NCBI GenBank assembly: GCA_944349855.1
Contig: CALVNS010000014.1
Coordinates: 1 to 60,967, forward strand
Reading direction: 5' to 3'
Length of the DNA stretch: 60,967 nucleotides
Source: an uncultured Eubacteriales bacterium
GTDB lineage: Bacteria > Bacillota > Clostridia > Christensenellales > Aristaeellaceae
A model generated the notes under the pieces. The model made no database searches and was not told where the DNA came from. It worked only from the letters and a program-made list of their open reading frames with translations. Below are positions 1 to 60,967 of this stretch, piece by piece. Each line of letters opens with the position of its first letter. The stretch's first letter is position 1. The position numbers and the translations under genes were made by a program.

Positions 1-378
1 CACCATGGGCGCGTCGAACTGCGCGTCCAGCACGAGATACGGCCTGCCGGAGACGTCCAGCGCGGCCAGCGCCAGCGCCTCGTCCATGGGCGCGCAGGCA
101 TGGCCCAGGCGCGCGATGCCGCGCTTGTCGCCCAGCGCCTGGGCGATGGCCTGCCCCAGGCAGATGCCCACGTCCTCCACCGTGTGGTGGGCGTCCACGT
201 GCAGGTCGCCCTCACAGCGAAGCGTCAGGTCGAGCAGCCCAAAGCGGCACAGCGCCGAGAGCATGTGCTCAAAAAAGCCGATGCCGCACTGCGCGTCGCA
301 GCGGCCCTGACCGTCCAATGCGAGGGACAGGCGGATGTCGGTCTCGCCGGTCTTGCGGGCGATGTCAGCCGTTCGCAT
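1..378 (-). CDS. hisB: Imidazoleglycerol-phosphate dehydratase, 3' end cut off by the window
   Basis: HisB dehydrates imidazole glycerol phosphate to imidazole acetol phosphate in histidine synthesis. The visible N-terminal ~126 residues carry family hallmarks: the metal-binding segment GIGFFEHML near residues 33-41 and [18 protein letters not shown] near 58-75, both with the manganese-ligand histidines and glutamates. It starts with ATG at 378, nine bases after the hisD stop, so it belongs to the hisZGDB operon. The C-terminal part lies beyond the left edge. Length and sequence fit the monofunctional HisB of Firmicutes rather than the HisB fusion of enterobacteria. Confidence 0.95.
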
Positions 379-387
379 GTTCACGCC

Positions 388-1677
388 TCACTTTCCGAAG
401 CGGACGGCCACGGCGTTGGCGTGGGCGTCCAGTCCCTCCGCGCGCGCCAGGCGGATGACGTCGTCCGACACCGCCTCCAGCGACGCGCGGTCGTAGTAGA
501 TGAGCGAGGACTTCTTGGTAAAATCCTCGACGTTGAGCGGGGAGAAGAAGCGCGCGGTGCCGGACGTGGGCAGCACGTGGTTCGGGCCCGCGAAGTAGTC
601 GCCCAGCGGCTCGGGCGCATAGTGGCCCAGGAAGATGGCGCCGGCGTTCTGAATGCGGCCCAGCAGCTCGAAGGGCTGGGCGACGGACAGCTCCAGATGC
701 TCGGGTGCGACGAGGTTGGCGACCTGCGCCGCCTGCTCGAGGTTCTCGCATGCGACGATCGTGCCGTAGCGCGAAAGCGAGCGGTCGACGATCTCGCGGC
801 GCGGCAGCAGCGCGGCCTGGCGGTCGATCTCCGCGGCCACGCGCTGGGCCAGCTCCTGCGAATCCGTCACGACGATGGCCGCGGCCAGCGGGTCGTGCTC
901 GGCCTGCGAGAGCATGTCCGCCGCGACATAGACGGGGTTGGCGCTGCCGTCGGCGATGACCAGCACTTCCGACGGTCCCGCGACCATGTCGATGCCGCAG
1001 TGGCCGTAGACCTCGCGCTTGGCGTTGGCCACATAGATGTTGCCGGGGCCGACGATCTTGTCCACACGCGGCAGGCTCTGCGTGCCAAACGCCAGCGCCG
1101 CGACCGCCTGCGCGCCGCCGACCTTGTAGATGCGGTCGACGCCGGCGATGTCCGCGGCCACGAGCGTCAGCGGATAGGAGACCCTGCCGTCCGCGCCGGG
1201 CGGCGTGACCATGACGATCTCCCGCACGCCCGCCACGCGCGCGGGCAGCACATTCATCAGCACGCTGGAGGGATAGGCCGCGGTGCCGCCGGGCACATAC
1301 ACGCCCACGCGCTCCAGCGGACGGACCATCTGGCCCAGGGCGATGCCGCCGTCAAAGTCGATCCACGTGCGCTGCTTCTGCTTTTCGTGGAAGGCGGTGA
1401 TGCGCGCGGCCGCCTCGCGCATGGCGTCGATCCAGGGCTTCTCGGCCGCGTCGTAGGCGGCGCGGATCTCCTCGGGCGTCACCTGCACGCTGGCGGCGTC
1501 CAGCTTCGCGCCGTCGAAGCGCTCGGTGTATTCGAAGAGCGCCGCGTCGCCGCGCGCGCGCACGTCGCGCACGATGTCCTTCACGCGCTGCGTGACGGTC
1601 TCGTCCGTCAGCTGGGAGCGGGAGAGCAGGCGCTCCTGCAGCGCCTGCCGGTCCGCGTAGTTGAGAATGGGGATCAT
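388..1677 (-). CDS. hisD: Histidinol dehydrogenase
   Basis: HisD carries out the last two steps of histidine synthesis, oxidising L-histidinol to L-histidine with two NAD+. The 429-residue product has the usual family length. It contains the signature region around [16 protein letters not shown] and the later segment [14 protein letters not shown], followed by the zinc-site region with SQAEHDP. The frame stays open further upstream, but the ATG at 1677 is chosen because the protein then begins [10 protein letters not shown] like other HisD proteins, a GGAGGAAG Shine-Dalgarno precedes it, and it overlaps the hisG stop by four bases (ATGA), which suggests translational coupling. Confidence 0.97.
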
Positions 1678-2336
1678 GAACCTTCCTCCTTTTGTGCCCT
1701 GCGGCGCGCAAGCTCTGCGGACAGCGCGTCGATCAGAAAGCGGATGCGCTCGCCCTTCGTCTTGAGCGATACGCAGTTGACGACGACGCGCGCGCTGACG
1801 TTCTCCACCACGGTCTCCAGGATCTCCAGGCCGTTGGCGCGCAGCGTGCCGCCGCTCTCGACGATGTCGAGGATGACGTCCGACAGGCCGACCAGCGGGC
1901 CCAGCTCCACGGAGCCGTTGAGCTTGATGATCTCGATCGTCTGTCCGCGCGCGCCGTAGTATTCGCGCGCAATGTTGGGATACTTCGTCGCCACGCGGAA
2001 ATTGGCGTCCGTCACCGCGCGGCTGCCCGACGGAAAGCCCGCCACGCACAGCCGGCAGCGGCCGAAGCCCAGGTCCAGCAGCTCATAGAGCGGCCGGTTT
2101 TCCTCCATCAGGGTGTCCTTGCCCGCCACGCCGATGTCCGCCACGCCGTGATCGACGTAGGTCGGCACGTCGCTGGGCTTGACCAGGATGAACCGAAAGC
2201 GTCCCGTCGGCTCCCCAAAGACCAGCTTGCGGCCGGGATTGCGCACCTCGGCGCAGTCCACGCCGATCGCCTCGAGCAGCTCCATCGTCTTGTCCGCCAG
2301 GCGGCCCTTCGCCAGGGCGATCGTCACGGGTTCCAC
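1674..2336 (-). CDS. hisG: ATP phosphoribosyltransferase catalytic subunit, short form
   Basis: HisG joins ATP and PRPP to give phosphoribosyl-ATP, the committed step of histidine synthesis. At 220 residues this is the short form, which lacks the C-terminal regulatory domain and needs HisZ as partner. Visible hallmarks are the N-terminal TIALAKGRL, the segment VADIGVAGKDTL near residues 65-76, and the PRPP-binding loop region DVILDIVESGGTLRANGL near 153-170. The start overlaps the 3' end of hisZ and the stop overlaps the hisD start. This arrangement fits equal production of the two subunits of the hetero-octamer. Confidence 0.96.
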   Translation of the reverse strand: MEPVTIALAKGRLADKTMELLEAIGVDCAEVRNPGRKLVFGEPTGRFRFILVKPSDVPTYVDHGVADIGVAGKDTLMEENRPLYELLDLGFGRCRLCVAGFPSGSRAVTDANFRVATKYPNIAREYYGARGQTIEIIKLNGSVELGPLVGLSDVILDIVESGGTLRANGLEILETVVENVSARVVVNCVSLKTKGERIRFLIDALSAELARRRAQKEEGS

Positions 2337-3550
2337 GGCTGCAATCCCTCCTTCCCGACCTCAAGCGCGCCCGCCTCGCCGACGTAGACGGCCTGCCGGG
2401 CGCCCTTGCGCGCGCGCAGCCCGTCCAGCGACGCGGGCTCCTTTTCGTAGCACAGCTCCACCGACCACCCCTGCGCGCGCAACTGCGCGGCCAGACGCAG
2501 CGCCTCCCGCCGCGCCCCCGGCGCAAAGGCCAGCAGCACGTCGCTGGCGGGGGATTCAAACGGCGCGCCCTGGCGCTCCAGCGCGATGAGCAGCTGCTTG
2601 ACGTCCAGCGCAAAGCCCACGGCGGGCAGCGGATGGCCAAAGCCTGCGGCCAGCTGGTCGTAGCGCCCGCCGGAGAGCAACGGACGGCCCAGGTTGGCCG
2701 TCAGCCCGCGCAGGATCATGCCGGTGTAGTAGTCGATGGCGTGCACCATGCCCAGATCTACGGATACGTACTGCGCCAGCCCGTAGTCCGCGAGCACCGC
2801 CAGCACGTCGCGCAGGTTCTGCACGGCCTGCCGGCATGCGGGCGCTTCGGACATGGCCTGCGCCGCGTCCAGCACCTCGGCGCCGCCGTAGAGCTGGGGC
2901 AGGCGCGTGATGCGGCGCTGGACCTCCTCGCCCACGTTGCGCTCGCCGAGCATCAGCTCGATGGCGAGCATGTTCTTCTCCTCGACGTAGCCGCGCAGGC
3001 GCTCCGTCTCCTGCGCAGAGAGCCCGGCCTCCTCCATCAGTCCCTTGAAAAAGCCCACCTGGCCGATGTCGATCTGGAAGGAGCGCAGCCCCGCCTCCAG
3101 CAGCGAGCGGACCGCCAGCGCGATGACCTCCGCGTCTGCCTCCGGCGAGGACTCGCCCAGCAGCTCCACGCCCGCCTGCGTCGCCTGCGAAAAGCGCGGG
3201 TTCGGCCGTGCGGGGTATTCCAGCACGTCCTGCACGTAGCATAGCCGCAGCGGAAGCGGCGCATCCTGCATGCGCGTGGCCACCATGCGCATCACGGGCG
3301 TCGTGCTGTCGGGGCGCACCGCCAACACGCGCCCCTGCTTGTCAAACGTCTTGTACATGCGCTCCGGCGCCACGCCGCTCGCGCCGCCCGTGAACGCGTC
3401 GCAGTATTCCAGCGCGGGCGTCTGCACCTCAAAAAAGCCGTCTCTGGCAAAGAGCGCGCGCAGTGCGGCCTCGACTCGGCGCTTTTGGCGGCACTCGCCG
3501 GGCAGCGTGTCCTGCATGCCCTCGGGGATCTGTCTGATCAGTCGGTTCAT
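2324..3550 (-). CDS. hisZ: ATP phosphoribosyltransferase regulatory subunit
   Basis: HisZ is a class II aminoacyl-tRNA-synthetase-like protein (HisRS paralogue) that activates short-form HisG and passes on histidine feedback inhibition. The 408-residue product starts MNRLIRQIPEGMQDTLP, typical of the family, and has the motif-2-like stretch around PDSTTPVMRMVAT. It lacks the C-terminal anticodon-binding domain expected of a true HisRS, and its position upstream of short hisG supports HisZ rather than HisS. The first gene of the his operon, it has ATG at 3550 preceded by GGAGGA and a strong promoter 45 bases upstream. Its last 13 bases overlap hisG. Confidence 0.93.
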   Translation of the reverse strand: MNRLIRQIPEGMQDTLPGECRQKRRVEAALRALFARDGFFEVQTPALEYCDAFTGGASGVAPERMYKTFDKQGRVLAVRPDSTTPVMRMVATRMQDAPLPLRLCYVQDVLEYPARPNPRFSQATQAGVELLGESSPEADAEVIALAVRSLLEAGLRSFQIDIGQVGFFKGLMEEAGLSAQETERLRGYVEEKNMLAIELMLGERNVGEEVQRRITRLPQLYGGAEVLDAAQAMSEAPACRQAVQNLRDVLAVLADYGLAQYVSVDLGMVHAIDYYTGMILRGLTANLGRPLLSGGRYDQLAAGFGHPLPAVGFALDVKQLLIALERQGAPFESPASDVLLAFAPGARREALRLAAQLRAQGWSVELCYEKEPASLDGLRARKGARQAVYVGEAGALEVGKEGLQPWNP

Positions 3551-3594
3551 GCGTCCTCCGATGCTTTAATGTAGTAAATTGATAAAGCAAACCT

Positions 3595-3623
3595 ATCTTA
3601 CCGCATTGCGCGGCGTCTGTCAA
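3595..3623 (-). promoter_or_regulatory. Sigma-A promoter of the his operon
   Basis: On the minus strand TTGACA (3623-3618) and TAAGAT (3600-3595) are separated by exactly 17 bases and point toward hisZ. The leader from the likely start site to the hisZ ATG is only about 40 bases, too short for a T-box or classical his attenuator, so control by those routes is unlikely. Confidence 0.8.
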
Positions 3624-3788
3624 GACCCGGTTACATTATAAGGTTTTCCAGGCCGGCGCGCAAGGGGCGCGGGGACGCCACATTTTTTGCAAGAATTCGC
3701 AGCGGTCGCCTGTCGCGAATTGTCAGTTTGCGCCGCGGGCTTTGGGCTCACAATAGCGTTGAAAACGAACGGGAGGTGAACAAACGAC

Positions 3789-4001
3789 ATGGCAGGCAAC
3801 AACGGATCGTCGAACAAGGTGAACGTTCCGGAGGCGCGCGAGGCGCTCAGCAACATGAAGTATGAGATCGCCCGCGAGCTGGGGGTCAACCTCAAGCAGG
3901 GCTACAATGGCGACCTGACCTCGCGCGAGAACGGCTATGTGGGCGGCTACATGGTCAAGCGTCTGATCGAACAGGCCGAACGCCAGATGGCGGGCCGCTG
4001 A
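3789..4001 (+). CDS. Alpha/beta-type small acid-soluble spore protein
   Basis: SASPs coat spore DNA, shift it to an A-like form and protect it from UV and heat; they are degraded at germination. The 70-residue product has the two conserved family blocks: VPEAREALSNMKYEIARELG, containing the E-I-A-x-E site cut by the GPR protease, and LTSRENGYVGGYMVKRLIE. It starts at ATG 3789 after a strong GGGAGGTGA. I could not find a convincing sigma-G promoter in the 238-base gap upstream. A second SASP gene follows 35 bases downstream, so the two are probably expressed together in the forespore. Confidence 0.95.
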   Translation: MAGNNGSSNKVNVPEAREALSNMKYEIARELGVNLKQGYNGDLTSRENGYVGGYMVKRLIEQAERQMAGR

Positions 4002-4036
4002 CCTCAGGGGAAATCAAAAAGTGGAGGAAGATAGCG

Positions 4037-4312
4037 ATGTATAACAACCAGAACGGCCAGAACAACCAGAACACGCAGAACATGCCCGGCGCGCAGGGCA
4101 ACGCGGGCAGCTCTTCCGGCTCCAACCGCACCGTCGTGCCGGAGGCCAAGCAGGCGCTCAACAACATGAAGTATGAGATCGCCAACGAGCTGGGCATCAA
4201 CCTCAAGCAGGGCTACAACGGCGACCTGCCCTCCCGTCAGGCGGGCTACATCGGCGGCTACATGGTCAAGAAGATGATCGAGCAGCAGGAACGCCAGATG
4301 AGCGGCAAGTAA
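4037..4312 (+). CDS. Alpha/beta-type small acid-soluble spore protein with Asn/Gln-rich N-terminus
   Basis: This 91-residue SASP has the same two DNA-binding blocks as its neighbour (VPEAKQALNNMKYEIANELG and LPSRQAGYIGGYMVKKMIE) including the GPR protease site. It has in addition about 30 residues rich in Asn, Gln, Gly and Ser at the N-terminus, which resemble the low-complexity start of some clostridial SASPs. Start ATG 4037 follows GTGGAGGAAG. The core is so similar to the upstream SASP that the pair probably arose by tandem duplication. A clear terminator follows 23 bases after the stop. Confidence 0.95.
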   Translation: MYNNQNGQNNQNTQNMPGAQGNAGSSSGSNRTVVPEAKQALNNMKYEIANELGINLKQGYNGDLPSRQAGYIGGYMVKKMIEQQERQMSGK

Positions 4313-4335
4313 CCGATCGAACGCAATCTTTGGCG

Positions 4336-4364
4336 GAGGCCGGGCGGATGCCCGGCCTCTTTTG
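4336..4364 (+). terminator. Rho-independent terminator of the SASP pair
   Basis: A perfect 10-bp stem (GAGGCCGGGC with GCCCGGCCTC) closes a GGAT loop and is followed by TTTT. It lies just after the second SASP gene and before the tRNA promoter. Confidence 0.85.
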
Positions 4365-4376
4365 GCATGGACAGGA

Positions 4377-4405
4377 TTGAATCTTCAGGCCGGGCATGGT
4401 ATAAT
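4377..4405 (+). promoter_or_regulatory. Promoter of tRNA-Leu
   Basis: TTGAAT and TATAAT are 17 bases apart, with an extended -10 TGG immediately before TATAAT. The tRNA begins 16 bases after the -10 box. The near-consensus form fits a stable RNA promoter. Confidence 0.8.
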
Positions 4406-4421
4406 GTCCGTGGCTATCCGA

Positions 4422-4507
4422 GCCGAAGTGGTGGAATGGCAGACACCAGGGACTTAAAATCCCTTGCCCGTCAGGGCGTGTGCGTTCGAGTCGCATCTTC
4501 GGCACCA
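4422..4507 (+). tRNA. tRNA-Leu (anticodon TAA)
   Basis: The 86-base gene folds as a type II tRNA. The acceptor stem GCCGAAG pairs with CTTCGGC, followed by A and an encoded CCA end. The anticodon stem AGGGA/TCCCT holds the loop CTTAAAA with anticodon TAA, reading UUA and UUG. A long variable arm follows, as expected for leucine, and the T arm GTGCG-TTCGAGT-CGCAT is intact. It has its own promoter and a following terminator. The TTA/TTG-decoding role is notable because several genes nearby appear to use TTG as a start codon, although starts are read by the initiator tRNA. Confidence 0.97.
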
Positions 4508-4509
4508 GG

Positions 4510-4555
4510 AAAAGCACAACATGGTAGAGGTGAACGCGCATGTTGTGCTTTTTTT
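4510..4555 (+). terminator. Terminator after tRNA-Leu
   Basis: The inverted repeat AAAGCACAACATG / CATGTTGTGCTTT (13 bp, 15-base loop) runs into a tract of T residues directly after the CCA end of the tRNA. Confidence 0.8.
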
Positions 4556-4587
4556 CGCTAAAACGCATATCACAAAAAATATCGCAA

Positions 4588-4615
4588 GGCAGGAAATATA
4601 TTTTCCTGCCTTTTT
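4588..4615 (+). terminator. AT-rich hairpin with T tract upstream of the AraC-APH gene
   Basis: GGCAGGAAA and TTTCCTGCC form a perfect 9-bp stem with a 5-base AT loop, followed by TTTTT. It is either a second terminator insulating the foreign gene from the tRNA, or an operator/attenuator of that gene, since a TATGAT -10-like box begins three bases later and the ATG lies 48 bases downstream. I see no good -35 box. Confidence 0.55.
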
Positions 4616-4662
4616 GCTATGATATACATGTAGCTACAAATGATGTGGAAAGGAGTCGTGAA

Positions 4663-5958
4663 ATGGGAAATCTTGATAGGATTCAAAGCAGTATTGATTA
4701 TATCGAGAAGAATCTGAAAGCTGAAATTTCAGCACAAGAACTTGCCGAACAAGCAAACTTTTCTATATTTCATTATTACCGGCTTTTCCAAACGGCTGTG
4801 GGCATACCTGTCATGCAGTATATTACACGCAGAAAGCTGCTACATGCCATATATGAGATTAGCTGCGGCAGCAAAATGATTGAAACTGCTTTGGATTATG
4901 GTTTCGACACCTATGCCGGGTTCTATAAAGCGTTTAAGCGTGAATTTGGCTATTCTCCAAAGCAATTCCTTCAAAATAACAAGTTGAATAAGCCATATAG
5001 AATGAATCTTTTTCAGGAGGGGCATATTCTGATGACACATAAAAAATTAAGCGAACTTTTAACAAACTGGAATTTGCAAAATGAACCAATCAGAGATATT
5101 TTCTACGAAAGCGGAGAAAGAAACGAGCATGCATGGTATGTTGGAGAAAGTTATGTGATAAAAGCTTTTGCCAATTTGGGTAATTTAAAAAATTGTATGA
5201 ATATCTCGAAATCACTTGAAAAATTGGGAGTAGTCGCCTCACTGCCTATTGAAACAATTGACGGAAAGGACATAGTGGAAGATGGTCAGTTGTATTTTGT
5301 TTTAACGAAACGATTACAAGGCAAGCCGATTAAAGCGGTTAATATGTATGCAGGCGACTATAAAGATAAAGCAAGATTTGTAGGTGAAATCATTGGACAG
5401 CTTAGCTTAGCGCTTGCAAAAGTGGATGCGGTAGTCAATGATGTTAATATTTATGATAGCGTCAAAAATTGGGCGTTGCCAAAGGCAACAGAGATGTTCG
5501 ATATTCCGGAAAGCTTTTGGAAGGATAGGATGGAATTCTTTGGAACATTATATGGCGCCCTGCCAAAACAAATCATTCATCGTGATCCTAACCCGAGCAA
5601 TATGATTGTGGCTGAAGATACATGGGGATTTATTGACTTTGATTTGTCAGAACGGAATATACGAATTTTTGACCCCTGCTATGCTGCAACCGGAATTTTA
5701 AGCGAAAGCTTTGATGAACACAATCAGGAAAAGCTTGCGCAATGGATTGAAATTTACAAAAATATTATTTACGGTTACGATAGTGTAGCCAAGCTAAGTG
5801 ATAACGAGACCAAAGCAATTCCGTATGTCATTTTATCCAATCAATTGATTTGTTGTGCATGGCTTTCTGAGCGGGAGAAATACAAAAATGTTTTCGAAGT
5901 GAACCGAAAAATGACCAGATGGATTTGCAAAAATTTTGATAAGTTGATGATTGAATAA
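4663..5958 (+). CDS. AraC-type HTH domain fused to an APH/choline-kinase-like phosphotransferase
   Basis: The first ~105 residues form an AraC/XylS double helix-turn-helix: DRIQSSIDYIEKNL at the start, the first helix pair around ELAEQANFSIFHYYRLFQ, and the second ending in the family signature FYKAFKREFGYSPKQF. From about residue 135 onward the protein matches the aminoglycoside phosphotransferase/choline kinase fold, with the catalytic loop IIHRDPNPSNMIV near 302-314 and the metal-binding IDFD near 323. AraC domains here sit where a sensor domain would normally be followed by DNA binding. The frame stays open upstream, but ATG 4663 is preceded by AAAGGAG. Base composition is strikingly AT-rich compared with all neighbours, and codon choice is AT-ending, so recent horizontal transfer is likely. 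It could be a resistance regulator, a metabolite kinase with regulatory function, or a decoy receptor. Substrate unknown. Confidence 0.85.
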   Translation: MGNLDRIQSSIDYIEKNLKAEISAQELAEQANFSIFHYYRLFQTAVGIPVMQYITRRKLLHAIYEISCGSKMIETALDYGFDTYAGFYKAFKREFGYSPKQFLQNNKLNKPYRMNLFQEGHILMTHKKLSELLTNWNLQNEPIRDIFYESGERNEHAWYVGESYVIKAFANLGNLKNCMNISKSLEKLGVVASLPIETIDGKDIVEDGQLYFVLTKRLQGKPIKAVNMYAGDYKDKARFVGEIIGQLSLALAKVDAVVNDVNIYDSVKNWALPKATEMFDIPESFWKDRMEFFGTLYGALPKQIIHRDPNPSNMIVAEDTWGFIDFDLSERNIRIFDPCYAATGILSESFDEHNQEKLAQWIEIYKNIIYGYDSVAKLSDNETKAIPYVILSNQLICCAWLSEREKYKNVFEVNRKMTRWICKNFDKLMIE

Positions 5959-6035
5959 TGAAAGGAATCGATGAAGGTTCAAGGAAAGCAGCAAAAAAAC
6001 GCATGGCATTTTTATTGAGTCCCTGGAGACATCGG

Positions 6036-6072
6036 GCCCGCATCCGGCGCGCGCCGGGTGCGGGCCTCTTTT
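6036..6072 (+). terminator. Terminator after the AraC-APH gene
   Basis: A 13-bp GC-rich stem (GCCCGCATCCGGC with GCCGGGTGCGGGC, one T-G wobble) with a GCGC loop is followed by CTCTTTTG. Its high GC content contrasts with the AT-rich gene upstream, so it is probably native chromosome and the foreign insert ends before it, around 5960-6020. Confidence 0.8.
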
Positions 6073-6088
6073 GCCGCCCACGCCGCGC

Positions 6089-6117
6089 TTGAAATGGCGG
6101 CGCATCTGTGGTATCAT
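6089..6117 (+). promoter_or_regulatory. Promoter of the ribonucleotide reductase gene
   Basis: TTGAAA and TATCAT are spaced by 17 bases. Transcription would start near 6124, leaving a leader of about 80 bases. I do not see an NrdR box pair or a cobalamin riboswitch in this leader. Confidence 0.6.
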
Positions 6118-6205
6118 ACTAAATGCTGCATGTATCGAATGACGGGGACACCGGATATTGTGTGTCGCCGATACGGATGGAAAGTTGGGGAAAGGGGAAC
6201 AAAAG

Positions 6206-8548
6206 GTGAACGTAAGAAAGCGAAACGGAAAACTCGTGGCATTTGACGGCACGTTTATCGAGCGCGCGGTCGCGCTGGCCGCCGCGGCCGCTGGCGAGCA
6301 TGACGACGAGGCCGCGCGGCGCGTGGCAGACGAGGTCCGCGCGCGCGTGGAAAAGCTCGGCGGGGCCGATGTCGACATCGAGACGATCCAGGATACGGTC
6401 GAGCAGGTGCTCTTTGAGCAGCAGCGCTTTCGCACGGCGCGCGCGTACATCCGCTACCGCATGGAGAAGGAGAAGACCCGCGGCCGGGAGGATTGGCGCG
6501 AGGGCCTGCTGAGCAAGGAATTCCTCAGCCCCTACAAGCACGCGCCCAACCCCATGGACCAGCTGGGCTCGTTCGTCTACTCGCGCACGTATTCGCGCTA
6601 CCTGCCCGCGCAGGGCCGGCGCGAATTCTGGTGGGAGACCGTGCGCCGCGCGGTCGAGTACAACTGCTCGCTCGCGCCGACTTCGCGTGAGGAAGCGGAG
6701 TATCTCTACGACAACGTGTATCACCTGCGCCAGTTCCTCTCCGGCCGCACGCTGTGGGTCGGCAGTACGCCCGTCTCCCGCGCCTATCCGCTGGCCAACT
6801 ACAACTGCGCGTTCGAGGTGATCGACGACTACCACGCGTTTCACGACCTGTTCTACCTGCTGATGGTCGGCAGCGGCGTGGGCGTGCGCGTGCTGCGTGA
6901 GGACGCGGAAAAGCTGCCCAAGATCCGCACGAACGTGCAGGTCATCCACAAGGCGTACGATCCGCGCCCGGTCGAGGAGCGGCTGGAGTTCACGAACCTG
7001 ACGTTTGCGACCGACACCGCGACGCTGGCCATCGGTGATTCGAAGGAGGGCTGGGCGCAGGCGCTGGACCATTACTTCACGCTGCTGACCAGCCGCGAGT
7101 ACAACAAGGTGCGCAAGATCGTCGTCGAGTACGATTCCATCCGCCCGCGCGGGGAGCGGCTCAAGGTCTTCGGCGGCACGGCGTCCGGCTACGAGTCCAT
7201 GATGGCCATGCTGGACAAGATCCACAAGGTCGTCACGGTCGCCGGCGCGCGCGACGGCAAGCAGCTGACGATGCTGCGCCCGCTCGACCTGCTGGACATC
7301 GCCAACATCATCGGCGAGAACGTCGTCTCCGGCGGCGTGCGCCGCACGTCGGAGATCGGCCTGATCGATCAGGAAGACGAGGACTGCATCAAGGCCAAGA
7401 GCGAGCTGTACCGCCAGGTCGACGGCCGTTGGGAGATCGACAAGTCCATCGCGCACCGCCAGATGAGCAACAACTCCATCTTCTACCGGCGCAAGCCGAC
7501 CCGCGAGCAGCTGCACTGGCATCTGCAGCAGATGCGCTACTCCGGCGAGCCGGGCTGGGTCAACGAGGAGGCGGGCCTCAAGCGCCGCCCCAACTTCCGC
7601 GGCTGCAACCCGTGCGGCGAGATCCTGCTGGACAGCCACGGCCTTTGCAACCTGACCACGGTGAACGTCATGGCCTTTGTAAAGGACGGCGCGCTCGACG
7701 AGGAGGCCCTGCTCGAGGCGCAGCGCCTGTCCGCGCGCGCGGGCTATCGCATGACCTGCCGCGAGCTGGAGATGCACCAGTGGAACGCCGTGCAGCAGCG
7801 CGACCGGCTGCTGGGCTGCTCCGTCACCGGCTGGCAGGACATGGTCAACGCCACCGGCATGGACCGCGAGGCGCAATCGCAGCTGCTGGAGCGCATGCGC
7901 GCAGCCGTGCACGACGCCGCCAACCGCCTGGCCGATCAGCTGGGGCAGAAGCGCCCGCTGCTGATGACGACCGTCAAGCCCGAGGGCACGCTCTCGCTGC
8001 TGCCCACGGTCTCCAGCGGCGTGCACTACTCGCACGCGCCCTATTACATCCGCCGTGTGCGCATCTCCGCCGCCGACCCGCTGTGCAAGGTCTGCGAGGA
8101 GCTGGGCTATCCCGTCTTCCCGGAGGTGGGCCAGGATCCGGAGACGTGCAAGACCAAGGTGGTCGAGTTCCCGGTCAAGGCCCCGGCCGGCCGCGTGAAG
8201 GCGGACGCCTCTGCGATCGAGCAGCTGGAGAACTACAGGATGTTCATGCGCCATTACGTCGACCACAACTGCTCCATCACCGTGCACGTGCGCGACGGGG
8301 AGTGGGATCAGGTCGAGGAATGGGTCTGGAACAACTGGGATGAAATCGTCGCGCTCTCCTTCCTCAGCTATGACGACAGTTTCTACGAGCTGCTGCCCTA
8401 TGAGGAGATCGACCAGGCCGAGTACGAGCGCCGGCGCGCCGCGATGCGTCCGTTCAACCCGTCGCTGATCTCCAAGTACGAGCACGAGGAGACCGAGCTG
8501 GACATCGGTACGAGCGACTGCGTGGGCGGCGCCTGCCCGATCCGCTGA
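6206..8548 (+). CDS. nrdJ: Adenosylcobalamin-dependent ribonucleoside-triphosphate reductase (class II, monomeric)
   Basis: The enzyme reduces ribonucleoside triphosphates to deoxy forms with coenzyme B12 and needs no oxygen or separate radical subunit. The ~780-residue product starts with an ATP-cone-like region (VRKRNGKLVAFDGTFIERAV, residues 3-22). Catalytic cysteines are visible: the NCAF cysteine near 202, the thiyl-radical motif FRGCNPCGEI near 465-474, LCNLTTVN near 480, and the C-terminal redox pair CVGGAC near 771-776, as in the Lactobacillus leichmannii enzyme. GTG 6206 is preferred because AAAGGGG sits seven bases upstream and the protein then begins at the ATP cone; a TTG at 6158 is the alternative. 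A secreted-protein gene follows after 15 bases. Confidence 0.93.
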   Translation: MNVRKRNGKLVAFDGTFIERAVALAAAAAGEHDDEAARRVADEVRARVEKLGGADVDIETIQDTVEQVLFEQQRFRTARAYIRYRMEKEKTRGREDWREGLLSKEFLSPYKHAPNPMDQLGSFVYSRTYSRYLPAQGRREFWWETVRRAVEYNCSLAPTSREEAEYLYDNVYHLRQFLSGRTLWVGSTPVSRAYPLANYNCAFEVIDDYHAFHDLFYLLMVGSGVGVRVLREDAEKLPKIRTNVQVIHKAYDPRPVEERLEFTNLTFATDTATLAIGDSKEGWAQALDHYFTLLTSREYNKVRKIVVEYDSIRPRGERLKVFGGTASGYESMMAMLDKIHKVVTVAGARDGKQLTMLRPLDLLDIANIIGENVVSGGVRRTSEIGLIDQEDEDCIKAKSELYRQVDGRWEIDKSIAHRQMSNNSIFYRRKPTREQLHWHLQQMRYSGEPGWVNEEAGLKRRPNFRGCNPCGEILLDSHGLCNLTTVNVMAFVKDGALDEEALLEAQRLSARAGYRMTCRELEMHQWNAVQQRDRLLGCSVTGWQDMVNATGMDREAQSQLLERMRAAVHDAANRLADQLGQKRPLLMTTVKPEGTLSLLPTVSSGVHYSHAPYYIRRVRISAADPLCKVCEELGYPVFPEVGQDPETCKTKVVEFPVKAPAGRVKADASAIEQLENYRMFMRHYVDHNCSITVHVRDGEWDQVEEWVWNNWDEIVALSFLSYDDSFYELLPYEEIDQAEYERRRAAMRPFNPSLISKYEHEETELDIGTSDCVGGACPIR

Positions 8549-8563
8549 CGGAGGAGCAGGCCG

Positions 8564-9358
8564 ATGAGGAACATGAAACGCAGGGGCCTTTTCCTGCTGC
8601 TGGCGCTGCTGCTGACGCTGCCCGTGCAGGCGATGGGCCGGGGCGAGTTGACGTACCAGGCCGTCGGCGAGGAGGGCGCGGAGCCGGTCGCGGCTCCGTT
8701 GGATGCGCCCGCTTTAGAGACATCCCCCGCGCGCGAGGAGATGATCGACGGCATCATCGACCTGGCGCAGCGCAAGTACGAGGAGACGAACGGCCGCGCC
8801 CAGCGCGCGCAGTATGCCAGCGACATCTACATCTGCAAGAACTTCACCGTATACCTGTTCAATCAGGTCGCGGTGGACTACCGCATGGCTGAGTTTCCGG
8901 ACGTGGAGCTGTACATCCCCAACAACAACCCCAGCGAGGCCTGCGCGCCCTATGTCTACGGCCTGGAGTGGGAGGACGTGCCCGCCGAGGAGGGCAATCC
9001 CTTCTATGAGGCGGCGCGCTTCCGCTACGACAGCGAGCTGACGGACGCGGAGAACCGGGAGCTGGCGCGGCAGTTTCTCATGCAGGCGCAGCGCGGGGAC
9101 TTCTTTCAGATGGCCGCGAACTACTACTACGGCGTGGGCGCGCACAGCATGATCTTCATTGCCGACTACGACCCGGAGACCGACACCGTGCGCTGGACCG
9201 ACTCCAACATGAAGGGCGAGCGCCGAAACGGCGAGCGGTACGGCTATGTGCAGTTCGACGCGGTCAAAGAGATCGACTGGTTCGTCGACGCCTTCTGCCG
9301 CAAGGGCTACGGCGCGACGATCTACCGCCTGCGCGAGGACATCGTGTGGGCGCAGTGA
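8564..9358 (+). CDS. Secreted protein, possible cysteine-peptidase/amidase-like fold
   Basis: The 264-residue product has a clear signal peptide (MRNMKRRG then a leucine-rich core ending around residue 24). The mature part contains a possible catalytic pair: a cysteine at the start of a helix in SDIYICKNFTVYLFNQ (about residue 91) and a histidine at the start of a strand in GVGAHSMIFIADYD (about residue 193). This order, Cys in a helix then His in GxHSxI, resembles NlpC/P60 and CHAP amidases, but I cannot confirm the family. Start ATG 8564 follows CGGAGGAG, 15 bases after nrdJ, so the two may be co-transcribed. A bidirectional terminator follows. Confidence 0.7.
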   Translation: MRNMKRRGLFLLLALLLTLPVQAMGRGELTYQAVGEEGAEPVAAPLDAPALETSPAREEMIDGIIDLAQRKYEETNGRAQRAQYASDIYICKNFTVYLFNQVAVDYRMAEFPDVELYIPNNNPSEACAPYVYGLEWEDVPAEEGNPFYEAARFRYDSELTDAENRELARQFLMQAQRGDFFQMAANYYYGVGAHSMIFIADYDPETDTVRWTDSNMKGERRNGERYGYVQFDAVKEIDWFVDAFCRKGYGATIYRLREDIVWAQ

Positions 9359-9367
9359 CGGACACAA

Positions 9368-9404
9368 AAAGGCCGTCCATGCAGGCTTTGCATGGACGGC
9401 CTTT
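9368..9404. terminator. Bidirectional terminator between convergent genes
   Basis: A perfect 16-bp inverted repeat (AAAGGCCGTCCATGCA with TGCATGGACGGCCTTT) has a 5-base loop. A-rich and T-rich flanks serve both the secreted-protein gene and the MATE gene on the opposite strand. Confidence 0.85.
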
Positions 9405-9407
9405 GAC

Positions 9408-10775
9408 TTACGCGGCGGGCGACTGCGCGCGCTTCATTTCGCGCAGCGTGGTGTAGCCCAGCGGCAGCGCCAGGAGCAGCGTGCACAGGTCGGCGACGGG
9501 TTGGCTGATCAGCAGCCCGGTCATGCCCAGCACGCGCGGCAGGATCAGGATCACCGGCAGGAAGAACAGGCCCTGACGCGCTGCGGCGAGCACGCTGGCC
9601 TTGAGCGACTGGCCGATCGTTTGAAGCATCATGTTCGTCATCGTGATGTAGGAGACGAACGGAAACAGCACGCACTGGCAGCGCAGCGCGGCCGCGCCGA
9701 TCTGCACGACCACGGGATCGGCCTTGCGGAAGATCTCGATGACGCGCGGCGCAAATGCAAACCCCAGCGCGGAGAGCGCCAACAGGATGACGAACGAAAT
9801 GCGCAGGCAGAAGAAGAACGCCTCGCGCACGCGCCCGTACAGCTTGGCGCCGTAATTGAAGCCGCACACCGGCTGGAAGCCCTGGCCGAAGCCGAGCACG
9901 GCCGACATCGCAAACTGCATCACGCGCGAGACGATGGACATCGCGGCGATGGCCGCATCACCATAGGGACCGGCGGCGAGGTTGAGCGCAATGGTGGCGA
10001 CGCTGCCCAGGCCCTGCCGGCACAGGGACGGCAGGCCGCCGCGCAGGATCTCGCGGTAGCGCGCGAACGCGGGGCGGAATGCGCGCAAGCGGATGGGGAT
10101 GTTGCTGCCCCGATGCGTGCCTGCCAGCAGCAGGCAGAAGCCGACGATCTGGCTCAGGCTGGTGGCCAGCGCCGCGCCCGCCACGCCCATGTCGAACACG
10201 AAGATGAACAGCGGGTCCAGCGCCACGTTGAGCACCGCGCCGGATGTGATGCCGACCATCGCATAGGAGGCGCTGCCCTGGAAACGCAGTTGATTGTTGA
10301 GCACGAGCGAGGAGATCATGAACGGCGAGCCAAGCAGGATGAGGCGCGTGTAGTCGCGCGCGTAGGGGAGGATCGTCGGCGTCGCGCCGAGCAGCTGGAC
10401 CAGCGGATCCAGAAAGATCAGCCCCAACGCCATGACGATGAAGCCGGCGGCCAGTGCGGAGAAAAAGCCCGTGGAGGCCATCGCCTCCGCGCTTTCGTTG
10501 TCCTTGGCGCCCAGCTTGCGGGAGATGTAGTTGCCCGAGCCATGGCCGAACGTGAAGCCCAGCGCCTGAATGACGGCCATCAGCGAGAAGACGACGCCGA
10601 CGGCGGCTGTGGCGCTCGTGCCGATTTTGCCGACGAAGAACGTATCGGCCATGTTGTACAGGGAGGTGACGAGCATGCTCACGATGGTGGGCGCGGCCAG
10701 GCGCAGGATGAGCGGACGGATGGGCTGGGAGGTCATGACGGCGAACTTTTCCTGGGCGGTTTGCGGGGCTTTCAA
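9408..10775 (-). CDS. MATE family multidrug/metabolite efflux transporter
   Basis: MATE proteins export cationic drugs or metabolites in exchange for Na+ or H+. The ~455-residue product shows the family start (QEKFAVMTSQPIRPLILRLA), the conserved VTSLYNMADTFFVGKIG in helix 1-2, and twelve hydrophobic segments in two similar halves; FGQGFQPVCGFNYGAK in the second half is typical of the DinF/NorM-like clostridial branch. The open frame extends to 10841, but the -10 box lies at 10813-10818, so translation must begin later. TTG 10775 is chosen because GAGGAAGAAGG precedes it; ATG 10736 is a weaker alternative. Confidence 0.92.
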   Translation of the reverse strand: MKAPQTAQEKFAVMTSQPIRPLILRLAAPTIVSMLVTSLYNMADTFFVGKIGTSATAAVGVVFSLMAVIQALGFTFGHGSGNYISRKLGAKDNESAEAMASTGFFSALAAGFIVMALGLIFLDPLVQLLGATPTILPYARDYTRLILLGSPFMISSLVLNNQLRFQGSASYAMVGITSGAVLNVALDPLFIFVFDMGVAGAALATSLSQIVGFCLLLAGTHRGSNIPIRLRAFRPAFARYREILRGGLPSLCRQGLGSVATIALNLAAGPYGDAAIAAMSIVSRVMQFAMSAVLGFGQGFQPVCGFNYGAKLYGRVREAFFFCLRISFVILLALSALGFAFAPRVIEIFRKADPVVVQIGAAALRCQCVLFPFVSYITMTNMMLQTIGQSLKASVLAAARQGLFFLPVILILPRVLGMTGLLISQPVADLCTLLLALPLGYTTLREMKRAQSPAA

Positions 10776-10812
10776 GAAAAAACGACCTTCTTCCTCATGT
10801 ATTGCTCTCTCT

Positions 10813-10841
10813 ATTATAGTGGAAAAGTGCGAAAAACGCAA
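10813..10841 (-). promoter_or_regulatory. Promoter of the MATE gene
   Basis: Minus-strand TTGCGT and TATAAT are 17 bases apart. The predicted transcript start rules out the upstream ATG at 10841 and supports a TTG start for the MATE protein. Confidence 0.7.
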
Positions 10842-10889
10842 AGAAGATGTGAAATCTTCTCTGCGTCAATGCGAAATATGGGGAAGAAA

Positions 10890-11747
10890 TCATTCCTCGC
10901 CTTCCTTGTGCTCCGCGCCGTTGGCAAGCGCCTGCGCGTAGCGTGGCGACATGGACTGCGTCGAGAAGAGATAGACCACGCCGTTGAAGGCAGCCGTCTC
11001 TTCGATGTCGGAAAAGCCTTCGCGGCGCTTGAGCTCCGTGAGTGCGCGGTCGATCTGCGGCTTGGTGTAGCTGTATGGATGGCGCATGAAGTAGTACAGC
11101 GGCGTGGGCGCCGGGTACGTCTTGCAGTTGAAGCGCACCATCTGCGCAATCGTGCGGGGGATGTCCTTGTCCTCGATGTAGGCTGCGATCATGGCGTAGT
11201 TGTGCGCCATTGTCGCGTCGGAGTAGTAATACGTATCCCGTTCGCCGTGGACGGCCTGAATGTCCGCACAGGATTCGATTTCGGCCATCTGCGCGAGCAG
11301 CTCTTCCCAATGCTCATCCTCCTGGCGGATCAGCGCCAGCGGCGTGAGCTGTGCGGCGACCGTGCGCGCACGGATGAAATCGGCCAGCAACTCGGCGGGC
11401 GTCTTTTCCGGGGCTGGGCACGGCTCCGCCGGCGGAGAGGGCGGGAAGGGATCCTCCACTTCGGGCAATGATTCCATGTAGTCAAGCAGGTCGACCGTGC
11501 CGTGCGGCGCGTTCATCTCGGGCTCACCGGGCTGCCCGGAGGGATCGCCCTGCTCCACATTTTCGCCGCGCACGATGCGCGAGAGGACCGACGAGGCCTT
11601 CTGCTGCATGTCGATCTTTTCGGCCTTGGGGTTGTCCGCCCGGTTGGCGGCGGGGTCGAGCGCGTCGTTGAACTCGCCGGAAATTTCGTTGGGCTTGAGC
11701 TCGACTTCCTTGGAGAAGCCGGGCTTGCGCCTGCCAAACAAAGACAT
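10890..11747 (-). CDS. Conserved-looking hypothetical protein
   Basis: I do not recognise this 285-residue protein. It has no signal peptide or membrane segment. The N-terminal third is charged and low in complexity; a short stretch of prolines (PFPPSPPAEPCPAPEK) separates it from a globular C-terminal half rich in Tyr and Phe, including DTYYYSDATMAHNYAMIAAY and YYFMRHPYSYTKPQIDRAL. The middle contains two short helical stretches. ATG 11747 with AAGGAG nine bases upstream is preferred over the in-frame TTG at 11756. It has its own strong promoter and precedes the MATE promoter in the same direction, so the two are separate units. Confidence 0.75.
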   Translation of the reverse strand: MSLFGRRKPGFSKEVELKPNEISGEFNDALDPAANRADNPKAEKIDMQQKASSVLSRIVRGENVEQGDPSGQPGEPEMNAPHGTVDLLDYMESLPEVEDPFPPSPPAEPCPAPEKTPAELLADFIRARTVAAQLTPLALIRQEDEHWEELLAQMAEIESCADIQAVHGERDTYYYSDATMAHNYAMIAAYIEDKDIPRTIAQMVRFNCKTYPAPTPLYYFMRHPYSYTKPQIDRALTELKRREGFSDIEETAAFNGVVYLFSTQSMSPRYAQALANGAEHKEGEE

Positions 11748-11779
11748 GGCTTTCAACTCCTTGCTGGTGTCATGTGAAC

Positions 11780-11808
11780 AGTATACGGGCTGCGAATACG
11801 CCTGTCAA
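11780..11808 (-). promoter_or_regulatory. Promoter of the hypothetical gene at 10890
   Basis: Minus-strand TTGACA and TATACT are 17 bases apart, a near-consensus sigma-A promoter ending about 30 bases before the start codon. Confidence 0.8.
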
Positions 11809-11853
11809 TGCGTCGCCAGAGCGAACAAAAACGAGGCAACGTGCTGAATTTTG

Positions 11854-11884
11854 AAGGATTGGACGGCGCTGCACGCGTCTAATG
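11854..11884 (+). promoter_or_regulatory. Likely ECF-type autoregulated promoter
   Basis: CGTCTAA at 11878-11884 resembles the -10 element of many clostridial ECF promoters. A possible -35 element TGAAGG lies 18 bases upstream and a second TGAATT a few bases before it. The position, directly ahead of the ECF sigma gene, suggests autoregulation. The -35 is not consensus, so this is tentative. Confidence 0.5.
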
Positions 11885-11911
11885 GGTGAAAGACGAAAGG
11901 AGGGGGACCTG

Positions 11912-12427
11912 ATGGATGCGCTGGAGAAGGAGCGCACGCTCGCGCGCCTGATGGAGCGCCACGGCGACGCCATCGTGCGCCTGTGCACGCTGCACCTGCG
12001 AGACGCGCAGCTCGCCCAGGATGCGGCGCAGGAGACGTTCCTCAAGGCGTATCGCGCGCTGGAGCAGTTCAGGGGCGAGAGCAGCGAGAAGACGTGGCTT
12101 TCCCGCATCGCGATCAACACCTGCCGCAGCATGCGGCGCAGCGCCTGGTTCCGCCTGGTGGACCTGGGCGCGCTGCGCGAGAGCCTGCCCGCACCGGAGC
12201 AGCCGTTCGGCGTGGAGGAGGATGAGATGACGTTTGCCATTGCAGGGCTGCGCGCAAAGTATCGGGAGGTGATTCTGCTCTACTACTATCAGCAGATGAG
12301 GGTTGCCGAGATCGCACAGGCGCTGGGCATCCCGGAAAAGACGGTGTCCACGCGCCTGTCGCGGGCGCGGAACATGCTCAGGCTCAGGCTCGAAGGAGGG
12401 AAAGTCGATGATACCGCGCGTGCGTGA
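11912..12427 (+). CDS. RNA polymerase ECF-type sigma factor
   Basis: ECF sigma factors redirect RNA polymerase to stress genes and are held inactive by a membrane anti-sigma. The 171-residue product has region 2 (residues ~18-85: LHLRDAQLAQDAAQETFLKA is region 2.1-2.2, then KTWLSRIAINTCRSMRR) and region 4 (residues ~110-165: LRAKYREVILLYYYQQM then IAQALGIPEKTVSTRLSRAR, the -35 recognition helix-turn-helix). ATG 11912 follows AAGGAGGGGG. The stop overlaps the next gene by 20 bases, coupling it to its likely anti-sigma. Confidence 0.94.
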   Translation: MDALEKERTLARLMERHGDAIVRLCTLHLRDAQLAQDAAQETFLKAYRALEQFRGESSEKTWLSRIAINTCRSMRRSAWFRLVDLGALRESLPAPEQPFGVEEDEMTFAIAGLRAKYREVILLYYYQQMRVAEIAQALGIPEKTVSTRLSRARNMLRLRLEGGKVDDTARA

Positions 12428-13568
12428 GGCGATTGACGCGCGTCTCTCCGGCGTGCGGGTGAGCCCGGAGGACAGGGCGCGCGTGCTCGAACGCGCGCGA
12501 AAGGAGGAGGAACACATGCGCAAGAAGATCTCGACGGGTCTGGTGCTGGCGTTGGCGCTGACCGCGCTGTTGGCGGGCACGGCGCTCGCGGCCGCCGGCG
12601 GCATCTTTGAATTTTTCGCCGGACGGGATGCAGGAATCGGCCTGGAGCCGCTGGAGCAGAACCTCGCCGGGGCGGCTGTCGCCGCCGGGCAGACGCTGCT
12701 CCAGGATGAGGTGGAGTTGACGGTCGAGGAGTCGTACTATGACGGAGAGACGCTGTATCTCAGCTGGTCCATCGGCGGACAGACGCGCACGGAGGAGCCC
12801 TGGACGCCCGACGCCGCGCAGCTGGAGGCGATGGAGGCGACGCAGGCCGAATACCTGGATGTGGAGCTTTCGCCGGGGACGGGCGTGTTGGTGACGACGG
12901 TCTCCGAGGGCGACGGCCTGAATCTGGCCGACGGCACGTACATCAACCCCTCGATGGGTGATTCCAGCGTGCTGGAGGATGGCACGCGCGTGAACTGGAT
13001 GCGCTACGAGACGCCACTGCCGGAGGCGGCGCGCCAGCAGCAGGGGCTGGACCTGGTGATGACGCTGTACCGGACCCAGACTGCCTATTACATGGATGCG
13101 GACGGCGCAGCCTATGTCATGAGCCTGTCGCATGAGCGCGAGGAGCTGCCCTTCCGCATTGAGTGCACCGATGCCACGGCGCAGGCGACGGCAAGCGCCT
13201 CGTTTGAAAACTACACGGCGGAGTGCACGATCACGGCGGGCATCCTGAACAACGTCGCCGTCCATGCGAACGTCGTCCTCACCGGCATGCCGGCGGAGTG
13301 GTATGATGCGGTCGTCAGCATGGAGGATGCGGCGGACGCCGTCTACAGCTACAGACTCTACATCGACGGGGAGATGTGCCAGAAGTTTGACGCCTGGCTC
13401 GGCGGAGACGCGACGCGCCTGGAGCTGTGGTTCGGCTTCATCCAGCCGCCGCTGCCCGAGACGGACGAGAACACATTCACCTTGGTGCCCGTCTACACCC
13501 AAAGCGGCGAACGGCCGGAGGAGGCGCTTCAGGGCGTGATCCGGTACCCCGCGGCGGTCAACATCTGA
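12408..13568 (+). CDS. Membrane anti-sigma factor-like protein with DUF4179-like extracellular part
   Basis: The 386-residue product has a short cytoplasmic N-terminus (IDARLSGVRVSPEDRARVLERA, residues ~9-30), one membrane segment (residues ~44-64) and a ~320-residue extracytoplasmic domain rich in beta strands (ELTVEESYYDGETLYLSWSI near residues 103-122). This layout, directly after and overlapping an ECF sigma gene, is that of the clostridial sigma/DUF4179 pairs in which the cytoplasmic tail binds the sigma factor. Start ATG 12408 follows AAGGAGGGAAAG. What the outer domain senses is unknown. Confidence 0.8.
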   Translation: MIPRVREAIDARLSGVRVSPEDRARVLERARKEEEHMRKKISTGLVLALALTALLAGTALAAAGGIFEFFAGRDAGIGLEPLEQNLAGAAVAAGQTLLQDEVELTVEESYYDGETLYLSWSIGGQTRTEEPWTPDAAQLEAMEATQAEYLDVELSPGTGVLVTTVSEGDGLNLADGTYINPSMGDSSVLEDGTRVNWMRYETPLPEAARQQQGLDLVMTLYRTQTAYYMDADGAAYVMSLSHEREELPFRIECTDATAQATASASFENYTAECTITAGILNNVAVHANVVLTGMPAEWYDAVVSMEDAADAVYSYRLYIDGEMCQKFDAWLGGDATRLELWFGFIQPPLPETDENTFTLVPVYTQSGERPEEALQGVIRYPAAVNI

Positions 13569-13580
13569 GCGTGATGAGCG

Positions 13581-13613
13581 CGCCCCCTGCCGGGGACCGG
13601 CAGGGGGCGTTTG
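13581..13613 (+). terminator. Terminator of the sigma/anti-sigma operon
   Basis: A 13-bp GC-rich stem (CGCCCCCTGCCGG with CCGGCAGGGGGCG) closes a 3-base loop and is followed by TTTGTCTT. Confidence 0.75.
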
Positions 13614-13631
13614 TCTTCTGAGCGGCGCCGG

Positions 13632-15791
13632 TCAGATCAGGCCGAGCTCTTCGAGCTTGTCGGCCGCATCGGCCAGGCCGAATTTTTCGAGCGTCTCGCG
13701 GGTCGGAATGCCGGTCTCCTTGTCCCAACCCATGGCCTCGTAGAACATATCCAGCGATTTCTCCCAGTCCTCGCGGTCGAGCTTGACCGTGCCTTCCTCA
13801 AAGGGCTTGAAGTCGGGCTCCTTGTCGAACACCCAATCCGACACCTTGTCGTGATCCTGGCGCAGGTTGGAGCTGTCCAGATTCAGCTTGAAGGAGATGG
13901 CCGTCATGGCGCGCAGCAGCTGCGAGATGCGTTCGGACATGAACTCGATGTCCTCGCGCGTGTAGTCCTCGCCCACAACTGCGGACATGTACTTGGCGTC
14001 CAGATCCAGATCGCCGATGTACTCGCGCTGCTTGGAGGGCGAGATCGTCATCGGGTACATCCAGTTGCACAGCGTGGCGCTGTCGTGCCATTGCTTGCCG
14101 TTGAACGCCCACTTGGCAACCTTGATCTTGTTCTCGTTGATGGGCGTATAGGCCTTCTGCTTGTCAAAGCAGCCCTCGCCGAAGAAGTGCTCCATGACGC
14201 GCTTGTTCACCGCTTCAAACGGCGCGCCGTTGGAGGTGACGTTGATCATGTGGTGCACCATGCAGTCGCGGTTGTACATCATGCTGTACAGCGTGCCTGC
14301 CTGCCAGCAATTTTCCGGGCCATGGTGGCGCGGATAACCGTTGTGGCCGATGTTGAAGTTCTTGCCGTGCACGAAGTCGTAGAAGTTGACGCCTGCCACA
14401 TTCTTGGACGCGTCGTCCATGCCCCACTTTTCATAGAGCCTATAGGTGCCCAGACCCAGGTCGCTGAACACGCCTTCCTTCATCGCGATGCGGCGGTAGC
14501 ACTCGTACACCCAGCGCGGGTCGCCGTCCTTCATCAGGTCCCACGGGATCTCGTTCCACTCGTCCTCGGGGATGACATCCTGCAGGACGCCCGTGGTATA
14601 GGCCATGTTGAAGTCCTCGTAGAGGTTGCCATAGTTGCACCACACGCCGTACTCGTCCGCAGCGCGTGCGCCGGCGCCGCCCAGGATCATCTTGGCGTCG
14701 CCCTCGTCGACGAAGTCCTTGGTCCCTTCGGGATACCATTCGGCCATCTTGATGATGGGCATGCAGGTGTTGGACACATGCGTGGGCAGGTCGTAATCTG
14801 CCAGCGGATCCATGTCATACTCGGTGTAGCAGCGCACCGGACAGGAGGAACAGCCGCCCACCTTGACGGTATACTTGGTCGAAATCTCGCCAAAGTCGAA
14901 CACGCCCTTGTTGCAGCGCATGGCGGCCACGTTGATCTGGCCGACCGGCTGCTCGCCCGCGGAGATGGGGCCGCCGGGGGCCTTTTCCCAGTGGATGTGC
15001 GGCGCGCCTGCCCAGCGGTTGGCGCTGGTGGCGGAGTACTCGGCCCAGGACTGCGGATATGTCGGCACGGGGTGGTTGTTGTTGCCGCCGACGAGCTCTT
15101 TGATCATGTAGTTGGACAGGAGCCTGACCTCGGTGGGACGCGCCACCTTGACAGCGCCCGTGCCGCGCACGACCAGCGCCTTGACCTTCTTGGAGCCCAG
15201 CAGCGCGCCCACGCCGCCGCCGCCGGAGTTGCCAAACGAGGTGACCATACAGCTCATGGGCACGAGGTTTTCACCGGCCTGCCCGATGGAGACCACGTCG
15301 AACTCGTCGCCGTTTTCCTTGGCGAGCGTGGCGTTGGCCTCAAAGGTGCCCTTGCCCCACACATGGGAGGCATCCTCGATGGAGACCTTTTCATCTTCGA
15401 TCTTGATATAGACGGGCGCGGCGCTCTGGCCCTCGACGATCATGGCATCGTAGCCGGCGTACTTGAACGCGTGCGCAATATGGCCGCCCATATGGGCGTC
15501 GATGATGGAATAGCCCTTGGACCAGCAGGACAGGAACGAGACGTTCATGCGGCCGGAGCAGGGGACGCCCGAGGCCGTCAGCGGCCCGACCGCAAACACG
15601 ACCTTCGAGGCTTCGGACAGCGGATCGGTGTCCAGGGGCACTTCGTCAAAGATGACCTTGTAACCCAGGCCCATGCCGCCGATGTAATCCTTGTACTTGG
15701 GCAGCGTATCCTCTCTGGTGATGGAACCGGTGGTCAGGTTGACGCGCAGCACCGTACCCGCCCAGCCGTTAATGCCATTGAGAACGGACAT
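13632..15791 (-). CDS. Tungsten/molybdenum pterin aldehyde ferredoxin oxidoreductase, YdhV/WorL-like large subunit
   Basis: AOR-family enzymes oxidise aldehydes or related substrates using a bis-pterin tungsten (or molybdenum) cofactor and one 4Fe-4S cluster. The 719-residue product begins in family style (GWAGTVLRVNLTTGSI) and shows PLTASGVPCSGRMNVSFLS and the cluster motif GGCSSCPVRC near residues 311-320, with the distant fourth cysteine probably near 573 (LCNWMYP). It is longer than classical AOR (about 600-620) and closer to YdhV-type proteins of about 700. No export signal is visible. It follows its ferredoxin partner by 90 bases, with AAAGGAGG before ATG 15791. The substrate cannot be read from sequence. 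Confidence 0.92.
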   Translation of the reverse strand: MSVLNGINGWAGTVLRVNLTTGSITREDTLPKYKDYIGGMGLGYKVIFDEVPLDTDPLSEASKVVFAVGPLTASGVPCSGRMNVSFLSCWSKGYSIIDAHMGGHIAHAFKYAGYDAMIVEGQSAAPVYIKIEDEKVSIEDASHVWGKGTFEANATLAKENGDEFDVVSIGQAGENLVPMSCMVTSFGNSGGGGVGALLGSKKVKALVVRGTGAVKVARPTEVRLLSNYMIKELVGGNNNHPVPTYPQSWAEYSATSANRWAGAPHIHWEKAPGGPISAGEQPVGQINVAAMRCNKGVFDFGEISTKYTVKVGGCSSCPVRCYTEYDMDPLADYDLPTHVSNTCMPIIKMAEWYPEGTKDFVDEGDAKMILGGAGARAADEYGVWCNYGNLYEDFNMAYTTGVLQDVIPEDEWNEIPWDLMKDGDPRWVYECYRRIAMKEGVFSDLGLGTYRLYEKWGMDDASKNVAGVNFYDFVHGKNFNIGHNGYPRHHGPENCWQAGTLYSMMYNRDCMVHHMINVTSNGAPFEAVNKRVMEHFFGEGCFDKQKAYTPINENKIKVAKWAFNGKQWHDSATLCNWMYPMTISPSKQREYIGDLDLDAKYMSAVVGEDYTREDIEFMSERISQLLRAMTAISFKLNLDSSNLRQDHDKVSDWVFDKEPDFKPFEEGTVKLDREDWEKSLDMFYEAMGWDKETGIPTRETLEKFGLADAADKLEELGLI

Positions 15792-15881
15792 AATGATGAT
15801 CCTCCTTTATCTATGTGCCCGGCCTTGTACCGGGAATGGGGGGAAGGGAAGCCCGGCTTCCCGTCAGGGCGCATGGAAAGT

Positions 15882-16511
15882 TCAGACCTGCTGCGCCGCT
15901 GCGGTAACGTCGTCCCACAGCACGATGGAGAGCGCGCCGGACGGACAGCCTTCCACGCAGGCGCCGCACATCACGCACTTCGAGGATTTTTTCGTCGCAG
16001 GGTTGACGGTCGGCATATGCCACGGACATGCCTGCGTGCAGGCGCCGCAGCCGACGCATTTTTCCGCGTCGACGCGGCGAATGCCGTCTTCCCCGGCGTA
16101 GATGGCGCCCATTGGGCAGGCGTTTCCACAGGCCGGATCGGCGCACTGGCGGCAGGTGTCGGGGAAGTATACCCAGTTGTTTTCCGTGTACAGGCCGTTG
16201 CCGTTGCGGCTGGAATAGAGGTTGCGCGTCACCTTTACGCGGGAAATGTAGGACGAGCAGCACCCGTCGTTGGTCAGCGTGCAGTTGATTTCGCATCGCT
16301 GACAGCCGACGCACTTGTCGGCATTGACGACGAGCAGGCCCTGCGGAAACGCCCACGTGGTGACCTTCCCTTCGGCGACGGCCTGGGCCGTCACGCCCAT
16401 CACGGAGAGCATGGAGCTGGACAGCGCCAGGCCCGCCAGGCTCTTGCCGGACAGCTTGAGAAACTGGCGGCGCGTGTAGTCCTTGTCGAGGAACCGGGTC
16501 TTATCAGCCAT
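15882..16511 (-). CDS. Tat-exported four-cluster ferredoxin, YdhY/WorS-like electron-transfer subunit
   Basis: The 209-residue product starts with a twin-arginine signal (TRRQFLKLSGKSLAG, residues ~13-27, then a hydrophobic core ending in AQAVA near 49). The mature part carries four 4Fe-4S motifs: CVGCQRCEINC near 65, CRQCADPACGNACP near 117, CVGCGACTQACP near 152 and CVMCGACVEGCP near 178. This resembles DmsB/YdhY-type electron-transfer subunits. ATG 16511 follows AAGGAGGAAGAG; upstream in-frame codons lie in the structured leader and are unlikely starts. It is first in the operon with the oxidoreductase and sits opposite a tat operon, which fits its signal peptide. Confidence 0.93.
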   Translation of the reverse strand: MADKTRFLDKDYTRRQFLKLSGKSLAGLALSSSMLSVMGVTAQAVAEGKVTTWAFPQGLLVVNADKCVGCQRCEINCTLTNDGCCSSYISRVKVTRNLYSSRNGNGLYTENNWVYFPDTCRQCADPACGNACPMGAIYAGEDGIRRVDAEKCVGCGACTQACPWHMPTVNPATKKSSKCVMCGACVEGCPSGALSIVLWDDVTAAAQQV

Positions 16512-16552
16512 TGTCTCTTCCTCCTTGTCGATCGCTTGCGGAAAACGCATGC

Positions 16553-16696
16553 AAAAAGGAGCGCGTAAGACGGCACGCCCATGCGCGTGGTGCACGGCGC
16601 CGCGTCTACGAGCTCCTTCGCAATGGTGGCGGGCACGCCGGTCGCCCAGCGCACCCATCGGCCCTGGCGACCCGAAGGGCCGCAAGGGCGCGGAGC
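16553..16696 (-). promoter_or_regulatory. Probable Moco/Tuco-family riboswitch with overlapping terminator
   Basis: The leader of the ferredoxin-AOR operon holds two mutually exclusive folds. Fold 1: GCTCC at 16696-16692 pairs with GGAGC at 16616-16612, closing a compact ~85-base domain with an inner helix GGTCGCC (16672-16666) / GGCGACC (16646-16640). Fold 2: the same GGAGC pairs with GCTCC at 16562-16558, extended by CGTA-GAC / GTC-TACG, followed by TTTTT at 16557-16553, a rho-independent terminator. So the aptamer-like domain acts as an antiterminator. The 5' CTCCGCGCC and the 3' CCACC with AAGGAG resemble, from memory, the Moco RNA family. That assignment is inference; the switch architecture is seen directly. 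Confidence 0.68.
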
Positions 16697-16721
16697 GTTT
16701 TCACTTTTTTTGGATAATCAA

Positions 16722-16751
16722 AGTATAACATATCCATTGACCACAGCGCAA
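16722..16751 (-). promoter_or_regulatory. Promoter of the ferredoxin-AOR operon
   Basis: Minus-strand TTGCGC and TATACT are 18 bases apart with an extended -10 TGT. The transcript would start near 16715, giving a ~200-base leader that contains the riboswitch-like element. Confidence 0.65.
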
Positions 16752-16854
16752 TGGAAAATTGACAATTTCTTGACAGAAACAGAAAAAAATGGATTGCCGC
16801 GTGCCCTCAATCGGTCTTTTTGTCGGAGACGCACGAAAAAAATGCGTCGATGGA

Positions 16855-16883
16855 TTGCACCCGGCGCTGCTTTCGTGTATAAT
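16855..16883 (+). promoter_or_regulatory. Upstream promoter of the tat operon
   Basis: TTGCAC and TATAAT are 17 bases apart and read toward the tat genes. A second promoter lies 66 bases downstream. Confidence 0.7.
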
Positions 16884-16920
16884 AAAGAAACGCCCGGCCG
16901 GACGCAAGGAGTGCAGAGGC

Positions 16921-16949
16921 TTTACTTTTTGCGTTCCGCATCGTATAAT
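16921..16949 (+). promoter_or_regulatory. Downstream promoter of the tat operon
   Basis: TTTACT and TATAAT are 17 bases apart, about 37 bases before the first tat start codon. The two tandem promoters are divergent from the ferredoxin-AOR promoter. Confidence 0.6.
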
Positions 16950-16986
16950 ACAGGAGGCTTGACAGGGCGGGAAGAGGGATTTAGAG

Positions 16987-17337
16987 ATGTTTAATGTCGG
17001 CGCGGCAGAGCTGATCCTGATCCTGCTGGTCGCGTTTATCGTGGTGGGCCCCAAGGATCTGCCCAAAGTCGCCCGCGCCCTGGGACGTTTTGTCCGCTAC
17101 ATCCGCTCGTTCATCGAGGAGGTCAAGCGGGAAACCGGCTGGGGAGATCTGACCGAGGGCTTCAAGGAGGCGCAACAGGACGTACAGGATACGCTCAGGC
17201 AGGCGGACGTCAGCAAGGAGCTGAAGGATTTCCGCCATGAGGTCAATCGGGACGTCAACGCGATCAAGAAGGACCTTCGAAAGGACGCCAACGAGGTCAA
17301 AAAGGACATCCAGGAAGACATCAACCAAAAGAAATGA
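16987..17337 (+). CDS. Tat translocase TatA/TatB-like subunit with long coiled-coil tail
   Basis: The 116-residue product has the TatA/B layout: a short outside part, one membrane helix (AELILILLVAFIVVGPKDLP, residues ~7-26, with the conserved hinge GPKDLP), an amphipathic helix (VARALGRFVRYIRSF) and a long, highly charged C-terminal helix. The GP rather than FG hinge and the longer tail are closer to TatB than to the TatA that follows. In Gram-positive systems one TatA often does both jobs, so a separate TatB-like protein is noteworthy. Start ATG 16987 follows GGGAAGAGGG. It forms an operon with the next two genes. Confidence 0.88.
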   Translation: MFNVGAAELILILLVAFIVVGPKDLPKVARALGRFVRYIRSFIEEVKRETGWGDLTEGFKEAQQDVQDTLRQADVSKELKDFRHEVNRDVNAIKKDLRKDANEVKKDIQEDINQKK

Positions 17338-17356
17338 CGTGGGGGAGGCATTCTGA

Positions 17357-17551
17357 ATGAGACTGGGTACGACGGAAATCATCCTGATTCTGGTGCTGGC
17401 GCTGGTGCTCTTTGGCGGCGGCAAGCTGGCTGGCGTGGGCAAGGCCCTGGGCCAGAGCATCAAGGACTTCAAGAAGGAAGTCAAGGAAGACGACTCCAAG
17501 CCGGATGAGGACAAGAAGGACGAAGATAAGAAGGACGAGCCGCAGGCGTGA
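17357..17551 (+). CDS. tatA: Sec-independent protein translocase TatA
   Basis: The 64-residue product is a typical TatA: TTEIILILVLALVLFGGGKL gives the membrane helix with the conserved FGxxKL hinge, followed by an amphipathic helix (GVGKALGQSIKDFKKEV) and a short acidic/lysine tail. TatA oligomers form or line the pore for folded proteins with twin-arginine signals. It lies 19 bases after the TatB-like gene and its stop touches the next reading frame. Start ATG 17357 follows GGGGGAGG. Confidence 0.95.
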   Translation: MRLGTTEIILILVLALVLFGGGKLAGVGKALGQSIKDFKKEVKEDDSKPDEDKKDEDKKDEPQA

Positions 17552-17577
17552 GCCGCGGCCCTTTTTCGGAGCGAGCC

Positions 17578-18360
17578 ATGCGCAAAACACAGACAAGCAA
17601 TGATACCCCCCAAACCAATGCAAACGCCGCGCGCCAGGATGCCCAAGAGCGTAAACAGCCGATCCTGACGCACCTGCTGGCGCTGCGCAAGACGCTGGTC
17701 ATCAGCTTTGGCGCAATCGCCGCGGCGTTCGTGCTGGTCTTTTATCTGGCGTGCGGATATTTGATGGACTTCATCACCACGCCCATCGTCGAGCGTGGGG
17801 TGGAGATCATCTATACGGCCGTATCCGAGGCGCTGGTCACCCAGCTCAAGGTGTCGCTGATCGCCGCCGTCGTCGTGGCCAGTCCCGTGGTGTTCTGGCA
17901 GGTATGGGTGTTCATCAAGCCTGCGCTCTATCCCAATGAGAAGCGCATCTTTAAACGCCTGTTCTTCCTGGCGCTGATGCTGTTCCTGATGGGCGTGGTC
18001 TTTTGCTACCGGGCCGTGTATATGTTGGCGCTCGATTTCTTCCTCGTCTCGGGCGAAAACTTGGCTACGCCGATGCTGTCCATCGACAAATACGTCGGCT
18101 TCCTGTTTTCGTTTGTGCTGCCTTTCGGCCTGGTGTTTGAGCTGCCGGTGGCCATCTACATGCTGGCGCGCGTGGGCCTGGTCAACTACGAGATGCTGAG
18201 CAAGACGCGCAAGTTTGTCATTCTGGCCATCTTCATCATTGCGGCAATCCTGACGCCTCCGGACATCGTCTCGCAGGTGATGTTGGGCGTTCCGATGCTC
18301 CTGCTCTTTGAGGTCGGCGTGCAGGTTTCGCGCTTTGTCAAGCCGCGGGAACGCTCATGA
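17578..18360 (+). CDS. tatC: Sec-independent protein translocase TatC
   Basis: TatC is the receptor for twin-arginine signals. The 260-residue product has about six membrane helices and family motifs: the cytoplasmic start HLLALRKTLVISFG (residues ~37-50), the segment SPVVFWQVWVFIKPALYPNEK with the conserved FWQ..W.F..PALY.NEK pattern near 102-122, and the last loop ILTPPDIVSQ. ATG 17578 is chosen with CGGAG upstream; a GTG at 17548 overlapping the tatA stop would add ten residues. Its operon is divergent from the gene for a Tat-signal ferredoxin, which is likely a main cargo. Confidence 0.94.
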   Translation: MRKTQTSNDTPQTNANAARQDAQERKQPILTHLLALRKTLVISFGAIAAAFVLVFYLACGYLMDFITTPIVERGVEIIYTAVSEALVTQLKVSLIAAVVVASPVVFWQVWVFIKPALYPNEKRIFKRLFFLALMLFLMGVVFCYRAVYMLALDFFLVSGENLATPMLSIDKYVGFLFSFVLPFGLVFELPVAIYMLARVGLVNYEMLSKTRKFVILAIFIIAAILTPPDIVSQVMLGVPMLLLFEVGVQVSRFVKPRERS

Positions 18361-18380
18361 GGTAGAGCAGCCCCCTTCGA

Positions 18381-18437
18381 CGCATACAGACGCCCGCCCC
18401 AATCCCCACCGGGGATTCGGGCGGGCGTTGTGTATGC
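18381..18437. terminator. Long bidirectional hairpin between convergent genes
   Basis: A near-perfect inverted repeat runs from GCATACAGACGCCCG to CGGGCGTTGTGTATGC, with a core AATCCCC/GGGGATT around an ACC loop. T tracts are weak on both sides, but the position between convergent tatC and the THEP1 gene supports a terminator role. Confidence 0.6.
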
Positions 18438-18448
18438 TTTGCCCCTCT

Positions 18449-18982
18449 CTATGGCGCGCCGCACAGGCTCGCCTGCAATGCGTTCAGCGCCTGTGGGAAG
18501 AGCGCCTCGCGGTTTTCGGGCGTCACGGTCATCACACAGACGTCCGTGCGCGAGCGAAGCGCTGCTGAAAGGGGATAGTCGCCCTTCTGCAACACGCCCA
18601 GCACGGGCTTGTCGCCGTCCAGACAGGCGAGTATCTCGCGCTGAAAGCCAAGGGCGTCCCGCTCCAGCTTGCCCAGCTCATCCATGAGAATGACAGGCCG
18701 GCCGCTCTCGCGCGCCGCGCGCAGACAGGAAACGCCGATCAACTCAAAGACGGGCAGCACGGCGACGGTCTGCTGCGGTGCCACGCGCAGCGTGCAGGGG
18801 CAGTCGTTGTAGTAGGGGTCCACGGGCAGTAGGCTGTGGAAGAAAAATCCATGCCGCATGCCATCCTGCTGCCACAGGCGCGTTTCAAACCCGGCGGGAG
18901 AAAGGTCGAGTTCGCCGAGCAGGCGTCGCAGCAGCGTCGATTTGCCGACCTGTTTTTCGCCGGTCAGAAACAGGTGTTTCAT
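18449..18982 (-). CDS. THEP1-type nucleoside-triphosphatase
   Basis: The 177-residue product matches the NTPase THEP1 family, small P-loop enzymes that hydrolyse various nucleoside triphosphates; their role in cells is not settled. Visible motifs are the Walker A FLTGEKQVGKSTL at residues ~5-17 and the Walker B RPVILMDELGKLE near residues 95-107, the DELGKxE form being family-typical. The start overlaps the stop of the rhomboid-like gene by ATGA, so the two are translationally coupled, an unusual partner worth noting. Confidence 0.85.
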   Translation of the reverse strand: MKHLFLTGEKQVGKSTLLRRLLGELDLSPAGFETRLWQQDGMRHGFFFHSLLPVDPYYNDCPCTLRVAPQQTVAVLPVFELIGVSCLRAARESGRPVILMDELGKLERDALGFQREILACLDGDKPVLGVLQKGDYPLSAALRSRTDVCVMTVTPENREALFPQALNALQASLCGAP

Positions 18983-19632
18983 CGCCGCATCGCCCTCCGG
19001 AAGTTAGCGCGCGTCTTCCAATAGCTCGACTCGCGCCGGATGGTGGAGATCAGGTCGCCGCCGAAGAAGAGAATGACGTTGAGCAGCGAAAATACGATGG
19101 CCGCGCGCACGCTCCAAGGCCCCACGATCAGGTTCCAGGCGTACAGCACGACGTCCAGCAGCGCCAGGTACTTGACCTTCACCGGCAGGAAGAAGAAGAG
19201 CATCAGCTCAAAGTTGGGATATACCGCCGCGAAGGCCAGAAAGAGCGAGAGGTTCAGGTAGGTGTTCGTGCCGCTGCCGGTGATCGCCGCGGACAGGATG
19301 TTGCCCAGGATGCCTACAAAGTAGAACATGTTGAAGCGCGCCGTGCCCCAGTGGTTCTCCAGGGCGCTGCCGATCAACCAGTAGAAGTACAGGCTGAAGA
19401 TGATCCAGACCAGCGAACTGCTGGGCGGCAGTAGCACAAAGGTCAGCAGCCGCCATACCTGTCCGCGCATCACCAGGCGCCAGTTCAGATACAGCCAGGA
19501 CTCCAGGCGCAGGCTGGGCAGCAAAAAGTCCATCAGGAACACGACGAGCATGCCGCCTACGACATAGGTCATCAGGTTGCGGATTGAGTGCCGGCGAAAC
19601 CAGCGCTCCATGGAAGCAAGGGCTGTCTTCAT
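18979..19632 (-). CDS. Rhomboid-like polytopic membrane protein without visible catalytic serine
   Basis: The 217-residue product has about six membrane segments. The region around residues 50-125 (LNWRLVMRGQVWRLLTFVLLP, then LYFYWLIGSALENHWGTARF) resembles the L1 loop and helix 2 of rhomboid or Der1-like proteins, which have a conserved WRLxTF motif and xLExxWG. The GxSG serine motif expected in active rhomboid proteases is missing; the corresponding stretch reads YFVGILGNILSAAIT. It is therefore probably an inactive (derlin/iRhom-like) relative. ATG 19632 follows GGAAAGGAA; the long upstream frame extension overlaps the promoter. Confidence 0.75.
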   Translation of the reverse strand: MKTALASMERWFRRHSIRNLMTYVVGGMLVVFLMDFLLPSLRLESWLYLNWRLVMRGQVWRLLTFVLLPPSSSLVWIIFSLYFYWLIGSALENHWGTARFNMFYFVGILGNILSAAITGSGTNTYLNLSLFLAFAAVYPNFELMLFFFLPVKVKYLALLDVVLYAWNLIVGPWSVRAAIVFSLLNVILFFGGDLISTIRRESSYWKTRANFRRAMRR

Positions 19633-19663
19633 TGCATTATTCCTTTCCGCGTTTGTTGTACCA

Positions 19664-19692
19664 AGCATATCGCATCGCGTGCGCGCTGTCAA
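19664..19692 (-). promoter_or_regulatory. Promoter of the rhomboid-like/THEP1 operon
   Basis: Minus-strand TTGACA and TATGCT are 17 bases apart, about 32 bases before the start codon. Confidence 0.75.
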
Positions 19693-19808
19693 CCCATCGC
19701 GCTCCAAACCCGCAAATGCGTGCGCGGCCTGTCGCACGAAGGGGCGCATCACCTGGATAGTATGGGCGCAAGGCGCAGCGTTAAGCCGTCCGTCGGGGGC
19801 GGAACGGT

Positions 19809-19837
19809 TTGCTTTTTGGAAAGCTTTTTGTTATAAT
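19809..19837 (+). promoter_or_regulatory. Promoter of the transglutaminase-pilus operon
   Basis: TTGCTT and TATAAT are 17 bases apart. It is the only good promoter I find ahead of the run of genes from 19876 to 24595, which suggests one transcript. Confidence 0.75.
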
Positions 19838-19875
19838 TCTTAGAAAAGAGAATGAGACCGGAACGGGGCGGATAC

Positions 19876-20712
19876 ATGGGATGGCGTGAATGGCGCGCGA
19901 GATCGCGACGGTACAGGGCGCAGGCGCTCCTGCTTTGCGCGCTCTTTTTGCTCGGCTCCGCCCTGTGCGCCGCCGCGGCGCTCTTTCCCCAGCCATCCGG
20001 GGACGTCTACGAAAAGGACGGCACGACCCTGGACGTGGGCGGCGCATCCAGCGGATACGTGATGCTCAAGCGCAGCGCTGACGCACAGCAGCGCGTGCGC
20101 GTGTCGCAGGGTGGGCAGGCGTTCACGTATTCGCTGCGACAGGACGGCGAATTTGAGGTTTATCCCCTGCAACTGGGGAGTGGGGAATATGAGATTCGCG
20201 TCTATGAGCAAGTGCGCGGCGATCAGTATGCGCAGGTCTATTCCAAGAGCATCCGCGCGGACATGCCGGATGAGAACCTCGCCTTCCTCTATCCCAACCA
20301 ATACGTGTGGTATACCCCCGACTCGACGGTCGTTTCGCTCTCGCAGGAGCTGTGCAGCGCGGAAATGAGCGACAAGGAGAAGTTGACTGCCCTATACACC
20401 TATGTGGTCAAACACATCACTTACGACTATATCAAGGCGGCGACGGTCCAGAGCGGGTACATGCCCGACCTGGAGGTCATTCTCCAGCGCGGCAATGGCA
20501 TCTGCTTTGACATCGCCTCGCTGCTGGCGGCAATGCTGCGCGTGCAGGGCGTGCCCGCCCAGATCGCCATCGGCAACGTGCACGGCATGTATCACGCCTG
20601 GAACCGCGTATATCTGGACGGCGAGTGGAGCATCGTCGATGCCACGCTGCGGGTCATGAATTATGGCAAAGAGGTCAGAGCTTCGGACTATCGGATGGAA
20701 CGCTATTATTGA
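19876..20712 (+). CDS. Membrane-anchored transglutaminase-like cysteine protein
   Basis: The ~278-residue product has an N-terminal membrane anchor or signal (residues ~15-38), a beta-rich middle and a C-terminal transglutaminase core with the Cys-His-Asp triad: RGNGICFDIASLLAAMLR (Cys near 209), VHGMYHAWNRVYL (His near 240) and WSIVDATLRV (Asp near 255). Such proteins act as proteases, amidases or cross-linkers outside the membrane. ATG 19876 gives a normal leader after the promoter; ATG 19852, eight residues upstream, is the alternative. It is followed by the pilus genes after 21 bases, so it may process or cross-link pilus subunits; that is inference. Confidence 0.87.
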   Translation: MGWREWRARSRRYRAQALLLCALFLLGSALCAAAALFPQPSGDVYEKDGTTLDVGGASSGYVMLKRSADAQQRVRVSQGGQAFTYSLRQDGEFEVYPLQLGSGEYEIRVYEQVRGDQYAQVYSKSIRADMPDENLAFLYPNQYVWYTPDSTVVSLSQELCSAEMSDKEKLTALYTYVVKHITYDYIKAATVQSGYMPDLEVILQRGNGICFDIASLLAAMLRVQGVPAQIAIGNVHGMYHAWNRVYLDGEWSIVDATLRVMNYGKEVRASDYRMERYY

Positions 20713-20733
20713 TTGAAGGAAGGGGCGGAACAG

Positions 20734-21789
20734 ATGGCAAAGGCCAAGCCGCTAGGACAACTCTCCTCGCAGGAGCTCTCGTTGCTGTGCGACCAGATCG
20801 CCCTGATGCTGCGCGCGGGCATTGCGCTCTACGACGCGATGGGCATGCTGCGCGAAAGCTACGCGGGCACGGCGTTGGAGCCGGGGCTCGAGACGCTCGA
20901 TCGAAAGATCCGCCAGAGCGGGTCGCTGTGCGAGGCGATGCAGGAGGCAGGCTGTTTCCCCAACTATGCGGTGTACATGGTGCGCGTGGGCGAGCAGTCG
21001 GGCAATCTGGAGGCGATCATGACCGCGCTGTCGGACTATTACGCCTGGGAGCACAAGGTGCGCGGCGCGATCCGCAGCGCCGTGTTCTACCCCGCCGTGC
21101 TCGTGGCCATGATGGCCGTGGTGATTCTGGTGCTCATCGCCTTCGTGTTCCCGGTATTCACGCAGGTGTACGAGAGCATGGGCGTGGGCCTGACGGGCTC
21201 GTCCCAGCTGGCGATTCGCCTTGCGCTGGGCTTTGGACGCGGCGTGCTGGCTGTGGCGCTGCTGCTGGCCGTGGGCGCAGCCGCCGTGGCGCTGCTCATG
21301 CGCACGCGCAGGCGCGAGCGCGTCGTGCAGGCGTTGCTGCGCGCGTTCCCGCCCGCGCGCCGTGCGGTGGAGAAGATCGAGAGCGGGCGCATCGCGCTGG
21401 CGCTTTCCATGCTGCTCACCGGCGGCTATCCGCTGGAGGAGGCGCTCGAGCTCGTGCAGGACGTGCTGACCTCGCCCACCGCGCGCGAAAAGCTGCGCCG
21501 TTGCTGTGAGGAGATCCGCTCCGGCGAGTCCTTCGCACAGGCGATGGAGCATGTGCGGCTGTTTGAGCCGATGTATGTACAGATGTGCCGCGTGGGGCTG
21601 AACGCAGGCCAGATCGACACGGTGATGAAGCGCCTGTGCGAGATCTACGACGAGGAGACGGACGCGGAGATTCGCCGCCTGGTGTCCTACATTGAACCGA
21701 CGCTCGTCGGCGCACTGTCCGTGGTCGCCGGCGCGATCCTGCTGTCGGTCATGCTGCCGCTGATGAGCCTGATGTCTTCTATGTTATGA
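20734..21789 (+). CDS. Type IV pilus/type II secretion inner-membrane platform protein (PilC/GspF-like)
   Basis: PilC/GspF proteins anchor the assembly ATPase and pilin feed. The 351-residue product has two T2SF domains (residues ~10-125 and ~210-330), each with the family pattern: FCDQIALMLRAGI-like start (LLCDQIALMLRAGIALYDAM), MVRVGEQSGNLEAIM, and in repeat two LALSMLLTGGYPLEEAL and CRVGLNAGQIDTVM. Three membrane helices lie near 120-145, 165-190 and at the C-terminus (SVVAGAILLSVMLPLMS). ATG 20734 is chosen over an earlier TTG because of its position after GGAAGGGGCGG. The stop overlaps the next start by ATGA. Confidence 0.93.
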   Translation: MAKAKPLGQLSSQELSLLCDQIALMLRAGIALYDAMGMLRESYAGTALEPGLETLDRKIRQSGSLCEAMQEAGCFPNYAVYMVRVGEQSGNLEAIMTALSDYYAWEHKVRGAIRSAVFYPAVLVAMMAVVILVLIAFVFPVFTQVYESMGVGLTGSSQLAIRLALGFGRGVLAVALLLAVGAAAVALLMRTRRRERVVQALLRAFPPARRAVEKIESGRIALALSMLLTGGYPLEEALELVQDVLTSPTAREKLRRCCEEIRSGESFAQAMEHVRLFEPMYVQMCRVGLNAGQIDTVMKRLCEIYDEETDAEIRRLVSYIEPTLVGALSVVAGAILLSVMLPLMSLMSSML

Positions 21790-22133
21790 GCGAGAAAAAG
21801 CGAGGGAACGCCATGAAGCGAGCGCGAGAAAGACGGCGCGGCCTGTACGTGACGGCCTTCGTGTGCCTGGCCAGTGCGGCGGCGTTCACGTGGGGCATGG
21901 CGGGCCTTGCCGACAGGGTGGACGAGCAGCAGGCGCAGACGCTGGAGCGCGCCATTGAGCGGGCCGTCGTCACGTGCTACGCGCTGGAGGGGCAGTATCC
22001 GCCGACGCTCGATTACATTCGCGACAACTATGGCGTCGTCATCGACCAGGAGCGCTACGACGTCTTCTACGACGTGTTTGCGCAAAACGTCATGCCGTCC
22101 GTGACCGTGGCGCGAAGGGGGGATGCGCCGTGA
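21786..22133 (+). CDS. Small single-pass membrane protein, pilin-like
   Basis: The 115-residue product has a basic start (KRARERRRG), one membrane helix (residues ~19-40) and an extracytoplasmic part. ERAIERAVVTCYALEGQYPPTLDYIRDNYGV resembles the region after the pilin helix in type IV pilins and pseudopilins, where ALEGxYPP is frequent. It lacks a canonical G|FxxxE prepilin cleavage site. The start overlaps the GspF-like stop (ATGA), and the stop overlaps the next start by one base. A minor pilin is the most likely role. Confidence 0.72.
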   Translation: MSEKKRGNAMKRARERRRGLYVTAFVCLASAAAFTWGMAGLADRVDEQQAQTLERAIERAVVTCYALEGQYPPTLDYIRDNYGVVIDQERYDVFYDVFAQNVMPSVTVARRGDAP

Positions 22134-22639
22134 TGCGAAGCGCACACCGTAGGAGCGTGCAGGGAGAGACCCCGCACATCTTCGGCGAGCTGTTCGTCTT
22201 CCTGCTGCTGGGCATGTTCGCGGTCTTTTCGCTGATGGCGGTCGTCGTGGGCGCGGGCGTCTATCGCTCCGTCGTCCAGGCCGGCTCGCCGGATGGTCAG
22301 GCGGTCATTCCGCTGTCCTACTTGGCCAACAAGGTGCGCGCGCTGGACGCCCAGGGCGCCGTCTCGGTCCTGGAAGACGAGACGGTCGGCGTGGTGCTGA
22401 CGCTGACGGAGCAGTATGAGGACGAGGCGCTCGTCACCCGCATCTTTGTACACGATGGCATGCTGCGCGAACAGTTTGGCTATGCGGACGCGCCGCTGGA
22501 CCCGGAACTGTCCGAGCGGCTGCTGCAGGTCGAAGCGTTCGACGCGCACATGGACGGGGGCGGCGTAGCCCTGTGCGTACGCATGCCGGACGGGACGTCG
22601 GATTCGCTGTACCTGGCGCTGCGCAGCGGCGCGCGATGA
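22133..22639 (+). CDS. DUF4860-like membrane protein of the pilus cluster
   Basis: The 168-residue product has a membrane helix at residues ~17-45 (FGELFVFLLLGMFAVFSLMA) and a beta-rich outer domain with AVIPLSYLANKVRALDAQG. The order and length match the DUF4860 proteins that occur in clostridial pilus gene clusters, as I recall them. The helix begins HIFGELF, with a Glu where pilins have the conserved Glu5, but the residue before the helix is Pro, not Gly. ATG 22133 follows GAAGGGGGG and overlaps the previous stop. Confidence 0.72.
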   Translation: MRSAHRRSVQGETPHIFGELFVFLLLGMFAVFSLMAVVVGAGVYRSVVQAGSPDGQAVIPLSYLANKVRALDAQGAVSVLEDETVGVVLTLTEQYEDEALVTRIFVHDGMLREQFGYADAPLDPELSERLLQVEAFDAHMDGGGVALCVRMPDGTSDSLYLALRSGAR

Positions 22640-23091
22640 ATGGAGAAAGGGGGGCGGAGGCGTTGGACGAGAGCCGCAACAAGGTGCTGTTGCTGGAGAT
22701 CGTGGTCGTGTTGCTGTTCTTTTCCGTGTCGGCAGTGACGACGTTGCAGCTCTTCGCGCGCGCGTCCGCCCTTGCGCGAAGGAATGCCCTGGACGCGCAG
22801 GCGCTCGTGCGCTGTGAGGACGTCGCCGAACGTCTGCGCGTGCACACGGATCCGGCGGCGCTGCTGACGGCGGAGGCGGGCTGGACGGACGTGCAGTCGA
22901 CAGCGGACGAATTCTCAGCCGGTTGGACGCCGGAGGGCGCGGATTACACGCTGCGTGTGACGGGCGAGCGCGTGGAGCAGCCTGGCGGCAGTCTGTGGGA
23001 GATGCGCGTGCAGGCGCTGGACGCACAGGGAGGGCTGCGCGTCGACCTGCCGGTCGCCCGCTATGTGCCGGAGGGAGGGCCGCTGCCGTGA
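22636..23091 (+). CDS. Pilin-like membrane protein (PilV/GspI-like N-terminus)
   Basis: The 151-residue product has a pilin-style helix: KVLLLEIVVVLLFFSVSAV near residues 16-34, with Glu at the fifth helix position as in type IV pilins, but with Lys instead of Gly before it. After the helix, ARRNALDAQALVRCEDVAERLR resembles the alpha-1C region of minor pilins. The outer part is beta-rich. ATG 22636 overlaps the previous stop by ATGA, and the stop overlaps the next GTG. It is probably a minor pilin. Confidence 0.7.
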   Translation: MNGERGAEALDESRNKVLLLEIVVVLLFFSVSAVTTLQLFARASALARRNALDAQALVRCEDVAERLRVHTDPAALLTAEAGWTDVQSTADEFSAGWTPEGADYTLRVTGERVEQPGGSLWEMRVQALDAQGGLRVDLPVARYVPEGGPLP

Positions 23092-23516
23092 AGAACAGAC
23101 AGGAATACCGCGTGGGCACGGGCGCCTCGCTCATGCTGATGATCGTCGTGGTGCTGATGCTCGCGGTGCTGGGCATGCTGGCCTTTTCCAGCGCGCAGGC
23201 GGGGCGGCGCCAGATCGACCGGAACGTGCGCAGCGTGACGGCCTACTATGAGGCGGACGCAAGGGCCGAGCGCGCGCTTGCGCAGCTGGACGCCCTCGGC
23301 GAGGAGGCGGCCGACGTGCTGGCGGCCGACGGCATCGCCCTGGCGCGCGAAGGGGACGCATGGACGTATGCCGTACGGGTGGACGATCAGCGCGAGCTGC
23401 ATGTGCGGGCGCGTCTGACGGAATCGGGCGTGCAGGTCGAGTCGTGGCAGGTCGTGCGCACGGACGACTGGTCGCCCGACGGCAGCCTGCAGCTGCTGGA
23501 CGCGGTCGGCTTTTGA
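23088..23516 (+). CDS. PilX/GspK-like minor pilin protein
   Basis: The 142-residue product starts with GTG 23088, overlapping the previous stop by four bases. It has GASLMLMIVVVLMLAVLGMLAFSSA as a membrane helix at residues ~12-36, followed by RNVRSVTAYYEADARAERALAQLDAL, the pattern seen after the helix in PilX and GspK proteins (short basic stretch, then AxxAExAL). Glu5 is absent, as is normal for GspK-type tip pseudopilins. This supports a tip-complex role in a pilus or secretion machine. Confidence 0.7.
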   Translation: MKNRQEYRVGTGASLMLMIVVVLMLAVLGMLAFSSAQAGRRQIDRNVRSVTAYYEADARAERALAQLDALGEEAADVLAADGIALAREGDAWTYAVRVDDQRELHVRARLTESGVQVESWQVVRTDDWSPDGSLQLLDAVGF

Positions 23517-23536
23517 CGAACATCGGAGGGATCGGG

Positions 23537-24595
23537 ATGGAACTGGAGACGATACTCAGAAGCGCCGTCAATCAGGGGGTGTCCGACATCTTCATCGTGC
23601 CGGGCGCGCCGGTGACGCTCAAGATCAAGGGAGAGATGATTCCCACGTCGGACGAGCGCGTCATGCCGGCAGATACGGAGGCGCTGCTGTGCGGCATCTA
23701 TCGCCTGGCACAGCAGCGCGATATGCGCCGGCTGCTGGAGACGGGCGACGATGACTTTTCGTTTTCCGTGCGCGGCGTCGGGCGCTTTCGGTGCAACGCG
23801 TTCAAGCAGCGCGGCTCGCTGGCGGCAGTGTTGCGTGTGGTCGTCTTCGGTCTGCCCGACCCTGTGGAGCTGAACATTCCCCAGCAGGTCATCGACCTGT
23901 ACAAGGTGCGCCGCGGCATGGTGCTGGTGACGGGCCCCGCGGGCAGCGGCAAGTCGACGACGCTGGTGTGCATCATCGACCGGATCAACCGGGAATTCCG
24001 CGACCACATCGTGACCATCGAAGACCCCATCGAGTACCTGCACGCCCACAACCGCAGCATCGTCAGCCAGCGCGAGATCGAACACGACACGGCGAGCTAC
24101 GCGCAGGCATTGCGCGCGGCGCTTCGTCAAGCGCCCAACGTCATCCTGTTGGGCGAGATGCGCGACTATGAGACCATCTCGACCGCCCTGACCGCCGCGG
24201 AGACGGGCCATGCCCTCTTTTCCACGCTGCACACCGTCGGCGCGGCCAAGACGATTGACCGCATCATCGACGTGTTCCCGGCCAATCAGCAGCAGCAGAC
24301 GCGCATTCAGCTCTCCATGGTGCTCAAGGCGGTCGTCTCCCAGCAGCTGATTCCGACGGTGGATGGCTCGCTCGTGCCTGCCTTTGAGGTCATGGTCGTC
24401 AACAGCGCCGTGCAGAACATGATTCGCGAGGGCAAGGTGCACCAGCTGGACAACGTGATCTACGGCGGTCAGACGCAGGGCATGATGACCATGGATGGAG
24501 AAATCTACCGGATGTGCCGCGAGGGGAGAATCTCCAAGGAAAACGCCATCCTCTACTCGCTCAATGCCGAGCAGATGCGCAAGCGCCTGATGTGA
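23537..24595 (+). CDS. pilT: PilT-type type IV pilus ATPase
   Basis: PilT hydrolyses ATP to disassemble pili and power retraction. The 352-residue product has the family length and motifs: N-terminal VSDIFIVPGAPVTLKIKGEM (the SDxHL..G..P..R.xG module), Walker A GPAGSGKSTT near residue 133, the Asp-box IVTIEDPIEY near 158, Walker B NVILLGEMRD near 202 and the His-box ALFSTLHTVGAAKTIDRI near 226. ATG 23537 follows CGGAGGGATC. No PilB/GspE-type extension ATPase lies in the window, so this PilT may be the only motor of the local system. Confidence 0.94.
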   Translation: MELETILRSAVNQGVSDIFIVPGAPVTLKIKGEMIPTSDERVMPADTEALLCGIYRLAQQRDMRRLLETGDDDFSFSVRGVGRFRCNAFKQRGSLAAVLRVVVFGLPDPVELNIPQQVIDLYKVRRGMVLVTGPAGSGKSTTLVCIIDRINREFRDHIVTIEDPIEYLHAHNRSIVSQREIEHDTASYAQALRAALRQAPNVILLGEMRDYETISTALTAAETGHALFSTLHTVGAAKTIDRIIDVFPANQQQQTRIQLSMVLKAVVSQQLIPTVDGSLVPAFEVMVVNSAVQNMIREGKVHQLDNVIYGGQTQGMMTMDGEIYRMCREGRISKENAILYSLNAEQMRKRLM

Positions 24596-24623
24596 CCGCA
24601 AGGAACTGAAGAATAAAGGAGCA

Positions 24624-25814
24624 ATGTCTGTGGCAGAAGAACAAACCGTCCATCCGCTGGCCGCGATGGACATCAGCGAAGAAGTGCAAAAGGCCTTTAC
24701 CCAAATGGGCTTTCGGGAACTGACGCCCATCCAGCAGCGCTGCATCCCCATGATGATGCAGGGCCAGGACATCATCGCCATCGCGCCGACCGGCACAGGC
24801 AAGACGCTGGGCTTCGGCGTGCCGATGCTCGAATACGTCAACCTGCGCGACACGCGCGTGCAGGAGGTCGTCCTTGCGCCCACGCGCGAGCTCGCCCAGC
24901 AGATTGCCGAGGAGCTGCGCAGCCTCGCGCAGTTCATTCCGGAGGTGCGCATCGCCGTCATCTACGGCGGGCAGCCGATTGCCAGGCAGATCACCGCGCT
25001 CAAGCGCCGTCCGCAGATCCTGGTGGCCACGCCGGGACGCCTGCTGGACCACATGCAGCGCGGCAACATCGTGCTGGACGAGGTGCACACGCTCGTGCTG
25101 GACGAGGCCGACGAGATGCTCAAGATGGGCTTCGTCAAGGACGTGTGCCGCATCATCGAGGCCACGCGTCCCGACCGTGAGCTGGTCATGTTCAGCGCGA
25201 CCACCAATCAGGACGTCATGACGATCTCCTGGAAGTACCAGCAGGACCCGGTCGAGATCGTCGTGGAGGCCACGAAGGAGAACCGGCCCCAGATCACGCA
25301 GTATGTCATCGAGTCCGCGCGCCAGGACAAGTATGAGCACCTGCTGTACCTGCTCGATTCGGATCAGTACAAGCGCGCGATGATCTTCTGCAACACCAAG
25401 GACATGACCGCGCGCCTCTGCGCCCGCCTGCAAAAGGCAGGCTACAGCGCCGACTGCCTGCACGGCGACATCCGCCAGAGCCAGCGGGACAAGGTGATGA
25501 GCGGCTTTCGCAAGGGCCGCTTCGAGCTGCTCGTGGCCACCGACATCGCTGCGCGCGGCATCGACGTGGACGACGTAGAGGCCGTGTTCAACTATGACCT
25601 GCCCGAAAAGGACGAGTACTACATCCACCGCATCGGCCGTACGGGTCGCGCAAAGAAACAGGGCGTCAGCTTTTCGTTCGTCGAGTTTCGCGAGATCGTT
25701 CGCCTGGATGAGATCATGAAGTACATCCACTCCAAACCCACCATGCTCGTCTTTGACGAGTATGGCACCCTGTGCTACAAGGACTCCGGCGATCCCTTCT
25801 TTGAGAATGTATGA
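24624..25814 (+). CDS. DEAD-box ATP-dependent RNA helicase
   Basis: The 396-residue helicase core unwinds RNA duplexes in ribosome assembly or mRNA decay. Motifs in order: Q motif with FRELTPIQQRCIP near 32-44, Walker A APTGTGKT near 54, PTRELAQQ, TPGRLLDHM, DEAD in LVLDEADEMLKMGF near 155-168, SATTNQ near 191, and C-terminal CNTKDMTARL, ATDIAARGIDVDDV and YIHRIGRTGR. No C-terminal RNA-binding extension is present, so it is a minimal helicase similar to clostridial CshA/DbpA-like cores. Start ATG 24624 follows AAAGGAG, 28 bases after pilT; it may share the transcript. Confidence 0.95.
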   Translation: MSVAEEQTVHPLAAMDISEEVQKAFTQMGFRELTPIQQRCIPMMMQGQDIIAIAPTGTGKTLGFGVPMLEYVNLRDTRVQEVVLAPTRELAQQIAEELRSLAQFIPEVRIAVIYGGQPIARQITALKRRPQILVATPGRLLDHMQRGNIVLDEVHTLVLDEADEMLKMGFVKDVCRIIEATRPDRELVMFSATTNQDVMTISWKYQQDPVEIVVEATKENRPQITQYVIESARQDKYEHLLYLLDSDQYKRAMIFCNTKDMTARLCARLQKAGYSADCLHGDIRQSQRDKVMSGFRKGRFELLVATDIAARGIDVDDVEAVFNYDLPEKDEYYIHRIGRTGRAKKQGVSFSFVEFREIVRLDEIMKYIHSKPTMLVFDEYGTLCYKDSGDPFFENV

Positions 25815-25831
25815 GCCTCCCTGTGCATGAA

Positions 25832-25871
25832 TCGGGAGCAGCGCAAGATTGCGCTGCTCCCGACCTGTTTT
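25832..25871 (+). terminator. Terminator after the helicase gene
   Basis: A perfect 13-bp stem (TCGGGAGCAGCGC with GCGCTGCTCCCGA) with a 6-base loop is followed by a T tract (CCTGTTTTTGG). Confidence 0.9.
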
Positions 25872-25898
25872 TGGGGAATGCATTTGCACGGGCCAGGG

Positions 25899-25927
25899 TT
25901 GACAAGTGCGCTTGAAATGATTATAAT
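25899..25927 (+). promoter_or_regulatory. Consensus promoter of the GntR-ABC operon
   Basis: TTGACA and TATAAT are exactly 17 bases apart, a perfect sigma-A promoter. Its last base overlaps the palindromic operator that follows. Confidence 0.9.
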
Positions 25928-25947
25928 GTACTTATTCAATAAGTACA
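25927..25947 (+). promoter_or_regulatory. Palindromic operator, probably for the adjacent GntR protein
   Basis: TGTACTTATT and AATAAGTACA form a perfect 10-bp inverted repeat around a central C. The site covers the end of the -10 box and the transcription start, an ideal place for repression. Operators of this type (GTnxxTxxAxxnAC-like palindromes) are known for YtrA-subfamily GntR regulators. Confidence 0.8.
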
Positions 25948-25973
25948 CTATAGAACAAAGGGGAGGGACACGG

Positions 25974-26357
25974 TTGGAGATCATCATCAGCAGCAATACG
26001 AGCAAGCCAATCTACGAGCAGATTACCTCGCAGATCAAGGCGATGGTGATGAGCGGTGAGCTGCGCACCGGCGACCCGATTCCGTCCATGCGAGCGCTGG
26101 CCAAATCCACCCACGTGAGCGTGATCACGGTGCAGCGGGCGTATGAGGATCTGCAAAGGGACGGCTTCATCGAGACGTCCGTGGGGCGCGGCAGCTTCAT
26201 CACCGCGAACAACCGGGATTTTTACCAGGAAGAGCAGCAGCGGCGCGCAGAGGAACATCTGCAGGAGGCCGCGCAGATTGGCCGTACGTGCGGCATTCCC
26301 GTACAGAAGCTGGAGGAGCTCCTGCGGATGTTCTATGAGGGGGATGAGGAGGAATGA
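25974..26357 (+). CDS. GntR family transcriptional regulator, YtrA subfamily
   Basis: The 127-residue protein is a short GntR regulator: an N-terminal winged helix (residues ~8-78: SKPIYEQITSQIKAMVMSGE, PSMRALAKSTHVSVITVQRA, FIETSVGRGSFI) and a short C-terminal tail without a ligand-binding domain, as in YtrA. The start is TTG 25974, preceded by AAGGGGAGGG; no ATG fits. The upstream frame crosses the promoter. Its stop overlaps the ABC ATPase start by ATGA. The self-operator and the linked transporter suggest feedback control of the efflux or import of a small molecule. Confidence 0.92.
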   Translation: MEIIISSNTSKPIYEQITSQIKAMVMSGELRTGDPIPSMRALAKSTHVSVITVQRAYEDLQRDGFIETSVGRGSFITANNRDFYQEEQQRRAEEHLQEAAQIGRTCGIPVQKLEELLRMFYEGDEEE

Positions 26358-27217
26358 GGATGCAAGGCAATGCGCTGGACGTGAAAGGGCTGACCAAGCG
26401 ATACGGGCAGTTCGCCCTGGAGGACGTCTCGTTCTCCGTGCCACGCGGGACGGTTGTGGGGCTCGTGGGCGAAAACGGCGCGGGCAAGAGCACGACGCTC
26501 AACGCCGCCCTCGGCCTGATCCATGCGGACGCAGGCAGTGTCGAGCTTCTGGGCGGTCAGGTGCAGGATGGGGCGCTGCGCGAGCAGATCGGCGTCGTGT
26601 TTGATGCCAACGCGTTTCCCAACGCGCTGTCGCCCGACCGGCTGAATCGGATCTTCCGGCGAATCTACCGCACATGGGATGAGGAGCGGTACCGATCGCT
26701 GCTGCGGGCAATGGAGCTGCCCGCGGATCGGAAGATCGGCAAGCTCTCCAAGGGCATGAAGATGAAGCTCGCCATCGCCGTGGCGCTTTCCCACGGCGCG
26801 AAGCTGCTGATTCTGGACGAGGCGACGAGCGGTCTGGACCCGATTGCGCGGGAGGAGATTTTGGACATGCTGCTGGACTTTGTGCAGGCGGAAGATCATG
26901 CCGTTCTGCTCTCCTCCCACATCACCAGCGATCTGGAGAAGATTGCGGATTTCATCGTCTTTTTGCACGCGGGCAGGGTGATCTTTGAAAAGCCCAAGGA
27001 TGAACTGCGCTATCGCTACGGAATTGTCCGGTGCGGCGCGGCCCAGTTCGCCGCGATCGACGAGGCGGACAGGATTGCCTGGCGCAAACAGGACTACGAA
27101 TGGGAGGTCCTCGTCGCAGACCGGGAGGTCGCCCGGAAAAAATATCCCAAGGCGGTCGTCGATCCGGCCACGATTGACGAGATCATGCTGTTGCACATCA
27201 AGGGGGAGAGGAAATGA
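26354..27217 (+). CDS. ABC transporter ATP-binding protein
   Basis: The 287-residue ATPase has Walker A GENGAGKST near residue 39, signature LSKGMKMKLAIAVALS near 130, Walker B LLILDEATSGLD near 152 and the switch histidine in LLSSHITSDLEK near 186. The C-terminal ~70 residues form an extra domain often seen in YtrB/CcmA-like exporters. It overlaps gntR (ATGA) and the permease gene (ATGA). With a YtrA-type regulator it may export an antimicrobial or handle acetoin-like molecules; the cargo cannot be read from sequence. Confidence 0.93.
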   Translation: MRMQGNALDVKGLTKRYGQFALEDVSFSVPRGTVVGLVGENGAGKSTTLNAALGLIHADAGSVELLGGQVQDGALREQIGVVFDANAFPNALSPDRLNRIFRRIYRTWDEERYRSLLRAMELPADRKIGKLSKGMKMKLAIAVALSHGAKLLILDEATSGLDPIAREEILDMLLDFVQAEDHAVLLSSHITSDLEKIADFIVFLHAGRVIFEKPKDELRYRYGIVRCGAAQFAAIDEADRIAWRKQDYEWEVLVADREVARKKYPKAVVDPATIDEIMLLHIKGERK

Positions 27218-27813
27218 GAGGCCTGCTGTTAAAGGACTTTTTTCTGGTACGGTCCGTGCTGGGCATCCTGCTTCTGGTTCTGCTGGTCGTCGGGAGCGGC
27301 ATGTCGGTGCTGACCTCGACGTGGGTGCTGACCGTCGTGTCGACCGTGATGTTCGGCATGATCGGCGTGACGACGATCGGCCAGGACAAGGCGTCGGGCT
27401 GGAATCGGGTGGCGGGCGTGCTGCCCGTATCGCCTCGGGCCGTCGTGGACAGCAAATACGTCCTGTACCTGCTCCTGAGCGGCGCCGGCTTTGTGCTGGG
27501 CGGATTCATCGGCATGTTGGGCGCGTTGGTACAGGCGCAAGCAGATGGCGCTGTTTTCGCGGTGATCAGCCTGTCCATTGCACTGCTGTCGGGCAGCGTC
27601 ACGATCCCCTGCAATTTTCTGCTGGGGGAAGAAAAGGGTATCGTGAGCCTCATTGCCGCCTACCCACTGTCCACGGCGATCTTTATCGGTGCGGCTGCGA
27701 TCTGGCGGGATCCGCTGACGTCCGGCCTGGCCGTACTGGCGGTCGGCGTCGCGCTGTACCTGACCTCCTGGCTGGCAGCCAGGGCGCTCCTGCCCAGGCG
27801 GGACGCCGTGTAA
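27214..27813 (+). CDS. ABC-2 type transporter permease
   Basis: The 199-residue protein has six hydrophobic segments and begins with LLLKDFFLVRS, typical of ABC-2 permeases, followed by a membrane pair with a conserved ...IGQDKASGWNRVAGVLPVSPRAVVDSKYVLYL loop between helix 2 and 3. It overlaps the ATPase gene and completes a GntR-ATPase-permease operon. It most resembles the ABC-2 transporter permeases annotated in clostridial GntR-linked cassettes. Confidence 0.85.
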   Translation: MRGLLLKDFFLVRSVLGILLLVLLVVGSGMSVLTSTWVLTVVSTVMFGMIGVTTIGQDKASGWNRVAGVLPVSPRAVVDSKYVLYLLLSGAGFVLGGFIGMLGALVQAQADGAVFAVISLSIALLSGSVTIPCNFLLGEEKGIVSLIAAYPLSTAIFIGAAAIWRDPLTSGLAVLAVGVALYLTSWLAARALLPRRDAV

Positions 27814-27827
27814 CCGACAATATAGAC

Positions 27828-27881
27828 GGGCCCGCGCATCCGTTTTCTCCGACCCTCCCGGAGGAAGCGGCGCGCGGGCCC
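27828..27881. terminator. Hairpin between convergent operons
   Basis: GGGCCCGCGC and GCGCGGGCCC form a perfect 10-bp stem around an inner hairpin (CTCCGACCCTCCCGGAG). A T tract is not clear on either strand, so termination efficiency is uncertain. Confidence 0.5.
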
Positions 27882-27902
27882 TCTGTATGGGATGGACGCG
27901 AC

Positions 27903-28853
27903 TCACACGATGCCGGCTGTGCGCAGCAGGAAGATGCCGGCCGTCATCGTGAACATCGACAGGAGCACAGACACGACGATGATGCCCGAGGCGAGCTGGG
28001 CGTCGCCGCCCATCTTGCGCGTGACGATGTAGACGTTGGCGGCGGCCGGCACGCCGAAGAGCACGAAGAGCACGAGCAGCTCCTCGTGCGTCATGTGCAG
28101 CAGCAGGCCGATGGAGACCATGACCAGGGGCTGCAGGACGAGCTTGATGCTGCACGCACCGAGGATGGGGCGGATGTCGTGCGCGATGTCGCTAAAGCGG
28201 ATGCTCGCGCCGATGACGAGCAGCGCCAGCGGCGTGCACAGGTTCCCCAGGTAGTCCAGCGACTGGGTCAGCGCAAACGGCAGGCGCACGTGCAGCAGCG
28301 CAAACGGCAGGCCCGCGACGATGCCCAGGATCATGGGGTTTTTTACGACCTGCAGGAGAATTTCACCGGGGCGTACTCTCCGGCCATGGCTGCCCGTGAC
28401 GGTCAGCAGGATGACGGCGTATACGTTGTACAGCGGGAGCACGAACGCGCTGGCCAGCGTCGCGCTCAGCGGGATGACATCCGTGCCCAGAATGTTCTGC
28501 ATCAGCGCAAAGCCGATGTACACGTAGTTGCCGCGAAACGATCCGTGCGCAAACGCGCCGACCTTTTGGGGCACCTTGCGCAGCATCAGCGCGCCCACGC
28601 CCCATGCGATCAGGAAGAACGCCGTCGTGCCCAGCATGCACACGAGGATGAACGCCGGGTTGAAACGGGAGAAGTCGCTCGTTGCGGTGTCGTAGAAGAG
28701 CTTGGCGGGCAGCGCGACGGTGAACACGAGCGAGCTGGCCTGTGAGAAGAACGAATCGTCCAGCAGGTTCAGGCGCTTGATGCCAAAGCCCGCCGCCAGC
28801 AGCAGGAAGATGGGCAGGGAGACGTTCAGGCTGAACCAGAAGTTTTCGAGCAA
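27903..28853 (-). CDS. AEC family (auxin efflux carrier-type) transporter
   Basis: AEC transporters move small organic acids such as malate or related solutes. The 316-residue product has ten hydrophobic helices in two halves. The N-terminal half contains LPIFLLLAAGFGIKRLNLLDD and SFRGNYVYIGFALMQNI, with the family FRG.N.xxx.G pattern; the second half has LCTPLALLVIGASIRF and FGVPAAANVYIVTRKMGGDA, matching the conserved NPx.xxPLALxxIG and P.A.N.y..A.x.G patterns. It is the last gene of a minus-strand run after the glycosyltransferase, 36 bases away. Confidence 0.92.
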   Translation of the reverse strand: MLENFWFSLNVSLPIFLLLAAGFGIKRLNLLDDSFFSQASSLVFTVALPAKLFYDTATSDFSRFNPAFILVCMLGTTAFFLIAWGVGALMLRKVPQKVGAFAHGSFRGNYVYIGFALMQNILGTDVIPLSATLASAFVLPLYNVYAVILLTVTGSHGRRVRPGEILLQVVKNPMILGIVAGLPFALLHVRLPFALTQSLDYLGNLCTPLALLVIGASIRFSDIAHDIRPILGACSIKLVLQPLVMVSIGLLLHMTHEELLVLFVLFGVPAAANVYIVTRKMGGDAQLASGIIVVSVLLSMFTMTAGIFLLRTAGIV

Positions 28854-28889
28854 AGCAATCGGCCCTCTTTCTTTGGCGGTATATTCGCG

Positions 28890-29873
28890 TCAGCGCCCGG
28901 TCAGGCGCGCGTACAGGCGCAGGAACAGGGCGGGACTGGCGCGCAGCAGGATGCCCTGCCGCCGCACGGAGGCGTCTTCGCTGCGCAGGGCAAAGCCGCT
29001 CAGTTCCCGCCTGTGCGCGCGCAGGAAGGCGACTGCCTCGCGCCGCACGTCGCCCGTCAGGCCGTAGGCGGGAATGTTCTTGCCCACGGAGAGCGCGATC
29101 TGCCCGACGCGGCGGCGCAGCATTGCGCGCCCTGGCGTGTCGGAAAGGCCATCCGCCAGGGCGTTCAACCGCCGGCACACCTCGAGGTAGGAGGCACACC
29201 ATGCGGCGCTGCGCGAGAACGAGCGCATGATGCTGCCCTCGCGCTGGCGGTAGCGCACGAGCGTGCGGTCGCTCATCGCGGCGCGCCCCGCCAGCAGCAG
29301 CGCGGGCGTCTGGAACAGCTCGTCCTCAAAGAGCAGCCCCTCCGCCATGCGCAGGCCATGCGCCTCCAGAAATGCGCGCCGGTAGATGCACTGCCACACC
29401 ATCGGCTCATATACTTCGGCGCGGCATTGCTGTGCAAAGAGCGCGTCGCCGGCCATGGCATCGCACGGCGGGGGCACAGGCGCGGGCAGCGGCGCGCCGG
29501 TGTCGTCGTCAAAGGGGGCAAAGCGCGCCTTGACCACGTCCAGCTCCTCGCGGGCCATGCGCTCGCACAGCGGGAGCAGGTTCTCCACTTCGGGCACGTC
29601 GTCGCTGTCCAGAAAGAACACGTACTCTCCCCGCGCCGCATCCAGGCCCGTGTTGCGCGCAGCGGACAGGCCGCCGTTTTGCGTGCGCTCGATCACACGC
29701 ATCGACGGACAGCGCGCGCAGAACGCGTCGGCGATGGCGCGGCTGCCGTCCGGGCCGCAGTCGTCGATGAGCAGCACCTCGACGCAGTCGGGCGGCAGCG
29801 CGCACAGCGGCTCCAGGCACGCGGCGATGTAGCGCTCCACCCCGTAAAAGGGAACGATGATGGAAAGCAGCAT
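28890..29873 (-). CDS. Glycosyltransferase family 2
   Basis: The 327-residue enzyme has a GT-A fold start (LSIIVPFYGVERYIAACLE), the nucleotide-binding VLLIDDCGPDGS near residue 33-44, NGGLSAARNTGLDAARGEYV near 66-85 and the metal-binding FFLDSDD near 86-92. The C-terminal part is variable and holds no membrane helix. It likely adds sugars to a cell-surface glycan. It follows the PHP-UvrD gene by 15 bases; the combination appears accidental in function. Start ATG 29873 follows GGAGGAGACGC. Confidence 0.9.
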   Translation of the reverse strand: MLLSIIVPFYGVERYIAACLEPLCALPPDCVEVLLIDDCGPDGSRAIADAFCARCPSMRVIERTQNGGLSAARNTGLDAARGEYVFFLDSDDVPEVENLLPLCERMAREELDVVKARFAPFDDDTGAPLPAPVPPPCDAMAGDALFAQQCRAEVYEPMVWQCIYRRAFLEAHGLRMAEGLLFEDELFQTPALLLAGRAAMSDRTLVRYRQREGSIMRSFSRSAAWCASYLEVCRRLNALADGLSDTPGRAMLRRRVGQIALSVGKNIPAYGLTGDVRREAVAFLRAHRRELSGFALRSEDASVRRQGILLRASPALFLRLYARLTGR

Positions 29874-29888
29874 GCGTCTCCTCCTCCC

Positions 29889-32800
29889 TCACAGAAAGCT
29901 GAGCTGGCGGCCCTCCGCGGGGCGGGATGCGCCGTGCGCCCGCTCCCGCCGCAGACAATCGCCGGGCAGATCCCGCACGAACAGCGAAGGTGCGCCGCAG
30001 GAGAGCAGGATCAGCTCTTCTCTTGCACGCGTCATGCCCACGTACAGCAGGCGGCGCTCCTCCTGCTCATCCGTCTGAAGGCCCTGCTGGCGCAGCGGCA
30101 ACAGGCCGTCGGAAAGCCCCGGCAAAAAGACGACGGGAAACTCCAGCCCCTTTGCGCCGTGCAGCGTCATCAGGCGCACGGCCTCGGGCGTGTAGGAGCG
30201 GCCCGCGCTGCGGCTCACGTCCGCCTCGCTTCCCAGCGCGACGGCGTCCAGCAGCGAGGAAAGGCTCGCATGCAGGTCGGCAATGCACAGCAGCCGCTCC
30301 AGTGCGGGCGACGCGGCTACGCCCTGCGCAAGCATCCAGGCCTCGATCAGCTTGCGCGGGCGCTCCCGGTTGGCGCGCGCGCCGAGCGACGCGGCCAGGG
30401 CAAGCGCCGCTTCGTCTGCAGGCTGGGCGGACTCGGGATGGAGCGCCAGGCGCAGCCCGTGCAGGCAGGCGAGAACCTGCTCGTCCTCGAGCGTGGCGTC
30501 CCGCCCCGTGACGACATAGGGAATGCCCTCCTTGCGCAGGCACAGCTCCAGCGCATCGGCCTGACGATGCGTGCGATAGAGCACCGCGAAGTCCGAAAAG
30601 CCGCGCTCCGCGCCCGCGCGCGCCTGTTCCTGCGCGGCGAGCATGTCCACCCCGCCGACCATGCGGCCGATCTCCTTGGTGATGAACAGCGCCTGCGAAA
30701 ACTCGTCCGGCGCTTCAACCAGGCGCACCCGCGGTCCGTCCGGCCGGTGGGGCGTCAGCAAGTCCTGCGCATGCCCGACGATGGGCAGCGCGCAGCGCAG
30801 CACCTGCGGGGTGGAGCGGTAGTTGTCCGTCAGGCGCACGACGCGCGCATCCGGCCGCGCTTCGAGAAAGCGCTCAAAGCAGCGTGCATCCGCGCCGCGA
30901 AAGCCGTAGATCGACTGATCCGGGTCGCCGATGACGAAGACGGACTGGCTCTCGCGGCTCCACGCGTCGACCAGCAGGCGCTGTACCGGGTTGATGTCCT
31001 GAAACTCGTCGACGAGCAGGTGTGTGAACGGCGCGCGCGGTACAGACGCGTCGAGCGCCAGCGCGCGCAGCAGCAGCCCGTCAAAGTCGATCAGCCCGCG
31101 CGCCGAAAGCCGCGCGTCGTAGGCGGCGACGGCCTCCTGCGGGACATCCGACTCGAGGCCCGACTTGTGCCGCGAGATCTCCGCAAGCAGCCGCTTCGGC
31201 GTGGTCTTCAGAGCGAGCGCCTGTATGACCTCGGCTGCGCAGGCCAGCGCCTGCGCACCATCGGCGAGCGACTCGCGCCCCGAACTTGCAAGGCCGGGCA
31301 GGCGCAGGCAGATCGCGTGGAACGTGCCGATTGTCATGGCACGCGCGGCGCGGCGGCCCAGGCGCTGTTCCAGGCGCTCGCGCATCTCGCCCGCGGCCTG
31401 GTTGGTGAACGTGACCGCCGTGATGCGGGCCGGCGGCACGCGGCGCGCCTGCACCAGGTGCGCGATGCGCTCCACGAGCGTCTTGGTCTTGCCCGTGCCC
31501 GGTCCGGCGATGACCGCAACCGCGCGCTCCGGGGCGCAGACGGCCTCCTGCTGGCGCGGATTGAGCGCATCGGCGCGCGGGATGGACGCTGGAGCTTCAT
31601 CCGGCGCGGGCCTTGCCACTGGCGCCGCGTCACGCTGCCTGCGCTCTGGCGCGGGCGCCGCGCCCAGAAAGGACAGCTGGCCCGCGATGGCCTCGATCTC
31701 ATCCGGGCGCAGGACCTGGATGCGGCCGAAGACGCCGTCATAGCCCGGCGCGGCTTCGACCTCGCCGCAGCGCACGCGGCGGATGCCCTCGGCAACGCAC
31801 GGACCGGCGGCCCGCTCGATGTCCTCCAGCGGCGCCTGGCGCAGAATGAAGAACTCGTCGCCCAGCGCATCCGTCAGCGATTGCAGGCGCTGGGCGGTCT
31901 TCTTGCCTGCGACGGATGCGCCGATGGACGAGGCGACGACCTCCTGCAGCGGTACCAGGCGCTCAAATGGCGGCGCGCCGTCGGGCCTGTAGCCCTCTGG
32001 ACGGTCGGCCAGCTGCGCCGCGCGGTGCGCGACACCCAGCGTCAGGCGCTTGCCGCACACGGGGCACACGCCCTGCGCGCGTTCGGCCTCCTCCGGCGAC
32101 AGGCACTGGTTGCAGGCGCGGTGTCCGTCAAAGTGATACTTGCCCTCCTCCGGAAAGAACTCCAACGTGCCGGCAAAGCCACCCGCCGCTCCTTCCTCCA
32201 GCGCGCGGCGCAGGGCCGCATACGAGGGCTCGATGTCCAGCAGGTTGGCCTCGCGGCCCAGCTTGGCGGGCGAGTGCGCGTCGGAATGGGAGACGAGCGT
32301 GAAGCGGTCCAGCTGCGAGAGCCGCCAGTTCATCGGCGGGTCGGAGGAGAGCCCCGTCTCCACGGCGTGCACGTATCCGGTCAGGTCGCCGAAGCACGCC
32401 TCGACCGTGTCGAAGCCGGAGAACGCCCCGAACATCGAGAAGTGCGGCGTCCAGATGTGCGCTGGGATGAAGACCGTCTCCGGGCACACGTCCAGCGCGA
32501 TTTCGAGCAGGTCGCGGCTGGAAAGCCCCAGAATCGGACGTCCGTCGGAATGCAGGTTGCAGCCGAGGGCCTCCAGGCGGCGAGAGAACGCCTCCGCCTG
32601 CTCCAGCCCCGGCATCAGGATGACGTTGTGCACCTTACGTGTACGCCCATCCTGCTTGTAGATCGAGCTGATCTCGGCGGAGAGGACGAAACGCGGCTGC
32701 ACGTCGGGCGCGCCGGGCTGGCGCAGGTCTGCGCGCAGGCGGTACAGGCCGTCCTCGGCGGGCACGAGCTTGTCCATGAGCTCTGCGCGCCAGGCGGGGT

Positions 32801-32930
32801 GCGTGAAGTCGCCCGTACCGACCAGGCCGATGCCCTTGCGCCGCGCCCACCACTCCAGCTGCTCGGGCACGCAGTCCGCGCTGGTGGCGCGTGAATACCT
32901 CGAATGGATGTGCAGGTCGGCGATGATCAT
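29889..32930 (-). CDS. PHP-domain phosphoesterase fused to a UvrD/PcrA-type superfamily 1 helicase
   Basis: One 1013-residue protein. The N-terminal ~300 residues are a PHP metal-dependent phosphoesterase of the TIGR00375 type, with DLHIHSRYSRATS at residues 5-17 and later VSHSDAHSPAKLG. Next comes a zinc-binding knuckle (CNQCLSPEEA then CPVCGKRL, near 322-346) and a helix-hairpin-helix-like stretch (LTDALGDEFFILRQAPLEDI). From about 450 the UvrD helicase begins: LNPRQQEAVCA, Walker A GPGTGKTKT near 472, DEFQDINP near 640, GDPDQSIYGFRGAD, TDNYRSTPQVL and near the end LMTLHGAKGLEFPVVF and YVGMTRAREEL. ATG 32930 is used; the frame upstream lies before the promoter. It is probably a repair or anti-invader protein. 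Confidence 0.93.
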   Translation of the reverse strand: MIIADLHIHSRYSRATSADCVPEQLEWWARRKGIGLVGTGDFTHPAWRAELMDKLVPAEDGLYRLRADLRQPGAPDVQPRFVLSAEISSIYKQDGRTRKVHNVILMPGLEQAEAFSRRLEALGCNLHSDGRPILGLSSRDLLEIALDVCPETVFIPAHIWTPHFSMFGAFSGFDTVEACFGDLTGYVHAVETGLSSDPPMNWRLSQLDRFTLVSHSDAHSPAKLGREANLLDIEPSYAALRRALEEGAAGGFAGTLEFFPEEGKYHFDGHRACNQCLSPEEAERAQGVCPVCGKRLTLGVAHRAAQLADRPEGYRPDGAPPFERLVPLQEVVASSIGASVAGKKTAQRLQSLTDALGDEFFILRQAPLEDIERAAGPCVAEGIRRVRCGEVEAAPGYDGVFGRIQVLRPDEIEAIAGQLSFLGAAPAPERRQRDAAPVARPAPDEAPASIPRADALNPRQQEAVCAPERAVAVIAGPGTGKTKTLVERIAHLVQARRVPPARITAVTFTNQAAGEMRERLEQRLGRRAARAMTIGTFHAICLRLPGLASSGRESLADGAQALACAAEVIQALALKTTPKRLLAEISRHKSGLESDVPQEAVAAYDARLSARGLIDFDGLLLRALALDASVPRAPFTHLLVDEFQDINPVQRLLVDAWSRESQSVFVIGDPDQSIYGFRGADARCFERFLEARPDARVVRLTDNYRSTPQVLRCALPIVGHAQDLLTPHRPDGPRVRLVEAPDEFSQALFITKEIGRMVGGVDMLAAQEQARAGAERGFSDFAVLYRTHRQADALELCLRKEGIPYVVTGRDATLEDEQVLACLHGLRLALHPESAQPADEAALALAASLGARANRERPRKLIEAWMLAQGVAASPALERLLCIADLHASLSSLLDAVALGSEADVSRSAGRSYTPEAVRLMTLHGAKGLEFPVVFLPGLSDGLLPLRQQGLQTDEQEERRLLYVGMTRAREELILLSCGAPSLFVRDLPGDCLRRERAHGASRPAEGRQLSFL

Positions 32931-32961
32931 GGCTGTCCCCCCACGGCATAGCGATATGTCC

Positions 32962-32990
32962 ATGATACCCCCTTTTGCCAGCGCGCGCAA
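32962..32990 (-). promoter_or_regulatory. Promoter of the PHP-UvrD operon
   Basis: Minus-strand TTGCGC and TATCAT are 17 bases apart, about 30 bases ahead of the helicase start. It is divergent from the glycosyltransferase promoter. Confidence 0.6.
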
Positions 32991-33009
32991 GAGGGGAATG
33001 GAAAGGGGC

Positions 33010-33038
33010 TTGCCGTTCCCCGACGGATGTGCGATAAT
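33010..33038 (+). promoter_or_regulatory. Promoter of the glycosyltransferase pair
   Basis: TTGCCG and GATAAT are 17 bases apart, 34 bases ahead of ATG 33073, which also has AAAGGAGGG. Confidence 0.6.
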
Positions 33039-33072
33039 AGAGGGCGCAAGCGATGGCGAAAGGAGGGCGCGC

Positions 33073-34041
33073 ATGGTCAGCGTGATCGTGATCGGCAAGG
33101 ACGAGGGCGAGGGCATCAGCCGGTGCCTGCAGAGCGTGCGCGCCGCCCTGGAGGGCGCGCTGCCCTATGAGATGATCTACGTCGACTCCCACTCGAGGGA
33201 CGATTCCCTGACGCGCGCGCAGGCGCTGGGCGCGCGCTGCTTTGTGCCGGCCGATGCGCGCACGACGCCCGCGCTGGGGCGCTGGGTCGGCATGCAGGCC
33301 GCCCTGGGCGAGACGCTGCTCTTCCTCGACGGCGACATGACGCTCTCGCCCGGCTTTGTGCAGGCAGGGCTTGCGGCGATGGACAGGGGATATGCCGGCG
33401 CGTGCGGCATCCGGCGCGACGTGTACGTGAAGGACGGGCGCGTCGTGGGCGAGTGTGAAAATTACTTCGGCTGCCGGGCGGCGCGCACTGCGCCGGAATT
33501 CGGCGGCGCGGTGATGCTGCAAAGAGACGCCCTGCTGGAGGCCGGCGGATGGAACCCGGACGTGGAGACCTGCGAGGAGGCGGAGCTGCACGCGCGGCTG
33601 CGCAGGCGCGGCCTGTCGGTCGTCGAGCTGCCAGTGCCGATGATCACCCACACCGACCGCGTGCGCGACGCGCGCGGTTTTTTCGGTACGGTATTCACGC
33701 GCCGCCGTCTCGGGCAGGGGCAGGCGCTGCGCTGTGCGCTGCGCGCGGGCAGCGCTGGACAGCTGCTGCTGTGCGACCGGCCCACGCGGCTGTGGGCGCT
33801 ACAGGCGCTCTGTCTGATCGCCAGCGTCCTGTTGGGGCTGCTCGTGGGCGGCCTTGCGGGACTGGCCGCCTTTGCCGCCGCAGAGGCGCTCTGTCAGGCG
33901 GCGATGTTGCTTGCACTGCGCCGGCAGGGGCATGCGCGCTCGCTCGTATCCGCCTGGCTGCTGCTCGTCTATATGCCAGCGGGCATGGCCTCGCTACAAA
34001 AGCGCGGGACCGGTTTTGCGCAGTGGGAGGGAACGGCATGA
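33073..34041 (+). CDS. Membrane-associated family 2 glycosyltransferase
   Basis: The 322-residue enzyme starts MVSVIVIGKDEGEGISRCLQ, with EMIYVDSHSRDDS near 33-45 and the metal-binding LLFLDGDMTLS near 82-92. GGWNPDVETCEEAELHARLR is the usual acceptor region ED/EExD. Two or three membrane helices follow at residues ~235-285 and ~290-310, anchoring the catalytic domain at the inner face. The next gene encodes another glycosyltransferase with a four-base overlap, so they probably act on the same polymer. Start ATG 33073 follows AAAGGAGGG. Confidence 0.91.
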   Translation: MVSVIVIGKDEGEGISRCLQSVRAALEGALPYEMIYVDSHSRDDSLTRAQALGARCFVPADARTTPALGRWVGMQAALGETLLFLDGDMTLSPGFVQAGLAAMDRGYAGACGIRRDVYVKDGRVVGECENYFGCRAARTAPEFGGAVMLQRDALLEAGGWNPDVETCEEAELHARLRRRGLSVVELPVPMITHTDRVRDARGFFGTVFTRRRLGQGQALRCALRAGSAGQLLLCDRPTRLWALQALCLIASVLLGLLVGGLAGLAAFAAAEALCQAAMLLALRRQGHARSLVSAWLLLVYMPAGMASLQKRGTGFAQWEGTA

Positions 34042-35042
34042 ACAGACCGCTTGTCAGCTTTGCCGTCGTCGCCTATAACGCGGAGCGCTGCCTGCCGGAG
34101 CTGCTTGCAGACCTGGCGGCGCAGGATTATCCGCTCGAGCGCGTCGAAGCCCTGCTGGTGGACAGCGCCTCAACGGATGGCACGCGCGCCGTGATGGAGA
34201 ACTTTGCCCGAACGGCGCCCATGTGCGTGCGAGTACTGGATAACCCAGCGCGCTGGCTCGCCCCCGGCATCAACGTGGCGCTGGACGCGGCAAGTGGCGA
34301 CCTGTTCGTTCGTCTGGATGCGCACGCGCGCATCCCCCGGGACTTTCTCTCGCGCAACGTACAGGCCATCAACGCGGGGGAGGACATCGTCGGCGGCCGC
34401 GTGGAGGGCAGCGTACCCGGCACGCCCTGGCAGGCCGTGCTGACCGCGCTGGACACCTCGCGCTTTGCAGGCGGGGCGGCTCCCTTTCGAAACGCGGGCG
34501 CGGCGCGCGACGTGGATACGCTCGCCTATGCGATGTACCGGCGCGCGGTGTACGACGCGGTGGGACGCTACGACGAGCGCCTGCGGCGTACGGAGGACAA
34601 TGAGATGCACCGCCGCATGCGCTGCGCGGGCTACCGGTTTCACTACTGCCCGGAGATTCACTCGTTTCACGCGGCGCGCGCGTCGCTGCGCGGCCAGCTG
34701 CGTCAGAAGTGGGGCAATGGACTGTGGGTGGGGCGCACGATGCGCGTGGCGCCGCGTTGCTTTGCACCGCGCCACTTCATCCCTGCGCTGTTTGTGCTCG
34801 CGCTGCTGGTGGGTGCGGCGCTCTCATGCTGCAGTCTGCCCTGGCCGTTATACGCGTTGCTGTGCGCTTATGGCGCGCTGGATGTGGGCTTCAGCGTGCA
34901 TGCAGCACTCCACGCGCCAATCGGCCGGGCGCTGTGCGCGGTGGCGCTGCCCTTTCTGTTTCCGAGCGTGCACGTCGTCTATGGCCTGGGCACGTTGTGC
35001 GGGCTGCTGACGATGGGCAGCGTCGTCAAACAAAAGCGATAA
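34038..35042 (+). CDS. Membrane-associated family 2 glycosyltransferase (succinoglycan synthase-like)
   Basis: The 334-residue enzyme resembles ExoA-type glycosyltransferases: LVSFAVVAYNAERCLPELLA, ALLVDSASTDGTRAVM, the acceptor strand DLFVRLDAHARIPRDFL with LDAHA replacing DxD near 92-98, and RTEDNEMHRRMRCAGYR. Three C-terminal helices (residues ~245-330) anchor it. The TEDNEMxxRxR motif and RLDAH signature are typical for this branch. It overlaps the previous glycosyltransferase by ATGA. Confidence 0.91.
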   Translation: MNRPLVSFAVVAYNAERCLPELLADLAAQDYPLERVEALLVDSASTDGTRAVMENFARTAPMCVRVLDNPARWLAPGINVALDAASGDLFVRLDAHARIPRDFLSRNVQAINAGEDIVGGRVEGSVPGTPWQAVLTALDTSRFAGGAAPFRNAGAARDVDTLAYAMYRRAVYDAVGRYDERLRRTEDNEMHRRMRCAGYRFHYCPEIHSFHAARASLRGQLRQKWGNGLWVGRTMRVAPRCFAPRHFIPALFVLALLVGAALSCCSLPWPLYALLCAYGALDVGFSVHAALHAPIGRALCAVALPFLFPSVHVVYGLGTLCGLLTMGSVVKQKR

Positions 35043-35066
35043 ACGAAGGAAAGAAGGATATACATC

Positions 35067-35543
35067 ATGGCCATCGATCAGGTCAGGGCATACCTCAAGG
35101 CATTCGGAGCGGATGGACGCATCCTGGAGTTTCCCGTCTCCAGCGCGACCGTCGCGTTGGCAGCGCAGGCGCTGGGCTGCGAGGAGGCGCGCATCGCCAA
35201 GACGCTTTCGTTCGCGCAGGGCGATGGCTGCATGCTCATCGTCGCGGCGGGCGACGCGAAGGTTGACAACGCAAAGTTCAAGGCGCGCTTTGCCATGAAG
35301 GCGAAGATGCTCTCGCCGGACGACGCGCAGCGGCTCGTCGGACACGCGGTCGGCGGGGTGTGCCCGTTCGGCGTGAACGCGGGCGTGCCGGTCTATCTGG
35401 ATGAATCGCTGCGCCGCTTTGAGACGGTGTTCCCGGCCTGCGGCAGCACCAACAGCGCAATCGAGCTGACGCTCGAGGAGCTGGAGCGCTTTTCGCGCGC
35501 GGAGGGCTGGGTAGACGTGTGCAAGGGCTGGCGGGAAGCGTAA
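35067..35543 (+). CDS. YbaK/aminoacyl-tRNA deacylase-domain protein
   Basis: YbaK/ProX proteins remove wrongly attached amino acids from tRNA. The 158-residue product covers the whole domain: EFPVSSATVALAAQALGCEEARIAKTLSFAQG with the conserved IAKTL lysine near residue 43, GDAKVDNAKFKARF, and VGGVCPFGVNAGVPVYLDESL with the conserved GG..PF pattern near 95-110. The late stretch FPACGSTNSAIELTLEEL is typical of the YbaK-like branch. It lies 24 bases after the glycosyltransferase; function in that transcript is not obvious. Confidence 0.92.
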   Translation: MAIDQVRAYLKAFGADGRILEFPVSSATVALAAQALGCEEARIAKTLSFAQGDGCMLIVAAGDAKVDNAKFKARFAMKAKMLSPDDAQRLVGHAVGGVCPFGVNAGVPVYLDESLRRFETVFPACGSTNSAIELTLEELERFSRAEGWVDVCKGWREA

Positions 35544-35555
35544 GGCAATGAAAAC

Positions 35556-35594
35556 GAACGATGCGCCGCAGGAATTTCCTGCGGCGCATTGTTC
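35556..35594. terminator. Bidirectional hairpin between convergent genes
   Basis: ATGCGCCGCAGGA and TCCTGCGGCGCAT form a perfect 13-bp stem with a three-base loop; GAAC and GTTC extend it after a one-base mismatch. Confidence 0.7.
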
Positions 35595-35600
35595 GCTGTG

Positions 35601-36911
35601 TCATACCCGCTTGACCGTCTGCGCGACGCGCGCGAGCACATCGTCCAGCTTTCCGTCCTCATAGAGGCGGTAGACCGTCTCGCCGAAGAGCGAGTTGGCC
35701 CAGGCGAACCACGGCCGGGTGAAGTCTTCCGGCTTGGCCGGATCAAAGCTCTCGTGCATGAACCGCGTGCCGGCATGTGTCGTCAGCAGCTGCGTCAGAA
35801 GCCCGGCGATCTCCTCCATGGAGTCGCTCGTCAGCGCCTGCATGCACAGCGCGATGGGCCAGATGTAGCCGGCGGGCGTATGCGGCGAACCGACGCCCTG
35901 CGCGTGCGGCCCCTCGTAGAAGAAGCGGTTGTCCTGGCTGAGCACGAAGGCACGCGTGCGCAGGTAGAGCGGGTCGTCCTTCTGGCAAAGCCCCAGGTAG
36001 GGCAGCGAAAGCAGGCTGGGCACGTTTGCATCATCCATGAGTGTGTAGTGCCCCAGACCGTCGGTCTCGTAGGCAAAGATCTGGCCGTGGTTGGGATGCT
36101 CGACCAGCGCATATTTGGCCACGCCGTCGAGTATCTCCTCGCGCAGGGCGGTGGCCTCGCGCGCGAGCGCCTCATCGTCCAGCAGCGCGGCGAAATACGC
36201 GGCGTCGGCCATCACACCCGCCGCGAACAGGTTCGAGGGCACCAGGTAGCCCAGGCGGCAGGCATCGTCGCTGGGACGGAAGCCCGACCACGTCATGCCC
36301 GTGTACACGACGCGTTCGCCGTGGCCGTTGCGCGTGAGCGTGTCCGAAGGCGGGCAGTTGGTGCGGATGAAATAGTAGGGGCTGTGCTCATGGTTCTGCT
36401 CGCGGCGAAAGACCTCCACGATGGCGCGCATGCCCCGGTGGAACGCGTCGGTCAGAAAGGCCGTGGAGCCCGTCTGAGCGCGGTATACGTGCGCCAGGTG
36501 CAGCGGCGCGCACAGCGAATCGATCTCATACTTGCGCTCCCAGATCCAGGGCCCCTGTGCCGGCTCGTCTTCGGACCACTTGGCGCCCGTCGGCCCGTCG
36601 TTGAACGCATTGGCATACGGGTCAATCAGCACACAGCGCATCTGTCGTTCGATGACGCCCTCGATGAAGCGCGCGACGTCGGGATCGTCCGCGAAGCGCA
36701 CGTAGTGCATGACCTGCGCCATGGAGTCGCGCAGCCACATCGCGGGAATGTCGCCCGTGATGATGAAGGGCAGGCCATCGTCCCGCTCCTGATACGTCGT
36801 CTCCAGGGTGTTCATGAAGCATTGATGAAACATCTTGGGCAGGCCGGGGATCGCGGCCAGCTGCGCTTCGACGGGCGCGAGCCGCCCGGCGATGGTCTGA
36901 CGAATGTCCAT
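35601..36911 (-). CDS. Glycoside hydrolase family 125, exo-alpha-1,6-mannosidase-like
   Basis: GH125 enzymes release non-reducing terminal alpha-1,6-mannose from glycans such as N-glycan or yeast mannan cores. The 436-residue product has the usual length and motifs: [20 protein letters not shown] near residues 52-71 (with the conserved MWLRDS), [11 protein letters not shown] near 97-107, [14 protein letters not shown] near 126-139, [12 protein letters not shown] near 206-217 and [27 protein letters not shown] near 388-414. No signal peptide is seen, so it is cytoplasmic and would act on imported oligosaccharides. ATG 36911 follows GGGAGG. Confidence 0.93.
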
Positions 36912-36948
36912 GCAAAACCTCCCTTTCTTCGCTTGCATCTCTACGCAC

Positions 36949-36977
36949 AGTATAGCGGAAGAAGGCCGAAAAAGCAA
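36949..36977 (-). promoter_or_regulatory. Promoter of the GH125 gene
   Basis: Minus-strand TTGCTT and TATACT are 17 bases apart, about 38 bases ahead of ATG 36911. Confidence 0.7.
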
Positions 36978-37115
36978 GCGGCGCGCGGTGCGGGCAATCT
37001 TCGATCAATGGCAAGAAAATGGAGGAAAGATAAAATATATCATGTAAAAAGACAGAAGAAATGGAGAGAAAATAAAAAAGAGCGGGCCCAAAACCCGCTC
37101 TTGTGGAGAATTGAA

Positions 37116-37904
37116 TCAGAACGCTGCGACGACCGCGCCACCGTAGGTCTCGTTGATGAAGGTGCGGATCTCTTCGCTGTTGAGCACTTCCTTGAGCGCG
37201 GCGACGTAGGGCTCGTTTTCGTTGCCTTCCTTGACGACGACCACGTTCAGGTACGGGGACTCGGAGCCTTCAATCGCCACGGAGTCCTCGATCGGGTTCA
37301 AGCCCGCGCCCAGCGCATAGTTGCCATTGATGACAGCGAAGTCCACATCCGGCAGCATGAGGGGCAGCTGGGCGGCCTCGGCCTCCAGAATGTTTACATT
37401 GTACGGGTTTTCCACGATGTCCAGCTTGGTCGCGGTGACGCCAGCGCCCTCCTTGAGGGTGATGATGTCCAGGGTCTCCAGCAGCAGCAGCGCGCGGGCT
37501 TCGTTGGTCGTGTCGTTGGGCACGGCGATCGTCGCGCCCTCAGCGAGGTTCTCCAGCGTGTCGCCCTTGCCAGCGAAGACGGCCATCGGCTCGATGTGCA
37601 CGCCGAAGGCGCTCACCAGGTGGGTGCCGTTCTGCTCGTTGAAGTCATTCAGGTACGGCAGATGCTGGAAGTAGTTGGCGTCGAGCTCGCCGGATTCAGT
37701 GGCCGTATTGGGCAGGATGTAGTCGGTGAACTCAACAACCTCGAGTTCATAGCCCTTTTCCAGCAGGGCGTCCTTGGCGGCGTTGAGGATCTCAGCGTGC
37801 GGGGACGGGGATGCACCCACGCGGATCTTCTCCGCGGCCAGCGCAAGGTTGGACAGGCTCAATGCGAACACCAGCACGAGAACAAATGCGACAAACTTTT
37901 TCAT
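37116..37904 (-). CDS. metQ: Methionine ABC transporter substrate-binding protein, non-lipidated
   Basis: MetQ/NlpA proteins capture methionine for the MetNI importer. The 262-residue product has a signal peptide (MKKFVAFVLVLVFALSLSNL, cleavage likely after ALA near 23) and the family motifs EKIRVGASPSPHAEIL, DYILPNTATESGELDANYFQH and AVPNDTTNEARALLLLE. The usual lipobox cysteine is missing, so the protein seems to be released or held by other means, which is unusual for a Gram-positive binding protein. It overlaps the metI gene region closely (53 bases downstream). ATG 37904 is chosen over the longer frame. Confidence 0.93.
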   Translation of the reverse strand: MKKFVAFVLVLVFALSLSNLALAAEKIRVGASPSPHAEILNAAKDALLEKGYELEVVEFTDYILPNTATESGELDANYFQHLPYLNDFNEQNGTHLVSAFGVHIEPMAVFAGKGDTLENLAEGATIAVPNDTTNEARALLLLETLDIITLKEGAGVTATKLDIVENPYNVNILEAEAAQLPLMLPDVDFAVINGNYALGAGLNPIEDSVAIEGSESPYLNVVVVKEGNENEPYVAALKEVLNSEEIRTFINETYGGAVVAAF

Positions 37905-37957
37905 ATGGGAACACTCCTTCTCTTTTTTGATGGGCTGTGTATATGAGCGTCCGGCGG

Positions 37958-38620
37958 TCACTTGAGACGGTGATCCACCAGCCGGGAGCTCCGTGTGCCG
38001 ATCAGCTGGATGACCTGCACGAGCAGCACCAGCACGACGACGACGACGAGCAGGATGTCGGTTCTGTAGCGGTAGTATCCATAATTGATCGCCAAAGCGC
38101 CCAAGCCGCCGCCGCCGATCGCGCCGGCCATGGCCGAATAGCCCAGAATATTGGTGGTCGCAATGGCCGCACCGCTGACGAGGGAAGGCATCGACTCGGG
38201 AATCATGACTTTCAGCACGATATGCATGCGGCTGGCGCCCATGGACTGGGCCGCTTCGATGACGCCGCGGTCAACTTCCTTGAGCGAGGTCTCGACCGTG
38301 CGGGCCACGTAGGGGAAGGCCGCGATGGTCAGGGGCATGATCGTCGCCTTCGAGCCGATGGCCGTGCCCATCACCAAGCGGGTGAAGGGGATGACGGCGA
38401 TCATCAGGATGAGGAAGGGGACGGAGCGCAGCACGTTGATCAGCGTGCCCAATACGCTGTTGACCGGCGCGTTGGGCAGGATGTGGCCGCGCTCGGTGAT
38501 GACGAGCAGCACGCCCAGCGGCAGGCCGATCGCGTAGGAGAACAGCGTGGAGAACAGCACCATGTAGCACGTCTCCCACAGGCCGTTACCGATCATGGAC
38601 AATAGTTCCTGCCAGCTCAT
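37958..38620 (-). CDS. metI: Methionine ABC transporter permease
   Basis: MetI forms the membrane channel of the methionine importer. The 220-residue protein has five to six membrane helices and the conserved EAA loop EAAQSMGASRMHIVLKVMIP near residues 141-160. The early segment GLWETCYMVLFSTLFSYAIG and SVPFLILMIAVIPFTRL are family-typical. The start lies within the 3' end of metN (35-base overlap), suggesting coupled translation. Confidence 0.95.
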   Translation of the reverse strand: MSWQELLSMIGNGLWETCYMVLFSTLFSYAIGLPLGVLLVITERGHILPNAPVNSVLGTLINVLRSVPFLILMIAVIPFTRLVMGTAIGSKATIMPLTIAAFPYVARTVETSLKEVDRGVIEAAQSMGASRMHIVLKVMIPESMPSLVSGAAIATTNILGYSAMAGAIGGGGLGALAINYGYYRYRTDILLVVVVVLVLLVQVIQLIGTRSSRLVDHRLK

Positions 38621-39644
38621 CGGCGTTCACCTCCTCGATGCTGATCTGTTTGCCCTTCAGATAGGACAGCGCCCGCTCGGCGCCTTCGGGGTCGTCGGGC
38701 AGCTCCACGAGCATCTGCCCGCGCTGCTGACCCGCTACGGTCTGAATGTTGGCCGACAGGATGTTGACCGGTACGCCGCTGGCCAGGATCATTCCTGCCA
38801 CGACCGGCTCATAGGTGCGGTTGTCGTCAAAGATCAAGCGCAGGCAACGCTTGCCGGGGGGCAGCTCTTCTTCGGCTGTGGTACGGAACAGACGTTTGGC
38901 TGCCGTCGTGCGAGGATTGGCGAACACTTCACGAACATTTCCTTTTTCGGCGATGCGGCCTCCGTCGATGATCGCCACGCGCGTACAGATCTGGCGGATG
39001 ACGGCCATCTCATGGGTGATGATGACGATCGTGATGCCCAGCCGCTTGTTGATGTCCTGCAGGAGAGAGAGAATCGCCTGCGTGGTCATCGGATCCAGCG
39101 CGCTGGTGGCCTCGTCACACAGCAGCACCTTCGGATCGGTTGCCAGGGCCCTTGCGATGGCGACGCGCTGGCGCTGGCCACCGGAGAGCTGGGCGGGGTA
39201 GGCGTCGGCCTTCTCGGCCAGGCCCACGATTTCGAGCAGCTCCTTGGCGCGCTTGTGCGCCTGGGCCTTGGATACGCCGGCAATTTCCATCGGGAAGCAG
39301 ACGTTGCGCAGAACCGTACGCTGCATCAGCAGGTTGAACTGCTGAAAGATCATCGCGACCGTGCGGCGCATTCGGCGAAGATCCTTGTCGCCCATGGTCA
39401 AGATGTTTTGGCCGTCGATGAGGATGCGGCCTTCTGTGGGACTGTCCAGCCGGTTGATGCACCGGATGAGGGTGGATTTGCCCGCGCCGCTCATGCCGAT
39501 GATGCCGTAGATGTCGCCCTTGTGAATCGCAAGGTCGATGCCGTCGAGCGCGACGACGTCGCCTGCCTGCGAGGGATAGATCTTCTTGACGCCCTGGATG
39601 TCGATCATCACGTTTCCGGAGGGCGCCGGTCGTTCGCTTGGCAT
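38586..39644 (-). CDS. metN: Methionine ABC transporter ATP-binding protein
   Basis: The 352-residue ATPase begins with IDIQGVKKIYPSQAGDVVALDG and has Walker A GMSGAGKST near residue 50, signature LSGGQRQRVAIARALA near 153, Walker B VLLCDEATSALDP near 173-185 and the H-loop IVIITHEM near 207. The C-terminal ~85 residues form the NIL domain that binds methionine for trans-inhibition. ATG 39644 is preferred because GGGGAG precedes it; ATG 39608 is the alternative, giving a usual MIDIQ start. It heads metNIQ. Confidence 0.95.
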   Translation of the reverse strand: MPSERPAPSGNVMIDIQGVKKIYPSQAGDVVALDGIDLAIHKGDIYGIIGMSGAGKSTLIRCINRLDSPTEGRILIDGQNILTMGDKDLRRMRRTVAMIFQQFNLLMQRTVLRNVCFPMEIAGVSKAQAHKRAKELLEIVGLAEKADAYPAQLSGGQRQRVAIARALATDPKVLLCDEATSALDPMTTQAILSLLQDINKRLGITIVIITHEMAVIRQICTRVAIIDGGRIAEKGNVREVFANPRTTAAKRLFRTTAEEELPPGKRCLRLIFDDNRTYEPVVAGMILASGVPVNILSANIQTVAGQQRGQMLVELPDDPEGAERALSYLKGKQISIEEVNADELAGTIVHDR

Positions 39645-39687
39645 TTGCTCAACTCCCCGTGTGTTTGCTGCCGTGGTCGATGGCATA

Positions 39688-39717
39688 ATGCTACACCACG
39701 CTTTTGCGACTTGTCAA
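39688..39717 (-). promoter_or_regulatory. Promoter of metNIQ
   Basis: Minus-strand TTGACA and TAGCAT are 18 bases apart. The leader is only about 35 bases, too short for an S-box riboswitch or a methionine T-box. Confidence 0.65.
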
Positions 39718-39849
39718 CCCCCGAAATTGCAGAAAAATGGCCGCAGAAGCGCATTTTGACGCCGGATGCAAATCCGTCTTCTACTAGAGGCGCAAAAAAG
39801 GACGCGCTCAAAAATTTTTTTGCCGCTCGAAAAAATTGGGGGATTCGGG

Positions 39850-39878
39850 TTGACAGCGGCCCCGGCGAATGATACACT
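39850..39878 (+). promoter_or_regulatory. Promoter of the micro-ORF transcript
   Basis: TTGACA and TACACT are 17 bases apart and read into a short transcript that ends at the terminator at 40014-40055. Confidence 0.75.
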
Positions 39879-39909
39879 AAGAAAAAGCAAGCAGAAAGGG
39901 GGCGTCTCC

Positions 39910-39993
39910 ATGAAGCGCGTTTCGACCATGCGAATGTTCATGATGTGCGAGGAGATGTCCATCGCACTTTTGGGCTTGCATGGAAACGCATAA
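39910..39993 (+). CDS. 27-residue micro-ORF, methionine-rich
   Basis: A short open frame with its own promoter (39850), AAAGGGGGCG Shine-Dalgarno and terminator 20 bases after the stop. It encodes MKRVSTMRMFMMCEEMSIAL plus seven residues, with seven methionines and one cysteine among 27. I recognise no family. It could be a leader peptide, a small regulatory peptide or the coding part of a dual-function small RNA. The transcript is ~170 bases long and precedes the next gene by 30 bases after the terminator, so attenuation of 40087-41473 is another option. Confidence 0.5.
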   Translation: MKRVSTMRMFMMCEEMSIALLGLHGNA

Positions 39994-40013
39994 GGCGTCG
40001 GCTTTATCGATTG

Positions 40014-40055
40014 CGCCCCGTTTCGCAAGCTGTGCGAGACGGGGCGTTTGTTTTT
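40014..40055 (+). terminator. Terminator after the micro-ORF
   Basis: A 14-bp stem (CGCCCCGTTTCGCA with TGCGAGACGGGGCG, one T-G wobble) with a 5-base loop is followed by TTTGTTTTT. Confidence 0.85.
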
Positions 40056-40086
40056 CCCGAAACCGACGACGAGAGGATGAGGACGC

Positions 40087-40269
40087 ATGACGTGTACGCT
40101 GCATTGGCTGGCCGCGCTGCTTTGGGCGCTGCTGTGCCCCGCGCAGTCCCCGGCCGCCGCGCCTGCGCCGGTCGTGCGCATTCTGGCGGCGTTGGGCGCG
40201 ATTCGCCCCGCGGTCCGGCGCGCGGCCTGCGCGCAGGATGGGCGAATGCGCCGAATGCGTCGAATGTGA
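40087..40269 (+). CDS. Small hypothetical protein with hydrophobic N-terminus
   Basis: This 60-residue frame starts ATG 40087 after GAGAGGATGAGG. Its first ~25 residues are hydrophobic and end in an alanine/proline stretch, like a signal peptide; the C-terminus ends RMRRMRRM, encoded by a short repeated sequence. It ends 14 bases before the YdcF gene start. I do not recognise it and cannot exclude that it is not translated. Confidence 0.3.
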   Translation: MTCTLHWLAALLWALLCPAQSPAAAPAPVVRILAALGAIRPAVRRAACAQDGRMRRMRRM

Positions 40270-40283
40270 CGGGAGGTACGCGC

Positions 40284-40877
40284 ATGCGCTACGTTCAGGA
40301 GATCACGGACTTCATCTTCGTCCGCCATCCGCCCCGGCGCGTGGACATTGCGTTCCTGCCCGGCTGCGCGTATGCGGAGATCCCGCTGCACGGCGCGCGC
40401 ATGTACCATGCGGGCTACGCGCCGCTGCTCCTGCCCTCGGGCCGGTTCAGCGTGACAGTGGGGCGGTTTGAGGGCCCGGCCTCGTGCGCGCAGGCCTATC
40501 CCGGCCCCTATGAGAGCGAGTGGGCGTTCTTCCGCGATGTGCTCCTGCGCGAGGGCGTGCCGGAGAAGGCCATCCTGCGCGAGGACCGCGCAACCTACAC
40601 TTACGAAAACGCGATCTACTCGCGCCGCGTGACGGACGCGCTGGGGCTGCAGGTGCGCAGCGCGATGATCTGCTGCAAGGCGTACCACGCGCGCCGCGCG
40701 CTGATGTACTACGAGACGCTCTTCCCGCAGGCGGAACTGATCGCGTGCCCGGTCGACGCGGGCGGGCCCACGCGGGAGAATTGGACGCGCACGGCGGAAG
40801 GGATCGACGCGGTGCTTGGCGAGCTGGAGCGCTGCGGCGGCCAGTTTCACGCCATCTTGAAGGAGAAGCTTCTATAA
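40284..40877 (+). CDS. YdcF-like (DUF218 family) protein
   Basis: DUF218 proteins are thought to bind nucleotides or S-adenosylmethionine and some work in envelope synthesis. The 197-residue product shows the family pattern: ILREDRATYTYENAIYSRRV near residues 103-122, where E.xxxxTxxNA is the conserved signature, followed by MICCKAYHARRALMYYETLFPQ. The first part, VDIAFLPGCAYAEIPLHGARMY, corresponds to the vlGg strand. No membrane helix is present, unlike YdcF/SanA. ATG 40284 follows GGGAGG. The longer frame upstream is rejected because it runs through a terminator. Confidence 0.82.
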   Translation: MRYVQEITDFIFVRHPPRRVDIAFLPGCAYAEIPLHGARMYHAGYAPLLLPSGRFSVTVGRFEGPASCAQAYPGPYESEWAFFRDVLLREGVPEKAILREDRATYTYENAIYSRRVTDALGLQVRSAMICCKAYHARRALMYYETLFPQAELIACPVDAGGPTRENWTRTAEGIDAVLGELERCGGQFHAILKEKLL

Positions 40878-40894
40878 TAGTAGAAAAGGGGTAT

Positions 40895-41473
40895 ATGCAG
40901 ATGTTGCATGCCGGAACGCAGACGATTGAGACGCCGCGGCTGATCCTGCGCAGGTTCACGACGGAAGACGCGCAGGCGATGTACGACAATTGGGCCAGCG
41001 ACCCGGAGGTGTCACGGTATCTGACCTGGCCGACGCATCCGAATGTGGATGCGACCCGGCAGCTGCTCGCCACATGGGTGGAGCAATACGAGAAGCCCGA
41101 CGTGTACCTGTGGGCGATCGGGCTGCGGGCTGCGGGCGGCATGCCCATCGGATCGATCAGCGTCGTCACGCTGAACGAGCGGACGCACAGCGCGGAGGTC
41201 GGCTACTGCATCGGCCGGCCGTGGTGGCATCAGGGCATCACGAGCGAGGCGTTGGAGGCGGTGCTGGGCTATCTGTTTGGCACGGTCGGCGCGCGGCGCG
41301 TGTCCGCGCGCCACGACCCGCACAATCCGCACTCCGGCGGCGTGATGCGCAAGTGCGGCATGCGCCTGGAGGGCACGCTGCGCCAGGCGGACTTCAACAA
41401 CCAGGGCGTGTGCGACGTGAGCATCTACGGCATCCTCGCGCAGGAATATGCGGACGCGCATGGGCTTACGTGA
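40895..41473 (+). CDS. GNAT family acetyltransferase, RimJ/RimL type
   Basis: The 192-residue product is a ribosomal-protein-type N-acetyltransferase: TIETPRLILRRFTTEDA near residues 9-25, PIGSISVV strand near 85, AEVGYCIGRPWWHQGITSEAL with the acetyl-CoA loop near 99-120, and NPHSGGVMRKCGMRLEG near 143-160. ATG 40895 with AAGGGG upstream is used. It lies 17 bases after the YdcF gene. The acceptor is unknown; small molecules and protein N-termini are both possible in this family. Confidence 0.93.
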   Translation: MQMLHAGTQTIETPRLILRRFTTEDAQAMYDNWASDPEVSRYLTWPTHPNVDATRQLLATWVEQYEKPDVYLWAIGLRAAGGMPIGSISVVTLNERTHSAEVGYCIGRPWWHQGITSEALEAVLGYLFGTVGARRVSARHDPHNPHSGGVMRKCGMRLEGTLRQADFNNQGVCDVSIYGILAQEYADAHGLT

Positions 41474-41493
41474 GCCCTATATTATAAGAAAGA

Positions 41494-41527
41494 AGAGCTG
41501 TCCGGACGGAGCCGGGCAGCTCTTTGT
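41494..41527. terminator. Bidirectional terminator between convergent genes
   Basis: AGAGCTGTCCGG and CCGGGCAGCTCT form a 12-bp stem (one T-G wobble) with a six-base loop, followed by TTTGTCTT. Confidence 0.8.
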
Positions 41528-41537
41528 CTTGCGGTGC

Positions 41538-42536
41538 TCAGGCCTTGCGGATGGCGATGAACAGCGCGCCGTCCTGGGCGCTCGCGTCGATTTGGATGGG
41601 GAAGTCGTAGGCGTTTTGGAAGATGAGGTCGAGGTTTTCGCTGCCGACGGCGGCGTCCACGCCGTGGGGCACGTAGCTCGCGCCGCTGGGGCCATGCGGC
41701 CGGCGATGGATGATCGTGATGCCCTTCCACAGCTGCAGCAGCACGTTGTACAGCGTCGTGGAGACCTGGCACGTGCCGCCGCCGTAGCCCGGCATTGTCG
41801 TGCCGTCGATCAGAACCGGCGCGGACATGTACCCGCGCGCCGCGCGATAGGGGCCGGCGACGTCGTTAAAGGAAAACTCGTCGCCCGGGTTCATGACGAT
41901 GGAGATGTAATCGCACGCCACATCGATGTTCACCATGCGGCCGAGGTTGAGCTCGGTCTGGGTGGTCTTGTAAAAGCTCGTGAAGGCGGCCAAGATGTCG
42001 CCGCTCTGGGCGTATTCGGCCGTGGGCGCGACGGGCTCGAGATTCGAGATCGCCGAGGCGGGAATGTAGCCGATCTTGCGCTGGTAGGGAATGACGATCC
42101 AGCCGTCCTGAATGTACCAAAACGAGATGCGGCTGCCGGGGGTGACAGTGCATAGCGCCTCGGAGGAGGCGTCGGGCGCGGCATAGACCGGCGTCTGTGT
42201 GCAGACCGTCGCCACCTGGCTGTGCAGGATCGCGCCGTAAGGCGGCGTGTTCTCGGGATCCAGCGGCGTGATCGCGTCCACATACTGGCGCAGCACGTAG
42301 CCCTCGCCGAGCCGCTCGCTGTACAGGTGCAGCCACTCGGGCGAATAGTCGATGATGCCCACATCCTCCCCGGCGCGCAGCACACCCAGCGAGTCGGCCT
42401 CTTGGCTTTCGGTCACGCGCAGGTTGATGTCTTTAAGCATGGTGCCGGTATAGAGTAGCGCGGGCGCATCGGCCAACGCGGGCAGCGAGGAGAGGCAGAG
42501 CACGGCGACGAGCAACAGGATGAAAAAGCGTTTCAC
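41538..42536 (-). CDS. Secreted VanW family protein with SH3-like repeats
   Basis: The 332-residue product has a signal peptide (MKRFFILLLVAVLCLSSLPA), then two SH3b-like modules (residues ~30-92, LRVTESQEADSLGVLRAGED, and ~107-165, TPVYAAPDASSEALCTVTPG), and a C-terminal VanW domain: NPGDEFSFNDVAGPYRAARG near 216-235, PGYGGGTCQVSTTLYNVLLQ near 249-268 and HRRPHGPSGASYVPHGVDAA near 276-295. VanW is found in vancomycin resistance clusters of the VanB type but is also common in spore formers with unknown function. No vanH/A/X genes are nearby, so a resistance role is unlikely. Confidence 0.93.
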   Translation of the reverse strand: MKRFFILLLVAVLCLSSLPALADAPALLYTGTMLKDINLRVTESQEADSLGVLRAGEDVGIIDYSPEWLHLYSERLGEGYVLRQYVDAITPLDPENTPPYGAILHSQVATVCTQTPVYAAPDASSEALCTVTPGSRISFWYIQDGWIVIPYQRKIGYIPASAISNLEPVAPTAEYAQSGDILAAFTSFYKTTQTELNLGRMVNIDVACDYISIVMNPGDEFSFNDVAGPYRAARGYMSAPVLIDGTTMPGYGGGTCQVSTTLYNVLLQLWKGITIIHRRPHGPSGASYVPHGVDAAVGSENLDLIFQNAYDFPIQIDASAQDGALFIAIRKA

Positions 42537-42610
42537 GAAAAGCCCCCTATAAGCGTATCAAAGCGGTGGACGCGCCCCCGCATACATCCGGCGGGGGAGA
42601 ACGTTTCTTT

Positions 42611-42640
42611 ATTATATCATCGTGCGGGGGAGAAGATCAA
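42611..42640 (-). promoter_or_regulatory. Promoter of the VanW gene
   Basis: Minus-strand TTGATC and TATAAT are 18 bases apart, about 70 bases ahead of the VanW start. Confidence 0.65.
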
Positions 42641-42706
42641 GCGCTAAAATGTGAACCTTTGGCATATGCATGACGCGCGACAAAACGCGCGAAGGGGGGA
42701 ACGTTC

Positions 42707-43330
42707 ATGTATGTGCGCCGGGTGTTGACAATGCGCAGGCCGGATGGAAACGCATGCGGCACGGCGATCTGGCAGGAACGGGATGGAGAGATTCAGGTGA
42801 CGTTGCAGGGCATGCGCCCCGCGCAGGATGCGCTGCGCGTGGTGATCGTCGAGCCCGGACGCGCGCAGGATGCGGGGGTTTGGGCGCGCGGGGAGACGTT
42901 TACGGCGTCAGTTGCGCCCGGCCGGGGGCAGGGGGTGGCGCTATGTGGACCGGACGGGCGCGTGACGGCCTCAGGGTTTCTTCCGGGCTGCGCGCAGAGC
43001 GCATTGGCGTTGCGCGCCAGGATCGCGCATGCACTCGGCCTGACGCAAGAGGGGGAGGCTGTGGATGCGAAGGGCGCGCAGGAGCGCTGCGGCCTACCTG
43101 CGGCCATGGAGATCCCCCCGGCAGCCGATGCGCCTGACACAGCCGCGGCGTCCGTAACGGATGAGATTCGGCTGCAAGAGGCCGGGCGCCGAACGCTGGT
43201 CTTTCGCGGCGAGGTGTGCATCGGCCAACGCTTGAGTGGCTCCGCTTGGCCTCCCCCGCCGCTTGCGCCGGATGCCCCTTACCGTGACGGCGCCTTTCAC
43301 ATCGGCGATGATGGCCTCACGGAGGCGTGA
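42707..43330 (+). CDS. Hypothetical protein, 207 residues
   Basis: I do not recognise this protein. It starts ATG 42707 after GAAGGGGGGAACG. There is no signal peptide or membrane segment. The N-terminal ~100 residues look beta-rich (GTAIWQERDGEIQVTLQGM, LRVVIVEPGRAQDAGVW, ALCGPDGRVTASGFL), followed by an alanine/proline-rich linker and a C-terminal stretch with several prolines. The design resembles a small beta-sandwich adapter domain with an unstructured tail. It converges on, and overlaps by 14 bases, the next minus-strand gene. Confidence 0.65.
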   Translation: MYVRRVLTMRRPDGNACGTAIWQERDGEIQVTLQGMRPAQDALRVVIVEPGRAQDAGVWARGETFTASVAPGRGQGVALCGPDGRVTASGFLPGCAQSALALRARIAHALGLTQEGEAVDAKGAQERCGLPAAMEIPPAADAPDTAAASVTDEIRLQEAGRRTLVFRGEVCIGQRLSGSAWPPPPLAPDAPYRDGAFHIGDDGLTEA

Positions 43331-43643
43331 CAGGGGTGAATACGGCCTGACGCGCGGCCTGCGCATGGCGTCGGAGAATGCCGTCATAGGCGTCCCGACG
43401 CGTGCGCTGCGCCACGGGACGCGGCGGGACGGGCGCAGGCGCTTCCTGCGCGGACGTCGCCACCGCCTCCTGTGCGGCCGGCTCATGGGGGACAGGCTGT
43501 TCGACTGGCGCGATATGTACGGGCGACATCGGCGTCGCAGCGGCTTGGATTTCCCGCCAGCGGTCGAAGCGCTGCGCCTCCGGCAGCATCGCATAGGGCA
43601 TGGTCGCGCCTTGCAGCAGTTCAAAGGGGGTGGGCTGGTTCAT
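43317..43643 (-). CDS. Hypothetical 108-residue protein
   Basis: This short gene has a strong Shine-Dalgarno TGGAGGG seven bases before ATG 43643. The product starts MNQPTPFELLQGATMPYAML and is rich in Ala, Pro and Gln in the middle with a basic C-terminal helix (QRTRRDAYDGILRRHAQAAR). No family is recognised and no membrane segment is visible. The much longer frame on this strand is an antisense shadow of the beta-propeller gene. Its 3' end overlaps the preceding convergent gene by 14 bases. Confidence 0.55.
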   Translation of the reverse strand: MNQPTPFELLQGATMPYAMLPEAQRFDRWREIQAAATPMSPVHIAPVEQPVPHEPAAQEAVATSAQEAPAPVPPRPVAQRTRRDAYDGILRRHAQAARQAVFTPVTPP

Positions 43644-43765
43644 GGCAATCCCTCCAGGTGCAAAGATGGGCTTCCTTCGCTTCAAACTATGCCTGCCATG
43701 CGGAAGATGTGAGGCGCTGTCGTGGCTGAAATTTGAAGAATTCAAAACGAATTGTGAAAAAAACG

Positions 43766-43794
43766 TTGAGTATTTGCGCATCCTTCTGTATAAT
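43766..43794 (+). promoter_or_regulatory. Promoter of the beta-propeller gene
   Basis: TTGAGT and TATAAT are 17 bases apart. Transcription would begin near 43801, which excludes the upstream ATG at 43797 and supports a TTG start at 43896. Confidence 0.75.
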
Positions 43795-43895
43795 AAATGA
43801 AGTATAGAGATGTGCGTGCCGCCGAACGCCGTGATGGCGGACGGGTGATTGTGCCCTTTCAGCGGGAGAAACATCAGAAAAGGGGTGTTATCACT

Positions 43896-46481
43896 TTGAA
43901 CGATCAATATGGCGAAGGCTATCAGGACGGCCGCCAAGAGCAGAGCGCCACGCCGCGCCGCCGCCGCCGCCGCCCCGATGACGTCCAGGCGTCGCAGCAG
44001 AGCGTCCATGAGCAGCCGGCTGCTGCGCAGGAAGCGCCTGCTCAGCAGGAAACGCCGATGCGTCGCACGCCGCCGCCTGGCATCCGCGCCACCCGGCAAA
44101 ACTCCGCCGAGGATGAGGGCTACGCCATGGGCGATGTGGATTATACGTTCGATGATGACGAAGAGGAGTTTGACGATGTCGACGAGGAGCGCGAGCCGCC
44201 CCGACGCAAGGGCCAGGGCTGCCTGCTCGCCGTGCTGGCCGCCGTCGTCATCGTATTGGTGCTGTGCATATGCGGCTGGTTCTTCCTGCCAGACCTGCGC
44301 GACGCGCTGCTGGAGCGAGTCGGCATCACCGTGCAGGATGACCTGTCCGCCTATTCGGCCTTTGAACTGACCGCAGAGCCGCAGACCGTGGACGTCGGTC
44401 GCGAGATCGTCTTCACCGTGAAGACGACCAAGAATGTGGGCTGTGTGCGCCTGACCGACAACACCGGCGCACAGCTGGCGCTTGTGCCGCAAAGCGGCGC
44501 ATCCTTCCAGGTGGTGGATGCCGCCGAAGGCCTGGTCTGGACCATTCCGGTGACGTTCGGCATGCCGTATGACGGCGCTGTCATCGCCTATGCGGCCGCC
44601 GATGCCGACAGCGTTCTGGCGATGCCGGCGGAGCAGAGCGCGGTCACGGCCGTGACGGTGCTGGAGCCCGCGCCGACTGTCGAGCCGACGCCCGTGCCGA
44701 CCGTCGAGCCGACGCCCGCGCCGACTGCCGAGCCGACGCTTGCCCCGACGTCGGAGCCTGTCACAACGGTTGTGCCTGCCGTAGCCCTGCAGGCGGTGCA
44801 GACGCCGGAGCCTACCGTGGAGCCGACGCTCGCGCCGACTGTGGCGCCCACGCCCGCGCCGACCGCAGAGCCGACGCCTGAACCGACGCCTACGCCCACG
44901 CCGGTGCCTACGCCCACGCCCTCTCCGACGCCGGTACCTACGCCTACGCCGAGCCCCACGCCCGTTCCCTACCGCGTGTATAGCGTCGTGCCCGCGTCGA
45001 CCGCTGATCCGGCGCTGCTGGAGGTCGCTTCCACAGTTCTCGTGGACGGCGTGGAGCAGGAGAACATCAGCCGCGAGATTTCCATGGACGATCCCGCCGA
45101 ATACGGCCGCCAGGACGGCGTGCTGACGTTCCGCGGCGGCCCGATGCGCCAGAACGCCGCATTCGGCGCCGCAGAGATCACCGAAGGCGCGCTGGAGGTG
45201 GTCTGGACGACCCGCACCTCGGGACTGCTGCGCGGCGATGACGAGCAGATTTACCAGGGCTATGGCTGGACGGGACAACCCCTCATCGTCAAGTGGCATA
45301 TGGAGATCCGCGAGATGATGAACCTGTACGAGAGCAAGCGGACCGTTACAGGCCTGAAGGAAGTCATCATGCCCTCGATGGATGGAAAGATCTACTTCTT
45401 TGATCTGGATGATGGCAAGGCGACGCGCGACCCGATCGATCTGGGCTATCCGTTTACGGCGACCGCTGCGGTCGATACGAGCGGCTATCCGCTGCTCTTT
45501 GCCGGCCAAGGCCTGTCCGTCCTGGAGGGCAATACGGGTACGATTGGCATGCGCGTGTACAACCTGATCGATCAGTCGCAGATCTACTTCGAGACCGGCC
45601 GCAACGCGCTGGCCAACAACAAGAGCGGCTCGGTAAACAGTTCCGCTTTGCTCGAACGCGGTACCGATACGCTGCTCTATACTGGCGAGAACGGCCTGCT
45701 GTATACCATCGGCCTGAATACCGCGTTCGACTTGGCCGCAGGTACGCTTGAACTGGATCCGCAGACCGTCGCATACCGCTATGAGAGCAGCCTCAGCGAC
45801 GAGGCGGGCATCTCCGGCAGCGTGGCGATGTACGGCAACTACGTCTACTTCGCGGACAATGCGGGCCTGCTCCAATGCGTCGACGTGAATACCATGCAGT
45901 GCCTGTGGGCGGTGGATCTGGGAGATGCGACGCCCTCCACGGTTGCGCTAGAAGACGAGGGCGACGGCAACGTTGCGCTGTACGTGGCCAACACCATTCA
46001 AAACCGCGGCCGCAGCGGCGATGTGTCGATCCGTCGCTATGACGCGCTGACCGGTGAGATGGCCTGGGAGTACCTCATCGCCTGCAAGTTCAACCGCGAC
46101 AACACTGCGGGTGCGATGTCTTCGCCGGTCATCGGCCAGGGCGACATCAACGACATGGTCGTCTACACCATCAACCAGACAGGTGACGAGGACCTGGCCT
46201 CGGTCGTCGCGCTGGACAAGCGTACGGGCGAAGAGCTATGGAATCAGCCGCTGGATGCCTACTCCTATTCGTCGCCGACTGCGGTGTACTCCACCGATGG
46301 CAAGGGCTACATCTTCCAGGGCGATCAGAACGGCACGCTGCGCCTGATGGATGGCTTTACCGGCTCGACGATCTCCACGATTTCGCTGGGCTCGCCGATC
46401 GTCGGCTCGCCTGCTGCGTATAACGATATCGTTGTCGTCGGTACGACTACGGGCCGCATCTGCGGCGTGCGCATCAAGTAA
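43896..46481 (+). CDS. Membrane-anchored PQQ-like beta-propeller protein with Pro-Thr linker
   Basis: The ~861-residue protein has a cytoplasmic acidic N-terminus (residues 1-105, with RRRRRRP and DDDEEEFDDVDEE), one membrane helix (GCLLAVLAAVVIVLVLCICG near 108-127), an Ig-like domain, a Pro-Thr-rich linker (near residues 256-358) and a C-terminal beta-propeller with repeated blades (SMDGKIYFFDLDDGKATRDP, RTGEELWNQPL, FQGDQNGTLRLMDGFTG) as in PQQ/BamB-like proteins. TTG 43896 is chosen: AAAAGGGGTG precedes it and the promoter excludes an earlier start. Likely an extracytoplasmic scaffold or sensor; the role is unknown. Confidence 0.88.
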   Translation: MNDQYGEGYQDGRQEQSATPRRRRRRPDDVQASQQSVHEQPAAAQEAPAQQETPMRRTPPPGIRATRQNSAEDEGYAMGDVDYTFDDDEEEFDDVDEEREPPRRKGQGCLLAVLAAVVIVLVLCICGWFFLPDLRDALLERVGITVQDDLSAYSAFELTAEPQTVDVGREIVFTVKTTKNVGCVRLTDNTGAQLALVPQSGASFQVVDAAEGLVWTIPVTFGMPYDGAVIAYAAADADSVLAMPAEQSAVTAVTVLEPAPTVEPTPVPTVEPTPAPTAEPTLAPTSEPVTTVVPAVALQAVQTPEPTVEPTLAPTVAPTPAPTAEPTPEPTPTPTPVPTPTPSPTPVPTPTPSPTPVPYRVYSVVPASTADPALLEVASTVLVDGVEQENISREISMDDPAEYGRQDGVLTFRGGPMRQNAAFGAAEITEGALEVVWTTRTSGLLRGDDEQIYQGYGWTGQPLIVKWHMEIREMMNLYESKRTVTGLKEVIMPSMDGKIYFFDLDDGKATRDPIDLGYPFTATAAVDTSGYPLLFAGQGLSVLEGNTGTIGMRVYNLIDQSQIYFETGRNALANNKSGSVNSSALLERGTDTLLYTGENGLLYTIGLNTAFDLAAGTLELDPQTVAYRYESSLSDEAGISGSVAMYGNYVYFADNAGLLQCVDVNTMQCLWAVDLGDATPSTVALEDEGDGNVALYVANTIQNRGRSGDVSIRRYDALTGEMAWEYLIACKFNRDNTAGAMSSPVIGQGDINDMVVYTINQTGDEDLASVVALDKRTGEELWNQPLDAYSYSSPTAVYSTDGKGYIFQGDQNGTLRLMDGFTGSTISTISLGSPIVGSPAAYNDIVVVGTTTGRICGVRIK
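44662..44970 (+). repeat. In-frame Pro-Thr-Glu tandem repeat
   Basis: Two blocks of imperfect tandem repeats of about 12-24 bases encode TPxPTVEPTPAP-like units, with the second block (44801-44970) turning into pure TPTPVPTPTPSP. The repeats are prone to slippage, so length variation between strains is likely. They form the flexible linker between the Ig-like and propeller domains. Confidence 0.85.
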
Positions 46482-46488
46482 TCGCTTC

Positions 46489-46523
46489 AAGGCGGTGGGG
46501 CGCCCGTGCCCTGCCGCCTTTTT
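46489..46523 (+). terminator. Terminator of the beta-propeller gene
   Basis: A 13-bp stem (AAGGCGGTGGGGC with GCCCTGCCGCCTT, two wobble pairs) is followed by a T run ending at 46523. Confidence 0.75.
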
Positions 46524-46595
46524 GTGACCTTGTTACGGTTGCGACAGCAAAAGTGTGGTATCCTGTTCCCATACGATGGAACAGGGGGACAAAGG

Positions 46596-46919
46596 ATGCT
46601 TTTCTTTAAATGTCAGGCGCCCAATATCGACATGTTGTCTGAACAGGCCACCGCGGAAGCACATTTGATCGTCGATGTGCGGACGCATGAGGAATACCGC
46701 GAGGGACACATTCCGGGCAGCGTCAACATCCCGTTGGATGCATTGGATGCGCTGCGCGGCCAGGTTGGAACGGAAGGACCGATTTACGTATATTGCCTGA
46801 GCGGCGCACGCAGTTCACGGGCGGCGGTTCGCCTGCGGCGCATGGGATATCAGGTCGTCGATATGGGCGGCATCAGCGGTTATCATGGAAGAATTGAAAG
46901 AGGGGGAGAGGAAAAATGA
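46596..46919 (+). CDS. Single-domain rhodanese-like sulfurtransferase
   Basis: The 107-residue product is one rhodanese domain: AHLIVDVRTHEEYREGHIPG near residues 22-41 and the active-site loop YVYCLSGARSSRAA with the catalytic cysteine near residue 69. ATG 46596 follows AAAGG; the stop overlaps the next start by ATGA. Together with the next gene, which also has a rhodanese domain, it probably moves persulfide sulfur. A Crp/Fnr regulator lies downstream on the other strand. Confidence 0.93.
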   Translation: MLFFKCQAPNIDMLSEQATAEAHLIVDVRTHEEYREGHIPGSVNIPLDALDALRGQVGTEGPIYVYCLSGARSSRAAVRLRRMGYQVVDMGGISGYHGRIERGGEEK

Positions 46920-48610
46920 AGGTTGTGATCATCGGCGGCGTCGCGGGCGGCGCGACCGCTGCGGCGCGCATTCGTCGCCTGGACGAGCATGCGCAGATCG
47001 TCATGCTCGAGCGCTCTGGGTACATCTCCTATGCGAACTGCGGGTTGCCCTATTACATCGGCGGCGCGATCGAGGATGCGGGCGAACTGACGCTTCAGAC
47101 GCCTGAGAGCTTTCATGCACGCTTCCGCGTGGACGTGCGCGTACACCACGAGGCAACCGCCATCGATCTGGAGAACAAGGTCGTGCGCGTGCGCAATCTG
47201 AAGACGCGCGAGACGTACGAAGAGCCCTACGATAAGCTCGTCCTCGCGCCCGGCGCGCGCCCCATCATGCCTGGCTTGCCGGGCATCGACAGTCCGGAGC
47301 TCTTCACGCTGCGGACGGTTGAGGATACGCTGCGCATCCGGGGTCATGTGGACACGCAGCATCCGCGCTCGGCCACGGTCATCGGCGGAGGCTTCATCGG
47401 CCTGGAGATGGCGGAAAACCTTGCGCAACGCGGGCTGAGCGTGACCATCGTGGAGAAGATGGAGCAGCTGATGAGCCCGTTGGATGCGGACATGGCCTCC
47501 TTCGTACATGCCAAGTTCAGAAAGCAGGGAGTCGGACTGGCGCTCGGCAGCGCGGTCACGGGCTTTGAGCGCACGCAGGAAGGTATCCTGACGCATCTGG
47601 ACGTGGGCGAGCCGCTGCGCTCGGACATGGTGATTCTCGCCATCGGCGTCTCACCGGATTCAACGCTTGCGCGCGAGGCGGGACTGAAGCTGGGCATGCG
47701 GGGCAGCATCGTGGTCGACGAGCACATGCGTACCTCTGCGCCGGACGTCTACGCCGTCGGGGATGCCGTGCAGATCCGTCACCTTGTGACCGGGAGCGAG
47801 GCGCTGATCTCGCTGGCCGGCCCGGCGAACAAGCAGGCGCGCGTGGCAGCGGACAACATCTGCGGCGTGTCCAGCGTCTATCATGGCGCGCAGGGTGCGT
47901 CGATCCTCAAGCTGTTTGACATGACGGCAGCCTCCGTCGGGCTGAACGAGCGCGCGGCACAGGCGGCCGGTCTGGACTATGAAAAGGTCGTCCTCTCACC
48001 GGCAAACCATGCGTCCTACTATCCGGGTGGGCGCGTGATGACCCTCAAGGTGCTCTATGAGAAGAGCTCGCTGCGCCTGCTGGGCGCTCAGATCGTCGGC
48101 TATGACGGCGTGGACAAGCGCATCGACGTGCTCGCGACGGCCCTGCAGGCGGGCATGACGGCTCCACAGCTGGCGCAGCTGGATCTGGCCTATGCGCCGC
48201 CATATTCTTCGGCAAAGGACCCGGTGAACATGGCGGGATTCATGGCCGAGAACATCGAGGCCGGATTGGTGAGGCAGTTCCACCATGCGGATCTGGCTGC
48301 GCTCCGGCAGAATCCGAACGTCACGCTGCTGGACACGCGCACTCCTGGCGAGTATGCGCATGGCCATGCTGAAGGCTTCATCAACATCCCCGTCGACGAG
48401 CTGCGCGAGCATCTGTCCGAGCTTGATGCGCGCAAGCCGGTCTATGTGATGTGCCAGAGCGGCCTGCGCAGCTATGTCGCCTGCCGGATCCTCAGCCAGC
48501 ACGGTTTTACATGCTACAACTTCTCCGGCGGCTATCGCTTCTATGAGAGCATCGAACGCAACCGCCTGGACGAGCGCAGCGCGTTCCCGTGTGGACAGAT
48601 GCGGGACTGA
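46916..48610 (+). CDS. CoA-disulfide reductase-like flavoprotein with C-terminal rhodanese domain
   Basis: The 564-residue product has an FAD-binding GGVAGGATAAARIRR at residues 7-21, the redox cysteine in SYANCGLPYYIGG near 42, the NAD(P)H site VIGGGFIGLEMAENLA near 156-171, and AVGDAVQI near 281. The last ~100 residues are a rhodanese (LLDTRTPGEYAHGHAEG and active-site cysteine in VYVMCQSGLRS near 513). This matches CoADR-RHD proteins, which reduce CoA disulfide, CoA persulfide or polysulfide with NADH. The four-base overlap with the single rhodanese suggests joint sulfur handling. Confidence 0.94.
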   Translation: MKVVIIGGVAGGATAAARIRRLDEHAQIVMLERSGYISYANCGLPYYIGGAIEDAGELTLQTPESFHARFRVDVRVHHEATAIDLENKVVRVRNLKTRETYEEPYDKLVLAPGARPIMPGLPGIDSPELFTLRTVEDTLRIRGHVDTQHPRSATVIGGGFIGLEMAENLAQRGLSVTIVEKMEQLMSPLDADMASFVHAKFRKQGVGLALGSAVTGFERTQEGILTHLDVGEPLRSDMVILAIGVSPDSTLAREAGLKLGMRGSIVVDEHMRTSAPDVYAVGDAVQIRHLVTGSEALISLAGPANKQARVAADNICGVSSVYHGAQGASILKLFDMTAASVGLNERAAQAAGLDYEKVVLSPANHASYYPGGRVMTLKVLYEKSSLRLLGAQIVGYDGVDKRIDVLATALQAGMTAPQLAQLDLAYAPPYSSAKDPVNMAGFMAENIEAGLVRQFHHADLAALRQNPNVTLLDTRTPGEYAHGHAEGFINIPVDELREHLSELDARKPVYVMCQSGLRSYVACRILSQHGFTCYNFSGGYRFYESIERNRLDERSAFPCGQMRD

Positions 48611-48667
48611 AGGCGAACGCCATGAAGGGGAGAGCCCTTCCAAACCATCTCGAATCATATGCATAGT

Positions 48668-48700
48668 CAAAGCCCGCACCCCTTTGGGGTGCGGGCTTTG
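48668..48700. terminator. Hairpin after the CoADR-RHD gene
   Basis: A perfect 15-bp stem (CAAAGCCCGCACCCC with GGGGTGCGGGCTTTG) closes a TTT loop. The flanks lack a long T run, but stem strength and position support termination. Confidence 0.75.
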
Positions 48701-49031
48701 GATTGTGCCCGTTATATCCGGAAACGTGTATCATCTCTCGGGCGACGGCATGTTCGATCCATGCGTACGGTCTGGCATGCCCGGTCAAATGGGGGGAGGA
48801 CTACACAGACGCAAGGGGATACGATGCTGTGACCACCGCATGGACGAGCATGTGATGGCGGTCATCTTTCATATGGCTCCCCCGCTTTCATCTTCCCGAC
48901 CATACGGCAATTCTGCAAATTCCCGGCTGTTTTGCCAATGGATAACGGGGGATGGGCCTATGCGCCCAAGTGAGCGAAAAACTGCCAACGCGAAGGAAGT
49001 CCGCCATCGCCTATGCCGCATGCACAATGCG
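48701..49031. other. Gene-free stretch of about 330 bases
   Basis: I see no supported gene, tRNA or clear repeat here. Short frames exist on both strands but lack Shine-Dalgarno sites and recognisable motifs. Base composition is lower in GC than the flanking genes, which would fit decayed sequence. It separates the rhodanese operon from the convergent Crp/Fnr gene. Confidence 0.5.
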
Positions 49032-49691
49032 CTACGCCTCCGCCAGCGCGCGCAGCTTGGCCTCGTTGGTCAGCTCGACCGTGCCGCGCGTGAGGCGCAC
49101 CATGCCTTCGCTTTGAAAATAGCGCAGCAGCCGCGTGACGACCTCGCGGGCCGTGCCCATGTGCGCGGCAATCCGGTCGTGCGTGATGGAGAGCGTGCGG
49201 GTTTCCTGCAGGGCGCTTTCGCTGAGCAGGAAGGAGGCAAGCCGCTTGTCCTGGCTGCGCCAGAGGATCTGCTCGACAAGCCACATCACGTCTGAAAAGC
49301 GGCTGGCCATCAGTTCATTTGTGTAGTTGGCCAGTGCCGCAGAGGATGCCGCGACGCTTTGGTAGACGTCTGCGGGGATGATCCAGAGCTGCGCATCGCG
49401 TTCGACTTCGACAGACACGTCGAATTGGGCGCTCTTCAGCATGCAGGAGGCCGAAAAAAGACAGATGTCGCGCTCAAACAGGCGATAAATCGTCACCTCG
49501 CGCCCATCGGGGGAGAGGATGAAGGCGCGCAGTGCGCCTGAGCAGACGACCAACAGCCCCACGCAATCTTCAGAGCCGCTGTGCAGCAGCGTTCCCTTGG
49601 GCGCAGTGCGCAGCCGGGCGCTGCGGGTAAGCTGCGCCTGCTGTGCCTGCGTCAAGCGGTCCCAGATGGGGAAATAGGATGAAAGATCCAT
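49032..49691 (-). CDS. Crp/Fnr family transcriptional regulator
   Basis: The 219-residue protein has an N-terminal cyclic-nucleotide-binding-like beta roll (residues ~25-125: KGTLLHSGSEDCVGLLVVCSG, REVTIYRLFERDICLFSASC) and a C-terminal winged helix with ITHDRIAAHMGTAREVVTRLLRYF near 170-193. The fold holds several cysteines (in SEDCVG, CSGAL, CLFSASC) that may form a redox or Fe-S switch rather than bind a nucleotide. ATG 49691 follows AGAGGTGAT. The neighbouring rhodanese/CoADR genes are plausible targets; similar regulators often accompany sulfur-transfer genes. Confidence 0.92.
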   Translation of the reverse strand: MDLSSYFPIWDRLTQAQQAQLTRSARLRTAPKGTLLHSGSEDCVGLLVVCSGALRAFILSPDGREVTIYRLFERDICLFSASCMLKSAQFDVSVEVERDAQLWIIPADVYQSVAASSAALANYTNELMASRFSDVMWLVEQILWRSQDKRLASFLLSESALQETRTLSITHDRIAAHMGTAREVVTRLLRYFQSEGMVRLTRGTVELTNEAKLRALAEA

Positions 49692-49715
49692 GCCATCACC
49701 TCTTGGATGAGGGAA

Positions 49716-49745
49716 AGTATACGGCGGCGCCAGCCCCGTTGTCAA
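49716..49745 (-). promoter_or_regulatory. Promoter of the Crp/Fnr gene
   Basis: Minus-strand TTGACA and TATACT are 18 bases apart, about 25 bases ahead of ATG 49691. Confidence 0.75.
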
Positions 49746-49747
49746 GC

Positions 49748-49786
49748 GAAAAATGGACCCGACGGAATTCAATTCCGTCGGGCCCA
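49748..49786 (-). terminator. Terminator of the GH2 gene
   Basis: On the minus strand a stem (CCCGACGGAAT with ATTCCGTCGGG, extended by ATGG/CCAT) runs into TTTTT. It lies directly after the GH2 stop and in front of the Crp/Fnr promoter. Confidence 0.8.
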
Positions 49787-49791
49787 TTGGC

Positions 49792-52092
49792 TTACGCCTG
49801 GTGGAGTACGACGTTGGTTGAGAGCCCGCCTGTCGTATGCGCGTGCACGACGACCTCGCCTGGGCGCGTACCCGCGCGCACATAGACGATGGCGCGTCCG
49901 TCGCGGGTATTGCGGTAGGGCGCCGCGTAAGGGGTCAAGTCGTCGGGCGTGCCATTTTCCACGCCCAAGAGCTGCGCGTCACCGGCAACCTGATACGTCA
50001 CGCGTTCATCCGCGCTGACGGGATGCCCCTCAGCATCTGCCAGCAGTACCTCAAGCTGCCAGACGGACTGACCATCCGCAGGAAGAGACTCGACGTCGGG
50101 CGTAAGGGACAGGTTTGATGCCGCGCCCGGCGTACACAACACATCCTCTGCGCCGGGAACGACCGCTCGCAGCATACCCGCCTCGAAGGGCACCTCCCAG
50201 CAGACGCGGCAGCCATCGGCGGAAGTGCAGGCCTTCTCGCCCAGAGAGCGCCCGTTGAGCGTCAGCTCTACGCGCTCGGCGTTGGTGTAGCAGCTCACGC
50301 GCATTGGCTCGCCAGGCTGTGCGGCCCAGCGGAAGCGCTCACCGTCCGCATCTTTCCATTCGGCGTTGGCGGGCGCCGCGGCGATGCGCACGTAGGGCGC
50401 GTCCGTCCACAGGGCCTTGCGCTGGGCATAGCTGGGCTTCTCATGGCCCGCCAGGTCCAGCAGGCCTGCGCGCGAGATGCGCACGGGCCAGCCGGGGCAT
50501 TCGCCCAGGAAGTCTACGCCCGTCCACAGGAACTGACCGCAGATGAAGTCGTTGTCGCGGACCGCATACCAGGCCTCGGGGGTCTTGCCGTTTTCACTGC
50601 CGTAGATGACCCGGCCCGGATATTTCGCGTGGTCCTCAGCGTAGAAGACCTCCTTGTAGTTATAGCCGGCTGCATCGAGCACATCGGCGTATCCGGTGCG
50701 GTTGCTCAGCTCCGGGAAGGAGAGCGCGCTGGTCACCGGGCGGGAGGTATCCAGACCATGCACAATATCCGTCAGCTCCTGCGCGATGACAGCCAGCCGC
50801 CCTGCATCGGGCTTGCGCGGGTCATAACGGCGCTCGGCCGCAGGTTTGTTGGCGTCGTTGTTGCCCAACACCTCGTCAAACAGCGGCGTGACGTAGGGAT
50901 CGTTGGGATAGTCGATCTCGTTTCCGATGCTCCACAGCACAATGCTCGGATGGTTGCGGTCGCGGCAGACCATGGCCTCCAGATCGGCGCGATGCCATTG
51001 TGGAAAGTCCTCCGCATAGCCGAACCGCTTGGGAGGATATACGTTGTGGCCCTGCCACCACTTGTTCTTCGCGCCTTCCCATTCATCAAACGCCTCGTCC
51101 ATGACCAACAGGCCCAGTTCGTCGCACAGGTCAAGCAGATGCGTATCTGGCGGGTTATGGGCGGTGCGCAAGGCATTGCATCCGGCGGCCTTGAGCGTCT
51201 TCAGGCGACGGGCCCATACGGCCTTGGGCACTGCGGCGCCCAGGCAGCCGGCGTCGTGATGAACACACACGCCCTTGAGCTTCATGTTCACGCCATTGAG
51301 GAAGAAGCCATGGTCCGGATCAAAGCGGAAGGTGCGAATGCCGATCGGAATATGCACCTCGTCGGTCATCTCATCTTCGCTCAACGCCTGCGCGGTCAGC
51401 GTGTACAGCGTCGGCGAATCCGGACTCCAGAGCAAGGCGTGGGGGACGGACAGAATGGCCTCGCCCGTCTCGCCGGCGGACTCAGCCTGCGCGACCGCTT
51501 CGCCATTCAGGGAAAGGTAGAAGCGAGCGCCACCTGCGCCGAGCGTATCGTAGCGGACCTTGAGACGTGCTGTGCCATCTGCATCGACCGATTCAGTCGT
51601 CACAAAGACGCCGTCCGTCTCAAAGGAGCAGGCGTCGGTAATGGAAAGCACGACATCCCGATAGATACCGCTGCCGGTAAACCAGCGTGAATCGGCGACC
51701 TCGTCGTGCTCCACGCGCACGGCGATGACATTTTCACCCGGACGGGCAAAGGCGCTGACGTCATAGGTAAACGTGGAATAGCCATAGGCGCGCTGCCCTA
51801 GATAATTGCTGTTAAAATAGACGCGCGCGTGCTTGTATACCCCGCCAAACGTCAGGCGTACGCGCTTGCCTGCAACGTCGTCGGGCAGGTAGAAGTGTTT
51901 TCTGTACCAGGCGGTTCCGCCGGGCAGATAACCGGTACCGCTGGCATGGCGTTTGTCAAATGGATGCTCGACCGACCAATCGTGGGGGAGGGTGACCTCA
52001 CGCCAGGCGCTGTCGTCCCATCCCATGAAGTCCGCGCCGGGTTCGTCGCCGAGGTGGAAGCGCCAGTTCAAGTTCAGAATGTCCCTGCTCAT
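49792..52092 (-). CDS. Glycoside hydrolase family 2 (beta-galactosidase-like)
   Basis: The ~766-residue enzyme has the GH2 order: jelly-roll (residues ~1-165, with TLPHDWSVEHPF and SRWFTGSGIYRDV), immunoglobulin-like domain, TIM barrel (about 270-560) and C-terminal Ig-like domains. Catalytic residues are visible: the acid/base Glu in VLWSIGNEIDYPN near 389 and the nucleophile Glu in VIYGSENGKT near 496. No signal peptide is present, so it acts on imported sugars. ATG 52092 follows TTGGAGG. It is the last gene of a LacI-regulated import operon; whether it prefers galactosides or another beta-glycoside cannot be read from sequence. Confidence 0.93.
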   Translation of the reverse strand: MSRDILNLNWRFHLGDEPGADFMGWDDSAWREVTLPHDWSVEHPFDKRHASGTGYLPGGTAWYRKHFYLPDDVAGKRVRLTFGGVYKHARVYFNSNYLGQRAYGYSTFTYDVSAFARPGENVIAVRVEHDEVADSRWFTGSGIYRDVVLSITDACSFETDGVFVTTESVDADGTARLKVRYDTLGAGGARFYLSLNGEAVAQAESAGETGEAILSVPHALLWSPDSPTLYTLTAQALSEDEMTDEVHIPIGIRTFRFDPDHGFFLNGVNMKLKGVCVHHDAGCLGAAVPKAVWARRLKTLKAAGCNALRTAHNPPDTHLLDLCDELGLLVMDEAFDEWEGAKNKWWQGHNVYPPKRFGYAEDFPQWHRADLEAMVCRDRNHPSIVLWSIGNEIDYPNDPYVTPLFDEVLGNNDANKPAAERRYDPRKPDAGRLAVIAQELTDIVHGLDTSRPVTSALSFPELSNRTGYADVLDAAGYNYKEVFYAEDHAKYPGRVIYGSENGKTPEAWYAVRDNDFICGQFLWTGVDFLGECPGWPVRISRAGLLDLAGHEKPSYAQRKALWTDAPYVRIAAAPANAEWKDADGERFRWAAQPGEPMRVSCYTNAERVELTLNGRSLGEKACTSADGCRVCWEVPFEAGMLRAVVPGAEDVLCTPGAASNLSLTPDVESLPADGQSVWQLEVLLADAEGHPVSADERVTYQVAGDAQLLGVENGTPDDLTPYAAPYRNTRDGRAIVYVRAGTRPGEVVVHAHTTGGLSTNVVLHQA

Positions 52093-52113
52093 CACTAGCC
52101 TCCAATGTCATAG

Positions 52114-52171
52114 AAAAGAGGCTGCCGGCAGGAGACGCCCCGAAGGGCGCCTACCTATTGCCGGCAGCCTC
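52114..52171 (-). terminator. Partial terminator between binding protein and GH2
   Basis: GAGGCTGCCGGCA and TGCCGGCAGCCTC form a perfect 13-bp stem with an inner hairpin, followed on the minus strand by TTTTCT. It likely reduces read-through, so that the binding protein is made in excess over GH2. Confidence 0.7.
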
Positions 52172-52194
52172 CGCTCATCTACAGGTCAAAGCGA

Positions 52195-53733
52195 TTACTG
52201 CTTGTACACCGCGTCGAGCTGGTTCTGGATCTCCTCCATGACCGTCTCGATGCCGGCATTCTGCAGCTGCGTACGGAACTCAGCCACATAGGCTTCCGGA
52301 TCATCCATCAGGCCGAAGACGATGCGCGGCATGTAGGTGTTGTAGACGTTGGAGATGTTGTCCAGGTAGACCTGGATGTTCGTCAGGTCGAACACGATCT
52401 GGCCGTAGGGGTACGTGGTCGCGATCTCGTCATAACGGGCATACAGCTCGTCGATGGCCTCCCAATCGCGGTCCGCATCGCGCAGGCCCAGGTCGTCATT
52501 GCGGCCCCACCAGAAGTTCAGCGTCACGCCGTCGGTCGTGCTGTCGAAGCCCTCGGGACGGACCATGTAGCCGTTCTCATCGATCGTGTACATGTCGCCC
52601 TCGATGCCGTACATCATCAGGCGGTAGATCTCCGGGTCGTTGCGCAGCAGGTCGTAGACCATCAGCGCGCGATCCGGATGCTCGCTGGTGTAGGCAACCG
52701 CCATGGCGCCGTGGGTGATGTTCAGGGAAACGAGGTTGTCGGTCTCCTCACCGAAGAAGAAGAAACCGAGATCAGAGCCGGGCTGGGCCTCTTCCATGTC
52801 CGTGCGGAAGCCGGTCCAGGTCTCCGTGTGGTGCTGACGGGCAGCGCTGGTGCCTTCCTTCATCAGGGAGTCCTGAGCGCCGGTGTAGTTCAGAACGTCG
52901 GTGCGCCAGTAGCCGGCGTCCGCCCAGCTCTTCATGGTCTTGGCGAAGTTGACGAGCTCGTCACCCTCGAGGTAGTAGCGGCTCAGCGTGTAGGGATCCT
53001 CCTTGGAGTTGCCGTAGAACAGGCTGACCGGGAAGCCTTCGATGACGATGTTGCTGGTGTGAGAGGCCTGCCAGCCGCCGGCCATCTGCGGGCTGTAGGA
53101 AGAGCCGTTGCCGTCAGCATCCCACGGCCAGACGCCTTCCTTGTTGTCCTTGATGTACTGGAAGTACACGCCCAGGTCCTCCCAGGAGTGCACGCCGTTC
53201 TCCAGGCCCGCCTCGCGAGCCCAGTCGCCACGGTACATGAAGCCGTGGTTCGTCCACTGCGCGTAGTTATCCTCGGGGATCAGGTAGATCTCGCCATTGT
53301 ACTTGCACAGATCCCAGTGCTCGGCCGGGACGCTCTCCCAGGTCTTGGGCGCGTAGGTCTGCAGCATTTCCTCCGTCAGGGGCAGGAACGCGCCGCGCTG
53401 CGTGTTGGGCCACGCATCCAGCCAGTCGGTGGCGGTGCCGATCAGGTCGATGTCGCCGGACTGCGTCGCCAGCGCCAGGTTGTAGTTGGTCGTCCAGTTG
53501 GTCCACTCAATCCAGCGGATCTCCAGCGTAGCGTTGACCTTCTCGTTGAGGATCTCGTTGATCTTGGCCAGCACTTCCTCCGTGCGGTCGGTGGGGATGT
53601 CGCCGGTCACCAGGTAGGTGATCGTCACGTGCTCGGACGTGTCGACGGCCGGGGCTTCCTCAGCCGTGGACAGCACGGGCAGCGCGCACACGAGCATCAT
53701 CAGTGCCGTGAGCAGGGCAACCAGTTTCTTCAT
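52195..53733 (-). CDS. Extracellular oligosaccharide-binding protein of an LplA-type ABC importer
   Basis: The 512-residue product has a signal peptide (MKKLVALLTALMMLVCALPV) and the size and layout of large sugar-binding proteins (LplA/DUF3502-like): ITYLVTGDIPTDRTEEVLAK near 38-57, DIDLIGTATDWLDAW near 93-107, then helical regions with many Trp and Tyr residues, as expected for carbohydrate binding. The only cysteine in the signal region (MLVCAL) does not fit a lipobox, so the protein may not be lipidated. It is downstream of its two permeases, and no ATPase is encoded here; a shared MsmX-like ATPase elsewhere is expected. Confidence 0.88.
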   Translation of the reverse strand: MKKLVALLTALMMLVCALPVLSTAEEAPAVDTSEHVTITYLVTGDIPTDRTEEVLAKINEILNEKVNATLEIRWIEWTNWTTNYNLALATQSGDIDLIGTATDWLDAWPNTQRGAFLPLTEEMLQTYAPKTWESVPAEHWDLCKYNGEIYLIPEDNYAQWTNHGFMYRGDWAREAGLENGVHSWEDLGVYFQYIKDNKEGVWPWDADGNGSSYSPQMAGGWQASHTSNIVIEGFPVSLFYGNSKEDPYTLSRYYLEGDELVNFAKTMKSWADAGYWRTDVLNYTGAQDSLMKEGTSAARQHHTETWTGFRTDMEEAQPGSDLGFFFFGEETDNLVSLNITHGAMAVAYTSEHPDRALMVYDLLRNDPEIYRLMMYGIEGDMYTIDENGYMVRPEGFDSTTDGVTLNFWWGRNDDLGLRDADRDWEAIDELYARYDEIATTYPYGQIVFDLTNIQVYLDNISNVYNTYMPRIVFGLMDDPEAYVAEFRTQLQNAGIETVMEEIQNQLDAVYKQ

Positions 53734-53789
53734 ACGGGGATTCCTCCTTTTCTATTTCCCGCAGCATACGCCGCCGAGAATCGTGGGGA

Positions 53790-54725
53790 TCAGCCCTTGA
53801 CCGAGCCGACGGTCAGGCCGGCGACGAAGTACTTCTGCACGAACGGGTAGAGCAGAATGATCGGGCCGGTGGCCAGCACGGCGGTGGCCATCTTCAGGGT
53901 CTCGCTGGGCAGTTCGGTGGTCAGCGTGACGTTGGAGCCGGCGACCGAGTTGCGCAGGCTCGCCACCTTGTTGATGACGTTGTACAGGTGGTACTGCAGC
54001 GGGCGGTACTCCGTCTGCGAAGTGAGGAACAGGGAGGAGTAGTACCACTCGTTCCAGTAGCCCAGCGCCAGAAACAGACCGATGGTCGCCAGCGCCGGCT
54101 TGAGCGAGGGCAGCACCAGCGCGTAGAAGATGCGGAAGTCGCCCGCGCCGTCGATCTTGCCGGACTCGGTGATCTCGTGGGGGATGGCCTTGACGAAGTT
54201 CTTCATCAGGACGATCAGCCACGGGCTCATCAGCAGCGGCAGCAGGATGGCGAAGTAGGAGTCGCGCAGGTTGAGCGTCTGCACGATCAGCAGGTAGAAC
54301 GGGACGAGGCCCGCGGAGAACAGCGAGGTGAAGTAGATGTAGAACATGATGCCGTTGCGATACGGGAAGTCCTTGCGCTGCAGGGCATAGCCCGTCATCG
54401 AGATGATGAACAGGCCGATCGCCGTGCCCACGACCGCCAGGCAGATCGTGACGACATAGGCGCCGATCATCTGGTCGGGCGAGCGCAGCAGCAGCTCATA
54501 GGAGTACGTCGACACTTCGGAGGGCCAGAGCGTGAAACCCGTCAGGCGAATGGCTGACTCCGAGGAAAACGAGGAGGCAACGATCATCCAGAACGGCAGC
54601 ACGCAGATCAGGCTGAACAGGCCGACGAAGATATACGTGACGGTACGGATGATCTTGTCCGAGGTATCCAGCCGCACGTGCGTGGGATGATTGACATGTG
54701 CGGGGGCTTTGCTGTTAGTGGTCAT
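53790..54725 (-). CDS. Carbohydrate ABC transporter permease (LplC/YtcP-like)
   Basis: The 311-residue permease has six membrane helices and the conserved EAA loop TESGKIDGAGDFRIFYALVLP near residues 182-202. The N-terminus is a cytoplasmic stretch of ~25 residues before the first helix (IIRTVTYIFVGLFSLICVLP). The C-terminus ends with VQKYFVAGLTVGSVKG, the typical QKxFxxGLxxGxxKG end of this family. It works as a heterodimer with the next upstream permease for oligosaccharide import. Confidence 0.94.
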   Translation of the reverse strand: MTTNSKAPAHVNHPTHVRLDTSDKIIRTVTYIFVGLFSLICVLPFWMIVASSFSSESAIRLTGFTLWPSEVSTYSYELLLRSPDQMIGAYVVTICLAVVGTAIGLFIISMTGYALQRKDFPYRNGIMFYIYFTSLFSAGLVPFYLLIVQTLNLRDSYFAILLPLLMSPWLIVLMKNFVKAIPHEITESGKIDGAGDFRIFYALVLPSLKPALATIGLFLALGYWNEWYYSSLFLTSQTEYRPLQYHLYNVINKVASLRNSVAGSNVTLTTELPSETLKMATAVLATGPIILLYPFVQKYFVAGLTVGSVKG

Positions 54726-54752
54726 CTTCGATTCTCCCTTCTCAGCTTTGCA

Positions 54753-55715
54753 TCAGAACAGCGCGTAATCCGAATCCAGCTTCTTGACGAAGGCGTTGGC
54801 GCCCAGGACGATGAAGAAGCCGACCACGCTCTGGAACAGACCCACTGCGCTGGACTGGGAGAAATTGAAGCTGTTCATCATGGAGCGGTACACGTACGTC
54901 TCGATGATGTCCGTGGTGTTGAAGAGGATCGAGTTGTTGCCGACCAGGTTGTAGAACAGGCCGAAGTTGCCCTTCAGGATGCCGCCGATGGCGAACAGGA
55001 ACAGGATGACAACCGTGGGCTTGAGCGTCGGCAGCGTGATGTAGCGGATGCGCTGGAAGCCGTTGGCGCCGTCGATCTGCGCAGCCTCCATCATCGAGGA
55101 GTCCATGCTCGTGATGGCCGCAAAGTAGACGACCGTGCCGTAGCCCGTGCTCTTCCACAGGTTGACCGCCACGATGATGAACGGCCACGCCTGCGGCATC
55201 TGGTAGACGATCGGCATTTCGCCGCCCAGGTTGCGCACCAGGTTGGAGATGAAGCCGTAGTCATAGTTGAGCAGGTTGTACACCAGCAGCGACACCAGAA
55301 CGTCGGAGATGAAGTAGGGCAGGAACATCAGGGATTGGGTGGTCTTCTTGAAGCCCTTGGACTGCACCTCGTTGAGCAGGATGGCGAACAGCAGCTGCAG
55401 TACGTTGCCCAGCACGATGAACGCCAGGTTGTACAGGATCGTGTTGCGCAGCAGCAGCCCCAGCTGGCCGGAGGTGAACAGGAACTTGAAGTTCTGCAGA
55501 CCGATGAACGGGCTGTTCCAGATGCCCTTGTTGTACTGGAAGTTGGTAAAGGCGATATACGCTCCCGGCATCGGCATGTAGGAGAAAACGAAGAAGAAAA
55601 CGATGGCCGGCAGACACATCAGCAGAAGCGTCTTATTCTGCATCAGCGTGCGGCCCAGCGGCGGCCGTCTATACGTGTGCAGGCCGTTTGTGACAGCTTT
55701 TTGTGACTTTACCAA
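54753..55715 (-). CDS. Carbohydrate ABC transporter permease (LplB/YtcP partner)
   Basis: The ~320-residue permease has six membrane helices and begins RTLMQNKTLLLMCLPAIVFFFV. The EAA loop reads MMEAAQIDGANGFQRIRYITLP near residues 207-228. It is the first gene of the import operon. TTG 55715 is preferred because GGTGGAGGG precedes it; an earlier TTG at 55751 lacks a Shine-Dalgarno. Its ~250-base leader contains an additional LacI-type operator. Confidence 0.92.
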   Translation of the reverse strand: MVKSQKAVTNGLHTYRRPPLGRTLMQNKTLLLMCLPAIVFFFVFSYMPMPGAYIAFTNFQYNKGIWNSPFIGLQNFKFLFTSGQLGLLLRNTILYNLAFIVLGNVLQLLFAILLNEVQSKGFKKTTQSLMFLPYFISDVLVSLLVYNLLNYDYGFISNLVRNLGGEMPIVYQMPQAWPFIIVAVNLWKSTGYGTVVYFAAITSMDSSMMEAAQIDGANGFQRIRYITLPTLKPTVVILFLFAIGGILKGNFGLFYNLVGNNSILFNTTDIIETYVYRSMMNSFNFSQSSAVGLFQSVVGFFIVLGANAFVKKLDSDYALF

Positions 55716-55768
55716 GTGTTTCCCTCCACCTTTTGCGCCCGATCCTTGCAAAGGATGCGAAGCCCCTT

Positions 55769-55788
55769 ATTTGAAATCGGTTTCAAAT
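55769..55788 (-). promoter_or_regulatory. Second LacI-type operator in the leader of the sugar operon
   Basis: ATTTGAAA and TTTCAAAT flank TCGG in a perfect palindrome. It resembles the LacI/GalR consensus TGAAACCGGTTTCA and lies about 180 bases downstream of the transcription start. Cooperation with the operator at 55946 by DNA looping is plausible. Confidence 0.75.
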
Positions 55789-55945
55789 CGCATCCTCCAC
55801 CCAACCCGCACGCCATGTCACCAAACGTTTGTCTTTTGTGACACCCTTCGGCAGGGCTTTTGGACGCAAAAACGGCCCAAATGTCGCTGCCGCTTTTTCA
55901 CAGGGCGCGCCAAACGGACGTGCAAGTCATGTGCAAATCGCTACT

Positions 55946-55961
55946 ATGAAACCCGTTTCAT
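55946..55961 (-). promoter_or_regulatory. LacI-type operator near the transcription start
   Basis: ATGAAAC and GTTTCAT flank CC in a perfect palindrome. It lies 8-23 bases downstream of the -10 box, so a bound repressor would block initiation. Confidence 0.8.
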
Positions 55962-55968
55962 GGCAACA

Positions 55969-55997
55969 AATATATCATAAACCCTTTTGTATGTCAA
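55969..55997 (-). promoter_or_regulatory. Promoter of the sugar import operon
   Basis: Minus-strand TTGACA and TATATT are 17 bases apart. It directs a ~250-base leader and the permease-permease-binding protein-GH2 genes. Confidence 0.85.
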
Positions 55998-56112
55998 GAA
56001 TTATTTTTTGAAATTTTGCATGGATGACAAATTTGTGCCATATGCGCTGCGAGGATGACAAAAATCAGAAGAATCTGTTGTCAGCGATGTGCACCTGATT
56101 CAAACACACTCT

Positions 56113-56157
56113 GCATGCTGTGTAAAGACATCCTGCACGTGCTTACAGACAGCATGT
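56113..56157. repeat. Interrupted inverted repeat in the gap after lacI
   Basis: CATGCTGT (56114-56121) and ACAGCATG (56149-56156), with inner GTAA and TTAC, form a stem of 12 interrupted pairs. It has no T tract and sits between the lacI terminator and the sugar operon promoter. The remainder of 55998-56203 holds nothing I can assign. Confidence 0.4.
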
Positions 56158-56203
56158 TGCATCGTGTAGAGCAAGGGAGGGCGACCAGGCCATCCGTGCC
56201 AAT

Positions 56204-56238
56204 AAAAAAACCCCTTCCTCCGTAGGGAGAGGAAGAGG
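56204..56238 (-). terminator. Terminator of the LacI gene
   Basis: On the minus strand CCTCTTCCT pairs with AGGAAGGGG (one T-G wobble) and is followed by a run of seven T residues. Confidence 0.8.
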
Positions 56239-56239
56239 C

Positions 56240-57292
56240 TCAGGCGCGCTTTCGCCGTGCGAAGGGGGGAGGCGCGCAGGATTTTTTGATCGACAGCGAC
56301 AGGGGAACCAGCTGATTGAGGGGCATTTCGCGTCCTTCAATGGCGCCCACGGCCGTATCGACCAGCAGTCGTGCGTACTCGCCGTAGTCGTAGTCGACCG
56401 CAGTGAGCTGAGGAGACGTAATGGTGGTGATGAACGTGTCGTCAAACCCCATCAGGGAGATGTCGTCAGGCACGCGCACGCCATGGGCCAGCAGCCCTTG
56501 CAGCATGCCGGCAGTCACCAGATCGTTCATGCCCAGCAAAGCCGTAGGCAGCTCCGGCAGGGTCATCAGCCGGTTGATGCCCTCCCAGCCGGAGGGGCAG
56601 TCGTAGCCCTTGACCGGGATCAGCCATTCCTCGCGCACGGGCAGGCCCAGCCGCGCCATGTTCTGCCGGAAGCGCACCAGTTTCAGCTGCGTTCCGTAAA
56701 ACTCGCTGCCCGTATAGCAGAAGCCGAAGCGGCGGTGGCCCAGGGCGGCGAGGTAGTCGAAGGCCAGGTCGACAGAACCCTCGTGATCGACGGCCACGCC
56801 GTACACGCGTTCATGGCAGCTGCGCGAACCCACAACGACGGGCGTGGTCTCCAGGGTGGTCTCGAGTAAGCGGGTGAAGGAGGGATCCTGCTCCTGCAGG
56901 TCGACGCGTCCGCCGCAGAGGATGATGGCGTCCGCTCGCTGCTCCACCAGCTTGGAAAGGGCGGACATCTCCATCTCCGGGCGGGAGAACGTGTTCATCA
57001 GCATGGTGACGTAGCCGCGCTGATAGGCCTCATTGCTGCAGGCGGAATAGACGCTGTTGTAGTACGGGTTGCCCGTATCGGTCATGACCATGCCCAGCAG
57101 CTTGGTGCGCGTTTCAGTCAGGGCGCGGGCCATGGCGTTGGGACGGAAGTTGTACTTGGCGATCAGAGAATTCACCCGGTCGCGCTTTTCCTTGCGCACG
57201 GAGGTGCTGCCCGTCAGAATGCGCGACACCGTGGCAGGGGAGACGCCCGCCTCGCGCGCGATGTCGTAGATGGTGATATTCTTGCGGATCAA
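56240..57292 (-). CDS. LacI family transcriptional repressor of the sugar locus
   Basis: The 350-residue repressor has the N-terminal LacI helix-turn-helix (NITIYDIAREAGVSPATVSR, residues 5-24, then hinge helix RPNAMARALTETRT) and a periplasmic-binding-type sugar domain (LLGMVMTDTGNPYYNSV near 65-81; ALLGMNDLVTAGMLQGL near 250-266; ISLMGFDDTF near 278-287). The start codon is TTG 57292 after GGGAGGGGGG. It lies directly upstream of the import operon, whose operators fit LacI-type half-sites, so it probably represses the operon until an oligosaccharide inducer binds. Confidence 0.94.
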   Translation of the reverse strand: MIRKNITIYDIAREAGVSPATVSRILTGSTSVRKEKRDRVNSLIAKYNFRPNAMARALTETRTKLLGMVMTDTGNPYYNSVYSACSNEAYQRGYVTMLMNTFSRPEMEMSALSKLVEQRADAIILCGGRVDLQEQDPSFTRLLETTLETTPVVVGSRSCHERVYGVAVDHEGSVDLAFDYLAALGHRRFGFCYTGSEFYGTQLKLVRFRQNMARLGLPVREEWLIPVKGYDCPSGWEGINRLMTLPELPTALLGMNDLVTAGMLQGLLAHGVRVPDDISLMGFDDTFITTITSPQLTAVDYDYGEYARLLVDTAVGAIEGREMPLNQLVPLSLSIKKSCAPPPFARRKRA

Positions 57293-57338
57293 CGTGCGTC
57301 CCCCCTCCCCGATCTTGGTGACAGTTCATATGAAGTCC

Positions 57339-57368
57339 ATTCTATCACAAATGTGGATCTTCTGTCAA
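57339..57368 (-). promoter_or_regulatory. Promoter of the LacI gene
   Basis: Minus-strand TTGACA and TAGAAT are 18 bases apart, about 47 bases ahead of the TTG start. I see no LacI-type palindrome here, so self-repression is not obvious. Confidence 0.75.
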
Positions 57369-57414
57369 CATATGATGGTTTTGTATAAAGAAGATTTGTG
57401 CGGAAATCGGGCCG

Positions 57415-59397
57415 TCAATAGGCGACCATCGGTATGCTTTGCGGACGCCGCCGGATGGGTTCCTGCCGGCCTGCGCGCACTGCATATAGGCCGGCGGCGC
57501 ATTCGTACGCCGCGCGCATCATCTCGGGATAGGGCTGCAGGCAGATATCGAACAGGCCGATGTTGTAGTTTTCGCCGTCAAAGCGCCCCAGTGCAAACTG
57601 ATCGTAGCACTGGAAATAGTGGCAACCCACCCCGCAGGGGTGCGCCGCGACGCGCTCAACGTAGTAGCGATAGGCCACGCCGCGCTCGCGCTGGGACACG
57701 ACGGCCTCCAGGCCCGTGGCGGTGGGACCGGCATCCAGCGCGCCGAAGTGGAACTCGCCGATCATGACCGGCAGATCCACGCCCAACTCGCATACGTGCT
57801 CGATGGCCGACGTGGGATCGACGGCATAGCAGTTGATCGAGAACACGTCAAAGTTTTCCCATCCGGCAGCCAGCGCCGGATCGGAGATCCAGGCCCAGCG
57901 CATGCCCAGAATCATGTGATGGGGATCGACCGTACGGCAGGCCTGCGCGGGGATGGCGGTATACGCCTCAACGAGGCGGCGGGAGAAGGTGCGCAGGTCG
58001 GCCTGCGCGCGCGGGTAACGGGCGGAGGCCTTCTCCAGCGGGGCGCGCAGATCGTCGAACGAGGCAAAGGACGCATCCCACGCTGCGTTCAGTGCGCCAA
58101 CCGTGCCGTATTGTTCGCGCAGCCAGTCGATCAGTGCGCGGCGGCAGGCCGTGTCCTGCGCGTCGCGCAGCACCTCATCGGCCAGAATCAGGCCGTCTAC
58201 AAACGCCCAGCCGGGCTCATTGCGCAGGAAATAGCCGATCATGAACGGGTCGTCCCGCCGGTCGGCGAGCGCCTGCGCGCAGCGCAGCGCATCCTGGCGG
58301 TACTCCTCGGAGAGCACGTCCGGAAAGTCGCGGAAGATCTTGTGGCGCGTCTCGGGGAAGCGGGGCAGGCTTGTGACGTAGGGCATGCGGCCAAAGAGCG
58401 TCTCATCCGACCAGTTGCCCAGGGTGTTCATGCCCGCGCGCTTGAGCTGCCCGACGATCATGCCGCGCCAGGTCTGGGCCCAGTCCGCGCCGAATGCGCG
58501 GCGCAGGTTCGCCCGCTCAAATGAGAACATCCGGCCCGGGCCGCGCGGATTTTCGCCAAAGGGACGTCCGTCCTGGTATAGATCGCGGCTGTCCGGATCG
58601 GCGGGATCGGGCAGCCCGGCGACGAGGCGCTCCAGCCCGTCGATGCGCGCGTCGCAGCGCACGCCCACGCAATCCGGTCCGACGCTGAAGAACGCATAGC
58701 CCAGCGGATCGCACAGATACCAGCGCCCTTCCCGCTTCACGCGTCCGAAAAAGCCGGTGCCCTCGCACAGGCGCATGCCCGTCCATCCGCCATAGGCGGA
58801 CCAGTCCTCAAACGGATACGCCTCCGGAAGCGACGCCTCACGGCGCAGGGTCTCGCTCAGCTCTTGGGTGGAGCGCGCCTTGCCGGGCCAGTCTTTGGGA
58901 ATGTACTGTCCCATCTCGTCGATCAGCGGGGCGTCGGGAACCGGCGCAGCCGGCCGCGCGGCATCCTCAAAGGCGACATCCTCCAGTCGAACGCGCACGT
59001 CGTGAAAGGCCGACATGCTTACCAGCTCCGCACGGCAAACGTCTGCGCGAGCGATGCGCGAGCCATGGCAGACGACCTTCAATTCGCCGACGACATGGCC
59101 CGGAAAGAGCACGTGCCCGTCCAGCCAGTTCAGGTCGATGGGGACGTTTGTGCGGTAGTGGGGCATCACGCCGAAGCGGACGGTCACGCGGGGCGACACA
59201 TCGCCCTGGCCATATACGCGCAGCTCAAAGGCCATGGAGTGCGATTCCTCCACGGTCAGCGTCAGGTTCAGGTAGCGTTCGGTATGCCGTGCAAAGTCCC
59301 GAATGCGAAGCCCGCCGCCCGACGCGGGGAGATGCAGCAACCCGTTTTCGAGCAAAACGCCCTGCGTCAGATCGGACGCATCCCATGCGATGTTCAT
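57415..59397 (-). CDS. GH50/agarase-like glycoside hydrolase
   Basis: The 660-residue enzyme has an N-terminal carbohydrate-binding-like beta-sandwich (residues ~1-145), then a TIM barrel. Family-like motifs: FGRVKREGRWYLCDPLGYAF near 215-235, GMNTLGNWSDETLFGRMPYV near 322-341, the putative acid/base Glu in GYFLRNEPGWAFVDG near 387-401, and the nucleophile Glu in VMIGEFHFGALDAG near 541-554. The NE and GEFHFGALD motifs match GH50 beta-agarases as I recall them. No signal peptide is visible, so it would act on imported oligosaccharides. ATG 59397 follows GGGAGG. Confidence 0.8.
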   Translation of the reverse strand: MNIAWDASDLTQGVLLENGLLHLPASGGGLRIRDFARHTERYLNLTLTVEESHSMAFELRVYGQGDVSPRVTVRFGVMPHYRTNVPIDLNWLDGHVLFPGHVVGELKVVCHGSRIARADVCRAELVSMSAFHDVRVRLEDVAFEDAARPAAPVPDAPLIDEMGQYIPKDWPGKARSTQELSETLRREASLPEAYPFEDWSAYGGWTGMRLCEGTGFFGRVKREGRWYLCDPLGYAFFSVGPDCVGVRCDARIDGLERLVAGLPDPADPDSRDLYQDGRPFGENPRGPGRMFSFERANLRRAFGADWAQTWRGMIVGQLKRAGMNTLGNWSDETLFGRMPYVTSLPRFPETRHKIFRDFPDVLSEEYRQDALRCAQALADRRDDPFMIGYFLRNEPGWAFVDGLILADEVLRDAQDTACRRALIDWLREQYGTVGALNAAWDASFASFDDLRAPLEKASARYPRAQADLRTFSRRLVEAYTAIPAQACRTVDPHHMILGMRWAWISDPALAAGWENFDVFSINCYAVDPTSAIEHVCELGVDLPVMIGEFHFGALDAGPTATGLEAVVSQRERGVAYRYYVERVAAHPCGVGCHYFQCYDQFALGRFDGENYNIGLFDICLQPYPEMMRAAYECAAGLYAVRAGRQEPIRRRPQSIPMVAY

Positions 59398-59623
59398 GCG
59401 AATTCCTCCCAAATCGTCAGTTGTGGATCGCGTCCATTGTAGTCCGCGCGCGGGCATCACGCAAGGGGGATTTTGGATTCAACAGACCAAAAGTCGGTTT
59501 CTGTTTTCGGGCACTTTCCAATTTATATAACGCATAAAATGCATGTTGAGAGAAGGGCGCTTTTTTTTGCCGCGCCCCTTTTGTGTTCAGACAAGACCAT
59601 CGGTTTTTTCTCCGGCTTTTGCA

Positions 59624-59652
59624 TTGGCTTTTGCGGGAAGCTGTGCTACAAT
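59624..59652 (+). promoter_or_regulatory. Promoter of the EamA transporter gene
   Basis: TTGGCT and TACAAT are 17 bases apart, 33 bases ahead of ATG 59686. Confidence 0.6.
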
Positions 59653-59685
59653 GGATCGGATCTTTCGATAAAGGTGGGCGTGCCG

Positions 59686-60597
59686 ATGAAAAAAACGCAG
59701 ATTCTCCATTCCCTGCTTCTATTGCTGACCGCGATCATCTGGGGCGTCGCATTTGTCGCGCAGAGCGCCGGCATGGATCATGTCGGCCCCTATACGTTCA
59801 ACTGTGCGCGCAGTCTTTTGGGCGGGCTGGTGCTGCTGCCGGTGCTTGCGGTGCGCGAGCGCATTCATCCCGGATGCACCATGCGGGGAGGCCGGCGTAC
59901 GCTCTTGGTGGGCGGCGTGATGTGCGGTGCGGCGCTGTTCATGGCAAGCAGCCTGCAACAGATTGGGATTCAATACACCAGCGTGGGCAAGGCGGGCTTT
60001 ATCACGGCCTGCTACATCGTGCTCGTGCCGCTGCTGGGCCTGCTGCTGGGCAAGCGCTGCGGGGTCTCTGTCCTGGCGGCGGTCGGGCTGGCGCTCGTGG
60101 GATTGTACCTGCTTTGCGTGACGGAGGCGCTTTCGGTGGGCATGGGCGATTTGCTGATGCTTGGGTGCGCGCTGATGTTCTCGGTGCATATTCTGGTGAT
60201 CGACTTCTTTGCGCCGCGAGCGGATGGCGTGGCGCTCTCATGCATCCAGTTCTTCGTATGCGCGCTGCTCAGCGCGGTGCCGGCGCTGGCATTGGAGCGT
60301 CCGAGTATGGCCGGGCTGGCGGCTGCCTGGGTGCCGGTGCTGTATGCCGGCGTGCTCTCCAGCGGCGTGGGCTATACCCTGCAGGTGATCGGGCAGAGGG
60401 GAATGAACCCAACCGTTGCCTCGCTGATTCTGAGTCTTGAATCCTGCGTATCCGTGCTTGCGGGATGGCTGCTCATCGGCGAACGGCTGACCGGCCGCGA
60501 GCTGACCGGCTGCGCAGTGATGTTTGCGGCGATCGTGCTGGCGCAGCTGCCGCGGCGGGAAGAAAAGCCGCAACGGACTGTTGGGCAGGAGGCGTGA
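59686..60597 (+). CDS. EamA/DMT family transporter
   Basis: DMT transporters export metabolites such as amino acids or nucleosides. The 303-residue product has ten membrane helices in two EamA repeats. The first starts SLLLLLTAIIWGVAFVAQSAG with the conserved WG.xF pattern, and LLGGLVLLPVLAVRER; the second holds MLGCALMFSVHILVIDFFAP and SLILSLESCVSVLAGWLLIGERLTGRE with the family E.VxaxxxgxxxLgExLt pattern. ATG 59686 follows AAGGTGGG. A link to the sugar locus is not evident. Confidence 0.94.
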   Translation: MKKTQILHSLLLLLTAIIWGVAFVAQSAGMDHVGPYTFNCARSLLGGLVLLPVLAVRERIHPGCTMRGGRRTLLVGGVMCGAALFMASSLQQIGIQYTSVGKAGFITACYIVLVPLLGLLLGKRCGVSVLAAVGLALVGLYLLCVTEALSVGMGDLLMLGCALMFSVHILVIDFFAPRADGVALSCIQFFVCALLSAVPALALERPSMAGLAAAWVPVLYAGVLSSGVGYTLQVIGQRGMNPTVASLILSLESCVSVLAGWLLIGERLTGRELTGCAVMFAAIVLAQLPRREEKPQRTVGQEA

Positions 60598-60729
60598 AAG
60601 GCACAGAGCGCGGCATGGATGCCGGCTGAGGAAACGATGGGGAACGTGGTGAACGCGCGGGCGATGGCCCTGAAACGGGGCTTTCGGCGGACGGTGTGGC
60701 GCGTTTATGCTGACCCTCAAAACAAAAAG

Positions 60730-60760
60730 CGGCGCCCCGGATCATTCCGGGGCGCCGTTT
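60730..60760. terminator. Bidirectional terminator between EamA and the right-edge gene
   Basis: CGGCGCCCCGGA and TCCGGGGCGCCG form a perfect 12-bp stem with a TCAT loop. T tracts follow on both strands: TTT on plus and TTTTTGTTTT on minus. Confidence 0.85.
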
Positions 60761-60770
60761 GATGCGCAGA

Positions 60771-60967
60771 TCAATGGAAGTCGTGGAAGAACAGCATGCC
60801 GTTGGTTATGCCCGCATCCGTGGGCATCATCGCAAAGTACAGGTTGCTCGCCGCGTGCTTGATGACAGTCTTCCAATTGTTGCGCTGGATGTTATCGTTC
60901 TTCATCATGATGCAATTCGAGCCCTCAGCGCCGCTACCGGCATAGACGCTCTTGTCGTTGAGGTACC
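60771..60967 (-). CDS. 3' end of an unknown gene entering from the right
   Basis: The last ~64 codons of a minus-strand gene are visible, ending with TGA at 60773-60771 just before a strong terminator. The C-terminal part reads NDKSVYAGSGAEGSNCIMMK and later NLYFAMMPTDAGITNG, ending in FFHDFH. The residue mix (Asn, Gly, Met, Phe) and lack of hydrophobic segments suggest an exported or soluble globular domain. No family is recognised; the start and most of the gene lie outside the window. Confidence 0.6.
   Translation of the reverse strand, partial: YLNDKSVYAGSGAEGSNCIMMKNDNIQRNNWKTVIKHAASNLYFAMMPTDAGITNGMLFFHDFH

What the first reader, a model, noticed from the sequence alone, without database searches (positions are those of the whole stretch)
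16553..16696. Cofactor riboswitch-like leader controlling a tungsten/molybdenum oxidoreductase by antitermination
Seen: the GGAGC at 16616-16612 can pair either with GCTCC at 16696-16692 (closing an 85-base structured domain) or with GCTCC at 16562-16558 (forming a terminator with TTTTT). The gene downstream makes an enzyme that needs a tungsto- or molybdopterin cofactor. Known: Moco RNA motifs control molybdopterin genes, and variants near tungsten enzymes have been proposed to sense the tungsten form. Inferred: ligand binding stabilises the antiterminator, so the apoenzyme is only made when its cofactor is available, an ON switch placed on a consumer gene.
Basis: partly seen in the sequence, partly recalled or inferred. 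Interest (0 to 1): 0.82.

Follow-up and report, generated by a model that had tools for sequence, protein, structure and literature searches.

The report
ON-type cofactor riboswitch for YdhV-like enzyme
An RNA switch related to the known molybdenum/tungsten-cofactor riboswitches sits in front of an aldehyde-oxidoreductase-type operon and appears to let the enzyme be made only when its metal cofactor is present, the opposite polarity to what its sister switches on cofactor-supply genes appear to have.

Summary
The domain 16698-16610 is real: 57 distinct family homologues share it with strong covariation (21 of 29 pairs change on both sides), and all 57 precede a YdhY-like ferredoxin. It is a P3-less relative of the Moco/Wco RNA. 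Rfam RF01055 misses the window copy but scores 8 of 31 family loci above cut-off and 7 below it, and a model built only from these leaders finds the host's two true Moco RNAs. It differs from the common form: GCAA/GCGA instead of GAAA on P4, no 11-nt receptor, GC/GC P5. Polarity looks ON: in the family the terminator's 5' arm is the P1 3' strand in 29 of 57 (6 OFF-like), whereas weaker, mostly Moco-type elements on other genes give 20 OFF-like and 3 ON of 41. The enzyme is YdhV-like; no TupA-like match was found in any of 51 carrier genomes, so the metal may be molybdenum. Ligand binding is untested.

The parts
16722..16730 (-). extended -10 promoter element TGTTATACT; transcription predicted to start near 16715
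   Evidence: sequence; a -10-like box lies within 60 nt upstream of 55 of 56 family elements against 19 expected in mononucleotide shuffles. The generic scanner did not list it.
16610..16698 (-). aptamer-like domain (whole R1 match), P3-less Moco/Wco-RNA relative
   Evidence: R1 83.0 bits, E 4.7e-20 (the window is one of the 11 sequences of the model); covariation
16692..16696 (-). P1 5' strand GCUCC
16661..16689 (-). P2 hairpin (outer stem 16689-16685/16665-16661, distal stem with CC:GG and a wobble pair); no CCUAAG/UAUGG receptor
16631..16656 (-). P4 hairpin, GCGA tetraloop at 16645-16642
16620..16630 (-). P5, G16630-C16620 and C16629-G16621 (GC/GC where common Moco RNAs have CC/GG)
   Evidence: 57 of 57 family elements keep both pairs; the RF01055 alignment maps this place to P5 in the 4 relatives shown
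16612..16616 (-). switching strand GGAGC: P1 3' strand or base of the terminator 5' arm
16553..16616 (-). intrinsic terminator hairpin (16616-16558) and U5 tract (16557-16553), predicted alternative to P1
   Evidence: the pattern scanner lists only its 3' part as a hairpin
16520..16526 (-). Shine-Dalgarno AAGGAGG of the first gene, outside the switch
   Evidence: sequence
15882..16511 (-). YdhY-like ferredoxin; a twin-arginine (RR) signal read by eye near its start
   Evidence: NF007382 238.5 bits against cut-off 213; Fer4 families
13632..15791 (-). YdhV-like aldehyde ferredoxin oxidoreductase family protein, the cofactor consumer
   Evidence: NF007354 891.8 bits against cut-off 868; AFOR_N and AFOR_C

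Best explanation
The leader is a compact P3-less cofactor riboswitch of the Moco/Wco kind that switches its operon ON. Shown by sequence comparison: promoter-proximal position, conserved P1-P2-P4-P5 fold with covariation, kinship with RF01055, strict linkage to ydhYV-type operons in the sampled members of this bacterial family, and a terminator whose 5' arm is the P1 3' strand. Inferred: when the molybdo- or tungsto-pterin cofactor (most plausibly the nucleotide-free bis-MPT form that AOR-family enzymes hold) binds the junction, P1 closes and holds GGAGC; the terminator then cannot form its base next to the U-tract, and polymerase reads into ydhY-ydhV. Without cofactor the terminator wins (about 10 kcal/mol more stable in the model) and the apoenzyme is not made.
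For: Covariation: 11-leader MAFFT alignment, score 0.520 against 0.234 shuffled and at most 0.172 slid; 57-element alignment 0.547 against 0.205 (fitted to the model). Kinship: RF01055 scores 8 of 31 family loci above 36 bits, 7 of 31 below it, and does not report 16 of 31, the window copy among them (E limits 1 and 0.1); its alignment maps P1, P2, P4 and P5 and deletes P3 in the 4 relatives shown. R1, built from the leaders only, has two other hits in the host genome at E up to 0.01, and they are its two RF01055 Moco RNAs (33.3 and 30.1 bits). Linkage: 57 of 57 distinct strong family elements lie upstream of the ferredoxin and 52 of 57 show the oxidoreductase in the DNA held; 0 of 41 weaker family hits do (3 of the 41 with under 1 kb of downstream DNA). 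The 11 AFOR loci of the family among 60 relatives are the 11 leader loci. Polarity: AOR-linked 41 ON against 6 OFF-like of 72, others 6 ON against 24 OFF-like of 76; second set 27 against 6 of 48. Energies.
Against: The window copy has no RF01055 match even at E 10. No ligand, binding or expression data. Platform calls come from secondary-structure rules: of 72 AOR-linked elements 11 had no terminator call, 7 were unclear and 6 OFF-like; in the second set 12 of 48 had none. The upper part of the terminator hairpin still forms when P1 is enforced, so kinetics matter. R1 was trained on oxidoreductase leaders, so its hits favour that subtype, and the counts are not phylogenetically independent. 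GC-type P5 elements not linked to AOR gave only 5 ON of 28, with 21 unclear or none. The host's xanthine-dehydrogenase-type enzyme has no R1 or RF01055 hit on its contig.
Confidence: 0.7

Rival explanations
1. Same RNA family, but an OFF switch as in the described E. coli Moco RNA: the GGAGC-GCUCC helix would be an antiterminator and some other structure the terminator.
For: Family precedent: repression in E. coli moaA (PMC2408646, sections 5 and 12); 6 of 72 AOR-linked elements get an OFF-like call, 5 of them because a later hairpin overlaps the first.
Against: In the window the U5 tract directly follows the helix that uses GGAGC, and the rule-based search gave ON with no later competing terminator; the OFF-like arrangement is seen at other genes of the same family (20 of 41).
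Confidence: 0.12
2. A metal-specific tungsten (Wco) sensor, as proposed for P3-less Moco RNAs.
For: P3 is absent; Regulski et al. link P3-less forms with tungsten users (PMC2408646 section 11); AOR-family enzymes other than the YdhV clade are described as tungsten enzymes (PMC12096430 passages).
Against: The enzyme is of the YdhV group, which E. coli loads mainly with Mo (PMC13328260 and PMC12096430 passages; PMC9103625 abstract); 0 of 51 carrier genomes had a TupA-like match while 5 of 5 controls did; the host's PBP_like_2 hit is PstS-like. But another YdhV-group enzyme preferred W (PMC13328260 passage).
Confidence: 0.25
3. A structured leader that senses something else (a pterin precursor, an aldehyde, a protein) and only looks like a Moco RNA.
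For: Three features of the common form have changed: tetraloop, receptor and P5; the ligand of the class had not been shown by direct binding in 2008 (PMC2408646 section 12).
Against: Homology by RF01055 and by the reciprocal model; relatives with the GC-type P5 stand before moaA, modA, a molybdopterin oxidoreductase and AOR genes in other phyla.
Confidence: 0.1

Closest known systems
Moco RNA motif, Rfam RF01055 (Regulski et al. 2008, PMC2408646)
   Same: P1, P2, P4 and P5 in the same order; CUCC/GGAG P1, GNRA loop on P4, AAGGAG 3' edge; control of Mo/W cofactor genes
   Different: No P3; GCAA/GCGA instead of GAAA, no 11-nt receptor, GC/GC P5; score below the Rfam cut-off for this copy; ON-like rather than OFF-like architecture
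P3-less 'Tuco'/Wco riboswitches (PMC2408646 section 11; listed as Wco in PMC9481103 and PMC9971707, passages)
   Same: P3 absent; linked to enzymes of the tungsten-enzyme family. Section 5 of PMC2408646 says that all four GCAA-loop Moco RNAs among 176 lack the receptor, so this subtype was glimpsed
   Different: Here a large group with GC/GC P5, linked in this family only to ydhYV-type operons, in genomes where no TupA-like match was found
Adenine riboswitch that disrupts a terminator (mechanism recalled; the title was seen only in the reference list of PMC9481103)
   Same: The P1 3' strand is part of the terminator, so ligand turns the gene ON
   Different: Unrelated aptamer and ligand

Membership tests
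Moco RNA RF01055 | Score at or above the Rfam gathering cut-off (36 bits) | tested here: not met
   Window: no match, none at E up to 10. Family loci: 8 of 31 met
Moco RNA RF01055 | P1, P2, P4 and P5 with covariation | tested here: met
   P5 is invariant within the family, so it is supported by position and conservation only
Moco RNA RF01055 | P3 stem (Moco type) | tested here: not met
   No room for P3: 4 nt between P2 and P4
Moco RNA RF01055 | GAAA tetraloop with an 11-nt receptor in P2 | tested here: not met
   GCGA loop and no CCUAAG/UAUGG in P2
P3-less Wco RNA | P3 absent | tested here: met
   P3 deleted in the 4 relatives aligned by Rfam
P3-less Wco RNA | Host or gene uses tungsten | tested here: inconclusive
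   YdhV-like enzyme; no TupA-like match in the host or in 50 other carriers; ModA present
Moco/Wco riboswitch | Binds the cofactor and changes expression | not testable with these tools
   Needs bench work

The most novel reading that the evidence does not exclude
The GC-type P5, the missing P3 and the swapped tetraloop contact mark an aptamer that reads the form of the cofactor (nucleotide-free bis-MPT, with Mo or W) rather than the metal, and its ON output makes AOR/YdhV-family apoenzymes only when that form exists, while GAAA-type sisters in the same cell shut down cofactor supply.
Probability: 0.2. Interest if true: 0.78.

Novelty: new variant of a known kind. Interest (0 to 1): 0.6.

Why it matters
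The ligand of Moco/Wco riboswitches was inferred from genetics, and the 2008 authors could not show direct binding. A compact, receptor-less, ON-like version with a simple terminator readout, beside ordinary Moco RNAs in the same genome, gives a natural matched pair for asking what these RNAs sense: Mo or W, mono- or bis-pterin, with or without nucleotide. It also links an enzyme class of unknown function (class V WOR, YdhV) to a cofactor-availability signal, and shows that the Rfam cut-off misses much of this subtype (23 of 31 family loci scanned).

Tried and rejected
DNA search of relatives with the bare leader gave, apart from the window itself, only short weak matches; protein-anchored leaders worked instead. 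Two terminator scripts were replaced by the stricter one, because the nearest-U-tract rule mistook antiterminators for terminators at canonical elements. A first count of the P2 wobble pair picked wrong registers; the refined one still misregisters some: A.C in 32 of 57, G.U in 5 directly, and 10 labelled C.G that look one step off in the examples printed; the model alignment has GU 17, GC 6, AU 3, UA 2, other 29. I use it only as a hint. In one search six weak or truncated R1 calls were dropped before counting (L111, L163, L169, L173, L174 and the second element of L159), two loop labels were corrected by eye (L099, L176), and elements under 70 nt had been left out (142 of 148 kept). The idea that P5 type alone marks oxidoreductase genes was rejected: GC-type P5 with GAAA or with P3 occurs before moaA and modA in other phyla. 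Three of the 80 pattern-scan loci have no R1 match at E up to 0.1 (L194, L231, L237), and L224, L242 and L248 score 21.4 bits or less, so the two archaeal rows are not supported. Paper search was swamped by rodents called tuco-tuco.

Full report
WHAT IS THERE. On the - strand the stated pairings are exactly where the finding puts them. The leader folds much better than dinucleotide shuffles (z -4.19, 0 of 200 as good). A TGTTATACT extended -10 element at 16730-16722 puts the start near 16715; a -10-like box occurs within 60 nt upstream of 55 of 56 family elements against 19 expected in shuffles. The first gene is a ferredoxin with a twin-arginine signal (read by eye) and its own Shine-Dalgarno sequence at 16526-16520, and the second is the oxidoreductase. 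NCBIfam names them YdhY-like (238.5 bits, cut-off 213) and YdhV-like (891.8, cut-off 868). TatB and TatC genes lie divergently upstream.

HOMOLOGUES. The ferredoxin was found in 8 of 60 relatives, 11 loci. All 11 upstream regions carry the same motif. On their MAFFT alignment the P1-P2-P4-P5 structure has 19 of 29 pairs with changes on both sides, and its covariation score is 0.520 against 0.234 in shuffles and at most 0.172 when slid. A covariance model, R1, built from these 11, matched 59 of 200 genomes of the family at E up to 0.01. The listed scores fall into two groups: 58 hits of 64 bits or more (in 51 genomes), one at 52, and the rest at 38.7 or less. The high group counted on 57 distinct elements gives 21 of 29 pairs with changes on both sides, score 0.547 against 0.205 (this alignment is fitted to the model). 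All 57 have the ferredoxin downstream and 52 also show the oxidoreductase in the DNA held; none of 41 distinct weaker family hits shows either, though 3 of the 41 have under 1 kb of downstream DNA and some of the 41 are probably chance. Conversely, the 11 AFOR loci of the family among 60 relatives are the 11 loci with the leader. The other two genomes with AFOR matches lie in other families of the order: G056 has a P3-less GAAA-type element (L121), and the broken G040 locus was not examined. R1 also matched 157 of 398 genomes of the phylum and 14 of 248 of the order at E up to 0.001, ordinary Moco-type elements included.

KINSHIP WITH MOCO RNA. RF01055 finds nothing in the window or in 451 bases of the leader at E up to 10. 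Of 31 family loci scanned, 8 score 36.9-47.1 bits (cut-off 36), 7 score 27.7-35.6, and 16, among them the window copy L033, are not reported. Of 20 further loci, 19 from other families and one (L103) of this one, 13 are above cut-off, 5 below and 2 not reported. Rfam's own alignments of 4 relatives pair P1, P2, P4 and P5 and delete P3. In the other direction, the host genome has two RF01055 matches with P3 stems (72.2 and 68.2 bits), and R1 finds these two as its only other hits there. I therefore take the leader as a divergent homologue, but do not file this copy as an RF01055 member, because the cut-off was tested and not met.

WHAT DIFFERS. Over 136 elements (after the exclusions told in Tried and rejected), non-GAAA GNRA loops go with oxidoreductase genes (69 of 75) and GAAA loops do not (2 of 58); 3 had no loop call. 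P5 is GC/GC in 70 of 75 non-GAAA elements and in 2 of 58 GAAA ones. By P5: GC type 70 with and 3 without the oxidoreductase; other types 2 with and 61 without. R1 was trained on oxidoreductase leaders, which favours finding that subtype. Regulski et al. already noted that all four GCAA-loop Moco RNAs of 176 lacked the receptor (PMC2408646, section 5 read), so the loop-receptor swap is not new in itself. R1 gave 87 matches in 77 of those 80 loci, a few of them chance, from Bacillota, Chloroflexota, Caldiserica, Thermus, Ignavibacteria, Kapabacteria, Alphaproteobacteria and a Leptospiraceae bin; 49 of the 87 have an oxidoreductase match within 4 kb downstream. In Thermus (modA) it occurs with what looks like a P3, and in Ignavibacteria, Alphaproteobacteria and the Leptospiraceae bin with GAAA and receptor-like letters before moaA or other genes. 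GC-type P5 is therefore not a pure oxidoreductase mark.

MECHANISM. In the window the P1 3' strand is the base of the terminator's 5' arm. A rule-based search over 148 elements gave, for 72 oxidoreductase-linked ones, 41 ON, 7 with the P1 strand complementary to the terminator 3' arm, 6 OFF-like, 7 unclear, 11 none; and for 76 others 6 ON, 24 OFF-like, 3 complementary to the 3' arm, 19 unclear, 24 none. Within the window's family alone: 29 ON and 6 OFF-like of 57 strong elements, 3 ON and 20 OFF-like of 41 weaker ones. On the filtered set the ON/OFF contrast is 41:6 against 5:21 (Fisher p about 1e-8, not corrected for shared ancestry). A second set from named genomes gave 27 ON, 6 OFF-like, 3 unclear and 12 none of 48 oxidoreductase-linked elements (3 of the 48 are identical to members of the first set); its 28 GC-type elements without a nearby oxidoreductase match gave 5 ON, 2 OFF-like, 10 unclear and 11 none. 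At many supply genes the same strand pairs with a terminator's 5' arm (antiterminator) or is itself next to the start codon, as in the Thermus modA leaders (sequences). Supply genes seen in the family include ModA-type, FecCD-type and Peripla_BP_2-type transport, MoeA, a MoCF_biosynth protein and MobB. This is what a cell would want: cofactor turns supply off and the consumer on. The polarity is inferred from structure, not shown.

LIGAND. The kinship and gene contexts point to a pyranopterin Mo or W cofactor. The YdhV group complicates 'tungsten': E. coli YdhV holds bis-Mo-MPT (PMC9103625, abstract), the group is said to prefer Mo (PMC12096430, passages), and class V enzymes with a Tat-signal small subunit are thought to be partly or mostly Mo enzymes, although one from an organism with TupABC preferred W (PMC13328260, passages). 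The host draft has one AFOR, one xanthine-dehydrogenase-type and no PF00384 enzyme. With a TupA-like protein as query (165 bits to the TupA model, below its cut-off of 400), 0 of 51 carrier genomes and 5 of 5 control genomes matched at E up to 1e-5. Drafts are incomplete and other tungstate importers exist. If these enzymes take Mo, then a P3-less RNA does not mean tungsten here, and the cofactor's form (bis-MPT) is an alternative discriminator.

LITERATURE. Nine searches were run. In PMC2408646 I read sections 5, 11 and 12 and passages; its figures, table body and supplements were not seen. Later papers seen as passages list Wco as a class (PMC9481103, PMC9971707, PMC7266159, PMC10043782). 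Passages of PMC3766115, PMC5317091, PMC6239172, PMC12121620 and PMC7653027 added no case of this kind; PMC12121620 reports that the E. coli Moco riboswitch modulates transcription termination. In what I read, none describes this subtype or an ON Moco/Wco riboswitch before oxidoreductase genes; most subscription papers are not in the library, so this is weak evidence of novelty.

Noticed in passing
window 16987-17337 (+) and 17548-18360 (+): TatB and TatC genes are divergent from the ydhYV operon, whose ferredoxin has a twin-arginine signal: likely an exported class V oxidoreductase in a Bacillota lineage.
   Followed up: partly
window 10890-13568: A YdhW-like gene (10890-11756, -; 151 bits, below its cut-off of 203) is separated from ydhV by + strand genes for a sigma-70-type factor (11882-12427) and a weak DUF4179 match (12303-13568).
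   Followed up: no
L159, L160, L161, L165, L167, L171: Two Moco-type elements in series within about 250 nt (tandem riboswitches), upstream of frames of about 275-295 aa that were not identified one by one.
   Followed up: no
L239 193-597 and L241 2615-3029: Two compact elements on opposite strands about 240 nt apart, in L241 both with an oxidoreductase downstream: divergent operons each with its own switch.
   Followed up: no
L198, L200 (Thermus): Leaders (L200 before modA) that combine a P3-like insertion, a GUAA or GCAA loop and GC-type P5, with the P1 3' strand beside the start codon.
   Followed up: partly
L002 1633-3128: A true RF01055 Moco RNA of the host genome precedes two reading frames (188 and 311 aa) without a Pfam or NCBIfam match: perhaps an unknown cofactor-related gene, or a miscalled frame.
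   Followed up: partly
L207, L255, L202, L187, L229: GC-type P5 elements with ON-like terminators; L202 precedes a molybdopterin oxidoreductase and L187 a rhodanese plus a 4Fe-4S protein: the ON form may serve other consumers too.
   Followed up: partly
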